From: Gammaproteobacteria bacterium
GTDB taxonomy: Bacteria; Pseudomonadota; Gammaproteobacteria; Steroidobacterales; GCA-2729495
Direction: 5' to 3'
Length of the DNA: 64,000 nucleotides
Assembly: GCA_014337915.1 (NCBI GenBank)
Contig: QUBU01000001.1
Span: forward strand, 124,001-188,000
Under the pieces are notes generated by a model. It saw only the letters and a program-made list of their open reading frames with translations. It had not been told where the DNA came from and made no database searches. Both the position numbers and the translations under genes were made by a program. Below, piece by piece: positions 1-64,000 of this stretch. Every line of letters starts with the position of its first letter. Position 1 is the first letter of the stretch.

Positions 1-247
1 GCTGGTGCTGCTGGTGGATCGCAGCACAAGGGCCGCAGGCCTGGCCGCCTATCTCAAGCGCAACGAGCCCGAGGGCAATACTGGTATCCGCCTGCGCTTC
101 GAGGATGCGCCATTCGACGAACTCGTAGGCTGGCTCGCCCGCCTGCAGGCCGAGCAGGGCGTGGGTGTGGTGGCGGCCACGGCGGATCCGGGGCAGGAGC
201 CTGGCCGCGTGACCGCGAACATCCAGCTGGCGCGATCGCTGCACTGA
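1..247 (+). CDS. gspM: Type II secretion system protein M, C-terminal part
   Basis: About 80 C-terminal residues are visible and the frame is open to the window edge, so the gene is cut at its 5' end. GspM is an inner-membrane protein of the type II secretion platform, working with GspL to assemble the pseudopilus and the GspE ATPase. The visible part has the soluble ferredoxin-like end of GspM: an LRFEDAPFDELVGWL stretch followed by a glycine-rich turn and a strand with VTANIQL. It ends in an ATGA overlap with the next gene, which is gspN, and this strongly supports the call. The sequence alone would be weakly diagnostic because GspM proteins diverge fast. Confidence 0.8.
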   Translation, partial: LVLLVDRSTRAAGLAAYLKRNEPEGNTGIRLRFEDAPFDELVGWLARLQAEQGVGVVAATADPGQEPGRVTANIQLARSLH

Positions 248-1020
248 TGCGCCTGTCCCGCCATCACTGGCTGGTGATCGCCGGCGGACTGGCGTTCCTG
301 CTGTTCCTGGTCGCCGGATTGCCGGCACGCGTGGCGCTGCGCTGGCTGGTGCCTGCTTCAGTACAGGTTTCCGACCTGTCGGGCACGCTGTGGCGCGGGT
401 CCATGGCAACCGCGGTTGCAGGGCCAGTGCGGCTGGGTCCCCTGAGCTGGGAACTGTCGCCGCTGCCCCTCCTGGCCGGACGAATACACGCCGGCATCCA
501 TGGGCAGATCGGCACCGGCCAGGCCCGCGGCACGATTGACCTCCGCGGTGGCGGTCGATTTGCCTGCAGTGGCTGCAGCTACGAGGGACCTGCTGCAGGC
601 CTGCGCAGTCTGGTGCCATCGCTGCGGGGGCTGTCGGGCCAGCTGCGCCTCGACATCACCCGCATCGAGGTCCGCGACCGCTGGCCGACGCACGCTATCG
701 CCACGCTCGACTGGAATGGCGTACAGCTGCGAACGGCCGCCGCGCCGGCGCTTGCCGGTCTGCCCACGATCAACCTCAAGGCCAGCATTGCCGCAGACCC
801 GGTGCCGGCGGATGGCCGGATCGAGGCCCTGCTCCAGGATGGCGGTGGACCGCTGCAGCTGGCCGGTCAGGTTGCCTTTACGCCACCGGGCAACTACCAG
901 GTCAATGCCCGGATCAAGGCGCAGCCCGATGCGCCGGCGCAGCTGGCCAGTGCGCTCGCAACCCTCGGTCCGCCGGGCCCGGATGGCAGCATTGACATCG
1001 GCATGTCCGGCAGTCTCTAG
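247..1020 (+). CDS. gspN: Type II secretion system protein N
   Basis: A 257-residue protein, near the usual GspN size. Residues about 8-30 form one hydrophobic signal-anchor segment, followed by a periplasmic region with the family-typical VSDLSGTLWRGSM and a GPLSWELSPLPLLAGRI stretch. GspN is an accessory inner-membrane/periplasmic component of the general secretion pathway. The ATG overlaps the gspM stop by one base, so translation is coupled. The gene is the last of the operon on this strand: its stop overlaps by four bases the stop of the convergent helicase gene. A Cys pair (CSGC, near residue 94) is not a recognised motif of the family. Confidence 0.85.
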   Translation: MRLSRHHWLVIAGGLAFLLFLVAGLPARVALRWLVPASVQVSDLSGTLWRGSMATAVAGPVRLGPLSWELSPLPLLAGRIHAGIHGQIGTGQARGTIDLRGGGRFACSGCSYEGPAAGLRSLVPSLRGLSGQLRLDITRIEVRDRWPTHAIATLDWNGVQLRTAAAPALAGLPTINLKASIAADPVPADGRIEALLQDGGGPLQLAGQVAFTPPGNYQVNARIKAQPDAPAQLASALATLGPPGPDGSIDIGMSGSL

Positions 1021-4000
1021 GCCTGCCGCCCGGATTCGGCCACTACCTCGCGGAATATCCCGAGCAGCGGGTAATAAAGCGCCGTCCGTACCGGCTCGCC
1101 GGTCAGCGCTGCCAGCGCTTTCTGGTATCCCAGCAGCTGTTCACGATGGCGCCCAACCTCGACCTGGATGAAGGCCTCGAGGTCGCCACCCTGGTGCTGG
1201 CTGGTCTTGAAATCGATCACCCAGCGCGTCCCATCGGTGGCATCGCGGAATGTGCGATCAACCACCAGGTTACGGAAGCGGCCATCCTCGCAGACCGTCA
1301 GCGCCAGTTCGCTTGCGGCCTCGCCGTGTATCGAATCGAGCAACCAGCGGCCACGCGGATCACTCAACGTTCGTTCCAGCGCTTCGCTGACCCGGCTGGT
1401 GGCAGCATCGAGTTCCAGTGACGGTACGCCGAGATCGGACAGCATGCGGCGGACCAATGGTTGCCGCCCGCGCAGCCACTCCGGCGTGCAGGATGCCAGG
1501 CCTTCTTCGGCAATGACCTGCAACCAGCGGTGCACGACCGTGCCCACGTGCATGGCGAGGTGTCCGGCCCACTCGTACACCACGGGCTCCGCCATGGCCG
1601 GCTCCGGCCCTGCCGTCGACAGCGGCAATGGTGCCGGTGGCGCTGGCGCCTGCCAGTCCGCTGGCAGGCGCCGGATGATCGGCTGGGGTACCTGCGCTTC
1701 TGCTGCCTTGGCTCGCGCCTCCCGGCCTGTCTCCGCCACTTCGGCGTTGGCGCTGGCGGCAACAGCGGGCCAGAGCCGGGCCAGCAATGAACCGGCTCGC
1801 GGCTGGCGAACCTCGCCGCCATCTTCATGGGCTGCCAGCTGCCCCACGAGGTGCAGGCGCCGCCGGGCCCGGGTGCAGGCCACGTAGAGCAGTCGATCGA
1901 GTTCCAGCGCGCGCCTGCGTGCCTCGAGATCCCGCAGGCAGACGTAGACCGGATCGCGATCTTCGCCGGTTGCCGATATGGGTGCGAGGATCGGGGCCTT
2001 GTGGCCGTCCGCCATGGGCACATCCTGCCAGAGCATCAGCCGCGTGTCGTCGCCACGGCTCGCCCGGCCGAGGCCCGGCAGGATGACCGTGTCGAATTCG
2101 AGGCCCTTCGCCTTGTGGATCGTCATGATCTGCAGGCCGGCATCACCGCTGCCCAGCGAGCCCTTGCGCGCCCTTATCTGCCCGGCCAGCCATTCCAGGT
2201 CCAGGCTGTCGCCGGTCGCCTCGACATCGTCAAGCAGGCCGAGGAAGCTTGCCGCCGATTCCAGCTGGCTGGCCTCGGGGACTGTCGCCGGGCCGCCGAG
2301 CATCAGCCAGGCACCCTCGACCAGATCGCGAAGACCACGGCGCTCGCGCACGCTCTCGACGCGATCCAGCACCAGGCACAGGCGCCGCAGCGCTGCGGCG
2401 CCAGCGGGACTCAGGCGTCTAAGTCGCGCCTGGTCGTGCAGCAGATCCACGACGGCAGCGTCGTGGTCGTCACCGAGCAGGCAGTCGAGGTCAGCGAGCG
2501 ACAGCCCGCACCAGGGTGCGCGCAACACCCCGATCCACGCCAGCCGGTCTGCGCGGTGGCTGAGGGCACGGGCCAGTGCCAGCAGGTCCAGGGCCACCGT
2601 GGAGTGTTCGAGAATCTCGATCTCGGGAGCTACAAACCCCATACCCGCAGCCCGCAGCGCTGCAATGATCGGGGTGGCATGGCCGCGGTTGCGGACCAGG
2701 ATGCAGATGCGCTGCGAAGGATCCTCCTGTTGGGCCCTGGTCACGAGGTCGAGTACCAGCGCCGGTTCGGCGTCCCGGTCGTCGGCCGCAAGCCAGTGGC
2801 AGGCAACTGCCTGCTGCTGCCTGCCGTCCCACTGCGGCCCTGCCCCGGGTGCGTGCATGCTCGGTGCGAACTGGACAGCACCCACCAGCGTATCGTCCGC
2901 GGTGGCGAAGGTGCGCGAAAACACGGAATTGCACCAGTCGACCAGCGCTGGCAGCGAGCGGAAATTGGTTCGCAGCTGCAGGAAGCCGGGGCGCAGGTCG
3001 CCAATGCCCTGGTCACGCAACTGCGCGAACAGCCCGACATCTGCCTCACGGAACCCGTAGATCGACTGCATCGGATCACCAACGACGAACAGGCTGCGCC
3101 CGTCACCCGGCGCCCAGCCGGCGGTCAGCCGCTCCAGCAGTGTGAACTGCGCGAGCGACGTGTCCTGGAATTCGTCGACCAGGATGTGCCGCAGGCGATG
3201 ATCGAGGGCCAGTGCCAGGTCCGAGGGCGCGTCCGGCCCGCCGAGGGCCTCCAGGGCGGCAGCGGCGACTCCGGCAAAATCTGTAGCGCCATGCGCCGCG
3301 TGCACCAGTTGTAGCTCCGCGGCAGCCAGGCGCAGGACGTTTAGCAGGGAACGCAGCGCCTCCCACTGCTGGTCCGTGTAGCCGGCTCCCGGCAGGCGCC
3401 GGACGGCGTCCAGGGCGGCCCGTAGGGACTCCAGCCCGGACAGATCGCCGAGCAGCCCCTCCATGAGGGCCTTTTCGGTGGTCTTCGGCGGAAACCCGTT
3501 CTTCCTGCTGACGGATCTGCGCCAGCATGAGTCCGTCTTGAGCAGCAAATCGGCCAGTGCCTTCCATGCGGGCCACTCGTCGGCGGTGGGCGCGGGCATC
3601 GCGGTGCGTCCCAACCAGGGTGCCAACGCCGCCCCGTCGCCGCTTTCCGCCAGCACACCGGCCGCATAGGGCAGGAGGCCAACGATTTCCGCAACGGCAT
3701 CCGCCGGCAAGGCCGCCGCCACCGCCTCAATGCCGATGTCCGTCAGGTGGCGCAGCGGTGCTTCGACGATGCTGCGCTCAGGACTGGAGTTGAGCGCATG
3801 CCGGAGCCACTGGTCACGCCGCTGCAGCATGGCCACGACCAGCTGCTGGAAGCGTGCGGCATTGTTGTCGAGGTGGCGCATCAGCGCGTCAACCTCGGCG
3901 CCGGCCGCGTCGTCGTCGGCCATGAGGCCGAGCGTCGCCAGAGCCGCTGCTGCGTAGAGCCTCTCGGGCGCCGGAGCAATGTCCTGCAGGGCGCTGGCGC

Positions 4001-4409
4001 CGCCGGCAATGGGACTCCGGCTGGCGATCGAGCGGTTCAGGGCATCGATCGTGCAGATGCGCAGACGGGCCGGATGGCGATGAAGCTGCCACTGCTGCCG
4101 CTGCTCATCACCGAGCACTTCGCGGGCGAGATCGTAGGCGCGACGCAGGTGCGGCGCTGCCGGTGGACGCTGGTGCTGCGCCTCGACCAGGGCGCTGATC
4201 ACGCGGCTGCGCATCTCCCCTGCTGCCTTGTGCGTGAAGGTTACTGCCAGAACCTCTTCGGGTTCCGTGACCGTTGCCAGCAGGCTCAGGTAACGCTGGA
4301 TCAGCAGTTCCGTCTTGCCGGAGCCCGCCGGCGCCTGCACGATGAAGGAACGCCCGGGGTCCAGTGCTGCATCCCGTTCCGCCTGGTCGGGTGGCCGGGT
4401 GCTGGTCAC
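1017..4409 (-). CDS. AddA-like UvrD-family helicase-nuclease
   Basis: A 1130-residue superfamily 1A helicase with a C-terminal RecB-type nuclease, resembling the AddA class of double-strand-break resection enzymes. Visible motifs in order: Walker A APAGSGKTE (about 24-32), motif II VDEFQDT (about 412), motif III GDPMQSIYGF, motif IV LRTNFRS, motif V TIHKAKGLEFD, motif VI YVACTRARRRL, then the nuclease signature VIDFKTS (about 1066) followed by a conserved Gln-Leu-Tyr segment. I chose the GTG at 4409 because it overlaps the stop of the partner gene (GTGA) and has GAGGA upstream. An upstream ATG at 4463 is possible. With the AddB-like gene it should make a heterodimeric helicase-nuclease processing DNA ends for RecA. 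RecBCD is not in the window. Confidence 0.88.
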   Translation of the reverse strand: MTSTRPPDQAERDAALDPGRSFIVQAPAGSGKTELLIQRYLSLLATVTEPEEVLAVTFTHKAAGEMRSRVISALVEAQHQRPPAAPHLRRAYDLAREVLGDEQRQQWQLHRHPARLRICTIDALNRSIASRSPIAGGASALQDIAPAPERLYAAAALATLGLMADDDAAGAEVDALMRHLDNNAARFQQLVVAMLQRRDQWLRHALNSSPERSIVEAPLRHLTDIGIEAVAAALPADAVAEIVGLLPYAAGVLAESGDGAALAPWLGRTAMPAPTADEWPAWKALADLLLKTDSCWRRSVSRKNGFPPKTTEKALMEGLLGDLSGLESLRAALDAVRRLPGAGYTDQQWEALRSLLNVLRLAAAELQLVHAAHGATDFAGVAAAALEALGGPDAPSDLALALDHRLRHILVDEFQDTSLAQFTLLERLTAGWAPGDGRSLFVVGDPMQSIYGFREADVGLFAQLRDQGIGDLRPGFLQLRTNFRSLPALVDWCNSVFSRTFATADDTLVGAVQFAPSMHAPGAGPQWDGRQQQAVACHWLAADDRDAEPALVLDLVTRAQQEDPSQRICILVRNRGHATPIIAALRAAGMGFVAPEIEILEHSTVALDLLALARALSHRADRLAWIGVLRAPWCGLSLADLDCLLGDDHDAAVVDLLHDQARLRRLSPAGAAALRRLCLVLDRVESVRERRGLRDLVEGAWLMLGGPATVPEASQLESAASFLGLLDDVEATGDSLDLEWLAGQIRARKGSLGSGDAGLQIMTIHKAKGLEFDTVILPGLGRASRGDDTRLMLWQDVPMADGHKAPILAPISATGEDRDPVYVCLRDLEARRRALELDRLLYVACTRARRRLHLVGQLAAHEDGGEVRQPRAGSLLARLWPAVAASANAEVAETGREARAKAAEAQVPQPIIRRLPADWQAPAPPAPLPLSTAGPEPAMAEPVVYEWAGHLAMHVGTVVHRWLQVIAEEGLASCTPEWLRGRQPLVRRMLSDLGVPSLELDAATSRVSEALERTLSDPRGRWLLDSIHGEAASELALTVCEDGRFRNLVVDRTFRDATDGTRWVIDFKTSQHQGGDLEAFIQVEVGRHREQLLGYQKALAALTGEPVRTALYYPLLGIFREVVAESGRQA

Positions 4410-7069
4410 GACAGTTCCTCGTCCTGCACGCCACTGTCCTGCGGCCGGATCGCCATGGCCCACTCGCCTCGCGACATGTCCTGCGGCCGCCGCCCCAGGT
4501 CAAAGCAGCCAGCAAGGAACTCCGCGGCGAGCTGCTCGAGCGTCAGCTGCCAGCCCGCGCGCAGTTCGCCCCATCCGGCCAGTGCGCCCCTGGTGAAGCT
4601 GCTCACCGCTTTGAACTTCGGGTCGCCCCAGTCCTCATCGGCCAGGCCATACCAGCCGACGTTCCCGGCCGCGAGCTGCACGAAAGCAATCGCATCCGCA
4701 TCGGCCACCGTGGCGTAAAGGGGTAACTGCGGGGAGCGCGGCCGCGGCGGCAGCCAATCCGCAGCTGTCGGCAGCTGTGCGCCAGTCTTGTAATCGATGA
4801 CGAGCAGGCGGCCATCCGGCATTTCGTCGATGCGATCGGGACGCAGCCTGAGCTGCAGCCTTGCCAGCGAGGGTGACCGGTCCGCGTCCGCCAGCCAGGC
4901 TTCGGTGTCGCGCACCCGGAATCCCTTGCGCTGTCGTTCGAGCTGCAGGAATCTGCCCACGAGGTCGAGCTGGCGCTCCCGCTCCCGGGCAGCGATCCGG
5001 CGCAGTAGCGGGTCCGCGACTCTCTGGAAGCCCGCCAGCGCATGGTCTGCCGCATCCGCGAGCAGCCGCCATTGCTCGTCCTTGCCTAGCGCCAGCAGCG
5101 CCTCATGGCTGCGGACCTGGCTGAAAAAAGACGCCAGTATCTGGTGTGTGATGTTGCCGCGCGTGGCCGCGTCCAGCCCCGCGGCCGACACCGGCATTTC
5201 GCGGGCCCCCAGCCGGAATTCGACAAATGCCCGCGCCGGGCAGCACGCCTCCCGCTCCAGCAGTGCCACGCCACCCTTCATGCACCAGCCAGGAGCCACT
5301 GGCGGCGGCGGATCCGGATGCAGCCGCTCGAGTCGCGTACTGCCCAGCATGCGTTCGATCCAGAGAGGCTCGCGCCATGCCGGCAGGCCAGCCTGTGGCG
5401 CGGGAAGGCGTGTCAGCAAGGGACTGGGTGTCAGTGGTTCGTCGTCCCTGAATTCGGGTGAGCTGAAGACCACCGCGCCAGCGCTGGTTTCCAGCCAGCG
5501 CAGCAACCGCTCGGCGCGCTCGCGCGCCAGCGCCGGGGTGCTGTCCGGCATGCGCTGTTCACGCTGCAGCTGTAGCGACAGCAGTGGATTGCTGCGCACG
5601 GCCGGCGGCCACGCCTCGCTGGTCATGCCGCAGACCCAGAGCGCGTCGAAACGCTGGCCGACCGCCTCCATCACGCCGAGGACCTGGATGACTGCCGGAT
5701 CCCCGGCCGGCTGGAACAGCTGGGCCTGCGCGAGATCCGCAATGACGGCAACCGCTGCGGTGCGGTCCAGCGGATCCAGGATGGCATCGCAGCCACGCAT
5801 CTGGTCCAGCAGCTCCTGCCAGGCCGTGGCTGCCTGGTACTCCTCGCTCGCCAGTGCCTGGTCGCCTGGCCAGCCGAGGGCCTCGAGCAGGCGGCGGAAG
5901 CACATCGCCCAGCCGCTTGCCGACTGGCGTTGCGGCAGTCCTGCGACCACGGTGGCCAGCGCCGCGAGCCGCTGCGCAAACTGCGGAGCATCCGCGACAC
6001 AGGCCTGCTGCAGTTCGAGGATGGAGAGGCTGCCGCCAGCACGGCGCCGCAGGGCAAGATCGGCCCGGGCCCTGCCGCTGGCTTCCTGCCGGTAGCCCGG
6101 CAGATAGCGGCTCGCCAGCAGCTGGCCAGCAAGTGACCGGTCGATGCGGCCCGTGGTCGCCTCCAGTGCCCGCAGCGCAACATGTACCAGGCTGTTGCGC
6201 GCCAGCGGCTGGCCGTAGGAAAAGTTCACCGGCAGCGGCCGGTCGGGTTCCAGGCGCCATTCTGGCGCCAGCACGTCAAGCACGGCACGGCGCACCATGG
6301 CGATGCGGCCCGACAGCTCCGGCACGACGATGCAGATGGCTGCCTCTGCATCCTGTGCACGCAATTGCCGCGCCCAGCGGGCTGCCTCGGTGATTTCAGC
6401 CTGGGCATCCCTGCAGCGGAGCTGGCAGACATCCAGTGCGCCACGTGGCTGCGCGCTGTCTTCACTGATGACACAACCGCTGGCCGCAAGGCTGCGCAGG
6501 AGCGCATCCTGCAGCGGCGTTCGGTCGACGAAGCCGGCAAGGTGCAGGCGACGGGGCGCATCGATGCTGCCCGCCTGCAGGTCGACCTGCAGGAGCGCAC
6601 AGACTGCAGCCGCATCGGTCCAGCCCGCAGCCGCGCACTCTCCCTGGTATGCGGCGGCCCAGCCCGCAAAGGCCCGCGAGGACCCGCTGTCTGCGGTGGC
6701 CAGCAGTTCGGCCGTGCCGATGCGCCAGTCCTGTGCCAGCCGCCAGGCCTGGCCGGCCAGTTCGGCCACTGGGCCTGCAGCACCGGGCAGGAAGTCTCCG
6801 CCATCGCCAGCGACGAGGCCCTGCCACAGCAGCCGGGACTGGTGCCCTGTGAGCAGCATACGCTCGCCGGCCCGGCCACCACGGAGCACTGACCGGCCGT
6901 GCAGTGCTTCGATGAAGGCCCGCCAGCTGGACACCGCCGGCGTATGCCAGGCGCTGCGCCCGGCGGCGCGCTCGCGGCGATTCCAGGCGAGCGCGAGGCT
7001 GCGGGCCAGGCGGTCGTTCGCGGTCACCACCGTCCCGCCTTCGGCAAGGACCGCGAAGGCCTCCTTCAT
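4406..7069 (-). CDS. AddB-like PD-(D/E)XK nuclease, DNA repair
   Basis: An 887-residue protein of the family often annotated as probable DNA repair protein next to a UvrD-like helicase. The N-terminus has no intact Walker A loop (it reads TANDRLARSLA), as expected for an inactivated helicase subunit that scans DNA. A RecB-family nuclease lies at the C-terminus: LLVIDYKTG near residue 758 and a downstream QLPLYA Gln/Tyr motif. Cysteines flank the nuclease (a CC pair near residue 608 and one near 854). This recalls the iron-sulfur staple of AddB, but the canonical spacing is not evident. It is translationally coupled (GTGA) to the AddA-like gene, and its start lies 16 nt after the aminotransferase stop. 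Confidence 0.82.
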   Translation of the reverse strand: MKEAFAVLAEGGTVVTANDRLARSLALAWNRRERAAGRSAWHTPAVSSWRAFIEALHGRSVLRGGRAGERMLLTGHQSRLLWQGLVAGDGGDFLPGAAGPVAELAGQAWRLAQDWRIGTAELLATADSGSSRAFAGWAAAYQGECAAAGWTDAAAVCALLQVDLQAGSIDAPRRLHLAGFVDRTPLQDALLRSLAASGCVISEDSAQPRGALDVCQLRCRDAQAEITEAARWARQLRAQDAEAAICIVVPELSGRIAMVRRAVLDVLAPEWRLEPDRPLPVNFSYGQPLARNSLVHVALRALEATTGRIDRSLAGQLLASRYLPGYRQEASGRARADLALRRRAGGSLSILELQQACVADAPQFAQRLAALATVVAGLPQRQSASGWAMCFRRLLEALGWPGDQALASEEYQAATAWQELLDQMRGCDAILDPLDRTAAVAVIADLAQAQLFQPAGDPAVIQVLGVMEAVGQRFDALWVCGMTSEAWPPAVRSNPLLSLQLQREQRMPDSTPALARERAERLLRWLETSAGAVVFSSPEFRDDEPLTPSPLLTRLPAPQAGLPAWREPLWIERMLGSTRLERLHPDPPPPVAPGWCMKGGVALLEREACCPARAFVEFRLGAREMPVSAAGLDAATRGNITHQILASFFSQVRSHEALLALGKDEQWRLLADAADHALAGFQRVADPLLRRIAARERERQLDLVGRFLQLERQRKGFRVRDTEAWLADADRSPSLARLQLRLRPDRIDEMPDGRLLVIDYKTGAQLPTAADWLPPRPRSPQLPLYATVADADAIAFVQLAAGNVGWYGLADEDWGDPKFKAVSSFTRGALAGWGELRAGWQLTLEQLAAEFLAGCFDLGRRPQDMSRGEWAMAIRPQDSGVQDEELS

Positions 7070-7085
7070 CGGGAACGTGGCGGCA

Positions 7086-8342
7086 TCAGCCGCTGGTCTT
7101 CACCACCGCGACCGGGCGTCTGGCGGCAAATCCATCCAGCACTTCCTCCATACGCCGGAACACCTCGGCGAGGGTCGCGGCATCCGGCAGGTTCGTCACC
7201 CTGAAGTGGTTGTTGTACGGTGTATTGAAGCTGGTGCCTGGCGCCACCAGCACATGCTTCTGCTCCAGCAGCTCCAGCGCGAACTCCTGGTCGTCGAAGT
7301 GCGGGATCGCCCGCCGGTCGACACCGATGAAAGCGTACATGGCGCCCGCCGGCTTCACCATGGTCAGGTAGCGGCTCGCGGCCACGCCGTCGATGAGCGC
7401 CTGGCGCGATTCGAACAGGCGCCCGCCCGGTCGTACCAGCTCGCGGATGCTCTGGAAGCCGCCGAGCGCGGTCTGCACGGCCCACTGCCCCGGCACGTTG
7501 CTGCACAGGCGCAGCGACGCCAGCAGGTCGAGGCCCTCGAGGTACGTCTGCGCCATGTCCGTCGGGCCGCTGAACGCCACCCAGCCGACGCGATAGCCGC
7601 AGGCCCGATAGATCTTCGACAGGCCGCTGAACGTCGCGCAGAGCGTTTCCCGGACGATGGTCGCCATGGGGATGAACTCGGCATCCTCATAGGTCATCTG
7701 GTCATAGATCTCGTCGCTGAACACGATCAGCTTGTGCTTCTCGGCCAGCCGGGCAATGGCCTCGAGTGTCGCCCGCGAGTACACCGCGCCGGTCGGATTG
7801 TTGGGATTGATCAGCACCAGTGCCCGGGTGCGCGGCGTCACCAGGCGCGACATGGCCTCGAGATCGGGCTGGAAGCCCTGGTCCGGCGGGCAGGGATAGT
7901 GAACGGCGCGGCCGCGGTTGAGCGTGACGCTCGCCGTCCACAGCGGGTAGTCCGGGCTGGGTACCAGCACCTCGTCACCGGGATCGAGCAGCGCGCGCAG
8001 CGTCAGGTCGATCAGCTCGCTGACGCCGTTGCCCATGAACACATGGTCGGCGGTCACGCCGGCCACGCCCCGCGCCTGCTGTTGCATGACGACCGCTTCG
8101 CGTGCCGGGAAGATGCCCTGCTGGTGGCAGTAGCCCTCGCTGGCCTGCAGATTCTCGATCATGGCCAGGCGCATGGTCTCCGGCGTGCGGAAGCCGAACG
8201 GCGCGGGATTGCCGATATTCAGCGCGATGATCTCGTAGCCACGCCGCTGCATCTCGTGGGCGCGCCGGGCGAGGCGGCCACGGATCTCGTAGCGGACACC
8301 CTGGAGGGAATCACTCGGCTTGATGCGGAACTCGCTGGTCAT
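7086..8342 (-). CDS. Class I/II aminotransferase, AlaA-like
   Basis: A 418-residue fold-type I PLP aminotransferase. The N-terminal segment with IRGRLARRAHEM and LNIGNPAPFGF, the central INPNNPTGAVYS and SDEIYDQM stretches, and the PLP-lysine motif SGLSKIYRACGYRVGW match glutamate-pyruvate (alanine) aminotransferases of the AlaA type. It would interconvert pyruvate/glutamate and alanine/2-oxoglutarate in the cytoplasm. The ATG at 8342 gives the normal family start (MTSEFRIKPSD); the open frame extends further upstream but runs into the preceding gene. It lies 14 nt after that gene in a minus-strand run, with no obvious functional link to the repair genes downstream. Substrate specificity is inferred only from sequence resemblance. 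Confidence 0.85.
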   Translation of the reverse strand: MTSEFRIKPSDSLQGVRYEIRGRLARRAHEMQRRGYEIIALNIGNPAPFGFRTPETMRLAMIENLQASEGYCHQQGIFPAREAVVMQQQARGVAGVTADHVFMGNGVSELIDLTLRALLDPGDEVLVPSPDYPLWTASVTLNRGRAVHYPCPPDQGFQPDLEAMSRLVTPRTRALVLINPNNPTGAVYSRATLEAIARLAEKHKLIVFSDEIYDQMTYEDAEFIPMATIVRETLCATFSGLSKIYRACGYRVGWVAFSGPTDMAQTYLEGLDLLASLRLCSNVPGQWAVQTALGGFQSIRELVRPGGRLFESRQALIDGVAASRYLTMVKPAGAMYAFIGVDRRAIPHFDDQEFALELLEQKHVLVAPGTSFNTPYNNHFRVTNLPDAATLAEVFRRMEEVLDGFAARRPVAVVKTSG

Positions 8343-8356
8343 GGTGTCACCTGCAC

Positions 8357-9091
8357 TCAGTCCTTGCTGTGCACGAGTTCGGTCAGCTCGTAGCAGGTCT
8401 GCATGTAGCCGCCGATGACGCCCTTCAGGAACACATAGTCGCCATCGGCCGTGCACCAGATGTCATAGGGCGGATGCTCCACCGGCAGGCCTGGTGCCGA
8501 CACGAACCTGAAATGCAGGGCGTCGAAGCGCCCCGCCGCCACCTCGAGGCTTTCCTCGCCGACGAAGTCGATGCACAGACCGGCACGGAACAGCAACGGG
8601 CCGGTGGCGCCGCGATGGTCTGGCGATGAAAGCAGAATCTCCTCCACCATCTGCACACCGCGGCGCTTGCGATCATACAGGCGCAGGTGCCAGGCATCGC
8701 ACTGGATGGCATGGTTCTGGAAGCTGCGCAGGCGGCCGCTGGTCTCCATCCGCTGGCTCACGCGACCCTCGATGGCGGTAAAGGTCTCGCATTCGGCAAA
8801 ATCGGCACCGAAGCGGAACCAGCCGGTGCCCATGAATCGGTCGTTCACCGCCAGGCGCACGAAGCAATCAGTCGGGTACCAGTCGGCGTCGAGGCTGTAG
8901 GTGATGTCGCGCATGACGCTCGGCCGGTCATCGATCTCGCAATGGGCGGTGCAGCTGCGGCTGCCGTCACTGTGGGTATCGATCATGAAGTACTCACGCC
9001 CCCGCTCCTGCCCGAGCCGGTCGGGCTTGTTGCTGGTGTAGCGGATCGTGCCCCGGACGGAGCGGTGGTCACGCTGCAGGATGCTGCTCAT
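8357..9091 (-). CDS. Uncharacterised conserved-looking protein
   Basis: A 244-residue protein with no signal peptide or membrane segment that I can see and no family I can name with confidence. It is rich in paired aromatic and acidic residues (DADWYPTDCFVRL, GTGWFRFGADFAECETF, FRAGLCIDFVGEESLEV), suggesting a mostly beta-strand fold. The ATG at 9091 has a good Shine-Dalgarno (AAGGAAT about 8 nt upstream); longer frames reach into the lipoprotein gene and were rejected. It lies 14 nt upstream of the aminotransferase and 43 nt downstream of a lipoprotein gene, so it is probably co-transcribed with both. Function unknown. Confidence 0.75.
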   Translation of the reverse strand: MSSILQRDHRSVRGTIRYTSNKPDRLGQERGREYFMIDTHSDGSRSCTAHCEIDDRPSVMRDITYSLDADWYPTDCFVRLAVNDRFMGTGWFRFGADFAECETFTAIEGRVSQRMETSGRLRSFQNHAIQCDAWHLRLYDRKRRGVQMVEEILLSSPDHRGATGPLLFRAGLCIDFVGEESLEVAAGRFDALHFRFVSAPGLPVEHPPYDIWCTADGDYVFLKGVIGGYMQTCYELTELVHSKD

Positions 9092-9134
9092 CGTTTCGAT
9101 TCCTTGCCTTTTCTTCGTACCATGATGCCTGAGG

Positions 9135-9665
9135 TCAGTGCTGCGGCTCGTGTCCCAGGTCCCGCCCGATCTCCGCCCCAGCGGCGGGTTGCGGCGCCGG
9201 CTGCACCGGCGCCACCGCCTTGCCGAAACGCGCTTCGAGGCCCGCCAGTGCCGGTCCATCGAGCCGGTAGACGCCAATCACCGACAGGCGCTGGAGGCCG
9301 CCACCCGGCTGTTCCACCAGCAGGCTGTCGCCCGCGTAGCCGCAGATTTGCGCGCTGCTGGCCTCGAAGGCCAGCACAGTTGCATGACGCAGCCCGGACG
9401 ATGCCGGGCTGACCTGCATATGGTACGGATCGGAGCGCCCGGGCGCGAATACGATGAGGTTGCGGTCGTCCAGGACCTCGAAGTCCATGACCGTGCGCCG
9501 CAGGAAACAGCTGGCCTCGCCAAACTCCCCGGCGCGGACGCTGGGACGTGCCGGCTGGCCGCCGTCCCCCACGGCCGCACAGCCGGCCAGCAGCGCCGCC
9601 ACCAGTACCGTTGCCGGCGCCGCAAATGCCCTTGTGGGTCGCAGCAGCTCAGCCCAGCCCGCCAT
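9135..9665 (-). CDS. Small lipoprotein, DUF6491-like
   Basis: A 176-residue protein with a type II signal peptide: a basic start, a hydrophobic stretch and a lipobox LLAGC at about residues 25-29, so it should be a lipid-anchored envelope protein. The mature part carries a CFLRRTVMDFEVLDDRNLIVF stretch and a later CGYAGDSLLV segment, a pattern I associate with the uncharacterised DUF6491 group of proteobacterial lipoproteins. There is no Asp at +2 after the lipid-attached Cys (it is Ala), so outer-membrane sorting is expected. Its start overlaps the end of the sulfurtransferase gene by 17 nt. Role unknown. Confidence 0.75.
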   Translation of the reverse strand: MAGWAELLRPTRAFAAPATVLVAALLAGCAAVGDGGQPARPSVRAGEFGEASCFLRRTVMDFEVLDDRNLIVFAPGRSDPYHMQVSPASSGLRHATVLAFEASSAQICGYAGDSLLVEQPGGGLQRLSVIGVYRLDGPALAGLEARFGKAVAPVQPAPQPAAGAEIGRDLGHEPQH

Positions 9666-10512
9666 TCGCTGTCCTGCTCACGGGCCGCGCCGGATCCCGA
9701 ATCCACTCGCTCCAGGAACCCGGATAGAGACTGGCCGTGCCGAGGCCTGCCCGTTCCAGTGCAAATATGAGATGGCAGGCGGTTACGCCGGAACCGCACA
9801 TGGCGGCGACGGCGGGCGCCGACCGTACCGGCCCCTCGAGGGACTCGCGCAGGGCGGCTGGATCGCGGAAGCGCCCGTCCGCAGCCAGGTTGTCCTGAAA
9901 GGGCGTATTCAGCGCACCCGGGACATGTCCGGCCACCGGATCGAGGGTTTCGTCGCGGCCGAGGTAGCGTGATGGCGCGCGGGCATCCAGCAGTGCCAGT
10001 GATCGGTCGCGCAGCCCGGCGGCGACGGCCGCGGCCTCCAGCGTCGGCATCTGGCCCGCTGCTCCCGCAAAGCTGCCATGGCCGGCCAGCGGCGGTGCGG
10101 TCGACAGCGCCAGGCCCTTTGCCAGCCACGCCGCCAGGCCGCCATCGAGGAGCGCCGCCTTCCGGTGCCCCATCCAGCGCAGCAACCACCAGAGCCTTGC
10201 GGCAATGGCGCCGCCGGCATCGTCGTAGGCGACGACGAGGGTGTCCCGGCCGATACCCCAGCGCGAGAACAGTGCAGTCAGGGCTGCAGGCGCCGGCAGC
10301 GGGTGCCGGCCGCTGGCTGGCGTGACAGGCCCGGCAAGGTCGCGATCGAGATGTGCATACCAGGCTCCCGGTATGTGCCCGGCACGCCAGGCCTGCTCGC
10401 CGGCCTCGGGCCTGGCCAGGTTGAAGCGGCAATCGACGATGACGCGGTCGGCGGCGGGCATGGCCAGCTGCTCCGCCGACAACAGCATTGCAGCGGTGGT
10501 GTCCCCGACCAT
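9649..10512 (-). CDS. Sulfurtransferase (thiosulfate/3-mercaptopyruvate type)
   Basis: A 287-residue tandem rhodanese. The N-terminal, catalytically inactive domain contains VIVDCRFNL and a DDAGG turn. The C-terminal domain has a LLDARAPSRYLG stretch, an acidic GHVPGALNTPF segment and the active-site loop CGSGVTAC. The Cys-Gly-Ser-Gly-Val-Thr-Ala loop is the form typical of 3-mercaptopyruvate sulfurtransferases (SseA), so it probably transfers sulfur from mercaptopyruvate to a thiol acceptor. The ATG at 10512 is used; a second ATG 8 codons in is also possible. It heads the minus-strand run and is divergent from etfB across a 147-bp gap. Confidence 0.87.
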   Translation of the reverse strand: MVGDTTAAMLLSAEQLAMPAADRVIVDCRFNLARPEAGEQAWRAGHIPGAWYAHLDRDLAGPVTPASGRHPLPAPAALTALFSRWGIGRDTLVVAYDDAGGAIAARLWWLLRWMGHRKAALLDGGLAAWLAKGLALSTAPPLAGHGSFAGAAGQMPTLEAAAVAAGLRDRSLALLDARAPSRYLGRDETLDPVAGHVPGALNTPFQDNLAADGRFRDPAALRESLEGPVRSAPAVAAMCGSGVTACHLIFALERAGLGTASLYPGSWSEWIRDPARPVSRTANGGLG

Positions 10513-10659
10513 GGCAGGCTCCTCGCGTATGCTGGTGCTTGTAACCGTTGCGCGGGGCAGACGAAAATACCGCCCTTGCCGCCCGCCTGGACCCTGGAGT
10601 GTGGACCGCCGGACGGCGGCCAGGGCCGGCGCCGCCAGCCCCACAGCGGAGTCCCGAAC
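10513..10659. promoter_or_regulatory. Divergent intergenic region, sseA-like / etfBA
   Basis: This 147-bp gap separates the sulfurtransferase (minus) from etfB (plus) and must hold promoters for both. I see no convincing -10/-35 pair and no clear dyad. It is listed so that the gap is accounted for. Confidence 0.4.
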
Positions 10660-11412
10660 TTGCAGAAGATCATGGTATGCCTCAAGCGGGTCGTTGACTA
10701 CAACGTCCGCGTGCGCCTGAAACCGGACAATTCCGGCGTGGTCACCGAGGGGATGAAGATGAGCATCAACCCCTTCGACGAAATCGCCCTCGAGGAAGCG
10801 CTGCGCCTGCGCGAGCGCGCTGCGGCAACGGAAGTCCTGGCGGTGACCATCGGCCCGGCGGACTGCCAGCAGCAGCTGCGCACCGGACTGGCCATGGGGG
10901 CCGATCGCGCCATCCTCGTCGAGCATGCCGGGGAACTGGATCCACTGACCGCGGCCCGCGCCTTCCTCAGACTCGTGGAACGCGAGCAGCCGGGGCTGGT
11001 GCTCCTCGGCAAGCAGGCCATCGACGACGACTGCAACCAGACCGGCCAGATGCTGGCCGCCCTCTGGGGCCGGCCGCAGGCGACCTTTGCCTCGAAGCTC
11101 GAAGTCACGGCCGACAGCGCCAGGGTTACCCGCGAGGTCGATGCCGGCCTGGAGGTCATCGACATCGACCTGCCGGCAGTGGTGACCACGGACCTGCGCC
11201 TCAACGAACCGCGCTACGTGAAGCTCCCCGACATCATGAAGGCGAAGAAGAAGCCGCTGGAAACCCTGACGCTGGCGGCACTGGGCGTCGCGGTAGCGGA
11301 GTCGCTGCGGACCGTGGCCTGGGAAGCGCCGCAGCCGCGGCAGAAGGGCGCCATGGTGACCGATGTCGACGGCCTGGTGGCCAGCCTTCGCGAGAAGGGT
11401 TTTTTCAACTGA
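10660..11412 (+). CDS. etfB: Electron transfer flavoprotein, beta subunit
   Basis: A 250-residue EtfB. ETF carries electrons from acyl-CoA and related dehydrogenases to ETF-ubiquinone oxidoreductase; the beta subunit binds AMP. Visible are the N-terminal KRVVDYNVRVRLKPD, the INPFDEIALEEALRL stretch and a VLLGKQAIDDDCNQTG segment. I prefer the TTG at 10660, because it yields LQKIMVCLKRVVDYN, matching the family start (M-K-I-hydrophobic-V-x-x-K-R-V-V-D-Y) and the usual length of about 249. An ATG 4 codons later is the alternative. It is followed 38 nt downstream by etfA. Confidence 0.93.
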   Translation: MQKIMVCLKRVVDYNVRVRLKPDNSGVVTEGMKMSINPFDEIALEEALRLRERAAATEVLAVTIGPADCQQQLRTGLAMGADRAILVEHAGELDPLTAARAFLRLVEREQPGLVLLGKQAIDDDCNQTGQMLAALWGRPQATFASKLEVTADSARVTREVDAGLEVIDIDLPAVVTTDLRLNEPRYVKLPDIMKAKKKPLETLTLAALGVAVAESLRTVAWEAPQPRQKGAMVTDVDGLVASLREKGFFN

Positions 11413-11450
11413 GCGCGCCGCGCTGAAGCTGCAAACAGGACTGGATCAAG

Positions 11451-12395
11451 ATGGCCAAGGTACTCGTCGTCGCGGAACATTCGGGCGGCCGCCTCAACCA
11501 GAGCACGGCGCGATGCATCAGCTGTGCGCTGCAGATCGACGCCGCCGGAGCCGACGTCGTGGTGCTGGGCAGCGACTGTGGCGCGGTTGCCGGGCAGGCG
11601 GCTGCGCTGCAGGGCGTGGCGCGTGTCCGGACCCTGCAGCGGGCAGAGAACGCGGCCCCGCTGGCTGCGGTGTTCGCCCCGCAGCTGGCGGCACTCGCGG
11701 CCGGGTACAGTCACGTGCTCGGGCCCTCCACCACCTTTGGCAAGGACCTCATGCCACGGGTCGCTGCCCTGCTGGGTGTCGGCCAGGTGAGCGACCTGAT
11801 GAGCGTCGAAGGCCCCCGCCGCTTCAAGCGACCGGTCTATGCGGGAAACGCGATCATCACGGTGGAAGTGGCGGACGGCGCGCCGGTGGTGGCCACGGTG
11901 CGCGCCGCATCGTTCAAGCCGACGGGGCCGGGCGGGCCAGCGCCGATCGAAGCGGCGGAAGTGCCGGCGGAGCTGCCGGTGCATACCCGTTTCGTGGAAC
12001 TGAAGGCGGGTGGTGCCGGCGACCGCCCGGACCTGCAGACGGCCCGCGTGGTCATCTCCGGTGGCCGCGGCGTCGGCAGCGAGGCAAACTTCGCCCTGCT
12101 CTACGATCTTGCCGCAAAGCTCGGCGCCGCGGTCGGCGCCTCCCGCGCGGCGGTCGATGCCGGCTACGTGCCCAACGACATGCAGGTTGGCCAGACCGGC
12201 AAGATCATCGCGCCGGAACTCTACATGGCCTTTGGCATCTCCGGCGCGATCCAGCACCTGACGGGCATCAAGGACGCCGGCCTGATCGTTGCCGTCAACA
12301 AGGACCCGGAGGCCGCCATCTTCCAGGTCGCCGACATCGGCCTGGTGGGCGACCTGTTCGAAGTCATTCCCGCTCTGGCGCAGCGGCTGGCCTGA
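11451..12395 (+). CDS. etfA: Electron transfer flavoprotein, alpha subunit
   Basis: A 314-residue EtfA, the FAD-binding partner of EtfB in the soluble heterodimer. The C-terminal FAD domain is evident: [18 protein letters not shown], then [20 protein letters not shown] and the terminal [21 protein letters not shown]. The N-terminal domain starts [13 protein letters not shown] as expected. The neighbours suggest general beta-oxidation or amino-acid catabolism. The nearby CoA-transferase and lyase cluster could feed it, but no acyl-CoA dehydrogenase is encoded in this window. Confidence 0.95.
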
Positions 12396-12396
12396 C

Positions 12397-13587
12397 TTGG
12401 CCGCAGCCGCGGCAGCACGGCCTTCGCTGATCCTGCTCAGCCTGGCGAGCTCGCTCTCGCCCTTCGGCATGATCGTCGTGGTGCCGACGCTCGCCGCCAT
12501 GGCCACTGCCTTCGGCATCGGCATTGGCGAGGCGCAGTTCCTGATCGCCTCCTACCTGTTCGGCCTCGGCATCGGCCAGCCACTGGCAGGCGCGCTGTCG
12601 GACCGCATCGGGCGCCGGCCGGTGATGCTGGCGGGCTTCGGGCTGTTTACCGTGGCAAGCCTCGGCTGCATGTTCAGCCCCGGCTTTCCGGCGCTGGTGT
12701 TCATGCGCATCCTGCAGGCCCTCGGCGCCAGCGTCGGCACCGTCGGCTCGCGGGCCATCGTGCGCGACACGCATGATGCGCTCGGCGCCGTGCAGGCTCT
12801 GGCCTGGATCGGCGCCGCCATGGGTGTCGCGCCGGTGGTCGGGCCGGCCATCGGTGGCCTGCTGGGCAGCTGGGCGGGACCGACATCGGTATTCGGCGCC
12901 AGCGCCCTGCTGGGCTTCGTGGTCACGGTCGCGCTCGGCATGCACCTGCCTGAAACCAGGAGTGGCAGGGCCACCGTCACCCGCTCCGCGGCCAGCTGGC
13001 TGACCAACTACCGGGAACTGCTATGCGCCCCGGTCTTCATGGGCTACACGCTGATGTACGCCTTCACCCAGGGCTGCTTCTTCGCCTTCCTCGCGGTAGG
13101 CGCCATCGTGTTCGAGCAGCACCTGGGTCTGGGCCAGCAGCAATTCGGCCTGATCTGGAGCAGCATGGGCCTGGTTTACATTGCCGGTGCCACCGCGGGT
13201 GCGCGCTTCAGCTCCGTCCTGGGCGTGTCCCGTGCGCTGCGCTGGGCGGCACTCGGCGCGGCTGGTGCCGGGACGGCACTCGCGCTGGTCACCACGACGC
13301 TGGGCGTGTCGTTGCCCGGGTTGCTGCTGCCGCTGGCCGGATTGATGCTGAGCGCGGGTATCACCACGCCGCTCTCCACCGCCGGCACCGTGAACCACCG
13401 GCCCGACATTGCCGGTACCGCTTCGGGCCTGTCGAGCTCCCTCGCCCTCGTGGTCAGCGGCAGCTTCAGCATCATCGCCGGCCAGCTCTACACCGGTTCA
13501 TTCGGACCCGTGGCCTGGATGATTGCCGCCTCGGCGTCGCTGAGCGCCTGCGCCTGGTGGATGACCCGCGGCCAGCCCGCTCCCTGA
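12397..13587 (+). CDS. MFS transporter, Bcr/CflA-like drug pump
   Basis: A 396-residue, 12-helix major facilitator of the DHA1 (Bcr/CflA) type. The helix 2-3 loop carries the signature [14 protein letters not shown] and helix 5 has the antiporter-like motif C region [13 protein letters not shown]. The start is uncertain: a TTG at 12397, one base after the etfA stop, gives [14 protein letters not shown] and a full first helix. The first in-frame ATG would lose part of helix 1. The tight coupling to etfA is unusual and probably reflects read-through rather than shared function. A proton-driven efflux role is inferred from the family; the substrate is unknown. Confidence 0.85.
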
Positions 13588-13593
13588 GGCCGC

Positions 13594-14292
13594 TCAGCCG
13601 CCGGCGCCCGGCTTCCAGACGCCGATGAATGCCGACAGTGCGACACCGACCCAGATCGCCCAGACATAGGGCCGGCACGCCATCAGGCCCTCGAGCATTT
13701 TCTGGTTGCTGGCTGGCGTCACGCCCTGGCCGGCCATCATGCGGAAGCCCTCGATGAACGGCGGCAGCTTCTTGCGGATCATGAAGCCACAGAAGATCAG
13801 GAAGGCGAAGATCAGCAGCTTGGCTGCGATCCAGGGAAACGCCTGCAGCGGTCCTGTGTACCAGTGGTAGGCGACGGAGGCGACCAGGCCGACGATCATG
13901 ACGCCGCGGAAGTAGTAGTCGCCCCTGGCCAGCACCTGGCCGAACTGCGTGCCCTCCTTCACATGCACCATGTGCACGACCCACAGCCAGATCGGACCCA
14001 GTGCCACGATGCCGATCATCTGCCAGAGCGGATGCCGGTAGCCGACGTATTCGGCCAGCACGCCGCCCACCGTCAGCATCAGGGCCAGGCAGTAGCGCGG
14101 CAGCATGTCCAGGTTGACGAAAATCTTGAAGGCCGTCAGCCGTGCTTCCTTCGTCAGCTTCTCGTTGACGACGAAAGTGCTGGAATAGAACACGCCGGCA
14201 TCGGCACCGAGCCAGTAGACGAACAGCAGCACGTGAAGGTACTTCACCAGCGCATAGCTGATGGGCAGTGTGTGGACGAGCGACTCTTCCAT
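13594..14292 (-). CDS. Multi-pass membrane protein, CopD/DUF2269-like
   Basis: A 232-residue inner-membrane protein with about five to six hydrophobic segments (around residues 12-30, 65-85, 95-112, 128-145, 155-175 and 205-225). The first helix contains VKYLHVLLFVYWLGADAG, with conserved-looking His and Asp, and other histidines lie near helix ends (WVVHMVHVKEG, YHWYTG). This resembles CopD-like or cytochrome-b561-type four-helix membrane proteins, but I cannot say whether it binds heme or copper. It is the last gene of a minus-strand run (SDR, MFS, peroxiredoxin, this gene) and converges with the MFS pump 6 nt away. Confidence 0.7.
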   Translation of the reverse strand: MEESLVHTLPISYALVKYLHVLLFVYWLGADAGVFYSSTFVVNEKLTKEARLTAFKIFVNLDMLPRYCLALMLTVGGVLAEYVGYRHPLWQMIGIVALGPIWLWVVHMVHVKEGTQFGQVLARGDYYFRGVMIVGLVASVAYHWYTGPLQAFPWIAAKLLIFAFLIFCGFMIRKKLPPFIEGFRMMAGQGVTPASNQKMLEGLMACRPYVWAIWVGVALSAFIGVWKPGAGG

Positions 14293-14344
14293 GGCTTCTC
14301 CGCTGGGATGGGCGGGCCGCCACCGGTGGGCGGCCCCTGCCTCT

Positions 14345-14827
14345 TCAGAGGTTCTTCAGTACGTGCTCGGCGGCACTGACCTTGAATTCCCGTGGTGCTT
14401 CGACGTGCAGCTGCGTAACGATGCCATCCTTGACGACGATGGCGAAGCGCTGGCTGCGCATGCCGAGGCCGAGTCCCGTGACATCGAGTTCCAGCCCCAG
14501 CGCCCTGGTGTAGGTGCCGTTGCCATCGGCCAGCATCAGTACCTTGTCGCCGACCTGGCGGTCGCGTCCCCAGGCATCCATGACGAAGGCGTCGTTAACC
14601 GCCATGCAGGCGATGGTGTCCACGCCCTTGGCCCGAATCTCCGCCGCATGCTTCACGTAGCCCGGCAGGTGATTCATCGAGCAGGTCGGCGTGAAGGCGC
14701 CCGGCACGGCAAACAGTACGACTGTCTTGCCCTTGAACAGGTCCGCGGTGGACAGGCTGCCCGGGCCGTCCTTAGTCATGATGCCGAAGCTGCCCTCCGG
14801 CATGCGGTCGCCGACTTTGATCGTCAT
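14345..14827 (-). CDS. Peroxiredoxin, Prx5/AhpE-like redoxin
   Basis: A 160-residue thiol peroxidase of the Prx5 type. The peroxidatic cysteine lies in PGAFTPTCSMNHLPGY, and the VNDAFVMDAWG and LGLGMRSQRFA stretches are characteristic. It should reduce hydrogen peroxide and alkyl peroxides using glutaredoxin or thioredoxin. Two ATGs lie close together (14833 and 14827). The GGGGAG ribosome site sits 7 nt from the second but only about 1 nt from the first, so I use 14827. It starts just after the MFS gene, whose stop is at 14830-14832, so the pair is translationally coupled. Confidence 0.9.
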   Translation of the reverse strand: MTIKVGDRMPEGSFGIMTKDGPGSLSTADLFKGKTVVLFAVPGAFTPTCSMNHLPGYVKHAAEIRAKGVDTIACMAVNDAFVMDAWGRDRQVGDKVLMLADGNGTYTRALGLELDVTGLGLGMRSQRFAIVVKDGIVTQLHVEAPREFKVSAAEHVLKNL

Positions 14828-14829
14828 GG

Positions 14830-16188
14830 TCATTCTCCCCGTCGCGGTGAATCGAGGGCCGGTATCGTACCAGAACCGGCCGCGCTGCCTGTCGGCTCCG
14901 GCGCCGCAGCGCAGGCGTCGAGCCGCTGAATCCGCGGGATCAACCAACTGATGAACAGCGCCGAGAGCAGTTGCGTGACCCCGACGGCCCAGAACACCGG
15001 CGCGTAGGCCAGGTGCTCGCTGGTCCAGCCGGCCAGCGCCACGAATGCCATGCCGCCAAGACTGCCGACGGCACCGAACAGGCCCCAGATGCTGCCGGTA
15101 CGCGTGGAGGCAAACAGGTCGATCGGCAGTGCGAACAGGTTGGCTGCCTTGAACTGGATGGCAAACATCGCCACGGCGATCAGGCCCAGTGCCAGCGACG
15201 CGGAATCGACGCTGACCGCCGGCAGCGTCAGCGGCACCACCAGCGCGCCGGCCCAGATCAGCCGCTTGCGCGCCTGGTCCACCGACATGCCGGCCGCCAT
15301 CAGCTGGCGGCAGGCCCAGCCCCCGGCCAGGCTGCCGGCATCGGCCGCAAGGAATGGCAGCCAGGCGAAGGCCGCGATTTCGCGGATGTCGAAACCGCGG
15401 GCCTGCGCCAGGTAGGTCGGCAGCCAGGCGATGAAAAAATAGAACCCGCCATCGTTTGCGAAACGGCTGAGCACCAGGCCCCATACCTCCCGATAGCGCA
15501 GGTACCCGGCAAGTTCGCGCCAGGAGCCACTGCCCGGGCGGTCGCCGGCCTGCTCGCGCTGCGCCAGGATCAGCGCCCGCTCCTCCGGCTGCAGCCGCGG
15601 ATGCTCCTCCGGCAGTCGGTACCAGCGCTGCCAGATCCACAACCAGAGAAGGCCGATGGCTCCCGGCACCAGGAATGCCGATTGCCAGCCGGTTGTGGCC
15701 ACCAGGCCACCCAGCAGCGGCGGCGCAAGCACCGCACCGAGTCCTGGACCGACGGTGACGATGCCCACCGCGAGCGAGCGCTCGGCCCGCGGGAACCACT
15801 CGGCGACGGCCTTGATGGCAGCCGGAAAGTTCGCCGACTCGGTGAGGCCGAGCAGCGCCCGCAGGCCCAGGAAGCCCAGAAAGCCGCGCCCTGCCGCATG
15901 AGCCATGCCGACGATGCTCCAGGCCAGCACCGCGATGGAAAACGCCCGGCGCGTCCCGACGCGGTCGATCAATGGGCCGGCAGCCAGGTGACCGAGGGCG
16001 TAGGCCAGCAGGAAAGCCGAGTTGATCAGCCCAAACTCGGTGTTGCTCAGCTGGAAGCGTTCGATGAGCACCGGCCCTGCGACTGCCAGCGCCTGCCGGT
16101 CCAGGTAATTGATGGTGGTGATCAGGCACAGCAGGATGGCGATCCACCATCGCAGCGCCAGTCGCCGGCCGGGATTCCCGAGCAGCAT
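14830..16188 (-). CDS. MFS transporter, anion:cation symporter (ACS) family
   Basis: A 452-residue, 12-helix transporter. The start TINYLDRQALAVAGPVL and the NTEFGLINSAFLLAYALGHL segment are hallmarks of the ACS family (hexuronate, glucarate, phthalate and related carboxylates). ALLGLTESANFPAAIKAVAEWFP is the family signature in helix 4-5. It is therefore likely an importer of an organic acid, driven by H+ or Na+. It lies directly between the SDR (2 nt) and the peroxiredoxin and opposite an aldehyde dehydrogenase. This fits uptake of a carboxylated catabolic substrate, although which one cannot be read from sequence. Confidence 0.87.
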   Translation of the reverse strand: MLLGNPGRRLALRWWIAILLCLITTINYLDRQALAVAGPVLIERFQLSNTEFGLINSAFLLAYALGHLAAGPLIDRVGTRRAFSIAVLAWSIVGMAHAAGRGFLGFLGLRALLGLTESANFPAAIKAVAEWFPRAERSLAVGIVTVGPGLGAVLAPPLLGGLVATTGWQSAFLVPGAIGLLWLWIWQRWYRLPEEHPRLQPEERALILAQREQAGDRPGSGSWRELAGYLRYREVWGLVLSRFANDGGFYFFIAWLPTYLAQARGFDIREIAAFAWLPFLAADAGSLAGGWACRQLMAAGMSVDQARKRLIWAGALVVPLTLPAVSVDSASLALGLIAVAMFAIQFKAANLFALPIDLFASTRTGSIWGLFGAVGSLGGMAFVALAGWTSEHLAYAPVFWAVGVTQLLSALFISWLIPRIQRLDACAAAPEPTGSAAGSGTIPALDSPRRGE

Positions 16189-16190
16189 CG

Positions 16191-16901
16191 TCAGTAAGGC
16201 AGGATCGTGCCATCCCAGGCGAGCAGCTGCCCCGCCTGTTGCGCAGTCAGCCCGGCGATGACCCTGCGCACGGCTGCGACCGCTTCCGCGACATCCAGCG
16301 GTGCCTTGCCGCCACCCATGCTGGTGCGGACCCAGCCGGGATGGACCGCCGCCGCCAGGATCCCCCGGGGCAGCAGGTCGATGGCCATCGATTTCATCAC
16401 CGCAGTCACTGCCGCCTTGCTGGAGCGATAACCGTAGAGCCCGCCCGTCGTATTGAGGGTATTGCTGCCGACCATGCTGCTGAGCGTGATGATCCTGCGC
16501 TGGCCGCTGCGGGCGACATGCTCGACGAATGCTTCCGCCATCTTCATCGGACCCACCACGTTGGTGCGCCAGGCCCGCTCCCAGGCGGCGAAATCGGAAT
16601 GCCCGAACGCCTGCTCCGCCGCTCCGCCCGCGTCGAAATCACTGCCGCCCATGACGCCGGCGTTGTTCAGCAGCACGTCGATTGCCTCGCCATCGAGTGC
16701 CGCTGCCAGCTGGTCAATCATCCCGTGCCGGGTGACGTCGAGCCTCGCCAGCGTCACTGCCGGCCACGCTGCGGCCAGGGCATCGAGGTCGGGTGCTTCG
16801 GCGCGGCTGCAGGCCCAGACACGCCAGCCAGCCGCGGCATACTGCCGCGCGAACTCCAGCCCCAGGCCGCGGCTGGCTCCGGTCACGAGGATGGCTGGCA
16901 T
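16191..16901 (-). CDS. SDR family oxidoreductase
   Basis: A 236-residue classical short-chain dehydrogenase/reductase. The Rossmann glycine motif VTGASRGLGLE is at residues 6-16, NNAGVMGG in the middle, the catalytic serine in LSSMVGS and the catalytic pair in YGYRSSKAA (Tyr-x-x-x-Lys). The C-terminal VHPGWVRTSMGGG is typical of the csgA/sniffer-like subgroup that acts on carbonyl substrates with NADP(H). The chosen ATG gives MPAILVTGAS, the normal start; the frame extends upstream without homology. It heads the minus-strand run opposite the aldehyde dehydrogenase, with 82 bp between the two starts. Confidence 0.9.
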   Translation of the reverse strand: MPAILVTGASRGLGLEFARQYAAAGWRVWACSRAEAPDLDALAAAWPAVTLARLDVTRHGMIDQLAAALDGEAIDVLLNNAGVMGGSDFDAGGAAEQAFGHSDFAAWERAWRTNVVGPMKMAEAFVEHVARSGQRRIITLSSMVGSNTLNTTGGLYGYRSSKAAVTAVMKSMAIDLLPRGILAAAVHPGWVRTSMGGGKAPLDVAEAVAAVRRVIAGLTAQQAGQLLAWDGTILPY

Positions 16902-16983
16902 GAGTTCGCCTTGATTCGCCGATGACCGCCCAATTATGCTCACCGGCCAGCTTTTCCGCACCGACGCCCGCAAAGGACCTGCC

Positions 16984-18492
16984 ATGAGCGCCGCGCCCCG
17001 CAGCATCACACCGTCACCGGCCGCCCGCGAATTCCTCGGCCGCCGCCACCAGCTGTTCATCGGTGGCCAGTGGGTCGATCCGGCCGAGCCCGCGACCCTC
17101 GAGGTGCTCGATCCCGCCACGGAGGAGCGGATCGCCACGGTCGCCCGGGGTGGGCCGCGGGACATCGACCGTGCCGTGGCTGCCGCCCGCGCCGCCTTCC
17201 AGGGCGAGTGGTCCCGCATCGGTTCGCACCAGCGCTCGCGCCTGCTGTTCCGCCTGGCCGATGAACTCGAGGCGCACCTCGACCTGGCGGTCGAACTCGA
17301 GGTGCTGGACAACGGCATGCCCCGGCCCATCGCCCACTACTCCATCGCCAAGTTCGGCTGTGATTTCCTGCGTTACTACGGCGGCTGGTGCACGAAGATC
17401 CTCGGCGAAACCATTCCGGTGCAGCCGCACGACGTACCCAATGGCGAGTCGCTGACCTACACACGCCGCGAACCGATCGGCGTGGTCGGCGCCATCGTGC
17501 CCTGGAACTCGCCGCTGATCATGGCGGTGCTGAAGCTGGCCCCGGCACTCGCGGCCGGCTGCACGGTGGTGCTGAAGCCCGCGGAACTCACGCCCATGAC
17601 CGCGCTGCTGCTCGGCGAGATCATCAACAAGAGCGGCATTCCCGACGGCGTCGTCAACATCGTTCCCGGCTACGGCCACGATGCCGGCGCCGCGCTCGCT
17701 GCGCATGATGGCGTCGACAAAATTGCCTTCACTGGCTCCACCGAGGTGGGCCGGAAAATCCTGCTGGCGGCGGCCGGCAACCTCAAGCGGGTCACGCTGG
17801 AACTCGGTGGCAAGTCGCCCTTCATCGTCTTCCCGGACGCCGACCTGGCGCGGGTGATACCCGGTGCCGCGCGCGGCGCCTTTTTCCTGCAGGGCCAGAA
17901 CTGCATGGCAAGCACGCGGCTGTTCGTCCATGACGACGTGTTCGAGCCAGTCGTCGAGGGAATCTCGAAGCTTGCCGGGGCCTTCCGCCTCGGTCCCGGC
18001 CTGTCACCGGATTCCGACCTGGGGCCGCTGATCTCGGCCGAACAGCGCCAGCGCGTCATGGGCTACATCGCCGATGGACGCAAATCCGGTGCCGAACTGG
18101 TCTGCGGTGGCGATGCCCCGGCGGGCAAGGGCTTCTTCGTGCGGCCCACGGTCTTTGCGCGCACCAGCATGGACATGAAGATTGCCCGCGAGGAGATTTT
18201 CGGCCCCGTACTCTGCGTGCAGTCCTTCAGCGACAGCGACCTCAAGGCGGTCGCTGCGGAAGCCAACAAGACGATCTACGGCCTATCCGGCAGCGTCTGG
18301 ACCCGCGACATCTCGGTTGCCCACCGGATGGTCAATCTCATCGATTCCGGCCAGGTCAGCATCAACTGCCATGCGGCGGTGGACCCGGCGATTCCCTTCG
18401 GCGGCAACCGCCAGTCGGGCTGGGGCCGCGAATTCGGCCGTGAGGGACTCGATCCCTACCTGAAGACCAAGGCCACGACCGTCATGTTCTGA
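16984..18492 (+). CDS. Aldehyde dehydrogenase, phenylacetaldehyde-dehydrogenase-like
   Basis: A 502-residue NAD(P)-dependent aldehyde dehydrogenase. Visible: PWNSPLIM (substrate tunnel), KPAELTPMT (cofactor-binding Lys), FTGSTEVGRKI, the catalytic glutamate in LELGGKSP and the catalytic cysteine in FFLQGQNCMAST, then EEIFGPVL near the C-terminus. Overall it resembles phenylacetaldehyde and related aromatic aldehyde dehydrogenases, oxidising an aldehyde to the carboxylate. The ATG at 16984 has AAAGGACC upstream; another ATG 16 codons earlier is possible but less likely. It converges with the aldo/keto reductase gene 6 nt downstream. Confidence 0.9.
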   Translation: MSAAPRSITPSPAAREFLGRRHQLFIGGQWVDPAEPATLEVLDPATEERIATVARGGPRDIDRAVAAARAAFQGEWSRIGSHQRSRLLFRLADELEAHLDLAVELEVLDNGMPRPIAHYSIAKFGCDFLRYYGGWCTKILGETIPVQPHDVPNGESLTYTRREPIGVVGAIVPWNSPLIMAVLKLAPALAAGCTVVLKPAELTPMTALLLGEIINKSGIPDGVVNIVPGYGHDAGAALAAHDGVDKIAFTGSTEVGRKILLAAAGNLKRVTLELGGKSPFIVFPDADLARVIPGAARGAFFLQGQNCMASTRLFVHDDVFEPVVEGISKLAGAFRLGPGLSPDSDLGPLISAEQRQRVMGYIADGRKSGAELVCGGDAPAGKGFFVRPTVFARTSMDMKIAREEIFGPVLCVQSFSDSDLKAVAAEANKTIYGLSGSVWTRDISVAHRMVNLIDSGQVSINCHAAVDPAIPFGGNRQSGWGREFGREGLDPYLKTKATTVMF

Positions 18493-18498
18493 GGGCGG

Positions 18499-19569
18499 TC
18501 ACGCGCCGCTTCCGCCCGGCAGGGTCCGGCGCTGCATGCGATCCACGACTTCGCCATGCATCATGCGCTGGAAGAATTCGCTTTCCAGCAGGGAATGCGG
18601 GTATTCCGGCGCCGGTGCCGATAGCCCATCGATGCATGCCAGCTGTTCAGCCGTGAGCTGCAGCCGCAGGCTGCCGAGGTTTTCGTCGAGCTGCCGGCGA
18701 TTGCGGGCACCGATGATCGGCACCACCGTCACGGGGCTGCGCTGGCAGAGCCAGGCCAGCGCCAGCTGCGCCGGGCGACAACCGGTTTCGCGCGCCAGCG
18801 CGGACAAAGCCTCGGCCAGGGCGCGGTTGCGGTCGGTCATGCTGCGTGCAGCCCGCGGTCCCTGGGCCAGGCGCGCACCCTCGCGCTCGCCGGCCGGGGC
18901 CGCTGCATCGAACTTGCCGGTAAGCAACCCCCCTGCCAGCGGACTCCAGGGCGTGATGGCCATGTCCTGGGCGGCCGCCAGGGCGAAGAAATCACGCTCG
19001 ATGCTGCGCTCGACCAGGTTGTAATGCAGCTGCATCGCCGTGAACGGCGTCCAGCCGCGCTCAGCCGCAAGGGTGTTGGCACTTGCGATCACCCAGGCAG
19101 GTGTATTGGAAGCGCCGATGTGCAACACCTTGCCGGCACGGACCTGATCGTCCAGCGCCCGCATGAGCTCGTCGAGCCTGGTGCTGGCATCCCAGCCATG
19201 CACCCAGAACAGGTCCAGGTAGGCGGTGCCCAGTCTGCGCAGGCTGCCTTCCAGCGCCTGCACCAGGTTCTTGCGGTGGTTGCCCCCGGCGTTCGGATCG
19301 TCGCCACGCGTGTTGAGGCTGTACTTCGAGGCGATCACCAGCCGGTCGCGCTCGGTGGCGATGAACCCGCCGAGCATGCGTTCGCTGGTCCCGCGGTTAT
19401 AGATGTTGGCCGTGTCGATGAAATTGCCGCCGGCAGCAAGGAAGCCATCGAAGACCGCGCGGCACTCGGGTTCCGCCGCTCCTATGCCCATTTCCTCGCC
19501 AAAGGTCATGGTCCCCAGGCAAAGCTCGGACACCTGCAGATTGCAGCGGCCTAATCCTTTGTATTTCAT
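18499..19569 (-). CDS. Aldo/keto reductase
   Basis: A 356-residue NADPH-dependent TIM-barrel oxidoreductase. The catalytic tetrad is recognisable: Asp in FIDTANIY, Tyr in the same segment, Lys in IASKYSL and His in LFWVHGWD. The N-terminal start MKYKGLGRCNLQVSELCLGTMTFG and C-terminal VVPIIGARNRRQLDENL are typical of the YajO/AKR11-12 type. It reduces aldehydes or ketones; the substrate is not identifiable. It is divergent from the IclR regulator across 166 bp and is therefore a candidate target of that regulator. Confidence 0.88.
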   Translation of the reverse strand: MKYKGLGRCNLQVSELCLGTMTFGEEMGIGAAEPECRAVFDGFLAAGGNFIDTANIYNRGTSERMLGGFIATERDRLVIASKYSLNTRGDDPNAGGNHRKNLVQALEGSLRRLGTAYLDLFWVHGWDASTRLDELMRALDDQVRAGKVLHIGASNTPAWVIASANTLAAERGWTPFTAMQLHYNLVERSIERDFFALAAAQDMAITPWSPLAGGLLTGKFDAAAPAGEREGARLAQGPRAARSMTDRNRALAEALSALARETGCRPAQLALAWLCQRSPVTVVPIIGARNRRQLDENLGSLRLQLTAEQLACIDGLSAPAPEYPHSLLESEFFQRMMHGEVVDRMQRRTLPGGSGA

Positions 19570-19735
19570 ATTATTGCATACACCTCATAACCTTGTTTCA
19601 CGAAATCCTGCCAGCCATGGCCGATGCCCTGTTGTCGGGAAATCCGCTGACAGGACAGCCTGCACTGCTGGTAATGCCAGGCGAGGCCCCTATAATTGTC
19701 TGTCCACCTGTCGGATTGATTTCGATACCAACACA
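19570..19735 (+). promoter_or_regulatory. Divergent AKR/IclR intergenic region with -10 element
   Basis: This 166-bp gap lies between the aldo/keto reductase (minus) and the IclR regulator (plus). A perfect TATAAT stands at 19691-19696, about 40 nt upstream of the iclR-type ATG. The expected -35 position carries no good TTGACA match, so activator dependence or a weak promoter is possible. The region is markedly more A+T rich than its surroundings. Confidence 0.5.
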
Positions 19736-20560
19736 ATGACCTCTACCCGACCGATCCGCGCCCTGCAACGGGGCCTCGAAGTCCTGCAGGTGCTCAACCT
19801 GCAGAATGGCGCCACGGTTTCCGAAGTAGCAGCTGCCATCGACCTGCCGCGCACCACCACCTACCGCATCCTGGAGACACTCTGTACCGCCGGCTACGCC
19901 TATCGTGCCGCCAGCGACGAGCGTTACCGCCTGACCATCATGGTTCGGGGCCTCAGCGACGGTTTCGACGACGAGGCATGGGTGACGCAAATCGCGCGGC
20001 CCTACATCTACGACCTGTGCAACGAGTTCGTCTGGCCAATCGCGGTCGCCACCCTCTCAGGCACCAGTATGCTGATGCGCCAGACGACCGACCATCGCAG
20101 CCCGCTGGCGATCGAAAAGCGTGGCCCGGGGTTCCGCGTGCCGATCCTCGCCTCGGCCTCCGGCATGGCGTACCTGGCATTCTGCCCGGAGGAGCAGCGC
20201 AACGCGATCCTGGACATCCTGGCAAAGTCGCGGCACGAGGAAGACAAGCCGGCACGCAACCGCAAGAAGGTCCATGAAGCTCTGGCGGAAGTACGGCGGC
20301 GCGGCTTCGCCACGAACCGGCGCGCGCGCCGCGTGTCAGACGAGATCAGCCTGTCGGTACCCGTGATGGCGGGAGACCGCCTGCTGGCGGCGCTGACAGT
20401 CCGTTTTGCCTGCACCGCGGTCGCGGAGGCCGAGGGCATCCAGCGTTTCGTGCCTCGCCTGCGCAGCACTGCCCTGAAGATCGGGGCGGAATTCATGCTG
20501 CAGGCCGAGCAGGACGCGCGGGCTGCGGCCGGCCAGCCGCCCATCGTCGCGACCCAGTAG
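19736..20560 (+). CDS. IclR family transcriptional regulator
   Basis: A 274-residue regulator. An N-terminal winged helix-turn-helix spans about residues 6-65 (RALQRGLEVLQVL, then VSEVAAAIDLPRTTTYRILETL). It is followed by the IclR effector domain with ASGMAYLAFCPEEQRNAIL and a C-terminal SLSVPVMAGDRLLAALTVRF. IclR proteins bind a small aromatic or organic-acid effector and control adjacent catabolic genes. Placed between the aldo/keto reductase and the hydantoinase-type genes, it is the only transcriptional regulator of the catabolic region and probably controls it. The ATG at 19736 is the natural start; the frame is open further upstream without IclR homology. Confidence 0.9.
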   Translation: MTSTRPIRALQRGLEVLQVLNLQNGATVSEVAAAIDLPRTTTYRILETLCTAGYAYRAASDERYRLTIMVRGLSDGFDDEAWVTQIARPYIYDLCNEFVWPIAVATLSGTSMLMRQTTDHRSPLAIEKRGPGFRVPILASASGMAYLAFCPEEQRNAILDILAKSRHEEDKPARNRKKVHEALAEVRRRGFATNRRARRVSDEISLSVPVMAGDRLLAALTVRFACTAVAEAEGIQRFVPRLRSTALKIGAEFMLQAEQDARAAAGQPPIVATQ

Positions 20561-20583
20561 AACGAAGGGCCTGGAAGCGGCTC

Positions 20584-20616
20584 GCCGGCCGGGCCTCTCG
20601 CCGAGGCCCGGCTGGC
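20584..20616. terminator. GC-rich hairpin between convergent genes
   Basis: Arms at 20584-20597 and 20603-20616 form a 14-bp stem (one G-U pair) around a 5-nt loop, with GCCGGGCCTC facing GAGGCCCGGC. It sits in the 75-bp gap between the IclR gene and the convergent hyuB-type gene. There is no U-tract on either side, so it may act as a transcript-stabilising or Rho-assisted end rather than a classical intrinsic terminator. Confidence 0.45.
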
Positions 20617-20635
20617 CGGTGCGTCCTGGCGTTCT

Positions 20636-22564
20636 TCAGGCCGCCCTGGTCCGCTTGCCCTTGGCGGCCGGCTTCTGCGCCACCTTCTTGTCCGCGACGA
20701 GGAAGCGCGGCGCCTTCGGCTGCAGCGGCGGCGGCAGGCCGGTCTCGGCCTTGCAGCGCTTCTTCAGTTCCGGGATGGTGCCGCCGAAATTGAAGATCTG
20801 CGTCTTGCCGCGCTTCTTGGCCAGCCTGCTGCGCAGCGCGGCGGTCGCCTTCTCGTCCAGGCTGCCATCCTTTCTGAGGACCACGCCATAGTTGGCCCGA
20901 GCCCCAGCGGCCGTCACCAGGCCAGCCTCGACATCGAAGACCACGGCGGCAGGATCGCGCTGGTAGGGATCACCCCAGCCGCCTCCACCCCAGGTGTCGA
21001 AATACAGCAGGTCACCTTCCTGTACCGGAATGCGATCGCACTTCGACGGGATGATCTCCCTGCTGCCGTTCTTGCGCCGCAGCTCCTTGCGGCTGCGCTT
21101 GCCCGGCGTACCACCGTTGACACCCCAGGGATAGGTCAGCCAGCGGTCGTCGTGGATGGAGATCTCGCCGTCCTCGAGGAAGCGGTATGTCACCCGCAGG
21201 GCATTGCCTCCGCGATGCTTGCCGGCGCCGCCGCTGTCGGCAATCGTCTCGTAGGTCTCGATGCGCAACGGGAAGTAGCTCTCAACGAACTCGTTCGGCA
21301 CGTTGGTGAAACTCGGCCACATGGAGTGGCCATCCGGGCCATCACCGAAAGGCCGACCCGGCACGCCGCCGAAGCCGATCTGGAAGAGCTGGAACCACTT
21401 GCCGTTCCGGTCATGCCCGGAATACATGAAATGCGGGCTGTCGGAGAAACCGGCGGCATTCAGGAATGCCGGGTTGCCCTGACCCAGGAGGCCACCCAGC
21501 ACGTCGAACAACCGGCCCAGGGCATGGGTACGGCAGGACAATGCGGCAGGCTCCCGCGGCTTGAGCAGCGTGCCTTCCGGGATATGCACGTCCATCAGGT
21601 CATAGAAGCCGTCGTTGAACATGATCTTCGGGTCGAACACCATGATCATGTACACGCCACAGAACATCTTGAACATCTCCTCGTTGAGGTAGAAGTTCAC
21701 GGAACTGATGGACTGCGGGTCGGTACCCGTGAAGTCGAACTTGACCTTCTCGCCCTCGCGCCACATGGCGCAACGGAGCTTGTAGGGCCCCATGCCCATG
21801 CCGTCATCGCAGATGTAATCCTCGAAGTACTGCTTGTGGGTGGGGACTGTGGTCTTGATGAGGTGGGCCATGGCGCGCCGGTTGCGGTCCAGCAGGTCTT
21901 CCAGCGCCGAGTAGTAGACGTCATCGCCGAAGCGGTTGGCCATTTCGATGACGCGCTTCTCGGCAGTGCGGATGGCGGCGACGATGGCGTTGAAATCGCT
22001 GCGATTCCAGTGCGGTAGCCGGCAGTTGTGCAGGATGAGGTTGAGGATGTCTTCCTGCAGCACGTCCTTGCGGAAAATCTTCGTTGGCGGGATACGGATG
22101 CCCTCCTCGAAGATCTGCCGGGCGTCGGTCGGCAGGCTGCCCGGGACCTTGCCGCCGACGTCGGTCATGTGGCCGAACATGGCGGCGTAGGCCACCAGCC
22201 TGCCATCCTTGAAGATCGGCCGCAGCAGCAGCCAGTCGTTGATGTGGCTCACCGCACCCTTGCAGGAATAGGGGTCGGTGGTGAGGAACATGTCCCCTTC
22301 CTCGATGGTCCCGTGATAGGCCTCCTTGAAGCCGTAGATGAAGCTGCCGAACTGGCCGACGACCATCTTGCCGTCGACGTTGGCGATCATCGGGAACTCG
22401 TCGTGCTGCTCACGGATGCCCGGCGACATGGCGGTGCGGAACAGCACCGCGTCCATCTCGTAGCGTGCGTTCAGCATTGCGTTTTCGATGATGTCCAGGG
22501 TGATCGGGTCCACGGGCACCCGCTTGAACGCCCTGGGCTTGGTTTCGACAATCTTGGCTGGCAT
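20636..22564 (-). CDS. Hydantoinase B/oxoprolinase-family subunit
   Basis: A 642-residue protein of the HyuB family, the partner of HyuA in ATP-dependent N-methylhydantoinase, 5-oxoprolinase, caprolactamase and acetone/acetophenone carboxylases. The N-terminal DPITLDIIENAMLNARYEMDAVL and LRTAMSPGIREQHDEF-type segments, a GDMFLTTDPYSCKGAVSHINDW metal-site region and DTWGGGGWGDPYQRDPAAV near the end are characteristic. The last 40 residues are Lys/Arg-rich and look like an extension. It lies 27 nt after hyuA, so the two are co-expressed. The family does not allow a call between amidohydrolase and carboxylase activity. Confidence 0.85.
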   Translation of the reverse strand: MPAKIVETKPRAFKRVPVDPITLDIIENAMLNARYEMDAVLFRTAMSPGIREQHDEFPMIANVDGKMVVGQFGSFIYGFKEAYHGTIEEGDMFLTTDPYSCKGAVSHINDWLLLRPIFKDGRLVAYAAMFGHMTDVGGKVPGSLPTDARQIFEEGIRIPPTKIFRKDVLQEDILNLILHNCRLPHWNRSDFNAIVAAIRTAEKRVIEMANRFGDDVYYSALEDLLDRNRRAMAHLIKTTVPTHKQYFEDYICDDGMGMGPYKLRCAMWREGEKVKFDFTGTDPQSISSVNFYLNEEMFKMFCGVYMIMVFDPKIMFNDGFYDLMDVHIPEGTLLKPREPAALSCRTHALGRLFDVLGGLLGQGNPAFLNAAGFSDSPHFMYSGHDRNGKWFQLFQIGFGGVPGRPFGDGPDGHSMWPSFTNVPNEFVESYFPLRIETYETIADSGGAGKHRGGNALRVTYRFLEDGEISIHDDRWLTYPWGVNGGTPGKRSRKELRRKNGSREIIPSKCDRIPVQEGDLLYFDTWGGGGWGDPYQRDPAAVVFDVEAGLVTAAGARANYGVVLRKDGSLDEKATAALRSRLAKKRGKTQIFNFGGTIPELKKRCKAETGLPPPLQPKAPRFLVADKKVAQKPAAKGKRTRAA

Positions 22565-22591
22565 TTGTCTTTGCTCCCTGGTGTCCCGCGG

Positions 22592-24646
22592 TTATTCCGG
22601 GGTGATCAGAATGTTGCTGAATTCGTCGACCCGGCCGATGTGGCCGGGAAGAATCAGCGTCGTCGTGTCCATCTGCAGGATGACGGCCGGGCCCCTGACG
22701 ACGTTGCCCGCCTTGAGCCTGCTGCGGTCGTAAAGCTTGCCCTTCTGGTCCCTGCCTTCGACGAACATCATGTGGTCGCCCAGTTCGGCAGCCGAGGCAT
22801 CACTGCCTCCCTTCTCGAGGCGCATGGCCCGGACGGCCGTTGTCTTGCCCTGGGCGACAGCACGAAGGTTGACGATTTCCTTTTCCTCGGGCAGCGCGAA
22901 GGTGAACAGATGCCGGTGCATCTCGTCGAAGCGTTCACCGACCACGTCCAGGCCGCGCTGCTCGAGTTCGGCTATATCGAAGTCCACCGTCAGCAGCAGG
23001 CCCTGGCCGTGGTAGCGGATATCCACCTGGTAGGTCTGGGTCTGCTCCGCACGCGGGATGCCCTCCTGGTCCAGCGCCCTGGCGGCATTGGCGGCCAGTT
23101 GCCGGAAGATCTTGCTGATCTCCTTGCCACTGGTCTGGCTGAAGCCGCGGATGAAGGTGCGCGACGCCTCGTCGCGCACGCTGGTGGTGGCATCGCCAAG
23201 GGCACAGAGGACACCCGGGCCCTGCGGGATGATGACCGGCCAGGCGCTAGACAGCTTGCCCAGCGCGTTGGCGTGCAACGGGCCGGCACCGCCGAAACCC
23301 ATCAGCGCGAAGTCGCGCGGGTCGTAGCCCTTCTCCACCGAGACCAGGCGCAGCGCGCCGTACATGTTTTCGTTGACGATATCGATGATGCCGGCAGCCG
23401 CCTGCTTCACCGGGAGCTTGAGGGCCTTGGCTACCTTGGCCACGGCCGCCTCAGCGAGGTCGCGGCGGATCACCATGTCGCCGCCGAGGCGAACTTCGCC
23501 GCTCGGCAGGTAACCCAGCACCACGTTGGCGTCGGTGACGGTGGGTTCGACACCGCCCTTGTTGTAGGCGGCCGGCCCCGGGGCCGCGCCCGCGCTCTGC
23601 GGGCCGACGCGCAGCGCCCCGGTGATTTCCGGCACGTAAGCGATGGAACCGCCGCCGGCACCAACAGTGCGCACGTCCACTGATGAGGCCCGCACGGTGA
23701 CCTCGTGGACGCTGGTTTCACGGCGCAGCTGCGCCTTGCCGTCCTGGATGAGCGCGACGTCGGTCGACGTCCCGCCCATGTCGAAGGTCAGGATGTCCTT
23801 GAAGCCCGCCTGATTGCCGACCCAGATGGCGCCAGTGACACCGCCGGCGGGGCCGCTCATCAGCATGTTGACCGGATAGGCCTCGGCGGCCTTGGCCGAT
23901 GCCAGGCCGCCGTCGGAACGCAGCACGTGAAGCTGCACGTTCTTCATCTTCTTCTTCAGTTCGCGATGCAGGTTGCGCACGTAGCGGGCCACCTTGGGAC
24001 CGACGTAGGCGTTGGCGACCGTCGTGACCGTACGCTCGTACTCCTGCATCTCCGGGACCACCTCCGATGACAGGGACACCGGAACGCCGGGTAGCACCTT
24101 GGCCGCGATCCTGGCGATTTCCTGCTCGTGTGCCGGATTGGCGAAGGAATTGATCAGCGAGACCGTCAGGGACTCGATGCCCTTTTTGCCGAGCGCCTTG
24201 AGGTCACGTGCGAGCTTCGTCTTGTCCAGTCGCGTCACCACTTCGCCCCGGGCGCCGATGCGCTCCTCGGCCTCGATGGTGAGGGCCAGCGGGGCCAGCG
24301 GTGGGGGCTTGTTGTAGATGACCCAGCCGCCGAGGCCGCCCGGAACGAAGGAGCGTGCGATCTGCAGCACCTGCTTGTAGCCCCTGGTCGTTACCAGGCC
24401 CACCTTGGCGCCGGTGTGCGTGAGGATGGTATTGGTGGCAACCGTGGTGCCGTGCATCACATGCGTGATCTCGTTCGGATCGATGCCGGCGATCTGGCAG
24501 ACGCGCTCGATGCCATTGAGCACGCCGATGGAGGAATCATGGGGGGTGCTGGGGACCTTCGCCGAATGGAAATCCCCGGTCTTTTCATTGACGAGGATCA
24601 GGTCGGTGAAGGTTCCGCCGACGTCAACCCCAAGATGGTAGCTCAT
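22592..24646 (-). CDS. Hydantoinase A/oxoprolinase-family subunit
   Basis: A 684-residue HyuA-type ATPase with the actin/sugar-kinase fold. It has the phosphate-1 loop GVDVGGTFTDLIL at the N-terminus, MHGTTVATNTIL, the phosphate-2 segment DMGGTSTDVALI in the middle and GFGGAGPLHANAL near residue 450. ATP is used to phosphorylate the substrate (lactam or enol), which the HyuB partner then hydrolyses or carboxylates. A start at MSYHLGVDVGG is standard. It is followed 27 nt downstream by hyuB. Upstream, a 153-bp gap separates it from the HMG-CoA-lyase gene on the same strand, so it may have its own promoter. Confidence 0.87.
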   Translation of the reverse strand: MSYHLGVDVGGTFTDLILVNEKTGDFHSAKVPSTPHDSSIGVLNGIERVCQIAGIDPNEITHVMHGTTVATNTILTHTGAKVGLVTTRGYKQVLQIARSFVPGGLGGWVIYNKPPPLAPLALTIEAEERIGARGEVVTRLDKTKLARDLKALGKKGIESLTVSLINSFANPAHEQEIARIAAKVLPGVPVSLSSEVVPEMQEYERTVTTVANAYVGPKVARYVRNLHRELKKKMKNVQLHVLRSDGGLASAKAAEAYPVNMLMSGPAGGVTGAIWVGNQAGFKDILTFDMGGTSTDVALIQDGKAQLRRETSVHEVTVRASSVDVRTVGAGGGSIAYVPEITGALRVGPQSAGAAPGPAAYNKGGVEPTVTDANVVLGYLPSGEVRLGGDMVIRRDLAEAAVAKVAKALKLPVKQAAAGIIDIVNENMYGALRLVSVEKGYDPRDFALMGFGGAGPLHANALGKLSSAWPVIIPQGPGVLCALGDATTSVRDEASRTFIRGFSQTSGKEISKIFRQLAANAARALDQEGIPRAEQTQTYQVDIRYHGQGLLLTVDFDIAELEQRGLDVVGERFDEMHRHLFTFALPEEKEIVNLRAVAQGKTTAVRAMRLEKGGSDASAAELGDHMMFVEGRDQKGKLYDRSRLKAGNVVRGPAVILQMDTTTLILPGHIGRVDEFSNILITPE

Positions 24647-24799
24647 ACGCTCACCTCGACGCTTTCGTGCTACTTCGTTATGCCAAACAACCGCGCAGGG
24701 CCGCTCGCGTCGGCCGCTGCTCGCGGGAGAAAAGTTCCGGGCTCACTGGGTTCGATCTGGTGTTGTCAGGATCCCGGATGCAAGGCGTGCAGGGACCGG

Positions 24800-25750
24800 T
24801 CAGCCCGCTGCCCGATACTGCTCTGTTACTTTCGGAAAAATGCCGGCTTTCGGCAGCATGGCCGGGGTACTGCGCCCCAGCTGCTCCTGCAGCCACTTGC
24901 TGGTTTCGATCACCCGCTCCAGCGAGATACCTGTCTGCACACCGGAGCGATCCAGCATGTAGAGCAGGTCATCGGTGGGGATGTTACCAGTCGCCGCCGG
25001 CGCAAAGGGGCAACCGCCGATACCGCCGATGCTGGCGTCCAGCGAGGCCACGCCGGCATCCAGGGCTGCCTGGGCGTTGGCGAGGCCGGTATTCCTGGTG
25101 TTGTGAAAATGGCAGCGGATGGGCATGCCCGGGGCACGTTCACGGATAGCCTGGAGCATTTCCGTGACCTGGGTTGGCACACCAACGCCGATGCTGTCGG
25201 CGATGCCGAGTTCCACCGGCTCACCCGGCAGCACCTGGTCGACGAGGTCGAGGACCCGCTGCAGCGGCACGTCGCCCTCGAAGGGGCAGCCGAAGGCAGA
25301 GGAAATCATCACGTTGGCCCGCATGCCGGCGGCTTTCGCCGCACGCGCGATCGCCAGCCAGGCCTTCACCGATTCGCTGGTTGGCACGCCCTGGTTGCGC
25401 TGGTTGTAGGTGTCGCTGGCGACCACCGCCATGCCGATTTCACCCAGGCCGGCATCACGTGCGCGCTCGAAACCCTTCTGGTTGAGGACCAGGCCGATGT
25501 AGCGGACGTCGCTCCGCTGCGGCAACGCCTTGATGACGGCCTCGGCATCAGCCATCTGCGGCACGCGCTTCGGATGTACGAAGCTGGTCACCTCGAGTGC
25601 GCGGACGCCGGCATCGATCGCGCGCCGGATGAACTCGATCTTTGCCTCGGTGCTGAGGATTTCCGGTTCGCTCTGCAGGCCGTCCCGCGGGCCGACCTCA
25701 ATGATGGAAACGCGTCGTTGCGGCTGCTTCATGGCTGCCTTGCAGGCCAT
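24800..25750 (-). CDS. Hydroxymethylglutaryl-CoA lyase-type aldolase
   Basis: A 316-residue DRE-TIM metallolyase. The N-terminal IIEVGPRDGLQSE gives the metal-binding Asp and catalytic Arg, ALEVTSFVHPKRVPQMAD follows, CHFHNTRNTG provides the metal-binding His pair, and the catalytic-cysteine loop GGIGGCPFAPAATGNIPTDDL closes the active site. HMG-CoA lyase splits 3-hydroxy-3-methylglutaryl-CoA into acetoacetate and acetyl-CoA at the end of leucine degradation. Relatives cleave other tertiary-hydroxy acyl-CoAs such as citramalyl-CoA-like substrates. The adjacency of a CoA transferase, rather than a methylcrotonyl-CoA carboxylase, suggests a substrate other than leucine. Confidence 0.88.
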   Translation of the reverse strand: MACKAAMKQPQRRVSIIEVGPRDGLQSEPEILSTEAKIEFIRRAIDAGVRALEVTSFVHPKRVPQMADAEAVIKALPQRSDVRYIGLVLNQKGFERARDAGLGEIGMAVVASDTYNQRNQGVPTSESVKAWLAIARAAKAAGMRANVMISSAFGCPFEGDVPLQRVLDLVDQVLPGEPVELGIADSIGVGVPTQVTEMLQAIRERAPGMPIRCHFHNTRNTGLANAQAALDAGVASLDASIGGIGGCPFAPAATGNIPTDDLLYMLDRSGVQTGISLERVIETSKWLQEQLGRSTPAMLPKAGIFPKVTEQYRAAG

Positions 25751-25973
25751 CTAAAATGAGGTATTGTTATACAAGGCATTGGGCGATACAACCCGCGGCC
25801 GGCACCAGCCGGACGCATGAACGCCCGGCGAATTCACGCCAGGCCGCAAGCAGCTTTCGCGACGCCCAGGCGCTGTGCCGCCACGGGAAGCTGGATGGCG
25901 GCCAGGCGTCTGCATCGACCCCGCGCCGCCGGCTCCCCCGGCGCAGGCGCACACTGTCTGGAAGGGATTGGAA
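25751..25973. promoter_or_regulatory. Divergent region, HMG-CoA lyase / CaiB
   Basis: This 223-bp gap lies between divergent genes. A dyad TTGT-TAT-ACAA is at 25764-25774, 14 nt from the lyase ATG; on the minus strand it contains a TATAAC -10-like hexamer (25771 to 25766). On the plus side GAAGGGATTGGAA gives the CaiB ribosome site. The dyad could be an operator, but a single copy is weak evidence. Confidence 0.4.
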
Positions 25974-27188
25974 ATGAGCACGGAAACCGGGAAGACGCCA
26001 GGCCCACTGGCCGGAGTGCGCGTCATTGAAATGGGCACTTTGCTGGCGGGACCATTCTGCGGTCAGTTGCTCGGCGACTTCGGTGCCGAGGTCATCAAGA
26101 TCGAGCCGCCAGGCCAGGGCGATCCGATGCGCGACTGGGGCCGCGAAAAATCCCATGGCATGTCGCTGTGGTGGCCGGTAGTCGCACGCAACAAGAAGTC
26201 CGTCACCCTGAACCTGCGCGAAGCCGAGGGTCAGGCCATTGCCCGCTCCCTCATCGGCAAGGCGGATTTCCTGCTGGAGAATTTCCGGCCCGGCACCATG
26301 GAGAAATGGGGACTCGGCTACGAGCAGCTGCGCCAGACCCAGCCCGGACTGATCATGGTCAGGGTGTCCGGTTTCGGGCAGACTGGTCCTTATGCCAAGC
26401 GCGCTGGTTTCGGTGCGGTTGGCGAGGCCATGGGAGGGCTGCGCTACGTCTGCGGCGACCCCTCCACGCCACCGAGCCGCATGGGCATCAGCATCGGCGA
26501 TTCGCTGGCGGCAACCTTTGCATGCATCGGCGCGCTGGCGGCCCTGCACCACCGCGAGAAGACGGGCCAGGGGCAGGTGGTGGACTCGGCCATCTACGAG
26601 GCCGTGCTCAACATGATGGAATCGCTGGTCACCGAATACGACAAGGCCGGCTACATCCGCGAGCGCACTGGGGCGATCCTGCCGAACGTGGCGCCATCCA
26701 ACGTCTATCCCACCAGCGACAGCCAGTTCATCCTCATCGCCGCCAATCAGGACACGGTTTTCAAGCGCCTGGCGGAGGCCATGGGCCGGCCGGAGCTGGC
26801 GACCGATCCCCGCTACGCCAGCCACTCGTCGCGCGGTGCCAACCAGAAGGAACTCGATGACCTGATCGGTGCCTGGACGCGGACCATCACCGCCGAGCGC
26901 CTCGAGGCGTTGATGGAGGAGTTCGGCATTCCGTCGGGCAAGATCTACCGCACACCCGAAATGCTGGCCGATGCCCACTTCCAGGCGCGCCAGGCGATCA
27001 TCAGCGTGGCCCATCCCCGCTTCGGCCAGCTCAAGATGCAGAACGTGGCCCCGAAGCTCAGCGCCACGCCGGGTACCGTGCGCAGCCCGGCCCCGGAACT
27101 GGGTGAGCACAACCGCGAGGTGTATGGCGGGCTCCTCGGTTATTCCGACGCGCGCATGGCTGATCTCCATAGCGCCGGAATCATCTGA
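25974..27188 (+). CDS. CaiB/BaiF family CoA transferase
   Basis: A 404-residue class III CoA transferase, moving CoA between a donor acyl-CoA (often succinyl-CoA) and a carboxylic acid through a mixed anhydride on an active-site aspartate. The N-terminal LAGVRVIEMGTLLAGPFCGQ, the DFGAEVIKIEPP loop, LLENFRPGTMEKWGLG and VRVSGFGQTGPY are family signatures. The catalytic Asp is probably D176 in GISIGDSLA. The start is set by GAAGGGATTGG just upstream. It is coupled to the following VOC gene (stop and next start abut) and is divergent from the lyase gene. Together they suggest activation of an acid followed by C-C cleavage. Confidence 0.9.
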   Translation: MSTETGKTPGPLAGVRVIEMGTLLAGPFCGQLLGDFGAEVIKIEPPGQGDPMRDWGREKSHGMSLWWPVVARNKKSVTLNLREAEGQAIARSLIGKADFLLENFRPGTMEKWGLGYEQLRQTQPGLIMVRVSGFGQTGPYAKRAGFGAVGEAMGGLRYVCGDPSTPPSRMGISIGDSLAATFACIGALAALHHREKTGQGQVVDSAIYEAVLNMMESLVTEYDKAGYIRERTGAILPNVAPSNVYPTSDSQFILIAANQDTVFKRLAEAMGRPELATDPRYASHSSRGANQKELDDLIGAWTRTITAERLEALMEEFGIPSGKIYRTPEMLADAHFQARQAIISVAHPRFGQLKMQNVAPKLSATPGTVRSPAPELGEHNREVYGGLLGYSDARMADLHSAGII

Positions 27189-28043
27189 GTGAATGAGCAG
27201 GCGGCTGCCGGGCCGGGCATCGGGCCGATAACCGGCGTCACCATCAGTACGCCGCATCTCGCGGCCAGCGAGGCGGCATACGTACGCCACCTCGGCTATC
27301 GTGTCCGCCAGCGTGGCAGGATCAGCGCCTTGCAGGCTGAAACCTGGCAACGGCCAGCGGCCAGTGGCGCACGCTTCGTCAGCCTGGTCCCCGAGGCCGC
27401 CGAGGACTTCGAGTTCCGGTTCGTCGAGGTGCCGGCGCCAGCGCAGCCCTATCGGGCCTTTTCCGCGTACGGCTGGAATGCCGCCGAACTGATCGTCCAG
27501 GACGTGGACGCGCTGGCGGCAGAACTGGCCGGAGGAAGCTTCGAGATCCTCGGCCCCCCGCAGGACCTGTCGTTCAGCGACGCCATCCGGGCCATGCAGA
27601 TCCGCGGCCCGGCCGGCGAGATCCTTTACCTGACGCAGTTCAAGCGTGAGCTGCCGGCCTTGCCGGCGCCACCCGCGCGCTGCAGGACGGACAAGGTGTT
27701 CATCGTCATCGTCGGCGGCCCGTCGCTCGATGGCCTGCTCGACTTCTACGGGAGCCGCTTTGGCGTCAGCGCCCCGCAGCGGATGGAATCCCGGGTGAAG
27801 GTGATGTCGGAGGTCTTCGGCCTGTCGGCCGAGGAACGCTACCCGATCGCCGCCCTGCCACTACGGGCGCGTTGCTATATCGAAGCCGACCAGATGCCCG
27901 CTGCGGCCCGGGCGCCAGCCGTCGGGTCAGGCCAGCTGCCACCCGGCATCGCGGTCGTAACTTTTGCCCGCCAGCAGCCGGGCGCCACCACGGCCCTGGC
28001 CGGACCTGGTGGCGAGATCATTGAGCTCGTCACCTTGCCCTGA
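27189..28043 (+). CDS. VOC (glyoxalase-like) family protein
   Basis: A 284-residue protein that looks like two beta-alpha-beta-beta-beta VOC modules. The first begins near ITGVTISTPHLAASEAAYVRHLGY and the second near DKVFIVIVGGPSLDGLLDFYGSRFG. The ends of both modules carry the GPAGEILYL and GPGGEIIELV type strand that normally donates a metal-binding glutamate. VOC enzymes include glyoxalases, extradiol dioxygenases and epimerases. Here the N-terminal metal-ligand histidines are hard to place, so catalytic status is unclear. The GTG start abuts the CaiB stop exactly, which implies translational coupling and a role in the same pathway. Confidence 0.75.
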   Translation: MNEQAAAGPGIGPITGVTISTPHLAASEAAYVRHLGYRVRQRGRISALQAETWQRPAASGARFVSLVPEAAEDFEFRFVEVPAPAQPYRAFSAYGWNAAELIVQDVDALAAELAGGSFEILGPPQDLSFSDAIRAMQIRGPAGEILYLTQFKRELPALPAPPARCRTDKVFIVIVGGPSLDGLLDFYGSRFGVSAPQRMESRVKVMSEVFGLSAEERYPIAALPLRARCYIEADQMPAAARAPAVGSGQLPPGIAVVTFARQQPGATTALAGPGGEIIELVTLP

Positions 28044-28079
28044 GCGATATCAGGCAGCCGCTACCCGTACTCACCGTGC

Positions 28080-28400
28080 TCAGCTCTCGTTGTCAGCCAC
28101 CTGCACCTCGAGGCCGTCGAGCGCGTCGGTGAGTTCGATCTGGCAGGTCAGGCGGCTGTTGGGCCGCCGCTCCCTGGCGGATTCCAGCATGGTATCTTCC
28201 ATGTCGCTTGGCGGGGGCAGCTTTGCCAGCCAGTCGTCGGCCACATAGGCGTGGCAGGTCGCGCAGGCACAGGCACCACCACATTCGGCAACGATGCCGG
28301 AAACGTCATTGTCTATGGCACCCTCCATCACGGTGGAACCGACGGGGACCTCCACCTCGCGGCGCTGGCCTTCGCTGTCGACGTAGATCACCTTCGGCAC
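28080..28400 (-). CDS. 2Fe-2S ferredoxin, adrenodoxin-like
   Basis: A 106-residue vertebrate/bacterial adrenodoxin-type ferredoxin. The cluster ligands are visible: C-x5-C-x2-C in AECGGACACATCHAYV and a fourth Cys in RLTCQI near the C-terminus. The PSDMEDTMLE segment is the acidic interaction helix that in this family contacts a ferredoxin reductase or cytochrome P450. The start is GTG at 28400 (MPKVIYVDSEGQRREVEVP), with GAGG upstream. It stands alone on this strand, convergent with the VOC gene, and no P450 or Rieske oxygenase is encoded in the window, so its partner is elsewhere. Confidence 0.9.
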   Translation of the reverse strand: MPKVIYVDSEGQRREVEVPVGSTVMEGAIDNDVSGIVAECGGACACATCHAYVADDWLAKLPPPSDMEDTMLESARERRPNSRLTCQIELTDALDGLEVQVADNES

Positions 28401-28465
28401 GGGCTGGCACCTCGTGGCATGGCGCCGGCCGCCGGCAGGCGCATCGTGCTACATGTCAGATCCGG

Positions 28466-28494
28466 AAAAGCACCGCCGCCCTGACGGGCGGCGG
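28466..28494 (-). terminator. Intrinsic terminator of the tonB operon
   Basis: On the minus strand a 9-bp perfect GC stem (arms 28494-28486 and 28481-28473, 4-nt loop) is followed after 3 nt by TTTT. It lies about 60 nt beyond the stop of the TPR gene, so it probably ends the tonB-exbB-exbD-exbD-TPR transcript. The U-tract is short. Confidence 0.55.
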
Positions 28495-28553
28495 ATGTAT
28501 GGAAAAACGGAAGGTGGCGAGTCGCCGCCAGACCGCTGGCCAGTGCGACGTAC

Positions 28554-29792
28554 TCAACCAGTGCTACTGCGGGCCACGATGGTCCACAGGCGCGCCAGGT
28601 CCGCCATCTGCGGATCGGCAGTCACCTGGCCGAAGGCCTTGGCCGCATCCGCCTTCTTGCCCAGCTTCAGATCGGCGATGCCGAGCATGATCTGCGCCTG
28701 GTCGGGGTCGCGAACGCCCCCCTTGGCCAGGCCACGGCTGAGGGCCGCAGCAGCCTTCTCATATTGGCCAAAGCTGGAATAAGCCATGCCGAGGGCCACG
28801 TCGGCCTGGCCGTTGGTTCCCTTCTGGGCGTCCTTCTCGAACTGTGGCAGCGACTGCAGGTCCTTGGCTGCCGCGGCCTTTGCATCGTCGAAGCGGCGCT
28901 TGTAGCGGTCCGACGCCGCCTTGTCCGCCGGATCGACCACCTTGGCGGAATATCCCGCCTCCAGCGCGCTCTTCGCCTCGCCCGGCAGTCCGGCCTCCAG
29001 CAGCAGCTCGGCCATTTCCAGGTACTGGTCAGCCGAGTTCAGGGTGCCCACCTGTTGCGCCAGGCGCAGTGTATTGAGCGTGATGCGGTCGGAAGCCTTC
29101 GCGTTGAGACGCGTGCCGATCAGGAAATTCCAGTACTCCGGCTTCGGATACAGCTGCACCAGCTTTTCCATGGTCTTCGCAGCGCCGTCCTGGTCACCCA
29201 TGTTCGTCTGCGCGCTGCGCACCAGCTGCAGCCAGTTCTCGTCGACGGTCTTGCCGGCCTGCTCGGCGCTCTTGATCGCGGCCTGCATGATCGCAACCGC
29301 CTCTTTGTAGTCCTTCTGCAGGTAGTGTGCCTGCGCCACGAGCACGCGGGTGTCGATGTCCTGCCCGCCGGCCTTGATCCAGCGGTCGCCGAACTCCATG
29401 ACCTTCTTGTAGTTCTTGGTCGCCGTGTAGAGCTGGACCAGGGTCTTCAGCCGGTCGTTGACCTGCTCCGGCGGCTGCCTGCCTGAGGCCAGGTTGGTTT
29501 CATACAGGCTGGCGACCTCGGCGTACTTGCGCTGCTGCAGGAAGACATAGGCCTTGAATTCGTTGATCTGGAACTGGTCGAACGGGGTCTTGCCGCTGAC
29601 CGCATCCGCCTCGGCCACCTTGGCCAGCGCCTGGTCCCATTGCTTCTTCTGGATGGCTTCCTGGGCTGCCTTCATGGGCTTGGCAACCTTGGCGCTGATC
29701 TTGTCTTCGGCCATCGACTGGCCGGCAGTCAGCAAGCTGGCCAGGATGACCAGCATGGCGCCGATGGCGCGGAATGAGGCGTTTGCTCGCAT
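28554..29792 (-). CDS. Periplasmic TPR-repeat protein of a TonB system
   Basis: A 412-residue protein with an N-terminal signal peptide (hydrophobic residues about 9-22, then AGQSMAEDK). The rest is helical, with TPR-like repeats visible as AAQEAIQKKQWDQALAKVAEA, AHYLQKDYKEAVAIMQAAI and AYSSFGQYEKAAAALSRGL. TPR proteins accompany TonB2-type systems, where they are thought to help energise outer-membrane receptors from the periplasm. The ATG at 29792 is preceded by GAGAGAG. It is the last gene of the tonB operon, 79 nt after the second exbD. The family connection is inferred mainly from context. Confidence 0.8.
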   Translation of the reverse strand: MRANASFRAIGAMLVILASLLTAGQSMAEDKISAKVAKPMKAAQEAIQKKQWDQALAKVAEADAVSGKTPFDQFQINEFKAYVFLQQRKYAEVASLYETNLASGRQPPEQVNDRLKTLVQLYTATKNYKKVMEFGDRWIKAGGQDIDTRVLVAQAHYLQKDYKEAVAIMQAAIKSAEQAGKTVDENWLQLVRSAQTNMGDQDGAAKTMEKLVQLYPKPEYWNFLIGTRLNAKASDRITLNTLRLAQQVGTLNSADQYLEMAELLLEAGLPGEAKSALEAGYSAKVVDPADKAASDRYKRRFDDAKAAAAKDLQSLPQFEKDAQKGTNGQADVALGMAYSSFGQYEKAAAALSRGLAKGGVRDPDQAQIMLGIADLKLGKKADAAKAFGQVTADPQMADLARLWTIVARSSTG

Positions 29793-29871
29793 GATCGTGG
29801 CTCTCTCTGGCGTTGGCGTTGATGGCTTGGACAGCAATCGCGGGCCCGTGGTTGCAGGCAAAGTCTTGCTG

Positions 29872-30303
29872 CTACTCAGCAAACTGCTCCATGCCGACAA
29901 AACCGATCTTGTTCACGCCCTGGCGCTGCGCGAGAGCCAGGACCTTGGCAACGGTGTCGTACTTGGCACGCTTGTTGGCGCGGATGTGCAGCTCCGGCTG
30001 GGGTTCCTTCACTGCTTCCTGGCTGAAGTACTGCTCCAGGGTGCCAAGGCTGGGAACCACGGTCTGGTTCCAGAGGATCGTACCGTCGTAGTCGATCTCC
30101 AGCTCGATCACCTCCGGCGGCACCGGAGGCGTCACCGCATTCGGGTTCGGGCGCGGCATGTCGAGCTTCACGGCGTGGGTCATGATCGGAATGGTGACGA
30201 TGAACATGATGAGAAGCACCAGCATGACGTCGATCAGCGGCGTCATGTTGATGTCCAGCATCGGGTCGTCGTCGCGGCCCCCGCCGCCAACGTTTATTCC
30301 CAT
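29872..30303 (-). CDS. exbD: ExbD/TolR-family proton-channel subunit (second copy)
   Basis: A 143-residue single-span protein. The transmembrane helix LIDVMLVLLIMFIVTIPIM (about residues 23-41) contains the essential Asp of the ExbD proton channel in PLIDVML. The periplasmic domain ends with VAKVLALAQRQGVNKIGFVG, typical of ExbD. It works with ExbB to harvest proton motive force for TonB. It differs clearly from the adjacent ExbD copy (for example RPNPNAVTPP versus KVANQPTKTK), so the two are paralogues rather than a recent duplication. Confidence 0.92.
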   Translation of the reverse strand: MGINVGGGGRDDDPMLDINMTPLIDVMLVLLIMFIVTIPIMTHAVKLDMPRPNPNAVTPPVPPEVIELEIDYDGTILWNQTVVPSLGTLEQYFSQEAVKEPQPELHIRANKRAKYDTVAKVLALAQRQGVNKIGFVGMEQFAE

Positions 30304-30338
30304 GTCGTTCTCTCCCTCAGGGGTGCCCGGCTGCCGGG

Positions 30339-30770
30339 CTAGCGCAGGCCGCGGTCAGGCTCGGTGATGAAACCCACCTTGACGACGCCGCCGCGCTGGA
30401 TCAGGTAGATGACGCGGCCCACCGACTCGAACTTGGCGCGGCCATCCCCGCGGATATGGATTTCCGGCTGGGGATCCTGCACCGCGACCGATTTGACGAG
30501 TTCCAGCAGTGCCTGGTCATCCGGGACCCGCGACTGGTTCCAGAACACGTCACCCGTGGCATTGACGGCCACGGTGACGTTTTCCGGCTTGGTCTTCGTC
30601 GGCTGGTTGGCAACCTTGGGCAGCTCGACCGGGACCGTCTGCGTGATCACCGGGATGGTGATCAGGAAGATGATCAGCAGCACCAGCATGATGTCCACGA
30701 GGGGCACCACGTTGATGTCGGACATCGCCTTGTCGTCGCCACCGCCCTCGCCGGGGACCGACATGCCCAC
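30339..30770 (-). CDS. exbD: ExbD/TolR-family proton-channel subunit (first copy)
   Basis: A 143-residue ExbD with the membrane segment PLVDIMLVLLIIFLITIPV, including the conserved Asp, and a C-terminal SVGRVIYLIQRGGVVKVGFI. I use the GTG at 30770, one base after the exbB stop, because the resulting MGMSVPG aligns with MGINVGG of the neighbouring copy and GGAG stands 8 nt upstream. An ATG two codons later is the alternative. It is tightly coupled to exbB. Confidence 0.92.
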   Translation of the reverse strand: MGMSVPGEGGGDDKAMSDINVVPLVDIMLVLLIIFLITIPVITQTVPVELPKVANQPTKTKPENVTVAVNATGDVFWNQSRVPDDQALLELVKSVAVQDPQPEIHIRGDGRAKFESVGRVIYLIQRGGVVKVGFITEPDRGLR

Positions 30771-30771
30771 G

Positions 30772-31662
30772 TTACTTGCTCCGCTGGCCCGGTGCGTCCA
30801 TGCGGGCGCCGCTCACCAGGTACTGCTGCACTTCAGTCGCGAAGTAGCGCACTTCTTCCAGCAGGGCCTTGTTGCGACGCAGGAGCCAGTTGTAACCGAG
30901 CACCGCAGGCACCGCGACCGCGAGGCCGAGGGCGGTCATGATCAGCGCCTCACCCACGGGGCCGGCCACCTTGTCGATGCTGGCCTGGCCGGCGATGCCG
31001 ATGGCGATCAGCGCATGGTAGATGCCCCACACCGTACCGAACAGCCCGATGAACGGTGCGGTCGAACCGGCAGTCGCCAGGAACGACAGGCCGCTCTGCA
31101 TGTCATTGGTGACCTTGTCGACGGCACGCTGCAGCGAGGCGGTGATCCACTCATGCAGCGGAATCTGGTCTGTCAGTCGCCCCTCGTGGTGCCGGGCTGC
31201 CTTGACGCCCTGCTCCGCAATGAGCCGGAAGGCATTGTCCGGGTCAGTCAGGGTGGCGATGCCGTCCTGCAGGGACTTGCCAGCCCAGAATCCCTTGTCC
31301 GTCTGGTTGAACTGGCGGCGCAGGCGCGCCTGGTCCCAGAGCTTGGTCAGGATGATGAACCATGAAGCGAACGACATCACGACCAGGATCACCAGGGTGC
31401 CGCGGGCGACAAAGTCGCCCTGCGCCCAGAGCTGGCTCAGGCCGTAGGGATTGGCCTTTTCCTCGGTGGCCACCTGGCCGACGTCCTGGGCCGCTGCCGG
31501 CGCGGACTCTGCGGGAGCCATCTCGGCCGGTGCCGGCGCAGTCGCGTCAGCCGTGGGCAGGGTCGCCGTTTCGGCGGTGGCCGGTGCTGCTGAAGCGGGA
31601 TCGGTCGTCGGCTGCTGGGCCGCGAGCGCGATGCTCAGAGCGAGAGCTGCTAGTTCAACCAT
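30772..31662 (-). CDS. exbB: ExbB (MotA/TolQ/ExbB proton channel)
   Basis: A 296-residue ExbB. An N-terminal hydrophobic segment precedes a long Ala/Pro/Thr-rich stretch (about residues 15-75) that is probably periplasmic. Three membrane helices follow near residues 85-105, 195-215 and 240-262. The MotA/TolQ/ExbB core is recognisable by ATAGSTAPFIGLFGTVWGIYHALIAI and VGEALIMTALGLAVAVPAVLGYN. It forms the proton-conducting pentamer with ExbD and energises TonB. The N-terminal extension is longer than in E. coli ExbB. GGGGAAG upstream supports the start. Confidence 0.93.
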   Translation of the reverse strand: MVELAALALSIALAAQQPTTDPASAAPATAETATLPTADATAPAPAEMAPAESAPAAAQDVGQVATEEKANPYGLSQLWAQGDFVARGTLVILVVMSFASWFIILTKLWDQARLRRQFNQTDKGFWAGKSLQDGIATLTDPDNAFRLIAEQGVKAARHHEGRLTDQIPLHEWITASLQRAVDKVTNDMQSGLSFLATAGSTAPFIGLFGTVWGIYHALIAIGIAGQASIDKVAGPVGEALIMTALGLAVAVPAVLGYNWLLRRNKALLEEVRYFATEVQQYLVSGARMDAPGQRSK

Positions 31663-31757
31663 GATTGCGTCTTCCCCTCAGTACGTAGCTCAAACCAATA
31701 CTGTCTGTCTCAAGCTGCGCCGCCCCGTGACCGGTAGCGACGCGGCCCATACTTCCC

Positions 31758-32390
31758 CTAGCGTTCGTTCACGATCTTCCAGACCACGCGGAAGTCGAAC
31801 CACATGGGCACCGGCTTGCCGCCTTCGGTGCCAGGGATGAACTTCCATGCGCGCTTGGCGTGCCTCAGTGCCGCTTCATCCAGCTGCTCGTGGCCGCTGC
31901 TCTGGGCGATCTGCGCGTCGCCGACGCTGCCGTCCTCGAGGATGTAGAGCCGCAGGACGGTGGAGCCCTCCAGGCCGAGGCGCTTGGCCTGCGGCGGGTA
32001 GTCCGGCAGGCTCGGCGGCCGGCGCGGGTTCTGTTTCGGCGGCACGCGTACGACGGCCACCGGAGGCGGCGGCTTGGCCACGGGCTTCTGGGTCGTCGCG
32101 GTGATGGCTGTCGTGGCGGTAGTCTCGACCGGAAGGTCAATCGAGATATCGGGCGGCGGCACGAACGGTGGCGGCGTCGTTTCGATCTTCGGCGGCGGCG
32201 GTGGTGGCTTGTCCTGCTCCTCCTTGACCTCCTCGATCATCTTGGTCTCGATCGGACCGTAGATCATCTCCACGGCCTGGTGGGCGAGGCCTGCGTTGAG
32301 GACGTAGACGAAGCCTACATGCAGCGCCACGATGCCGACGAACACCAGCGCGCGCCGGGAGAGCATGGGTGTACTGACTGCGACGGCCAT
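31758..32390 (-). CDS. tonB: TonB energy-transducing protein
   Basis: A 210-residue TonB. An N-terminal signal anchor (about residues 12-33, RRALVFVGIVALHVGFVYVL) contains the His that in TonB couples to ExbB/ExbD. A proline-rich linker follows with EVKEEQDKPPPPPPK and later VAKPPPP repeats. The C-terminal domain has PPQAKRLGLEGSTVLRLYILEDGSV, which binds TonB boxes of outer-membrane transporters. It is first in the five-gene energy-transduction operon, with a 95-nt gap to exbB. No TonB-dependent receptor is encoded in the window. Confidence 0.93.
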   Translation of the reverse strand: MAVAVSTPMLSRRALVFVGIVALHVGFVYVLNAGLAHQAVEMIYGPIETKMIEEVKEEQDKPPPPPPKIETTPPPFVPPPDISIDLPVETTATTAITATTQKPVAKPPPPVAVVRVPPKQNPRRPPSLPDYPPQAKRLGLEGSTVLRLYILEDGSVGDAQIAQSSGHEQLDEAALRHAKRAWKFIPGTEGGKPVPMWFDFRVVWKIVNER

Positions 32391-32819
32391 ATCAACCTGG
32401 ACTGGTCAAACTGTTCAGACTTGCGCTGGCGGTTGCTGCCGCCGGGGCGCGTATGTTGCCACAAGCCACTGGCAAATCACCACAAGGATAGCGCATCAAT
32501 GGCTGGTCATCGTACCCCCGCCGCTGGCGCGGATCCGGCGCGCGCCCGATTCTCCCCCGGCCGCACGGTTCCTGCCAGCGGTGATTCTGCCTACCAGCAA
32601 TGTTGCGGAACTGCCGGGCGCAGCCCTGGAATATAATGTCGCAGGATTCCGCTGCCCGGGCACCGGCATGGCCGTGACCGGGGCGCTGGCTCACCCGGAA
32701 ATCATCCCACCGCAGATTCGGCGCGGCGTCGCTCCGGACCGACAAACGGTACGCGGGCCGGGCCGGAGTGCGGGCACTCGAGCCACAGCGGCTGCCGGCG
32801 TTTTTCGAGGACTGACAAC
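32391..32819. promoter_or_regulatory. Divergent tonB / ilvE-leuCDB intergenic region
   Basis: This is the longest gene-free stretch of the window (429 bp). A perfect TATAAT lies at 32632-32637, with no good -35 at 16-18 bp. If used, it would give an ilvE leader of about 175 nt. The leader holds an ATG at about 32669 whose frame runs into ilvE without a stop, so it is not a leader-peptide attenuator. I see no Fur-box-like 19-bp dyad upstream of tonB and no gene in the remaining sequence. Confidence 0.5.
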
Positions 32820-33755
32820 ATGCCCATCAAGACGAGCGAGTGGATCTGGCACAACGGCAAGCTGGTGCCCTGGGCCGAGGCCCGGGTCCACGTCATGACC
32901 CACGCCCTGCATTATGGTTCCTCGGTGTTCGAGGGCATCCGCGTCTATGCCACCCCGCGCGGTGCCATGGTATTCCGCCTGCAGGCGCATACGCGGCGCC
33001 TGCTCGAGTCCGCGACGATTCATCGCATCGAGGTGCCCTGGTCCGCGGCCCAGATCGATGCGGCCTGCAGGGAGGTCGTGGTCCGCAATGGCCTCACCCG
33101 CGGCGCCTACATACGGCCCATCGTCTTCCGGGGTTACGGCGAGGTGGGCCTCGCACCGCCGCCTGGGCAGCCGATCGACATGGCCGTCGCCGCCTGGGAA
33201 TGGGGTGCCTACCTCGGCGCCGATGCCCTCGAGCAGGGCGTCGATGTCTGTGTTTCGTCCTGGCAGCGCGTGGCCCCCAACACCATCCCGGCGCTGGCGA
33301 AGGCGGGAGGCAACTACCTGTCGAGCACGCTGGTGAGCCTGGAAGCGAAGCAGCGCGGCTTCGCCGAGGGCATCGCGCTCTCCAGCGACGGCACCGTGAG
33401 CGAAGGTGCCGGCGAGAATATCTTCCTGGTCCGGGACGGTGTCCTGTACACGCCGCCCTCCACCGCCTCTATCCTCACCGGCATCACGCGTGACAGCGTC
33501 ATGGTGCTGGCCCGCCAGGCTGGCATCGAGGTGCAGGAACGGCCCATACCGCGGGAGATGCTCTACATTGCCGACGAAATTTTCCTGACTGGCACTGCCG
33601 CCGAGATCACCCCGGTGCGTTCCGTCGACCGGATCAACGTCGGTGCCGGCAGGCGCGGGCCGGTCACCCAGCGGCTGCAGGAATCCTTCTTCGGCCTGTT
33701 CAATGGCAAGACCAGCGACCAGTGGGGCTGGCTGGAACCCGTGGAGAGCAAGTGA
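32820..33755 (+). CDS. ilvE: Branched-chain amino acid aminotransferase
   Basis: A 311-residue fold-type IV PLP transaminase completing valine, leucine and isoleucine synthesis. The N-terminal [33 protein letters not shown] is diagnostic. The PLP lysine lies in [32 protein letters not shown] binds the cofactor phosphate and [14 protein letters not shown] closes the protein. It is the first gene of ilvE-leuCDB and overlaps the leuC start (ATGA arrangement). leuA and the ilvBHC genes are absent from this operon, so the 2-isopropylmalate synthase must be encoded elsewhere. Confidence 0.95.
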
Positions 33756-35164
33756 TGAACGCCCGTTCCCTGTTCGAGAAAGTCTGGCAGGACCACCAGG
33801 TCGTGGCGGAAACCGCCGACGCACCGGCGGTGCTCTACATCGACCTGCACCTGACGCACGAGGTCACCACGCCGGAAGCATTCAACGTGCTGAAGTCGCG
33901 CGGCCTCGCCGTGCGGCGGCCGGACCTGACGCTGGCGACGCTGGACCACTCGACGCCGACGGTGCCGGTGCGCAGCCTGAAGGACCTGGAGCGCGTCGCC
34001 GAATCCTCGGCAGCCGCACAGATCCGCGTGATGATCGAGAACTGCCGCGAGGCAGGGATCCGCCTGCTCGATTTCGATTCCGACCAGCGGGGTATCGTCC
34101 ACGTCATCGGGCCGGAACTCGGCATCACCCAACCCGGCAAGACCATCGTCTGCGGTGACAGCCATACCAGCACCCATGGCGCCTTCGGCGCACTGGCCTT
34201 CGGCATCGGCACCACCGAGGTGGGCCACGTCCTCGCCACGCAATGCCTGTTGCAGCGCAAGCCGAAGACCCTGGCCATCAACGTCAGCGGCCGCCTGGTC
34301 CCGGGCGTCACGGCCAAGGACATCATCCTCGCCATCATCGGCAGGATTGGCGTCGGCGGTGGCACCGGCCATGTCATCGAGTACCGCGGCGAGGCCATAG
34401 CCGCGCTGTCGATGGACGCGCGCATGACAGTGTGCAACATGAGCATCGAGGCCGGCGCCCGCGCCGGCATGATCGCCCCTGACGACGTCACCTTCCAGTA
34501 CCTGCAGGGCCGGCCCATGGCGCCCGCCGGCGCTGCCTGGGACCAGGCCGTGAAACGCTGGCGTGGCCTGCCCTCCGACGCCGATTGCCACTTCGATCGC
34601 GAGGTGAGCCTCGACGTATCGCGGCTGGCACCGATGATCACCTTCGGCACCAACCCGGGCATGGTCATCCCGATCGATGCCGCGGTTCCCGCGGACAGCG
34701 GCGACAGCAGCTTCCGCAAGTCCCTGGAATACATGGGCGTGGAAGCCGGCAAGCCGATGCTGGGCCGCCCTGTGGACGTGGTCTTCATCGGCAGCTGCAC
34801 CAATTCCCGCCTGTCAGACCTGCGCGATGCCGCCAACCTGCTGCGCGGGCGCAAGGTCGCCCCCTCCGTGCGCGCGCTGGTCGTCCCCGGCTCGCAGGCC
34901 ACCAAGAAGCAGGCCGAGGCCGAGGGCCTCGACAAGATCTTCACCGCGGCCGGGGCCGAGTGGCGCGAGTCAGGCTGCTCGATGTGCCTGGGTATGAACG
35001 GCGACACCGTGGGTCGCGGCCAGCTCTGCGTCAGCACCAGCAACCGCAACTTCGAGGGCCGCCAGGGCATCGGTGCGCGCACCGTGCTGGCGAGCCCGCT
35101 GACGGCGGCCGCCACGGCCGTCGCCGGCCGCATCAGCGACCCGCGCGAGCTGCTCGCGCGCTAA
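33755..35164 (+). CDS. leuC: 3-isopropylmalate dehydratase, large subunit
   Basis: A 469-residue aconitase-family protein, isomerising 2-isopropylmalate to 3-isopropylmalate with LeuD. The 4Fe-4S ligands are visible: one Cys in [16 protein letters not shown] and two in [34 protein letters not shown] and [14 protein letters not shown] are further signatures. The ATG overlaps the ilvE stop by one base. It is followed after 24 nt by leuD. Confidence 0.96.
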
Positions 35165-35188
35165 CCCCTCCAGCCGAGGCCGCAAAGC

Positions 35189-35773
35189 ATGGACAAGATC
35201 ACCCGCTTCAGCTCCCGCACCGTCGTGCTGCCGCAGTCGGACATCGACACGGACCAGATCGTGCCGGCGCGCTTCCTGACCACCACCACCCGCAAGGGCC
35301 TTGGCAAGGCGCTGTTCGCCGACTGGCGCTACGACAAGACGGGCCAGCCGCGCGCCGATTTCGCGCTCAACCGGCCGGAGGCCGCCGGCTGCTCGATCCT
35401 CGTCGCCGGCAACAACTTCGGCTGCGGCTCGTCGCGTGAGCACGCGCCCTGGGCGCTGCTGGACTTCGGCATCCGCGCGGTCATCAGCACCGGCATCGCC
35501 GACATCTTCCGCAACAACTCGCTGAAGAACGGCCTGGTGCCGGTCATCGTCGATGCCGCGACCCATGGCTGGCTGCTGGCCAATCCCGGCGCCGAAGTCA
35601 CGGTGGACGTCGAGTCCCGCACGCTCGGCCTGCCCGGCGACCGCCGCGTGGAGTTCCCGCTGGATGGCTTCTCCCGCTACTGCCTCCTCAATGGTGTCGA
35701 CCAGCTCGGCTACCTGCTCAAGCAGGCCGACGCCATCAGCCGCTTCGAAAAAGAGCGCGCATGGCAGCCCTGA
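35189..35773 (+). CDS. leuD: 3-isopropylmalate dehydratase, small subunit
   Basis: A 194-residue swivelling-domain subunit. [14 protein letters not shown] at the N-terminus and [21 protein letters not shown] are the substrate-recognition loops of LeuD, and [15 protein letters not shown] is typical of the long proteobacterial form. It pairs with LeuC in the cytoplasm. The 3' end overlaps the leuB start by 13 nt in another frame. Confidence 0.96.
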
Positions 35774-36825
35774 TCGGCGTCCTTCCCGGCGACGGCATCG
35801 GGCCTGAGGTCATCGACCAGGCACTGCGGGTCCTCGATGCCATTGCCAGGCGCAGCGGGCGGCACTTCGAGCTGCGCCAGGGCCTGATCGGCGGCGCCGC
35901 CATCGATGCCACCGGCAAGGCCTTCCCGGAAGACACGCGGCGGCTGGCACTGGAAGCCGATGCCGTGCTGCTCGGCGCGGTGGGCGGCCCGAAGTGGAGC
36001 GACCCGGCGGCCCGCGAGCGCCCCGAACAGGGCCTGCTGGACCTGCGCGCCGCCATGGGCGTCTATGCCAACGTGCGCCCGGTGCGTACCCACCCCTCGC
36101 TGTACGACGCCTCCCCGCTCAGGCCCGAGCGTATCCGCGACGTCGATATCCTGGTGATCCGCGAGCTGACCGGCGGCATCTACTTCGGCGCCAAGCAGCG
36201 CGACGCGGACCGCGCCTCCGATCTCTGCAGCTACAGCCGCGCGGAAATCGAGCGCGTGCTGCGGGTTGCAGGCGTCATGGCCCGTGGCCGGCGCGGCAGG
36301 GTCACCTCGGTGGACAAGGCCAACGTGCTGGAGACCTCGCGCCTGTGGCGCTCCGTGGCCAACGAGCTGTTCGCCCGCGAGTTCCCCGAGCTGCAGCTCG
36401 AGCACATGCTGGTCGACGCGGCGGCGATGCACCTGTTGTCGCGGCCGCGGGAATTCGACGTCCTGGTGACCGAGAACATGTTCGGCGACATCCTCACCGA
36501 CGAGGCCTCCATGCTGGCCGGCTCGATGGGCATGCTGCCCTCAGCTTCACTGGACGAGAAAGGCCGTGGACTCTACGAGCCGATCCACGGCTCGGCGCCG
36601 GACATCGCCGGCCGCGGCATCGCCAATCCCTGCGGCACGATCCTCAGCGCCGCCATGCTGCTGCGGCACTCGCTCGGCCTCGAAGCGGAAGCAGCACGCA
36701 TCGAGAACGCCGTCCACGAGGTGCTGGAATCCGGCCTGCGCACCCGTGACATCGCCGCCGCCAGCAGCCGCGAGGCGACCACGGTGCAGATGGGCGATGC
36801 GGTGGTGGCGCGGCTGAACGCCTAG
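35761..36825 (+). CDS. leuB: 3-isopropylmalate dehydrogenase
   Basis: A 354-residue NAD-dependent oxidative decarboxylase giving 4-methyl-2-oxopentanoate, the IlvE substrate for leucine. Visible: [20 protein letters not shown], the substrate-binding ELTGGIYFG with a nearby Arg cluster, the catalytic Lys in [13 protein letters not shown], the metal-binding Asp in [25 protein letters not shown] and the cofactor loop [21 protein letters not shown]. It ends the operon; its stop overlaps that of the convergent metB by four bases, with no room for a separate terminator. Confidence 0.96.
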
Positions 36826-37979
36826 CCGAGGGACGCAAGCGCCGCGCGGACATCCGCCACCAGGTCAGCGGTGGCCTCGATCCCCGCCGACAGCCGCACC
36901 AGGCCGTCGCCGATCCCCGCCGCCTTGCGCCCCTCCGGGCCGAGCGGCACATGGGTCATCGTCGCCGGATGGCAGGCCAGACTCTCGACGCCGCCGAGGG
37001 ACTCCGCCAGCGTGAACAGCCGCAGCTGCCCGAGGAACCGCCGCGCGGCCTCCTGTCCGCCACGCAACTCGAAACTGAGCATGCCGCCAAAGCCATGCTG
37101 CTGGCGCCGCGCCAGGTCATGACCACGGTGCCCGGGCAGGCCCGGGTAGTACACCTGCGCCACCGCGGGGCTGGCGAGCAGCGCCTCGGCCAGCGCCATG
37201 GCGTTCGCCTCGTGCTGGCGCATGCGCACGAACAGCGTGCGCAGCCCGCGCAGGGCCAGGAAGCTGTCGAATGGCGCACCGGTCAGGCCCAGGGCATTGG
37301 CCCAGGCCGCGAGTTCACCATGCAGCGCCGCGCTGCGCGCCACCACGGCGCCGGAAACCACGTCGCTGTGGCCGTTGAGGTACTTGGTGGTCGAATGCAC
37401 CACGAGGTCCGCGCCGAATTCCAGCGGGCGCTGCAGGGCCGGCGACAGGAAGGTGTTGTCGACCGCCAGCAGGGCCCCGCAGGCATCGGCCACCTGGCGC
37501 AGCCGCGCCAGGTCCATGATCCGCAGCAGCGGGTTCGTCGGAGTCTCGACCCATAGCAGGCGCGCAGGCTCGCCTTCGGCCGCCGCCAGTTGCGCGGCAT
37601 CGGCCAGGTCGATGAACCGCAGGCGGAACAGGCCGCGGGCCGCAAGGCGGCTCAGGAGTCGGAAGGTGCCGCCGTAGCAGTCGACCGGTGCCAGGACCAG
37701 GTCGCCCGGGTTCAGCAGCTGGCAGGCGAGCGTGATCGCCGCCATGCCCGAGGCCGTGACCGTGGCACCCGCTCCGCCTTCGAGCTCGGCAATGGCCGTC
37801 GCCAGCGCATCACGGGTGGGATTGGCAGTGCGCGTGTAGTCGTACTGGCGGGGCTGGCCGAAGCCAGCGAAGGCGAAATTGGTGCTCAGCACGATTGGCG
37901 GCATCACGGCGCCGAACTGTTCGTCGCTGTCGATGGCGGCCCGCACGCTGCGGGTCTCGGGGTGGAGGTCGTCGGTCAT
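36822..37979 (-). CDS. metB: Cystathionine gamma-synthase-type PLP enzyme
   Basis: A 385-residue Cys/Met-metabolism PLP enzyme. Visible: YDYTRTANPTRDAL near the N-terminus, VETPTNPLLRIMDL, VDNTFLSPALQRPL, the PLP lysine in HSTTKYLNGHSDVVSG and SLGGVESLACHPATMTH near the C-terminus. It probably condenses O-acyl-homoserine with cysteine to cystathionine in methionine synthesis. Cystathionine gamma-lyase activity cannot be excluded because the families overlap. The ATG at 37979 has GGGAG about 8 nt upstream; the frame continues upstream without homology. Confidence 0.88.
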   Translation of the reverse strand: MTDDLHPETRSVRAAIDSDEQFGAVMPPIVLSTNFAFAGFGQPRQYDYTRTANPTRDALATAIAELEGGAGATVTASGMAAITLACQLLNPGDLVLAPVDCYGGTFRLLSRLAARGLFRLRFIDLADAAQLAAAEGEPARLLWVETPTNPLLRIMDLARLRQVADACGALLAVDNTFLSPALQRPLEFGADLVVHSTTKYLNGHSDVVSGAVVARSAALHGELAAWANALGLTGAPFDSFLALRGLRTLFVRMRQHEANAMALAEALLASPAVAQVYYPGLPGHRGHDLARRQQHGFGGMLSFELRGGQEAARRFLGQLRLFTLAESLGGVESLACHPATMTHVPLGPEGRKAAGIGDGLVRLSAGIEATADLVADVRAALASLG

Positions 37980-38132
37980 GGGCTGCTCCCTGTCGGACCC
38001 CTGGCCGCGGGCCCGGCTCGATCCGGCCGGCGCGTTACGGGCCTGCGAGGACCGCGAAGTGTAGGGAGGCGCGTTCGCGAGGGTCAAGGCGCCCCGCTCC
38101 GGGGCCGGCTTGTGCCGCAGGCTACCACTGTG

Positions 38133-38160
38133 TTAACGTGCTAGCGTATTAGTACATTAT
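38133..38160 (+). promoter_or_regulatory. Predicted his-operon promoter with TrpR-like operator
   Basis: A -35-like TTAACG (38133-38138) and a -10-like CATTAT (38155-38160) are separated by 16 bp. Between them lies an 18-bp imperfect dyad at 38138-38155: half-sites GTGCTAG and TTAGTAC around a 4-bp centre. The E. coli trp operator has the same 7-4-7 layout with GAACTAG and CTAGTAC, and 12 of 18 positions agree. It lies 14 nt before the ATG of a TrpR-like gene. The position would block RNA polymerase, so autoregulated repression of the whole operon is the natural reading. Confidence 0.55.
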
Positions 38161-38169
38161 TCCGTACCC

Positions 38170-38496
38170 ATGAAGGACCACCGCATACTGAGCGCGCGCG
38201 AGGAACTCGCCGCCGAGGACCGCCTGTACCGGGCGATCCTCGCTTCGCGAAACATCGAGGAATGCCGCGCCTTCTTCCATGACCTCTGCACCCCGGCGGA
38301 GCTGCAGGCGCTGAAGGACCGCTGGGCAGTCGCCGAACTGCTCGCCGAGGGCCGGCTCAGCTACCGCCAGATCCACGAGCAGACCGGGGTCAGCGTCACC
38401 ACCATCGGGCGCGTCGCCCGTTACCTCGGTGCAGGTGCCGGCGGCTACGCCCGGGCCCTGCAACGTACCGCACGCCAGGGAAAGCACCCGACATGA
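38170..38496 (+). CDS. TrpR-like YerC/YecD-family repressor
   Basis: A 108-residue all-helical protein of the TrpR superfamily (YerC/YecD type). FFHDLCTPAELQALKDRWAVAELL and the helix-turn-helix LSYRQIHEQTGVSVTTIGRVARYL correspond to the DNA-binding half of TrpR. It is the first gene of an operon with hisGDCBHAFE, overlapping hisG by four bases (ATGA), so a role as the local regulator of histidine synthesis is likely. The ATG lies about 9 nt from the predicted -10, with no Shine-Dalgarno between, so the mRNA may be leaderless. The effector is unknown; histidine is the obvious guess. Confidence 0.85.
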   Translation: MKDHRILSAREELAAEDRLYRAILASRNIEECRAFFHDLCTPAELQALKDRWAVAELLAEGRLSYRQIHEQTGVSVTTIGRVARYLGAGAGGYARALQRTARQGKHPT

Positions 38497-39395
38497 TCGA
38501 ACAGGCAGCACGCATCAAGGTCGCCATCCAGAAGTCCGGCCGGCTCACTGACCGGTCCCTGGAGTTGCTGGAACGCTGCGGCCTGAAGTACACCCGGGGC
38601 CGCGACCAGCTCATCGGCTATGGCGAGAACATGCCGGTGGATGTGCTGCTGGTGCGCGATGACGACATCCCCGGCCTGGTCCGCGACGACGTCTGCGACC
38701 TCGGCGTGGTCGGCATGAACGTCCTGGAGGAGCGCCGCCTGCAGTTCCAGGCCGAGGGCGTCAGCGAGCCGTTCCGCGTGGTGCGGCCACTGGACTACGG
38801 CCGTTGCCACCTCGCCTTCGGCTACCCGGAGGACGGCCCGGTGCGCTCGCTGGCAGAGCTGCCGGGCCGGCGCATTGCAACCAGCTATCCGCGTATCGTG
38901 CAGGACTTCCTGCGCCGCAACGCCATCGCCGCGCAGGTCGTGGAGTTCTCCGGGGCGGTGGAGATCGCCCCGAGCCTCGGCCGTGCCGATGTCATCTGCG
39001 ACCTGGTATCCACAGGCGCCACGCTGGCGGCCAATCGCCTGCGGGAAGGTGAAACGATCCTCGACAGCCAGGCCGTCCTGATCCAGACCCCGCGGGAGGT
39101 CGCGCCGGCCAAGACGGAGTGGATCGCGCGCCTGCTCCAGCGCATCGACGGCGTCATGCAGGTGCGCGAGAGCAAGTACGTCATGATGAACGCGCCGGTC
39201 AGCGCACTCGCGGAAATCGCGCGCCTGCTGCCAGGTGCCGATGCGCCGACGGTGATCCCGCTGGAGGGTCGCGGCGACAAGGTGGCGGTGCATGTCGTCT
39301 GCCGCGAGAACGTCTTCTGGGAGACGCTCGAGAACCTGAAAAAGGCCGGTGCCAGCTCCCTGCTGGTGCTGCCGGTCGAGAAGATGCTGCCATGA
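38493..39395 (+). CDS. hisG: ATP phosphoribosyltransferase, long form
   Basis: A 300-residue HisG, catalysing the first step of histidine synthesis (ATP + PRPP). Visible: IKVAIQKSGRLTDRSLELL, DLGVVGMNVLEE, the RIATSYPRIVQDFL motif and the PRPP loop DVICDLVSTGATLAANRL. The C-terminal segment from about residue 225 (RESKYVMMNAPVSALAEIARLL to KKAGASSLLVLPVEKM) is the ACT-like regulatory domain. This is therefore the long, histidine-inhibited form that needs no HisZ. It overlaps yerC and hisD by four bases each. Confidence 0.96.
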   Translation: MIEQAARIKVAIQKSGRLTDRSLELLERCGLKYTRGRDQLIGYGENMPVDVLLVRDDDIPGLVRDDVCDLGVVGMNVLEERRLQFQAEGVSEPFRVVRPLDYGRCHLAFGYPEDGPVRSLAELPGRRIATSYPRIVQDFLRRNAIAAQVVEFSGAVEIAPSLGRADVICDLVSTGATLAANRLREGETILDSQAVLIQTPREVAPAKTEWIARLLQRIDGVMQVRESKYVMMNAPVSALAEIARLLPGADAPTVIPLEGRGDKVAVHVVCRENVFWETLENLKKAGASSLLVLPVEKMLP

Positions 39396-40717
39396 GCGGT
39401 GGCCGGCTGCTGACAAGGGTGGACTGGTCGGTCCTCGACGAGGCTGGCCGGCAGTCGCTGCTGGAACGCCCGGCGGTGCGAGGCGCGGCGGGACTGTCCG
39501 CTGCCGTAGCGGACATCATCGCCGACGTGCGCACGCAGGGCGACAGCGCGCTGCTGCGCCTGACCGAGAAGCTCGACGGCGTCGCCTTGCGCGAGATCGA
39601 GGTGAGCGATGCGGAAGCGCAAGCCGCACGGCGGGAACTGGCTCCGGCCGCCGTCAGCGCAATCGACACCGCGATCGCCAATGTGCGGGCGTTCCATGCC
39701 GCCCAGCTCGGCCGGCCCATCCGCGTCGAGACCGTCCCCGGCGTGGTCTGCGAGCGCGTCCCGCGCCCGTTGCGGGCCGTCGGCCTGTATGTGCCTGCCG
39801 GGCGTGCACCCCTGCCCTCTACCGCGATCATGCTCGGCGTGCCCGCCGCGCTCGCGGGATGCCCGGTACGCGTGCTCTGCACGCCGCCGCGGCCCGACGG
39901 CCGCGCCGATCCTGCCGTGGTGGTGGCAGCGCGCGCCTGCGGTGTGCAGCGGATCTTCAAGGCGGGCGGCGCCCAGGCCGTGGCCGCAATGGCCTACGGC
40001 ACCGGCAGCATTCCCAAGGTTGACAAGATCTTCGGCCCGGGCAATGCCTGGGTCACGGCGGCCAAGCAGGCGGTTGCACTGGACCCCGCTGGTGCGGCCC
40101 TCGACATGCCGGCCGGCCCTTCCGAAGTGATGGTGATCGCCGACGCCGGTGCTAACCCGCGCTTCGTGGCAATCGACCTGCTCTCCCAGGCGGAACACGG
40201 GCCGGATTCCCAGGTGCTGCTGGTCACCACGGCCAGCGGCCTGGTCGACCAGGTGCGGACCGAGATCGATGCCCTGCTGCCCACGCTGCCACGGCGCGAC
40301 ATCATGGCCGAGTCCCTGCTGCATGGGGCCGCCATCGTCGTCGCCAGCCTCGCCGATGCCATCGACGTCGCCAACCGCTACGCGCCGGAGCACCTGATCC
40401 TCCAGGTGGCGGAACCACGGCGCTGTGTCGAGGACATCTGGAGCGCCGGCTCGGTATTCATCGGTCCCTGGACGCCGGAGTCGGTCGGTGACTACTGCAG
40501 CGGCACCAACCATGTGCTGCCGACCTACGGCCACGCCCGCGCCTACAGCGGGCTGTCGCTCGCCGATTTCCAGCGGCAGATGACCCTGCAGGAACTCACG
40601 CCCGCCGGGCTCGCGGCACTGGCGCCGACGGTGGAGACCCTCGCCGGCCTCGAGGGGCTGGATGCGCATGCCGCCGCCGTGCGCCTGCGCCGCAGCAGCC
40701 GGATGCCCGGTCCATGA
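39392..40717 (+). CDS. hisD: Histidinol dehydrogenase
   Basis: A 441-residue zinc- and NAD-dependent enzyme performing the last two oxidations from L-histidinol to L-histidine. Visible: GLYVPAGRAPLPSTAIMLGVPA, VDKIFGPGNAWVTAAKQAV, DMPAGPSEVMVIAD, SQAEHGPDSQVLLVT (with Zn-ligand Gln/His), RYAPEHLIL, and GDYCSGTNHVLPTYGHARAYSGL. The ATG at 39392 lies in the usual overlap with the hisG stop; a frame extending upstream inside hisG was rejected. Confidence 0.96.
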   Translation: MSGGRLLTRVDWSVLDEAGRQSLLERPAVRGAAGLSAAVADIIADVRTQGDSALLRLTEKLDGVALREIEVSDAEAQAARRELAPAAVSAIDTAIANVRAFHAAQLGRPIRVETVPGVVCERVPRPLRAVGLYVPAGRAPLPSTAIMLGVPAALAGCPVRVLCTPPRPDGRADPAVVVAARACGVQRIFKAGGAQAVAAMAYGTGSIPKVDKIFGPGNAWVTAAKQAVALDPAGAALDMPAGPSEVMVIADAGANPRFVAIDLLSQAEHGPDSQVLLVTTASGLVDQVRTEIDALLPTLPRRDIMAESLLHGAAIVVASLADAIDVANRYAPEHLILQVAEPRRCVEDIWSAGSVFIGPWTPESVGDYCSGTNHVLPTYGHARAYSGLSLADFQRQMTLQELTPAGLAALAPTVETLAGLEGLDAHAAAVRLRRSSRMPGP

Positions 40718-41775
40718 GCAGCATCCTCGACCTGGTGCGGCCGGAAATCCGGCGCATGAAACCGTACCGGAGCGCGCAGTTCGCCGACGGCCTGGTGCGC
40801 CTGAACGCCAACGAGAGCCCGTGGCGACCACCCGGTGACCAGAGCAGGGCCGGCTTCAATCGCTATCCGGAGCCGCGGCCTTCGGCCCTGACGGCCGGCA
40901 TGGCCGCACACTACGGCGTGACACCGGCGCAGCTGCTGGTGACCCGCGGATCGAGCGAGGCCATCGATGTCGTCATCCGCGGCTTCTGCCGTGCCGGCAG
41001 GGACGGGATCGTGATCTGCCCGCCGACCTTCGGCATGTACGAGACCTATGCACAGATCCAGGACGCGCCGATCCGGCGCATTGCCCTGCTGCGTGAGCGC
41101 GGCTTCGCACTCGACGTGGCAGGCATCCTCGACCAGTGGTCCGACGCCACGCGGGTGCTGTTCCTCTGCTCCCCGAACAATCCGACCGGCAACAGCATCC
41201 CGGTGGCCCAGATCCACCAGCTGGCCGCTGCACTGGCAGGTCGTGCCGCGGTCGTTGTCGATGCGGCCTACGCGGAGTTTTCCGCCACCGACCCGACGCA
41301 GGAACTGCTGGGGCAGCACGCCAACATCATCGTGCTGCGCACCCTCTCCAAGGCCATGTCGCTCGCCGGGGTGCGTTGCGGGGCGCTGCTGGCGGCACCC
41401 GAGCTCGTGGCGCTGCTTGGCTGCGTGCTGCCTCCCTATACTTTCCCGGCGCCCTGCGCAGAAGCGGTCGAGCGCTGCCTCGAGCCCGGGAATGCCGCCG
41501 AATGGCGTCGGCGCGTAGAACGCCTCCGGAGCGAACGCAGCCGTCTCGCAGCGGCACTGGAGCGCCTGCCTGACATCCGCCGCGTCTGGCCCAGCGACGC
41601 CAACTTCCTGCTGGTGGAAGCCGTGGATGCGCCGCGCCTGGTGGAGGCAGCCCGCCGCGGGGGCGTGCTGCTGCGCGACTTCAGCTGGGATCCCGACCTG
41701 CCCGACTGTGTGCGCATCACGGTGGGCGATACGGACGAAAACGACCAACTGCTGGGAGCGCTGGCCCGACCATGA
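40714..41775 (+). CDS. hisC: Histidinol-phosphate aminotransferase
   Basis: A 353-residue fold-type I aminotransferase converting imidazole acetol phosphate to histidinol phosphate. Visible: VRLNANESPWRPP at the N-terminus, LLVTRGSSEAIDVVIRGFC, FLCSPNNPTGNSIP, VVDAAYAEFS and the PLP lysine in LRTLSKAMSLAGVRCG. Overlaps of four bases with hisD and hisB make the operon translationally coupled. Confidence 0.95.
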   Translation: MSSILDLVRPEIRRMKPYRSAQFADGLVRLNANESPWRPPGDQSRAGFNRYPEPRPSALTAGMAAHYGVTPAQLLVTRGSSEAIDVVIRGFCRAGRDGIVICPPTFGMYETYAQIQDAPIRRIALLRERGFALDVAGILDQWSDATRVLFLCSPNNPTGNSIPVAQIHQLAAALAGRAAVVVDAAYAEFSATDPTQELLGQHANIIVLRTLSKAMSLAGVRCGALLAAPELVALLGCVLPPYTFPAPCAEAVERCLEPGNAAEWRRRVERLRSERSRLAAALERLPDIRRVWPSDANFLLVEAVDAPRLVEAARRGGVLLRDFSWDPDLPDCVRITVGDTDENDQLLGALARP

Positions 41776-42842
41776 GCAGCACGAAGATCGCCTTCCTGGA
41801 CCGCGACGGCACGCTGATCCTCGAGCCCGCCGACGAGCAGGTGGACCGGCTGGACAAGGTGGCACTGGTCGACGGGGTGATGCCGGCCCTGCTGCGCCTG
41901 CGCGACGCGGGCTACGAGTTCGTCATGGTGAGCAACCAGGACGGGCTGGGCACCCCGAGCTTCCCGGAAGCGGATTTCCGCCTGGTGCAGGATTTCGTGC
42001 TGCAGCTGTTCGCCTCGCAGGGCATCGGCTTCCGTGAGGTCTTCATCTGCCCGCACCGCCCATCCGACAACTGCGAATGCCGCAAGCCGCGCACCGGGCT
42101 GCTGCGGCAGTTCCTCGCCTCCACGCCCATCGACCGCAGCGCCAGTGTCGTCATCGGCGACCGCATGACCGACCTCGACCTGGCAGCAAACCTGGGCCTG
42201 CGCGGCCTGCGGCTGGATCCCGGCGACCCGGCCGCCTGGGCCGCCATCGCCCACGAACTGGTGGACCTGCCGCGGCGCGCCAGCGTCCGGCGGGAAACCC
42301 GCGAAACCCGCATCGACTGCGAGATCGACCTCGATGCGGAGCAGCCGCCCGCCATCCACACCGGCATCGCCTTCTTCGACCACATGCTCGAGCAGCTCGG
42401 CCGGCACGGCGGCTTCGCGCTGCGGCTGCGCTGCGCGGGCGACCTGGACGTGGACGAGCACCACACGGTGGAGGACACGGCGCTGGTCATCGGCGAGGCA
42501 CTGCGTCGCGCGCTCGGTGACAAGCGCGGCATCGGCCGCTACGGTTTCGTGCTGCCGATGGACGAGGCTCAGGCACAGGTGGCCATCGACCTCTCCGGGC
42601 GCGCGCACTTCAGCTTCGAGGGGACCTTCCCGCGCAGCGAGGTGGGCGGGCTGCCGACCGAGCTGGTGCCGCACTTCTTCCGCTCGCTGGCCGACAGCCT
42701 CGGTGCCGCGATCCAGCTACGGGTGACCGGCGAGAATACCCACCACATGGTGGAAGCCTGTTTCAAGGCGACGGGTCGCGCCCTGCGCCAGGCCTTGCAG
42801 CGCCAGGGTTCCGTGCTGCCCAGCACCAAGGGCGTCCTGTGA
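41772..42842 (+). CDS. hisB: Bifunctional histidinol-phosphatase/imidazoleglycerol-phosphate dehydratase
   Basis: A 356-residue fusion. The N-terminal HAD phosphatase (residues 1-165) carries FLDRDGTLI, the VSNQDGLGT motif and the zinc loop with CPHRPSDNCECRKP. The C-terminal dehydratase (from about 170) has HTGIAFFDHMLEQLGRHGGF, DEHHTVEDTALVIGEAL and a second HHMVEACFKATGRALRQAL metal site. The fused form is typical of gammaproteobacteria. The two activities are steps 6 and 8 of the pathway. Confidence 0.96.
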   Translation: MSSTKIAFLDRDGTLILEPADEQVDRLDKVALVDGVMPALLRLRDAGYEFVMVSNQDGLGTPSFPEADFRLVQDFVLQLFASQGIGFREVFICPHRPSDNCECRKPRTGLLRQFLASTPIDRSASVVIGDRMTDLDLAANLGLRGLRLDPGDPAAWAAIAHELVDLPRRASVRRETRETRIDCEIDLDAEQPPAIHTGIAFFDHMLEQLGRHGGFALRLRCAGDLDVDEHHTVEDTALVIGEALRRALGDKRGIGRYGFVLPMDEAQAQVAIDLSGRAHFSFEGTFPRSEVGGLPTELVPHFFRSLADSLGAAIQLRVTGENTHHMVEACFKATGRALRQALQRQGSVLPSTKGVL

Positions 42843-43441
42843 GCGCAGCCCCGGTCGTCATCATCGATGGTGGCGGCGCCAATGTCGCTTCGCTGAGCTT
42901 CGCCCTGGAGCGCCTCGGGCGCACCGCGGTGCTGACCACGGACCACGACCGCATCCGCCAAGCCAGCCATGTGATCCTCCCGGGGGTCGGTGCCGCGGGT
43001 GCCGCAATGGCCAGGCTCGCCGGCGCCGGCCTCGACCGCCTGATCCCAACGCTGACGCAACCGGTGCTCGGCATCTGCCTCGGCATGCAGCTGCTGTACG
43101 AGGCCTCGGAGGAGGACGACGTGCACTGCCTCGGCGTGATCCCCGGAGTGGCCCGACGCTTCACACCGGCACCGGACCGACCGGTGCCGCACATGGGCTG
43201 GAACCGGATCCAGCCGCTGGCCGCAGCCGACCTGCTCGCCGGCATTGCACCAGGCAGCCATTGCTATTTCGTGCACAGCTACGCCCTGCCGGTGACCGCC
43301 GCCACCATCGCCACCGCCAGCTATGGCCGCGCATTCGCGGCCGTCGCCCAGGAGCGCAATTTCCTCGCCACCCAGTTTCATCCCGAGCGCTCGGGGCGCA
43401 CGGGTGCGGCCATCCTCGCCAACTTCCTGAACCGGTACTGA
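42839..43441 (+). CDS. hisH: Imidazole glycerol phosphate synthase, glutaminase subunit
   Basis: A 200-residue class I glutamine amidotransferase feeding ammonia to HisF. The nucleophilic Cys lies in LGICLGMQLLYEAS, PHMGWNRIQPL follows, and the catalytic His-Glu pair is in TQFHPERSG. The GTG start overlaps the hisB TGA (GTGA). Together with HisF it forms the branch point to purine synthesis through AICAR. Confidence 0.95.
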   Translation: MSAAPVVIIDGGGANVASLSFALERLGRTAVLTTDHDRIRQASHVILPGVGAAGAAMARLAGAGLDRLIPTLTQPVLGICLGMQLLYEASEEDDVHCLGVIPGVARRFTPAPDRPVPHMGWNRIQPLAAADLLAGIAPGSHCYFVHSYALPVTAATIATASYGRAFAAVAQERNFLATQFHPERSGRTGAAILANFLNRY

Positions 43442-43448
43442 ACCTGCC

Positions 43449-44192
43449 ATGGAAATCATTCCCGCAATCGACCTGCTGGGTGGGCGCTGCGTGCGCCTCT
43501 ACCAGGGCGACTTCGGGCGCGTCACCGAGTACGACACTGATCCGCTCGCCATCGTCGCCGGCTACCAGGCAGCCGGAGCACGCCGCCTGCACCTCGTCGA
43601 CCTCGACGGAGCCCGCAGCGGCGTGCCCGGCAACCTCGGCCTGCTGCGTAGCCTGGCCGCCCTCCCGGGGCTGCAGGTGCAGATCGGCGGTGGCATCCGC
43701 GAGCTGGCGACGGCGCAGATGCTCATAGCCGCCGGCGCCAGCCGCGTGGTGCTGGGCTCCGTCGCCATCAACGACCCGGCCATCGCCATCGGCTGGCTCG
43801 AGGCGCTCGGCGCGGAGCATGTGGTCCTCGCCTTCGACGTGCGCCTGCAGGATGACCAGGCCGGGCCGGTGGCGGTGACCCACGGCTGGCGCGAATCCAG
43901 CGGCCGACGGCTGTGGGAGCTGTTCGAGCTGTACCTCGCCAGCGGCGCACGCCATTTTCTCTGCACCGATGTCGGCCGCGACGGTACGCTGGCCGGCCCC
44001 AACAATGCGCTCTACGCCGAGTGCATGCGCCGTTACCCGGAGGCGCGCATCATCGCTTCCGGCGGCCTGTCCTCGGCGGCCGACCTGCCGGCGCTCGCTG
44101 CCACCGGCGTGACCGCCGTGGTCACCGGCAAGGCCCTGCTGGAAGGGCGCATCAGCCTCGAGGAGATAGGACGATTCTCGCGCGCCGGATAA
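43449..44192 (+). CDS. hisA: ProFAR isomerase
   Basis: A 247-residue TIM barrel that opens the ribose of ProFAR by an Amadori rearrangement. The first strand [22 protein letters not shown] holds the catalytic Asp (AIDLL); the [23 protein letters not shown] and [16 protein letters not shown] segments and the phosphate site IIASGGLSS follow. It lies 7 nt after hisH, and its last 19 nt overlap hisF, including most of the distance to the hisF ribosome site. Confidence 0.96.
44160..44176 (+). promoter_or_regulatory. hisF ribosome-binding site and ATT start codon
   Basis: GAGGAG (44160-44165) stands 8 nt upstream of an in-frame ATT at 44174. No ATG, GTG or TTG exists nearby in the hisF frame: upstream codons back to the hisA middle are not starts with homology, and the next ATG (44258) would remove the first barrel strand and the catalytic Asp. 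The site fixes the start of hisF at a non-canonical codon. Confidence 0.75.
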
Positions 44193-44941
44193 TTCCCTGC
44201 CTCGATGTCCGCGACGGCCAGGTCGTCAAGGGCGTCCGCTTCCGTGACCACCGCGTCATGGGCGACATCCTCGAGCTCGCACGCCGCTACCGCGACCAGG
44301 GCGCCGACGAACTGGTGTTCTACGACATCACGGCCAGCCCCGAGGGGCGCACCGTCGACCGCAGCTGGATCCATCGCGTGGCCGCCGTGCTCGACATCCC
44401 CTTCTGCGTGGCCGGCGGCATCCGCAGTGTCGCCGATGCCGAGGCCATCCTGCATCACGGCGCCGACAAGATATCGGTGAACACCCCGGCCCTGGCCAAT
44501 CCCGCGCTGATCGGCGAGCTGGCGCGGCGCTTCGGTTCCCAGTGCGTGGTGGTGGGCATCGACAGCCAGGCGCAGGATGGCGGCTACCGCGTGCACCAGA
44601 ACACCGGGGATCCGGCCCGGTCCGGAGAATCCGGGCGCGATACCATCGCCTGGGTGCGCGAGGTGCAGGAGCGTGGCGCCGGGGAGATCGTCCTCAACTG
44701 CATGAACCAGGACGGCGTACGGCGCGGCTATGATATCGGGCAGCTGCGCCTGGTCCGCGGGATCTGCAACGTCCCCCTCATCGCCTCGGGTGGCGCCGGT
44801 GCGGCGGAGCACTTTGCCAGCGTGTTCCGCGAGGCGCGCGTGGATGGCGCACTGGCCGCCAGCGTCTTCCACACGGGGACGATCGACATTGGCGAACTGA
44901 AACGCTATCTGCAGGGGCAGGCGGTCGAGGTCAGGTCATGA
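44174..44941 (+). CDS. hisF: Imidazole glycerol phosphate synthase, cyclase subunit
   Basis: A 255-residue TIM barrel (usual length about 256) joining PRFAR with ammonia from HisH to give IGP and AICAR. Visible: [19 protein letters not shown] (catalytic Asp near residue 11), [43 protein letters not shown] and the catalytic Asp/strand [14 protein letters not shown], then [13 protein letters not shown]. The family begins M-L-A-K-R-I-I-P-C-L-D; here the Met position is the codon ATT, preceded by a strong Shine-Dalgarno 8 nt away. It overlaps hisA by 19 nt and hisE by four. The ATT start is inferred from homology and spacing; sequencing error at one base is the simple alternative. Confidence 0.94.
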
Positions 44942-45231
44942 ACGACACAGGCATCGGTTATCTCCAGGAGCTGGAGCGGGTGATCGAACAGCGCAAGGCG
45001 GCGACAGCGGCGCAGAGCTACACCGCGAGCCTGTATGCGGCCGGGCCCTCGCGCATCGCCCAGAAAGTCGGCGAGGAAGCCGTCGAACTGGCGCTGGCCA
45101 GCGTCCAGGGCGATCGCCGGCGCACCCTCTCCGAGGCGGCCGATCTGGTCTACCACCTGCTGGTTCTGCTGCGCTACCACGACCTGACGCTGGCCGACGT
45201 CGCCCACGAACTCAGCCAGCGCCAGCGCTGA
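44938..45231 (+). CDS. hisE: Phosphoribosyl-ATP pyrophosphatase, stand-alone
   Basis: A 97-residue all-alpha MazG-like pyrophosphatase hydrolysing PR-ATP to [34 protein letters not shown] and the metal-binding [14 protein letters not shown] are typical. In enteric bacteria HisE is fused behind HisI; here HisE stands alone and no hisI (PR-AMP cyclohydrolase) occurs in the operon or window, so that gene must lie elsewhere. Overlap with hisF is ATGA; it is the last gene of the his operon. Confidence 0.94.
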
Positions 45232-45284
45232 GCCGCGCCGAAAACGGGAAGACCATCCGCGCGCCTGGCGCTAGTCTTGCCGGC

Positions 45285-46217
45285 ATGGACCAGCGCCTGC
45301 ACGCTTCCCGCCGGCCCGCACCGGAGCAGCCACCGCGGCCACAATCGCCGGACTGGCCTGCGCTGGTGGTGGCCGCCTGCCGCCGGATCGAGGATGCCGC
45401 ACCAGGCATGGCCATCGGCGGGCTGCTCGCCGGCCTCGGTGTCAGTGCCGCGGAAATGCGCCGCCAGTTCCGTGCCCGGCTGGGCACGACGCCCAAGGCC
45501 TACGCGCAGGCGCTGCGCCTGACGCGCCTGGTGCGCGCCGCCAGCCAGCAGCCGAGCGCTCTGGCTGCGACCCTCGCGGCAGGTTTCGAATCCGGGACGC
45601 GCGGCTACGCGACGGCACGCCAGGCGCTGGGCGTGACCCCGGGCGGCCTGCGCCGCGAACTGCGCGTCGGCTGGTGGCTCGGACTCTCGGAACTCGGCTG
45701 GATGCTCATGGCAGCCACGCCTGCGGGCATTTGCTGGCTCAGCTTCGGTCCCGAACCCCAGGCGCTGCTGGAGGAGCTGGCCGCGGCCTTCCCGCGCGCG
45801 ACCTGGGTCGCCGACACCCTGCGGCTGCGCACCTGGTTCGAGCGCGTGCGCCAGTACGTCCTGCTGCCCGCGGCCGCCCTGGAGCTGCCGCTGGATGTGC
45901 GCGGCACCGCCTTCCAGGCGCGCGTCTGGAAGGCACTACAGGAAATCCCGCTGGGGCAGACCCGCAGCTATGGCGAACTGGCGCGAGCCCTGGGGCGGCC
46001 CAGCGCCAGCCGGGCGGTCGCGGCCGCCTGCGCCGCCAACCGCATCGGGCTGCTGATCCCCTGCCACCGCGTGATCGCGGCGGACGGCTCGCTGGCCGGC
46101 TACCGCTGGGGCGTGGCGCGCAAGCGCCGGCTGCTGGAGCGCGAGGGCGCGCTGCCCGGCGCTGCAACGATCGACGATCAGATGGCGATTTCCACCGCGG
46201 GCTCGCGCAGGTTGTAG
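45285..46217 (+). CDS. Ada-type methylated-DNA-protein cysteine methyltransferase
   Basis: A 310-residue protein combining an AraC-like helix-turn-helix region (about residues 25-125, with GVSAAEMRRQFRARLGTTPKAYAQALR) and a C-terminal alkyltransferase. The latter has the helix-turn-helix arginine-finger region SYGELARALGRPSASRAVAAACAANRI and the active-site PCHRV with the acceptor Cys at 260. It removes alkyl groups from O6-alkylguanine irreversibly. It lacks the N-terminal zinc-cysteine domain that lets E. coli Ada sense phosphotriester damage, so inducible activation may be lost or different. Its last 40 nt overlap the convergent lysC-lysA end. Start: ATG at 45285, 53 nt after hisE. Confidence 0.87.
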   Translation: MDQRLHASRRPAPEQPPRPQSPDWPALVVAACRRIEDAAPGMAIGGLLAGLGVSAAEMRRQFRARLGTTPKAYAQALRLTRLVRAASQQPSALAATLAAGFESGTRGYATARQALGVTPGGLRRELRVGWWLGLSELGWMLMAATPAGICWLSFGPEPQALLEELAAAFPRATWVADTLRLRTWFERVRQYVLLPAAALELPLDVRGTAFQARVWKALQEIPLGQTRSYGELARALGRPSASRAVAAACAANRIGLLIPCHRVIAADGSLAGYRWGVARKRRLLEREGALPGAATIDDQMAISTAGSRRL

Positions 46218-48808
46218 CGCGAGCTCATGACATAGCCATAGGCGCCCGCGTTGGCAATCGCCAGCACGTCGCCTTCACGGCAGCTGGGCAGCAGGCGGTC
46301 CGTGCCGAGGCGGTCACCGGTCTCGCAGTTCGGGCCCACGACGTTGACGACCTCGCCCGAAGGCTCGCCCCAGCGCGACAGGTTGGCGATCTCGTGGTAC
46401 GCGCCATAGAGCGCAGGCCGGATGAGCGAATTCATGCCGGTGCTGACGCCGACGTACTGCACCTCGCCCTTGCCCTTGGTCTGGGTCACGGTGGAGACCA
46501 GCACGCCCGCCTCGGCGATGAGGTAGCGGCCGGGTTCGAGCCACAGCTCGTAGGCCGGCCAGGCGGCGCGGATCTCCTCGAGGCTGGCGCCCAGCGCCCC
46601 GAGGTCCAGGCGGCGCCCATCGCGCTTCTCCGGTACGCCCAGGCCACCGCCCAGGTCGAGGAAGCGCAGCTGCGGGAAATCCTGCGCGGCATCAGCCAGC
46701 AGGCGCGCGACCTGCTGCCAGTTGGCGTGGCTGAGGATGCCGCTGCCGGTGTGGGCGTGCAGGCCGACGACCTTCGCGCCGGCGCTTGCGGCCAGCGCGC
46801 GGGCCTCCGCCAGCTCGAACAGCGGAATGCCGAACTTGGAATGCACGCCGGCGGTGCGCACATGCTCGTGGTGGCCGTGGCCGTGGCCGGTGTCGATGCG
46901 CAGGAAGATCTCGCGGCCGGCGAACAGCTCGCCCCACTCGCGCAGCGGGTAGATGTTGTCCAGCGTCAGCCACACCTGCTGCTCGATGCCGAACTGGTAC
47001 TCCTCGCGCGGCGCGAAGTTGGGCGTGAACAGGATGCGGCCGCGGTCGATGCCGGGGAACAGCTCCAGTACCCGGCGGATCTCGCCCGGTGACACGCACT
47101 CGAAGCCGAGGCCGGCATCGTGCACTTCACGCAGTACAGCCGGATTGCTGTTGGCCTTCATGGCGAACAGCACGCGGCCGAGGCCCGGGATCGCCTTGAG
47201 CCGGGCAATGGCCGCGCGTACCGACTCGAGGTCATAGACGTACGCCGAAGAATGCTCCCGCGCGAGACCGATCAGCTCCGCGCGCCGGCGCGCCCACCAG
47301 GGCTCGGGCAGCGCCGCCGGCGCCGGGGCGGTTTCGCGCAGCTCCTCCCAGGTCGGCCCGAACACGGCGTCCTGGCGCGCCGGCTGGACCAGCAGCTCGT
47401 GCAACGCCTGGATGACACGCCGCGACTGGCCCTCCTCGACGACGATGCTGAGGTTGAGGTCGCTCGCGGCCTGGCTCATGAGGTGGATCGGCAGTTCCTG
47501 GAAGACGTCGAAGGCCGGGCCGATCTGGTGCAGCACCGAGCGGATCTTCTGCCCGACCAGGCTGACCACCTCCACGTTCTCGATGACCTGCACCCGGCAG
47601 AGCTTCTCCAGGGAAGCACGCAGGGCGGCGAGCGTGGCCGCATCGATGGCATTGGCGCCGGGATCCAGCGTCACGGTCACGTTGCTCTCGGAGGTGGACA
47701 CCAGGTCGATGGAAAGGCCCAGGTCGCTGAAACAACGGAAGGCATTGGCCAGGAAGCCCACCGCCTGCCACATGCCGAGCGTCTCCATGGACACCAGCGT
47801 CACCCGGGACCGACCGGAGATGGCCTTCACGCGCGGCGCATCGCTGCCGGCATCGCGGCTGACCAGCGTGCCGGGGAGCCGTGGTTGGGTCGTATCCTTG
47901 ACCCGCAGCGGAATGCCATGCCGACGCACCGGCGCCAGGCAGCGGGGATGCAGCACCGAGCCGCCCGTGGATGCAATCTCCTGGGCCTCGGCGTAGCTCA
48001 GTGCACGCAGCAGCCGCGCGCCCTGCACGGTGCGCGGATTGGCACTGAACATGCCGGGCACGTCGGTCCAGATCTCCAGCCCCGCCGCCGCCAGCTTGGC
48101 GGCGAAATAGGCACCGGAGGTATCCGAGCCACCTCGCCCGAGGATGACGGTCTCGCCGCGCGCATTGCTGGCGATGAAGCCCTGTGTCAGCACCACGCCT
48201 TCAGCCTCACGGCAGCGCGCCTGCAGCGTGGCATCCGGCTCGAAGTCGCAACTCGCATTGACATAACGCGTGCGTTCGCTGGTGCCCGGCAAGTCAACCG
48301 TCTGCAGCACCTGGCGCGCATCGAGCCAGCTGGTCGCGAGCCCGCGTGCCTGCAGGTAAGCCGCACCCAGGGTGGTCGACATCAGTTCCCCCATGGCCAT
48401 GGCGCGGGCGTGGAGGCGCGGCGTCACCTCGCCGGTGAGGCGCATGCCGGCGAACAGCTGCTCGAGCTCGCGCAGCTGGCCGCCGACCAGGGCGTTGCCA
48501 TCCAGCTGCATCTCGGTCGCCAGGGCCAGGTGCGCGGCTTCGATGGCCGCCAGCTGCTCGCGTACGTCCTCGCGGCCGACGCGGCCCAGCGCATCCTGGA
48601 TGCGGTTGGAGACGCCGGCCAGCGCCGAATGCACCACCAGCGGCCGGTAGCCCGCGGCCACACGCTCTACCAGCAGTTCGTGGATGCCAGCCCAGTTGCG
48701 GGCCGTCGAGACGCTGGTGCCGCCGAACTTGAGCACGATCCACGGCGCCTCGCGCAGCGAGGGCGCCGGTGGCCGGGTGGGGAAAGTGTCAGCATCCAGT
48801 GTCGTCAT
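46178..48808 (-). CDS. lysC-lysA: Bifunctional aspartate kinase/diaminopimelate decarboxylase
   Basis: An 876-residue fusion joining the first and last enzymes of lysine synthesis. The N-terminal aspartokinase (residues 1 to about 475) has VLKFGGTSVSTA, GRGGSDTSGAYFAAKL and tandem ACT domains with VTLVSMETLGMWQAVGFLA and SESNVTVTLDPG. The C-terminal fold-type III decarboxylase (from about 520) has the PLP lysine in LFAMKANSNPAVL (about 551), VGLHAHTGSGI, RFLDLGGGLGVPEKRD, LEPGRYLIAEAGVL and GPNCETGDRL. Such fusions are known in Xanthomonas and relatives. A structured leader with an intrinsic terminator precedes it (48809-49020). Confidence 0.95.
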   Translation of the reverse strand: MTTLDADTFPTRPPAPSLREAPWIVLKFGGTSVSTARNWAGIHELLVERVAAGYRPLVVHSALAGVSNRIQDALGRVGREDVREQLAAIEAAHLALATEMQLDGNALVGGQLRELEQLFAGMRLTGEVTPRLHARAMAMGELMSTTLGAAYLQARGLATSWLDARQVLQTVDLPGTSERTRYVNASCDFEPDATLQARCREAEGVVLTQGFIASNARGETVILGRGGSDTSGAYFAAKLAAAGLEIWTDVPGMFSANPRTVQGARLLRALSYAEAQEIASTGGSVLHPRCLAPVRRHGIPLRVKDTTQPRLPGTLVSRDAGSDAPRVKAISGRSRVTLVSMETLGMWQAVGFLANAFRCFSDLGLSIDLVSTSESNVTVTLDPGANAIDAATLAALRASLEKLCRVQVIENVEVVSLVGQKIRSVLHQIGPAFDVFQELPIHLMSQAASDLNLSIVVEEGQSRRVIQALHELLVQPARQDAVFGPTWEELRETAPAPAALPEPWWARRRAELIGLAREHSSAYVYDLESVRAAIARLKAIPGLGRVLFAMKANSNPAVLREVHDAGLGFECVSPGEIRRVLELFPGIDRGRILFTPNFAPREEYQFGIEQQVWLTLDNIYPLREWGELFAGREIFLRIDTGHGHGHHEHVRTAGVHSKFGIPLFELAEARALAASAGAKVVGLHAHTGSGILSHANWQQVARLLADAAQDFPQLRFLDLGGGLGVPEKRDGRRLDLGALGASLEEIRAAWPAYELWLEPGRYLIAEAGVLVSTVTQTKGKGEVQYVGVSTGMNSLIRPALYGAYHEIANLSRWGEPSGEVVNVVGPNCETGDRLGTDRLLPSCREGDVLAIANAGAYGYVMSSRYNLREPAVEIAI

Positions 48809-48831
48809 GGGTCAGTTTCCTGTTTGAAGCA

Positions 48832-48853
48832 GCGCCCCCCACAACGGGGGCGC
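48832..48853 (-). other. GC-rich hairpin before the lysC-lysA ribosome site
   Basis: An 8-bp perfect stem (48832-48839 with 48846-48853, loop 6 nt) follows the leader terminator and ends about 23 nt before the lysC-lysA ATG. There is no U-tract, so it is not a terminator. The ribosome site (AGGAAA) lies just downstream, so it might influence translation or protect the processed mRNA end. Confidence 0.45.
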
Positions 48854-48861
48854 CCACATGC

Positions 48862-48893
48862 AAAAAGCCCGCTCCGGTCATACCGTTGCGGGC
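48862..48893 (-). terminator. Intrinsic terminator in the lysC-lysA leader (attenuator)
   Basis: On the minus strand GCCCGC (48893-48888) pairs with GCGGGC (48872-48867), with an inner CGGT/ACCG extension, followed directly by TTTTT. It lies about 55 nt upstream of the lysC-lysA ATG and inside its transcript, so it can stop transcription before the gene. The 5' arm (48892-48885, CCCGCAAC) is also complementary to an upstream segment, as expected for an attenuator. Confidence 0.7.
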
Positions 48894-48927
48894 TTCCTGT
48901 ATTGGGCAGCTGGTTCCGGGCCGACGA

Positions 48928-49011
48928 TTACGCGCCTTCACCCCCGCAACCCGATGCGGCGGCCCGGTGAGCCCTGCGCTTGGGCATGGACTGGCGGGGG
49001 GTACGGAACAT
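48928..49011 (-). CDS. Putative leader peptide of lysC-lysA
   Basis: A 27-codon open frame starting with ATG at 49011, about 8 nt from the predicted -10, so it would be translated from a leaderless mRNA. It encodes single Thr, Met and Lys residues (positions 4, 9 and 11), all end products of the aspartate family, and a basic centre (PKRRAHR), but no run of control codons. The two alternative pairing segments of the leader RNA lie inside codons 4-6 and 21-24, the arrangement of a ribosome-mediated attenuator. Whether it is translated is unknown. Confidence 0.4.
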   Translation of the reverse strand: MFRTPRQSMPKRRAHRAAASGCGGEGA

Positions 49012-49019
49012 GGCGCGCA

Positions 49020-49047
49020 GTTAAACGGATTCGCGTGGGCCGGTCAA
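49020..49047 (-). promoter_or_regulatory. Predicted lysC-lysA promoter
   Basis: On the minus strand TTGACC (49047-49042) and TTTAAC (49025-49020) are separated by 16 bp. The -35 overlaps the ilvD stop codon. The transcription start would fall at about 49011-49013, on the ATG of the leader peptide. It gives lysC-lysA a promoter of its own behind ilvD. Confidence 0.5.
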
Positions 49048-50744
49048 GGGTCCGGCTGGCCGGTGGTGACGGCGCCGCGCGAGGCGGAACTCACCAGCTG
49101 CGCATATTTCGTCAACACGCCCTGCCGAACAGTGGCTGCGGGCGCGGTCCATTCCGCCCGGCGCCGCTGCAGCTCTGCATCCGTGACGTCGAGGGTGATG
49201 GCGCGGGCCGCGGCGTCGATGGTGATGCCGTCGCCGTCGCGGACCAGGGCGATCGGCCCACCCACCGCCGCCTCGGGCGTCACATGGCCGACCACGAAGC
49301 CATGGCTGCCACCGGAGAAGCGGCCATCGGTGATCAGAGCCACGCGGTCACCCAGGCCGCGGCCCATGATGGCCGAGGTCGGGCTGAGCATCTCGCGCAT
49401 GCCGGGGCCGCCCTTCGGTCCCTCGTAGCGAATGACCACCACGTCGCCAGCGACGACCACGCCGCCGAGGATGGCATCCAGTGCCAGTTCCTCGGAGCCG
49501 AACACGCGTGCCTTGCCGGAAAAGCTCAGGCCTTCCTTGCCCGTGATCTTGGCGACTGCGCCTTCGGGGGCGAGGTTGCCCTGGAGCACGACCAGGTGGC
49601 TGTCCTTCTTGATCGGCTGGTCGAAGCCGCGAATGATCTTCTGGCCTTCGGGGTAACTGCCGACGCCGGCGAGATTTTCCGCCAGCGTCTTGCCGGTGAC
49701 GGTCAGGCAGCCGCCATGGAGCAGGCGCGCATCGAGCAGCATCTTCATCAGCGGCTGGATGCCACCGATGGCCACCAGCTCCGACATGCTGTAATAGCCG
49801 CTGGGCCGCAGATCGGCCAGCACCGGCACCCGCGCGCCGATGCGCGTGAAGTCCGCGAGGCTGAGCTCGATGCCCGCCTCGTGCGCGATCGCGAGCAGGT
49901 GGAGCACGGCGTTGGTGGAGCCGCCGACGGCGATCACCAGGGTGATGGCGTTTTCGAAGGCCTCGCGGCAAAGGATATCTGAGGGCCGGATGCCGCGGCG
50001 GACCAGTTCGACCACCGCGGCGCCGGCGCGCCGGCAATCGCTGTGCTTGTGGCTGGACACCGCCTCCTGCGCCGAGCTGTCGGGCAGCGACAGGCCCAGT
50101 GCCTCGATGGCCGAGGCCATGGTGTTGGCGGTGTACATGCCGCCGCAGGAGCCGGGCCCTGGAATGGCGGTCTGCTCGACTTCCAGCAGCTGAGCCTCGC
50201 TGATGCGCCCGCCGGCCACGGCGCCCACCGCCTCGAACACCGACACGATGTCGCGGCGGCCTGCGCCCGGCTTGATGGTGCCGCCGTAGACGAACACCGA
50301 CGGCCGGTCCATGCGCGCCATGGCCATGACACAGCCAGGCATGTTCTTGTCGCAGCCGCCGATGGAGACGAAGCCGTCGAAGCCCTCGGCCCCGACCACC
50401 GTCTCGATGGAATCCGCGATCACTTCGCGCGACACCAGCGAGTAGCGCATACCCGGCGTGCCCATGGAAATGCCGTCGGACACGGTGATGGTGTTGAAGA
50501 TCACGGCCTTGCCGCCGGCCGCATCCGCCCCGGCCGCGGCTTCGCGCGCCAGCACGTCGATATGCATGTTGCAGGGCGTGACATTGCTCCAGGTCGAGGC
50601 GATGCCGATCTGGCTCTTGCGGAAATCGGCCTCGGTGAAACCCACCGCCCGCAGCATGGCCCGGCTGGGTGCCTGGGCGATGCCGTCGACGACCACGCTG
50701 GAATAGCGGCGCTCGCCGCCTGGCCTGGAGCCCTTGTCCGTCAT
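49044..50744 (-). CDS. ilvD: Dihydroxy-acid dehydratase
   Basis: A 566-residue Fe-S dehydratase forming the 2-oxo acids for valine, leucine and isoleucine, the substrates of IlvE and LeuA. Visible: [13 protein letters not shown] (cluster Cys), [25 protein letters not shown] (second cluster Cys and Lys), [16 protein letters not shown] (third Cys), and [18 protein letters not shown]. The length is that of the shorter 2Fe-2S type. The ATG at 50744 ([10 protein letters not shown]) is the family start. It lies 95 nt after the oxidase gene and 235 nt before lysC-lysA on the same strand. Confidence 0.95.
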
Positions 50745-50839
50745 GTCTGGTTCCTGATGCTGCTGGATTGGCGCGGCCACGCGGGGCGGCTGCGGTTGAG
50801 CGCGGCTAGTTTAGCATCGGCGGCGCACCGGCCGGGCGC

Positions 50840-52273
50840 TCAGTCGCCGAGGATCTTGCCGGGATTCATGATGCCGGCCGGGTCGAGCTGCTGCTTGATG
50901 GCGCGCATCAGGTCGAGTTCCACGCCGCTGCGGAAGCGGCGCAGCTCACGCACCTTGAGCAGGCCGATGCCATGCTCGGCGCTGAAGCTGCCGCCGAGGT
51001 CGACGGCGATAGCGTTGACCTCGCCCGTCAGCGAGTCCCAGAGGTCGACGAAGGCCGCAGCCTCCATGCCCGGCGGCTGGGTCAGGTTGAAGTGGATGTT
51101 GCCGTCGCCGACATGGCCGAAGGCCACCACGCGGACGCCCGGCACCAGCTCCGTCACCTGCTGGGTGGCCCGCCCGAGGAACTCCGCCACCCGCGACACC
51201 GGCACCGAGATGTCGTTCTTGATGCTGGCCCCGCCGCCCTTCTGGGCATCGGAAATACTGTGGCGCAGTAGCCAGAAGGCCTCGCGCTGGGCCTCGCTGC
51301 GCGCGGCGACGCCGTCCAGCACCAGGCCGGATTCCAGGCAGTCGCCGAGGAAATCCTCGAGTTCCTCCTCGGTTCCCGCCTGGTCACGGGCGGTGGCGAT
51401 TTCCAGCAGCAGGTACCAGGGCGCCGGCCGCGCCAGCGGCTCGCGGGCCGCAGGCAGGTACGCCAGCACGAACTCCAGCGCCTGGCGGCTCATGAGCTCG
51501 AAGGCGATCAGCTCGTCACCGAGCGCCAGCCGGGCGCGGCTGTGCAGGGCAATGGCGGCCGCGGCATCGGGCAGCGCCACCACCGCGGTGGCCACGCCTC
51601 GCGGCCGCGGGTACAGCTTGCAGGTGGCCGCGGTGATGAAGCCCAGCGTGCCCTCGGCGCCGATGAACAGCTGCTTGAGATCGAAGCCAGCGTTGTCCTT
51701 GCGCAGCGAGCGCAGGCCGTCGAAGACCCGCCCGTCGGGCAGCACCACCTCGAGACCGAGCACTAGCTCGCGTGCCGTGCCAAAGCGCAGGACGTTGGTG
51801 CCCCCCGCGTTGGTCGAGAGGTTGCCGCCGAGCATGCAGCTGCCCTCGGAGGCCAGGCTCAGCGGGAAAAAGCGGTCGGCCTCGGCCGCGGCCGACTGCA
51901 GGTCGGCCAGCACGCAACCGGCTTCCGCGGTGATGGTGTAGTTGTCCGGGTCCAGCTCGCGGATGTCGGCCATGCGCCGCGCCGAGAGGATGATCTCCGG
52001 GGCCTCGGGCGTCGAGCGCGCGACGGCACCACCCACCAGGCCGGTATTGCCGCCCTGGGGAACCACGGCGATGCCATGGCGCGAACAGAGGCCGATGATG
52101 GCCGCGGCCTCCTCGGTAGTGGCCGGCATCAGTACCAGGTCGGCCACGCCGCGGTACAGGCGCCGCGACTCGGTGAGGAAGGGTTCGAGGTCCGCTGGAT
52201 CCTCGCGGCAACCCGCCGGCCCGACGATATCCCGCAACTCGCGGACGACTGCGAGATCGATGACGCTTGTCAT
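50840..52273 (-). CDS. FAD-linked 2-hydroxyacid dehydrogenase (FAD-oxidase C family)
   Basis: A 477-residue flavoprotein of the D-lactate/D-2-hydroxyglutarate/glycolate dehydrogenase group. The FAD-binding PCMH domain has VVPQGGNTGLVGGAV and GCMLGGNLSTNAGGTNVLRFG-like segments, with IGAEGTLGFITAATCKL. The C-terminal FAD-oxidase domain has the metal-binding AFGHVGDGNIHFN and SAEHGIGLLKV. It probably oxidises a D-2-hydroxy acid and passes electrons to ETF or the quinone pool; the substrate is not decidable. The ATG at 52273 gives MTSVIDLAVV; the frame is open upstream across the divergent gene and was cut there. Confidence 0.9.
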   Translation of the reverse strand: MTSVIDLAVVRELRDIVGPAGCREDPADLEPFLTESRRLYRGVADLVLMPATTEEAAAIIGLCSRHGIAVVPQGGNTGLVGGAVARSTPEAPEIILSARRMADIRELDPDNYTITAEAGCVLADLQSAAAEADRFFPLSLASEGSCMLGGNLSTNAGGTNVLRFGTARELVLGLEVVLPDGRVFDGLRSLRKDNAGFDLKQLFIGAEGTLGFITAATCKLYPRPRGVATAVVALPDAAAAIALHSRARLALGDELIAFELMSRQALEFVLAYLPAAREPLARPAPWYLLLEIATARDQAGTEEELEDFLGDCLESGLVLDGVAARSEAQREAFWLLRHSISDAQKGGGASIKNDISVPVSRVAEFLGRATQQVTELVPGVRVVAFGHVGDGNIHFNLTQPPGMEAAAFVDLWDSLTGEVNAIAVDLGGSFSAEHGIGLLKVRELRRFRSGVELDLMRAIKQQLDPAGIMNPGKILGD

Positions 52274-52410
52274 ATTCCCTGCGACGCTCCGGCGGCCAGT
52301 CCGCGGCTTGCGCCGTCGCCGATGGATGCAGTACGTTCTACCGCGCCTCATGTTAGTTCCCCGGCGTCGGGGAGCCAAGCCTTGCCCGCACCGGGCCCAC
52401 GAGACACGGG
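52274..52410. promoter_or_regulatory. Divergent region, oxidase / cyclase-like gene
   Basis: This 137-bp gap separates the oxidase (minus) from the cyclase-like gene (plus). I see no convincing promoter hexamers or dyad on either strand. Confidence 0.3.
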
Positions 52411-53670
52411 ATGGATCAGACCTTGCGAGGCCACGGCATGCCGGGCGAGGCCGACTGGATGACCGACAGCGCACTGGCCAGTCTCAGCCTGCGCCAGCGC
52501 AGCACGCTGCTCGACCTCGACCGCCAGCTGCACGCGCACTGGGGCCTCGGCCGCAACCTGGTGCTCGCCTGGTGCCCCTACGAGAGCGGCGTCCTCGCCC
52601 TGGTGGTGCCGCACTACGCCGTGGCCGAGTACGCGAGCGCGAGCGGCGCCGCCGACGCCCCCGATGCCGCGCGCCAGGAATTCGTGGCGCGGCTGCTATC
52701 CGGCCCGCGGCGCTTCGAACTGCGCCAGATCAGCAATGCCGCCCGCCTGCTGCAGGCCGAACCGGCCTACCTCGCGCTGCGCCAGCCGCTGGACGGCTCG
52801 GCCGAGGAAACCCGCCTCATCGATCGCATGGTGCGCCGCTATGGCGTGAGCTACGTGCCGAGTCGCGCCGTCGCCCTGTTCGACATCGTCGGCTTCAGCC
52901 TGCTGCGCCCCTTCGAACAGATGACCCAGCTCAACAGCCTGGCACACTCGCTGAATTCCGCCCACAGCAAGATGATCGGCAGCCGCGTCAACGTGAACTT
53001 CGCCCGCTCCGGTACCGGGGATGGCTTCTACATCTGGAACCGCGACCTCGGCGTCGAGGCCAACACCAACCTGTACCACCTCATGCACCTGGTGCTGGCT
53101 GACAACGCCATCGCGCGGCGCAAGGCCGTCGGGCGCGCCGTGCCGCTGCTGCGGGCCTGCTTCCATGCCGGCAGCTGCTACGAGTTCCACCATGCCGAAG
53201 GCCTGAACCCGACGCTGTACACGCAGATCGTCGGCGATGTCACCATCGAGCTGGCGCGCATGATCGAGCGCGCACTGCCCGGGCAGATCCTGGTCGGCGA
53301 TTTCCAGGCCAGCCTGCCGGACGACGACAGCGCAACCGGCCGCAGCTTCGACCTCGACGCGGTGCAGTTCATGGACCGCGCCCGGGACAACCTCGCGCGC
53401 CTCAATGGCCTGGAGCTGGCCGGCGAGGCCATCGAGTCCATCAAGTGCTACCTCACCGGCCGTGCCCGGGCCGATGGCACCTTCACCATCCGCCGCCTCG
53501 CCATCAGCGACAAGCACGGCCTGACGCATCGCGTGTTCAACGCCAAGGTGAACATCTACCGGCGGGCCGCCGAGCCCATCCTGCTCGGCATCGAGGACCG
53601 CTACCTGCAGGGCGAGCACGCGCCGCTGCCGACGGCCGGGCACATCGTCCGGCCCGGGGCCACGCACTGA
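52411..53670 (+). CDS. Class III nucleotide-cyclase-homology protein
   Basis: A 419-residue soluble protein. The centre (about residues 150-300) looks like a diverged class III nucleotidyl cyclase: FDIVGFS at 157-163 with the first metal Asp (158), RSGTGDGFYIWN with the second Asp (204), and a VGDVTIELARMIERALPGQILV stretch (275-296) matching the helix after the usual Asn/Arg pair. There an Arg is kept (283) and the Asn position is Glu. The flanking N- and C-terminal regions match nothing I know. It could make a cyclic nucleotide or only bind one. The downstream nitrilase-fold gene overlaps its stop by one base, so the two are coupled. ATGs at codons 10 and 17 are alternative starts. Confidence 0.65.
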   Translation: MDQTLRGHGMPGEADWMTDSALASLSLRQRSTLLDLDRQLHAHWGLGRNLVLAWCPYESGVLALVVPHYAVAEYASASGAADAPDAARQEFVARLLSGPRRFELRQISNAARLLQAEPAYLALRQPLDGSAEETRLIDRMVRRYGVSYVPSRAVALFDIVGFSLLRPFEQMTQLNSLAHSLNSAHSKMIGSRVNVNFARSGTGDGFYIWNRDLGVEANTNLYHLMHLVLADNAIARRKAVGRAVPLLRACFHAGSCYEFHHAEGLNPTLYTQIVGDVTIELARMIERALPGQILVGDFQASLPDDDSATGRSFDLDAVQFMDRARDNLARLNGLELAGEAIESIKCYLTGRARADGTFTIRRLAISDKHGLTHRVFNAKVNIYRRAAEPILLGIEDRYLQGEHAPLPTAGHIVRPGATH

Positions 53671-54725
53671 TGGCCGCCCCGTCCCTGCGCTACGGTGCGC
53701 TGGCGCTGCAGGTCACCACGCGGTCCCTGGGCAGCGCCGGTACCGCGGAGGATGCGCGCCGGCAGCTGCGGGCGAACATCGAGCGCCTGGCCGGGATGGT
53801 CGCCGCCAGCGCGCAGCTCATCGCCCATACCAGTGGCGCGGCGCCACGGCTCGTGGTGCTGCCCGAATACGCACTGACCGGCTCGCCGTCGCCGGGCCAG
53901 TTCGCCATCTGGCGTGCGCGCGCTGCGCTGGCGCCTGGCGGACCGGAATACGAAGCCCTGGGCAGGATTGCCCAGGACGGTGCGCTCTACCTCGCCGGCA
54001 ACGCCTACGAGGCGGACCCCGCCTTCCCCGATCTGTACTTCCAGGCCTGTTTCATCATCGACCCGGCCGGCGCTGTCATCCTGCGCTACCGGCGCATCGT
54101 CTCGCTGTACTCGCCGTCACCCTACGACGTGCTGCAACGCTACCTCGATCTCTACGGGCCGGAAGCGCTGTTCCCGGTGGTCGACACCGCCATCGGCCGG
54201 CTGGCCGCGGTGGCCTCCGAGGAGATCCTCTATCCCGAGATCGCGCGCTGCCATGCCATGCGCGGCGCCGAGGTCCTGGTGCACTCGACCAGCGAGATGG
54301 GCAGCCCGCGGCCCACGGCCAAGGACATCGCCAAGCGTGCTCGGGCGGCGGAGAACCTGGCCTATGTCGTCTCGGCCAACGCCGCCGGCGTCAGCCACAC
54401 TCCCCTGCCCGCGCAATCCACCACCGGCATGGCCAAGATCGTCGACTACGAAGGCCGTATCCTCGCCGCCGCGCCCGGCGGCAGCGAAAGCCTCGCCGCC
54501 CACGCGGAAATCGATCTGGAAGCGCTGCGTGCCAGGCGCCGGCAAACCGGGCTCACCAACGTCCTCGTCCGCCAGCCCTTCCAGGCCTATGCCGCAAGCT
54601 ACCGCAGCGTCATCTTCCACGCCGCCGGGCAACTCGAGGCCGGCGGCGCCGCCGCCGAGACCGCCACCCTGCGCGAGGCGCAGCTGCGCGATATCGAGCG
54701 GCTGGCCGGGCTGGGGTTGATCTGA
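53670..54725 (+). CDS. Nitrilase-fold protein with altered catalytic triad
   Basis: A 351-residue member of the carbon-nitrogen hydrolase superfamily. The fold is clear: LVVLPEYALTG with the catalytic Glu (66), LRYRRIVSLYSPS where the catalytic Lys is expected, and GRLAAVASEEILYPEIAR where the nucleophilic Cys is expected, then GAEVLVHSTSE. Glu is kept, but the Lys position is Arg (142) and the Cys position is Ser (183). It is therefore probably unable to do standard amide or nitrile hydrolysis, or uses different chemistry. It is coupled to the cyclase-like gene (ATGA-type overlap). The perfect inverted repeat follows 9 nt after its stop. Confidence 0.8.
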   Translation: MAAPSLRYGALALQVTTRSLGSAGTAEDARRQLRANIERLAGMVAASAQLIAHTSGAAPRLVVLPEYALTGSPSPGQFAIWRARAALAPGGPEYEALGRIAQDGALYLAGNAYEADPAFPDLYFQACFIIDPAGAVILRYRRIVSLYSPSPYDVLQRYLDLYGPEALFPVVDTAIGRLAAVASEEILYPEIARCHAMRGAEVLVHSTSEMGSPRPTAKDIAKRARAAENLAYVVSANAAGVSHTPLPAQSTTGMAKIVDYEGRILAAAPGGSESLAAHAEIDLEALRARRRQTGLTNVLVRQPFQAYAASYRSVIFHAAGQLEAGGAAAETATLREAQLRDIERLAGLGLI

Positions 54726-54734
54726 GGGGGAGAC

Positions 54735-54830
54735 GCAGGGGGACAGTTTACTCAATTGATTCGACGGTCAGCAGACGCCCTCCTGCGCTTCGCCTGCATT
54801 TCGAATCAATTGAGTAAACTGTCCCCCTGC
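54735..54830. repeat. 30-bp perfect inverted repeat, REP/MITE-like
   Basis: Arms at 54735-54764 and 54801-54830 are exact reverse complements over 30 bp, separated by a 36-bp spacer. Each arm has a G-run followed by GACAGTTTACTCAATTGATT, far more A+T rich than the surroundings. The element lies between two convergent genes, so it may also terminate both transcripts. The GGGGACAG-TTTA core recalls repetitive palindromes associated with REP-type transposases in gammaproteobacteria. A single copy is visible here, so the repeat family is inferred. Confidence 0.85.
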
Positions 54831-54855
54831 CCCCCCCTGAAACCCTGAAATTCCG

Positions 54856-55866
54856 CTAGCGCCGCCCCCTGGCCTTCGCGCCACCCTTGCGGCTGCTGCG
54901 CTCATGCACATGCGCTTCGCCGTCGCCGTGGTCGTGCACGTAAAGCTCGGCCGATCCGGCGCCGCCCTGTCCGTCTTCGTTGCTGTAGTCGTAGGCCGGG
55001 AACTCGAAGTCATGCGGGTGGTTGTGGCCGTCCGGGGAGCGGATCCACTTGTAGAGGTTCGGCTTGTTCCGGCGCAGCTGGGCGGCGGCGCGCGAACGGT
55101 TTTCCTCGGGCGTGGACCAGGGATTGAAGTGGAAGTAGTTGTGCAGGATGCTGTCGGTGCGGCCGAAACCGAGCACGCCGAGCTCGCTGGCGAACGCGCC
55201 GTGGTTGATCCAGGCGGGACGCCAGAAGTAGCCGCCGGTCGGCAGGTTGCCGAACTGCATCATCGAGGACGTGCCCCAGATGTGGTAGCTCTCCTCCGCA
55301 CAGTCATGGTAGGAGATGTTGTCCTGCCAGTAGTTGGGCGTCATGCAATAGAGCAGTGAATGCGCGTGGGTCAACGGATCCGAGCGCAGCATCTTCACCA
55401 TGCAGCCGGGCGCCACCGAGGGATTGACGAAGTTGGCGACCTTCCACTGCAGGCCCTCGTAGGCGTCTACCATGATGAGCTGGTCGCGCAGCGCCCGCGG
55501 ATGGTCGACGTCGGACTCGAGGAAGCTCGGCTCACCGTAGTTGTAGAACAGCAGGCCCTCGGCCCCGCGGGGCGAACTCATCGCCGGCATGGACACGCCG
55601 GCGGGCACGAAGAAATAGTTGCCCTTGCCGTACACCTTGTCCCCGTACTGCACGGACCCGGAGAGAATGAAGAGCTCCATCTCCGAGTAGCTCATGCCCG
55701 GCGGCTGGCGATAGCCGGACTCGAAGCGCACCGTCATCGAGCAGGCGCCGGTGTCGGTGTCCAGGCTCAGCATCTTGTACTTCATGCCCTTCGGGAATCC
55801 CGGCAGGGTCATCTTCTTGAAATCGACGTCGCGATCGACAAAGGGCTCGATATGCGGGCGTGCCAT
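54856..55866 (-). CDS. Cupin-fold protein with His-rich tail
   Basis: A 336-residue protein of two cupin-like halves: the first around MELFILSGSVQYGDKVYGKGNYFFVPAGVSMP, the second around EESYHIWGTSSMMQFGNLPTGGYFWRPAWINHG. The usual cupin His-x-His ligands are not obvious in the first half. The second half offers several His residues. The C-terminus (about 285-336) is rich in His and Asp (NHPHD, VHDHGDGEAHVHE), which could bind metal, and ends in a Lys/Arg-rich stretch. I cannot assign an enzyme function. It converges with the pseudo-nitrilase gene across the inverted repeat. Confidence 0.75.
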   Translation of the reverse strand: MARPHIEPFVDRDVDFKKMTLPGFPKGMKYKMLSLDTDTGACSMTVRFESGYRQPPGMSYSEMELFILSGSVQYGDKVYGKGNYFFVPAGVSMPAMSSPRGAEGLLFYNYGEPSFLESDVDHPRALRDQLIMVDAYEGLQWKVANFVNPSVAPGCMVKMLRSDPLTHAHSLLYCMTPNYWQDNISYHDCAEESYHIWGTSSMMQFGNLPTGGYFWRPAWINHGAFASELGVLGFGRTDSILHNYFHFNPWSTPEENRSRAAAQLRRNKPNLYKWIRSPDGHNHPHDFEFPAYDYSNEDGQGGAGSAELYVHDHGDGEAHVHERSSRKGGAKARGRR

Positions 55867-56055
55867 GGCTCAGGTTCTCCGTGAAGGCTGCGCGGGTTGC
55901 TGCGATGTCAGGTCGGCCGCGGACGCGAGGCGGCGGCCGACCGGCATTGTCCTATCATGATAACAATAGAATGCCGAAACAAGCGCCCGGCTGAAAATGG
56001 CGGCAGACAGCAGCGCGGCCCGCAACCGGCCCGCCGAGGACTCAAGGAGGAAAGA
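55867..56055 (-). promoter_or_regulatory. Upstream region of the cupin gene
   Basis: This 189-bp gap carries an A+T-rich island (about 55950-55985) with a perfect 10-bp palindrome TATCATGATA. On the minus strand TTGTTT and CATGAT are about 17 bp apart and could form the cupin promoter, with the palindrome over the -10. Nothing else is visible up to the tRNA 3' end. Confidence 0.4.
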
Positions 56056-56132
<77 letters not shown>

Positions 56133-56281
56133 AATCGGAATCTGCGGAATCGTCCTGCCACCTGCGGGTCATGCGGACCGGCCTGCCGCATGTCTGCTGC
56201 GGCGGTCACCGGCCGGGGGTAAGGACCCGCAAGGGCGCGCAATGATAACCCAGCCGCTGCCGCCGGGGAACCGCGGCCACT

Positions 56282-56638
56282 TCAGCGGCGCAGGATCTTC
56301 AGGATTTCCTCGAGCTCGACCCGCAGCTGGCGCACGATCTGCTGGCTCTGGGAGACATCGGTCTTCGCTTCCTCGCCGGTGAGCTTCTGGCGCGCACCGC
56401 CGATGGTGAAGCCTTCGTCATACAGCAGGCTGCGGATCTGGCGGATGATCAGCACGTCCTGGCGCTGGTAGTAGCGCCGGTTGCCCCGCCGCTTGACCGG
56501 CTTGAGCTGCGGGAACTCCTGCTCCCAGTAGCGCAGCACATGCGGCTTGACGGCGCACAGCTCGCTGACTTCGCCGATGGTGAAATACCGCTTCCCTGGG
56601 ATGGGCGGCAGTTCGTCGTTATTTCCCGGTTCCAGCAT
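56282..56638 (-). CDS. MerR family regulator
   Basis: A 118-residue MerR-type protein. The winged helix-turn-helix covers about residues 17-85 ([41 protein letters not shown]), followed by a short coiled coil ([21 protein letters not shown]) for dimerisation. There are no metal-binding cysteines at the C-terminus, so it is not a metal or oxidative-stress sensor of the MerR/SoxR type. This short MerR is regularly found directly after ihfA. It overlaps the ihfA end by 20 nt. Target genes are unknown. Confidence 0.9.
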
Positions 56639-56918
56639 AGGCTTCCACTCGGGCTTTTAGTTTTTGTCCCGGACGGAAGGTGACGACCCGCCGCGCGGTG
56701 ATGGGAATCTCTTCGCCCGTTTTCGGGTTCCTGCCCGGCCTCGTGTTCTTGTCGCGCAGGTCGAAGTTGCCGAACCCGGACAGCTTCACCTGCTCGCCGC
56801 TGGCCAGTGATGACCGCAGATCCTCGAAGAACAGATCCACGAGTTCCCTGGCTTCGCGCTTGTTGAGGCCAAGCTCGTTGAAAAGGGATTCTGCCATATC
56901 GGCTTTTGTCAGGGCCAT
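56619..56918 (-). CDS. ihfA: Integration host factor, alpha subunit
   Basis: A 99-residue DNA-bending protein of the HU/IHF family, pairing with Ihf[32 protein letters not shown] is the helical base, [26 protein letters not shown] is the beta-arm with the intercalating Pro, and [16 protein letters not shown] follows. The position after pheT is the conserved one. In E. coli the pheST-ihfA operon is linked in the same way. Confidence 0.97.
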
Positions 56919-56944
56919 GACTGCTGATTCTCTGGCTCGCTGGC

Positions 56945-59326
56945 CTATTGTCTGATTCTGGCCTGGAACTCGCGGCCCAGCGCCGCGGTGACGCCCTGCA
57001 GGACGCCGTTCGCTTCTTCGTCCGTTAGGGTGCGGGATGTATCCTGCAAAATCAAGCCTATAGCAATGCTTTTTTCGGTGCTGCCAACCTGTGGGCCCGT
57101 GTATATGTCAAATACGAACACGTCCCGCAGCAGCGCCGCCGGCGTGGCCCCGCGCACCACCGCCAGGAGATCCGCCGCGGGGACCTCCCGCGCCACCAGC
57201 AGCGCGATATCGCGGCGCACCGCCGGCAACTGCGAGAAGCCCGCATACGCCGGCCTCGGGCGCGCCAGCACCGCCAGCTGCAGTTCGAAGAGGATCGTGC
57301 CCGGCAGTTCCAGTTCCGCGGCCAGCGCCGGGTGCAGTTCACCGATCCAGCCCGCATCGCGGCCGGCGACGCGGATGCGGGCGCTGCGGCCCGGGTGCAG
57401 CGCCGGGTGGACCGCCGCCTCGAAGGCCAGCTGGCCGAGCCGGCCACCCTGCACCAGCAGCACCTCGACATCCGCCTTCACGTCGAACACATCCACCGGC
57501 TGTGCGCGCTCGCCCCATTGCTCGGGCAGCCGCGATCCACAGGCGATGCCGGCGATGCAGCGCTCCTCCTCGTGCGCCTGCGGCCCACGCCCCAGGTAAC
57601 GCGCACCGGTCTCGAACAGGCGTACCCGCGGCTGCTGCCGCCGGAGATTCTCCCGCGCCGCCAGCACCAGCCCGGGCCACAGCGACTGGCGCATGACCGC
57701 GAGATCGGCAGATATCGGGTTGGCCAGTTCCAGCGCGGCGGCGGGGTCGGCGCCGAAACGCGCCGCCAGGCCGGGCTCGATGAAGCTGTAGGTGATCGCT
57801 TCCTGGTAGCCACGCGCCACCAGCAGCACCGCCGCATGACGCGCCGGATCGGGGACTTCGCCGACCGCGGCCGGTTGCACGGTGGCCAGGCCCGGCTGCA
57901 CCGGAATGCGCTCGTAGCCGTGGACGCGGGCGACTTCCTCGATGAGGTCTTCCTCCCGCTCGATGTCGAAGCGCGCGGCCGGCGGCGTCACCAGCCAGCC
58001 CTCCGCCGCGGGTTCCACCTGCATGCGCAGGCGCTGCAGGATGTCCTGCACCTGGCCGGCCGCGATCTCCAGGCCGAGCAGCTGCCCGAGGCGCGCGCGG
58101 CGCAGGCGCACGGGCTTGCGTAACGGCAGCTGATCCGGTTCCTGGCGATCGATGACCGGCCCCGGCTGGCCGCCGGCGATGGCGAGCAGCAGCCCGGTGG
58201 CACGCTCGATGGCGTGCACCGGCAACGTGGGATCCACGCCACGCTCGAAACGCAGCGAAGCATCCGTGTGCAGGCCGAAGCGCCGCGCGCGGCCGGCCAT
58301 GGCGGCCGGCGCGAAGAATGCCGCTTCGAGGAAGATGTCGCGGGTGGTTGCGCTGACCGCCGTGCGCTGGCCACCCATGATGCCGGCCAGGCCGACCGGC
58401 CCCGCCGCATCGGCGATGACCAGCACGTCCGGCCCCGGCTCGACCTCCTGCCCATCGAGCAGGACGCAGGTTTCACCCGGGCTGGCAAGGCGCGCGGTGA
58501 TCGGACCATCGAGCCGTGCCAGGTCGTAGGCGTGCATCGGCTGGCCCAGTTCCAGCATCACGTAGTTGGTCACGTCCACCACCGGGTGGATGGGGCGGAT
58601 GCCGCAACGGCGCAGCCGCTCGCGCATCCACAGCGGCGTGACCGCATCGGCACGCAGGCCGCGCATGACCCGGCCAGCGAATCGCGGGCAGGCAGCGGCG
58701 TCCGCGAGGTTGATCGCCAGCGCGTCGCTGATCGTGGCTGGCACCGCCTGCGGCGCAGCCGCGGCGAGTGGTGTGGCCTCCAGGGTCGCGACTTCGCGGG
58801 CGACGCCGAGGATGCTGAAGCAGTCCGCACGGTTCGGCGTGATGTTGAGGTCGAGGACCGGGTCGCCCAGCTTCAGCAACGTGGTGACGTCGCTGCCGGG
58901 CACCGCATCCACATCGAGCTCCAGCAGGCCATCGACGCTGCTTTCCAGGCCCAGCTCCCTGGCCGAGCACAGCATGCCGGCCGAGGGCTCGCCGCGCAGG
59001 CGTGTCGGCTTGATGACCAAGCCACCCGGCAAGCGCGCTCCCTCCAGCGCCGTGGCGTAGAGACCGCCCTCGCGGACATTGGGCGCGCCACAGACGATGC
59101 CGAGCGGCTCGCCGCCACCGACATCGACCTGGCACAGGGACAGCTTGTCGGCGTTCGGGTGACGCCGGAGCGCGACGACGCGCCCGACCACGACCCGCTC
59201 CAGCGGCTGGCCAGCCAGCGCCACCGCATCGACCTCCAGCCCGAGCATGGTCAGCCGCCGCGACAGCGCCTCCGGGTCCAGCCGGTGCGCGACATGTTCC
59301 TGCAGCCAGGAGTCGCAGATCTTCAT
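56945..59326 (-). CDS. pheT: Phenylalanyl-tRNA synthetase, beta subunit
   Basis: A 793-residue PheT. An N-terminal OB-fold tRNA-binding domain (about 40-150, [16 protein letters not shown]) is followed by the B3/B4 editing domain, a B5 domain with [11 protein letters not shown]-type sequences, the catalytic-like core and a C-terminal anticodon-binding ferredoxin fold ([14 protein letters not shown]). The start [13 protein letters not shown] is standard. It follows pheS by 7 nt and forms the alpha2-beta2 synthetase. Confidence 0.97.
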
Positions 59327-59333
59327 CGCCGCC

Positions 59334-60368
<1,035 letters not shown>

Positions 60369-60392
60369 TTACCGCCAGACGCCGCAGCCGGA

Positions 60393-60752
60393 TCAGGCCG
60401 CGAGCTGGCCCTTGACCTGCTCGGCCAGGGCGGCGAAGGCCTCGGCATCGTGCACCGCCAGGTCGGCGAGCACTTTGCGGTCGACCTCGATGCCGGCCAG
60501 CTTCAGTCCGTTGATGAACCTGCTGTACGACAGGCCGTGCGGGCGGATGGCCGCGTTGATGCGGGCGATCCACAGGGCGCGGAACTCGCGCTTCTTCACC
60601 CGGCGGTCACGGAACGCATACTGCCCCGCCTTGATGACGGCTTGCTTGGCCGCGCGGTAGATCTTGCGGCGGCCGTTGTAGTAGCCCTTGGCCTTCTTGA
60701 GGATTTTCTTGTGGCGCTTGCCTGCGGTGACGCCGCGCTTGACTCTTGCCAT
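60393..60752 (-). CDS. rplT: 50S ribosomal protein L20
   Basis: A 119-residue L20, an early assembly protein of the large subunit and in E. coli the translational repressor of its own operon. [25 protein letters not shown] and [23 protein letters not shown] are characteristic. It lies 15 nt after rpmI. Confidence 0.98.
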
Positions 60753-60767
60753 GTCCTGTTCCTCCCG

Positions 60768-60965
60768 TTACGCGTAGGGCAGCTGCTTGCGCAGGCCCGG
60801 CACGTCACATTCCTCGACCTGGTGCATCGGCCCGAGCTGGCGTTTGCGCTTGGAGCTCTTCTTGGTGAGGATATGGTTGAGGTGGGACTGGCCGTGCTTG
60901 AAACCGCCATTCCCCTTGGCGCGGAAACGCTTCGCAGCGCCGCGCTTGGTCTTCATCTTCGGCAT
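60768..60965 (-). CDS. rpmI: 50S ribosomal protein L35
   Basis: A 65-residue basic protein starting [20 protein letters not shown], the standard L35. It is separated from infC by 96 nt of G+C-rich sequence able to fold, where in E. coli L20 binds to repress rpmI and rplT. A comparable control here is plausible but not demonstrated by a recognisable sequence. Confidence 0.98.
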
Positions 60966-61061
60966 CTCGCTCTCCTGGGCCTGAACCGAACCTCACGGCC
61001 GGGGCAGGCGGGTTTCGGCCAGAGGCCCCGGGCGGGATGCCCGGCACTGGCTGGCCGTCAC

Positions 61062-61580
61062 TCACTTTCTCTTTGGTGATATCACCATCACGAGCTGGCG
61101 GCCTTCGAGCTTCGGCATCTGCTCGACTGCGCCCACCTCCTGAAGGTCCTGCTGCACACGCTGCAGGAGCTTGAAACCCAGCTCCTGGTGCGCCATTTCG
61201 CGCCCCCGGTAGCGCAGGGTCACCTTCGCCTTGTCGCCATCGCTCAGGAAGCGGACCAGGTTACGCAGCTTGACCTGGTAATCACCTTCCTCGGTGCCCG
61301 GGCGGAATTTCACTTCCTTGACCTGGATCTGCTTCTGCTTGCGCTTGGCAGCGTGGGCCTTCTTGTTCTGCTCGAACAGGAATTTCCCGAAATCCAGGAT
61401 CCGGCATACCGGCGGGTCGGCAGTGGGGGAAACCTCCACCAGATCCAGTTCCTGGGATGATGCCATCTCGAGCGCCTGCTCCCTGGTCATCACTCCGATC
61501 ATCTGCCCGTCGGCGCCAATGACCCGCAACTGGCGGGAATCGATTTCCTCGTTCCGCCGAATCCTCTTGCTAGCGACGAT
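61062..61580 (-). CDS. infC: Translation initiation factor IF-3
   Basis: A 172-residue IF3 with the N-domain ([48 protein letters not shown]) and C-domain ([49 protein letters not shown]). It prevents premature subunit joining and inspects the start codon. I place the start at an ATC codon (61580): the family N-terminus ([21 protein letters not shown]) is in frame up to there, GGAGG lies 8 nt upstream, and no ATG precedes it. AUU or AUC starts are a conserved autoregulatory device of infC. An internal TTG at 61529 would remove the N-terminus. Confidence 0.95.
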
Positions 61581-61593
61581 GCGTCAATCCTCC
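61578..61593 (-). promoter_or_regulatory. infC ribosome-binding site and ATC start codon
   Basis: On the minus strand GGAGG (61593-61589) lies inside the last codons of thrS and 8 nt before ATC (61580-61578). The thrS stop (61586-61584) falls between them, so infC initiation may be coupled to thrS termination. The rare codon lets IF3 limit its own synthesis. Confidence 0.8.
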
Positions 61594-63512
61594 ATAGCGA
61601 CGCGGCCGCGGCTCGCGACCTCGGAACCAAGGTGCCGGGACAGTGCCTCGAGGGACATCGTGCCCAGATCCTTGCCGTTTCGCGTGCGCACGGCCACGGT
61701 CTTTGTTTCGGCTTCCCGGTCGCCTGTCACCAGGAGATAGGGAACCCGCTGCAGCGTGTGTTCGCGAATCTTAAAGCCGATCTTCTCGTTTCTCAAGTCC
61801 AACGCGACCCGAAAGCCCTGATTTTCCAGTACTTCCTTGACGGACCCCGCGTAGGCGGCCTGGCGGTCGGTGATGTTGAGGACCACGGCCTGCACCGGGG
61901 CCAGCCAGCTGGGCAGCCGGCCGGCATGATGCTCCAGCAGGATGCCGCAAAAGCGCTCCAGGGAGCCGAACATGGCCCGGTGGAGCATGACCGGTACCCG
62001 CCGCTGGCTGTCGTCGGCGACGTAGCTGGCCCCAAGGCGTCCCGGCAGGTTGAAGTCCACCTGCAGGGTGCCGCACTGCCAGTCCCGGCCGATGGCGTCG
62101 CGGAGCACGAACTCGAGTTTCGGGCCGTAGAAGGCGCCCTCCCCCGGATTGCGCGACATCTCCAGGCCCGCCGCCTCGGCGGCGGCCAGCAGGGCCGCTT
62201 CGGCCCGGTCCCAGATGGCGTCGCTGCCGACGCGCTTCTCCGGCCGGTCGGAGAACTTGATGCGGATGTCCTCGAAGCCGAAGTCCCGGTAGATGCCGAG
62301 GATCAGCTGGGTGATTGCCACCGATTCCGCAGTGATCTGCTCCTCGGTGCAGAACACATGGGCATCGTCCTGGGTAAAGGCGCGCACCCGCATCAGGCCG
62401 TGCAGCGCACCGGAGGGCTCGTAGCGATGGACCTTGCCGAACTCGCAGATCCGCAACGGCAGGTCCCGGTAGCTCTTCAGCCCCTGGTTGAACACCTGGA
62501 TGTGGCCCGGGCAGTTCATCGGCTTGATGGCGTAGACCCGCTCGTCGGGGGTCTGGGTCATGAACATGTTCTCGCCGAACTTCTCCACATGCCCCGACTG
62601 CACCCAGAGGCTGCGGTCCATGATCTCCGGCGTGTTGACCTCGACGTAGCCGGCCTCGCGCTGGCGCTCGCGCATGTAGCCGATCAGCTGCTGGAACAGC
62701 GTCCAGCCCTTCGGATGCCAGAAGACCGCGCCGGGCGCCTCTTCCTGGAAGTGGAACAGGTCGAGTTCGCGGCCGATGCGGCGATGGTCGCGCTTCTCGG
62801 CTTCCTCGAGGCGGTGCAGGTAGTCCTTGAGCGATTTCTCGTCCGGCCAGGCGGTGCCGTAGATGCGCTGAAGCATCTCGTTGCGCGAGTCGCCGCGCCA
62901 GTAGGCGCCGGCGACCTTCATGAGCTTGAAGGCCCGGAGCTTGCCGGTGGACGGCACATGCGGGCCGCGGCAGAGGTCGAACCAGTCGCCCTGGCCGTAG
63001 AGCCCGATCTCCTCCCCGGCCGGGATGCCGGCGATGATCTCCGCCTTGTACTTCTCGCCGAGGTCGCTGAAGACCTTTACTGCCTGGTCGCGCGGCAGCA
63101 CGCGGCGGCTGACCGGCAGGTCGGCCTTCGCCAGTTCCTTCATCTTCGCCTCGATGGCGGCGATGTCCTCCGGCGTGAAGGGCCGCTCGAAGGCAAAGTC
63201 GTAGTAGAAGCCGTCCTCAATCACCGGGCCGATGGTCACCTGGGCGGTCGGGAACAGTGCCTTGACCGCCTGTGCCAGCAGGTGCGCGGTGGAGTGGCGG
63301 ATGACCTCGAGGCCGTCGGCATCCCTGTCGGTGACGATGGCGAGGCTGGTATCGGCCTCGATGCGGAACGAGGTGTCGACCAGCCGGTCGCCAACACGAC
63401 CGGCCAGCGCGGCACGCGCCAGGCCGGGGCCGATGGCGGCAGCCACCTCCGCCACTGTGACCGGGTGATCGAAGCTGCGGGTGCTGCCATCCGGCAGGGT
63501 GACGACGGGCAT
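61584..63512 (-). CDS. thrS: Threonyl-tRNA synthetase
   Basis: A 642-residue ThrRS. An N-terminal TGS domain (residues 1-60), a zinc-free editing domain ([16 protein letters not shown] with conserved His), the class II core ([21 protein letters not shown] with the zinc Cys, [16 protein letters not shown]) and the C-terminal anticodon-binding domain ([17 protein letters not shown]) are all present. It is the first gene of thrS-infC-rpmI-rplT. In E. coli it represses its own translation through a tRNA-like leader; I cannot see such a structure in the short 28-nt gap to tRNA-Val. Confidence 0.97.
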
Positions 63513-63540
63513 CGGCGACTTTCGGGGCTGTACGCTGGAA

Positions 63541-63616
63541 TGGTAGGCGCGAGTGGAATCGAACCACCGACCCCTTGCATGTCAAGCAAGTGCTCTAACC
63601 GCTGAGCTACGCGCCT
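63541..63616 (-). tRNA. tRNA-Val (anticodon GAC)
   Basis: A 76-nt cloverleaf on the minus strand with encoded CCA. The acceptor AGGCGCG pairs with CGCGCCT, the D-arm has GTAGCTCAGCGGTTAGAGCAC, the anticodon loop TTGACAT gives GAC (reads GUC and GUU valine codons), and the T-arm has GGTTCGATTCC. It lies directly upstream of thrS, 28 nt from its start. Confidence 0.95.
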
Positions 63617-63691
63617 GTGGGCAATCGGGCCACCGGCAGGCGGCCACGGAGGCGCAACGATACCGAAACGCCCCCGCCGGCCGCAAGGCAC

Positions 63692-64000
63692 CTAGCCGGT
63701 CTGGCGCGCCGGCGGCAGGCCCAGGGCCCGTTCGCGCAGCGCGGCGATGCGATCCCGCAACGCCGCCGCCTCCTCGAATTCGAGGTTGCGGGCATGCTCG
63801 TGCATGCGCTTTTCCAGCCGCCGCAGTTCCTGCGCCGTACGTTCCGGGCCCAGGCTGGCGTATTGCGCGGCGGCGGGCTCGGCCACCCTGCGCCGCTCGC
63901 GCCCCCGCCCCCGGCCACCCGCCTCGCTGCGTGCCCCCTCGAGGATGTCGCGCACTGCCTTGCGGATGGTCACCGGCACGATGCCATGCTGCTCGTTGTA
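63692..64000 (-). CDS. uvrB: UvrABC excinuclease subunit B, C-terminal part
   Basis: About 102 C-terminal residues are visible; the frame is open to the window end. YNEQHGIVPVTIRKAVRDI is the conserved end of helicase domain VI of UvrB. After a Gly/Arg-rich linker comes the UVR domain (ELRRLEKRMHEHARNLEFEEAAALRDRIAALRE) that contacts UvrA and UvrC. UvrB loads on damaged DNA in nucleotide excision repair. The linker is longer and more basic than in E. coli. Confidence 0.96.
   Translation of the reverse strand, partial: YNEQHGIVPVTIRKAVRDILEGARSEAGGRGRGRERRRVAEPAAAQYASLGPERTAQELRRLEKRMHEHARNLEFEEAAALRDRIAALRERALGLPPARQTG

Follow-up and report, generated by a model that had tools for sequence, protein, structure and literature searches.

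A probable non-canonical hisF start codon, conserved across much of an order of Gammaproteobacteria, shares its bases with the end of hisA

The window, as we call the whole 64,000-nucleotide stretch of DNA analysed here, comes from a gammaproteobacterium of the order Steroidobacterales and carries hisA and hisF one after the other on the + strand. hisA occupies 43449..44192, with an ATG start and a TAA stop at 44190-44192. hisF, 255 codons followed by TGA, occupies 44174..44941 in the -1 frame with respect to hisA; the two genes overlap by exactly 19 nt (44174..44192, + strand). The codon in the place of the family's initiator Met is ATT (44174..44176, + strand), and it is followed by CTC GCG CGC CGG ATA ATT CCC TGC CTC GAT. 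The hisF Shine-Dalgarno sequence, GAGGAG, lies at 44160..44165 (+ strand), 8 nt before the ATT, and is read as Glu-Glu in the hisA frame. The last codons of hisA thus double as the Shine-Dalgarno sequence and start of hisF. The A of the ATT is the wobble base of a hisA Arg codon (CGA), and the two T's are bases 1 and 2 of a hisA Phe codon (TTC). A sequence-only reading of this DNA had placed the hisF start at this ATT, with the same codons after it and with GAGGAG 8 nt upstream at 44160-44165, and the letters of the window agree on all of these points. That reading missed the overlap with hisA, and the constraint from shared bases that is considered below goes beyond it.

The product is a full-length HisF. 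It scores 343.1 bits against NCBIfam TIGR00735 over profile positions 2-254 of 254, which passes the curated cut-off of 294.55, and hisF is single-copy in the window's genome (a search gave two hits, the second of which is hisA). Asp11 and Asp130, which we take to be catalytic with roles as in T. maritima HisF, are invariant in an alignment of 10 HisF sequences (A1). The neighboring genes have features of their own. The window's HisA scores 215 bits against NCBIfam TIGR00007, below the cut-off of 228.95, despite its place in a plain his operon. hisE, at 44938-45231, follows hisF as a standalone gene of 97 aa with a TIGR03188 match and without the HisI part; in E. coli, the HisI part is fused with HisE.

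We compared the hisA-hisF junction across the order. HisF was searched for in 60 relatives and in 148 genomes of the order and gave a match in 56 and 134, respectively; 4/60 and 14/148 had no HisF hit at the thresholds used. The union of the matched genomes gave 144 junctions that were read. Extra regular-expression hits on hisA (L012, L088, L089 and L093) were left out of the hisF counts, and one genome (G019) with a second, partial hisF that also begins with ATT (L058) was counted once. The hisF start is ATT in 111 of the 144 genomes, ATA in 9, GTT in 1, ATG in 12 and GTG in 8, and it lies further upstream in 3 (twice in family f9 and once in f15), so that 23/144 have a canonical or upstream start. 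The remaining 121/144 have a non-canonical start and are spread over 10 of the 15 families and 44 of the 52 genera; in the window's own family (f1), the start is ATT in 37/37. None of these 121 genomes has ATC at the hisF start, and none has CTT or TTT. The lone GTT (locus L175 of genome G105) occurs amid relatives with ATT, in a genome listed with 5% contamination.

Outside the order, the picture is different. In the same class, 74 genomes gave a match (61 plus 13 new) and 43 were read (30 plus 13); all 43 have ATG, or GTG once (L096), placed at the aligned position or 1-2 codons before it. In a separate named collection, of which 80 of 590 loci were listed, five loci (L178-L182, under the names Chromatiales or Gammaproteobacteria bacterium) have ATT, and 75 have ATG, GTG or TTG either at the position itself or before it, as judged by eye. 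One of the five (L178) is probably not independent of a genome already in the order set (G065).

The ATT of hisF in the window is genuine, and is neither chance nor an assembly error: of the 144 genomes of the order, 121 have ATT, ATA or GTT at this position. For the ATT to be an artefact of sequencing or assembly, or the mark of a pseudogene, the same class of codon would have to have arisen falsely in all of these genomes, including single-contig assemblies such as G006, G007, G013, G075 and G084, and in the five ATT records of the named collection; the single-copy, full-length hisF likewise speaks against a pseudogene. We consider the chance of such an error negligible. The sequence-only reading had proposed comparing the junction among relatives, and had said that its claim would fall if relatives had a normal start and this base were unique to one assembly. 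What the comparison found was ATT or ATA in 120/144 genomes of the order and GTT in one more, that is, 120 further genomes beside the window's with ATT, ATA or GTT. Its central claim, that AUU is the real hisF start, is supported by this conservation and by the close Shine-Dalgarno sequence. From the spread of the non-canonical start we infer that it is old in the order. A HisF tree was built from 101 rows: 82 of the 144 genomes of the order, 14 sequences from outside it and the five ATT records of the named collection. It is poorly resolved, with 41/96 inner branches open, and does not recover the order as one clade. Its best topology implies 12 changes between canonical and non-canonical starts, although the starred branches alone force only 1.

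Could HisF instead be longer, and begin at a canonical codon upstream? The sequence-only reading had held that no ATG, GTG or TTG offers an alternative. Downstream this is correct: the first canonical codon in frame is the ATG at 44258, codon 29. Upstream it does not hold for the window, where the frame is open to 43913 and includes a GTG within hisA, 153 nt before the ATT; it fits many relatives better, as they have an in-frame stop between. A mechanical listing of open reading frames gives a 342-aa frame from the GTG at 43913, which bears out the prediction that the real start would be overlooked by gene finding. The genomes of f9 and f15 show, moreover, that upstream hisF starts do occur in the order. 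Among the 121 genomes with a non-canonical start, however, reading back in frame from that start meets a stop, or the end of the DNA examined, before any canonical codon in 89; the in-frame stop is visible in 72 of those 89 and lies within 30 nt in 37. In these 37/121, an earlier canonical start is excluded, as no canonical codon separates the hisF start from this nearby stop. In the other direction, the first canonical codon downstream is beyond the catalytic Asp11, or absent from the DNA examined, in 117/121. The other 4/121 have a canonical codon inside the first 11 codons of HisF (TTG at codon 10 in three of them, and a canonical codon at codon 6 in G108).

Selection for initiation at the hisF start is visible in the aligned sequences, both in the first base of the start and in the Shine-Dalgarno sequence. 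Across the 121 non-canonical genomes, the hisA codon that lends its third base to the hisF start stands for ten different amino acids. Its last base is nevertheless A in 120 of these genomes, where codon usage in these loci would predict 13.3. Since the relatives are not independent, 120/121 is not to be read as a simple probability; with one genome per genus, the same test gives A in 44/44 against 4.4 expected. Likewise, Phe in HisA requires only NTT, yet the first base is nearly always A (ATT 111, GTT 1, CTT and TTT 0). HisA codon -3, which forms the second GAG of the Shine-Dalgarno sequence, is GAG in 119/121 and GAA in 2/121, whereas GAA makes up 46.8% of the 793 Glu codons in the same loci. 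The full GAGGAG is present in 67/121, and the overlap between hisA and hisF is 19 nt in 109/121. By these sequence comparisons, hisF qualifies as a gene with a conserved AUH start and, in many genomes, no canonical start able to serve.

These signs of selection also bear on two other explanations. An upstream start leaves the selection on the A of the ATT unexplained, and together with the in-frame stops this makes a longer HisF very unlikely. A -1 slippage at the end of hisA could yield a HisA-HisF fusion in which the ATT is merely an internal Ile codon, and the -1 frame of hisF relative to hisA and the overlap of the two frames are what such a fusion would need. A slippery heptamer of the form X XXY YYZ in the hisA frame, however, is present in only 2/121 genomes, and slippage accounts for neither the kept wobble A nor the Shine-Dalgarno sequence. 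No conserved RNA fold of note was found at the junction (RNAalifold -1.2, 121 rows). We judge slippage to be even less probable than an upstream start. Assembly error, upstream start and frameshift fusion were rejected on the order-wide conservation, the in-frame stops and the rarity of the heptamers, respectively.

The identity of the start codon follows the HisA residue encoded over it. Where the hisF start is NTT, this residue is Phe (112/112), and where it is ATA, the residue is Tyr (9/9). An NTG at the hisF start forces Cys in HisA, or Trp where the second HisF codon starts with G (as in G063), and ATC would place Ser there. A single G-to-T change turns the HisA codon TGC (Cys) into TTC (Phe) and the HisF codon ATG into ATT together.

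If the order favours an aromatic residue at this place in HisA, the preference might show itself wherever the start codon does not dictate the residue. Twelve genomes of the order allow this comparison, and 11 of them have F, Y or W: F, F, F and Y in family f2, four W in g37, Y in G083 and two W in f9. The twelfth, of f15, has R followed by F. Five of these 12 genomes were placed by eye, and one row of the HisA tail comparison (L009) is a wrong open reading frame. Outside the order, where the HisA tail columns were aligned by eye, five E. coli-type HisA tails lie clear of the hisF start: the residue is Cys in Photobacterium (L184 and L185), Colwellia (L193) and Aeromonas (L206), and Val in one further locus (L271, by eye). 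L183 does not belong among these examples of a free Cys, as its Cys is tied to the ATG of hisF itself. With F, Y or W in 11 of the 12 genomes whose HisA residue is set independently of the hisF start, an aromatic residue near the C-terminal end of HisA seems to be favoured in the order, and it is the start codon that seems to yield. Ten genomes of the order (eight in f13, G043 and G135) combine NTG (ATG or GTG) with Cys in HisA, which indicates that the aromatic residue is preferred but not indispensable. In 8/8 of the f13 genomes and in most E. coli-type HisA tails, Trp directly follows the Cys. Such Cys-Trp tails could mean that either of two neighbouring places can hold the aromatic residue, or that the column is off by one.

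Based on these comparisons, we think it likely that HisF is initiated at AUU (AUA in some relatives) within the end of hisA, and that the unusual codon persists because its bases also encode a residue of HisA. Ribosomes ending hisA, or loaded at GAGGAG just upstream, would begin hisF at AUU with initiator tRNA, and the initiation of HisF probably depends on translation of hisA. At the HisA end of the bargain, NTT or NTA would supply the Phe or Tyr that the order appears to favour at that C-terminal position, whereas NTG would supply Cys (or Trp), and one G-to-T change would have swapped HisA Cys for Phe and HisF AUG for AUU. We infer from the sequences the initiation with fMet at AUU, the role of the HisA residue as driver and the order of events. 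The stronger proposal, that selection on the HisA residue both drove hisF to AUU or AUA and held it there through much of the order, with the start codon hostage to the overlapping gene, is a possibility that we put forward tentatively and rate a little short of probable.

Alternatively, AUU might be kept for regulation. In such a scheme, HisF synthesis would be weak, sensitive to IF3 or strictly dependent on hisA translation, and this would set the ratios of HisA, HisF and HisH. There are precedents in the AUU start of infC in E. coli and the GTC start of sigR in Streptomyces (as described in the excerpts of PMC9410913 and PMC5472188 used here), and the conserved Shine-Dalgarno sequence and overlap are compatible with coupling. 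The sequence-only reading had pointed to infC as well, and the infC of the window does start at ATC (61580-61578, - strand) with GGAGG 8 nt upstream, as it had claimed. Thirty genomes of the order were sampled for infC; one gave no hit and two (G010 and G048) were unreadable, leaving 27 read by eye, in which the infC start is ATC in 20, ATA in 5 and ATT in 2. In the 21 of these genomes that have a non-canonical hisF start, infC starts at ATC in 17 and ATA in 4 (by eye). Because infC appears to use ATC in 17/21, AUC looks usable in these genomes, yet hisF has ATC in 0/121.

A purely regulatory account would have to explain this absence of ATC from hisF in genomes whose infC mostly has it. It would also have to explain why NTT always comes with F in HisA and ATA with Y, why some lineages have hisF with GTG or ATG, and why HisA has an aromatic residue even in genomes where the start codon does not constrain it, a pattern not expected from regulation alone. 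The D[YF]GK motif of IF3, moreover, does not follow the type of hisF start. An altered IF3 was considered as the cause of the unusual start and found no support, as DYGK and DFGK both occur with and without a non-canonical hisF start. One genome of family f9 (G044) has a second, divergent IF3-like gene (L306, 154.7 bits). IF3 control of hisF is plausible as such, but we regard regulation as the reason for keeping AUU as rather unlikely, and favour the bases shared with HisA.

Few genes with a conserved AUU start are described in the literature consulted here; in E. coli, infC and pcnB are said to be the only ones (in the excerpt of PMC9410913 used here). Among the matches listed in a search of the open-access literature, no report of an AUU or ATT start of hisF was found by title or abstract opening. 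A metabolic gene with AUU over 10 families, together with an apparent coding conflict as the reason, suggests that the identity of a start codon can yield to an overlapping protein under coupled translation. Why AUU is tolerated becomes testable through one-base changes at the hisA/hisF junction. There is a practical consequence as well: gene finders that accept only ATG, GTG and TTG will put the HisF starts of this order in the wrong place, and if the explanation is true, other long co-directional overlaps may conceal conserved non-canonical starts that annotation pipelines have mis-assigned.

Comparison with known systems shows what is shared and what is particular to hisF. Like hisF, infC has a conserved AUH start (AUU in E. 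coli, ATC in Streptomyces; excerpts of PMC9410913 and PMC5472188), and the infC of the window also has a close Shine-Dalgarno sequence. The start of infC is explained by IF3 autoregulation, whereas hisF is a metabolic gene whose start is shared with an upstream coding sequence and in which AUC was not seen. The second AUU-start gene of E. coli, pcnB (PMC9410913, citing Binns and Masters 2002), is unlike hisF in that the excerpt of that paper used here describes it as non-essential and mentions no overlap conflict. As a further AUU gene in the window's own genome, pcnB was set aside, its start not being placeable from sequence. sigR resembles hisF in having a rare non-canonical start that is conserved, in this case genus-wide (GTC in 32/34 Streptomyces and GTT in the other two), and it has an extensive ribosome-binding site (excerpt of PMC5472188). 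Repression of the sigR GTC start by IF3 was shown by experiment, according to the same excerpt, whereas the hisF start is distinguished by spanning 10 families and by sharing its bases with hisA.

There is also a likeness in the arrangement of the genes. Enterobacteriaceae and their kin (for example, E. coli L186 and Serratia L187) have the identical 19-nt overlap of hisA and hisF and the same placement of the Shine-Dalgarno sequence. In E. coli, with the hisA stop at +16, hisF starts with ATG and the residue over it in HisA is Cys, whereas in the window hisF starts with ATT and that residue is Phe.
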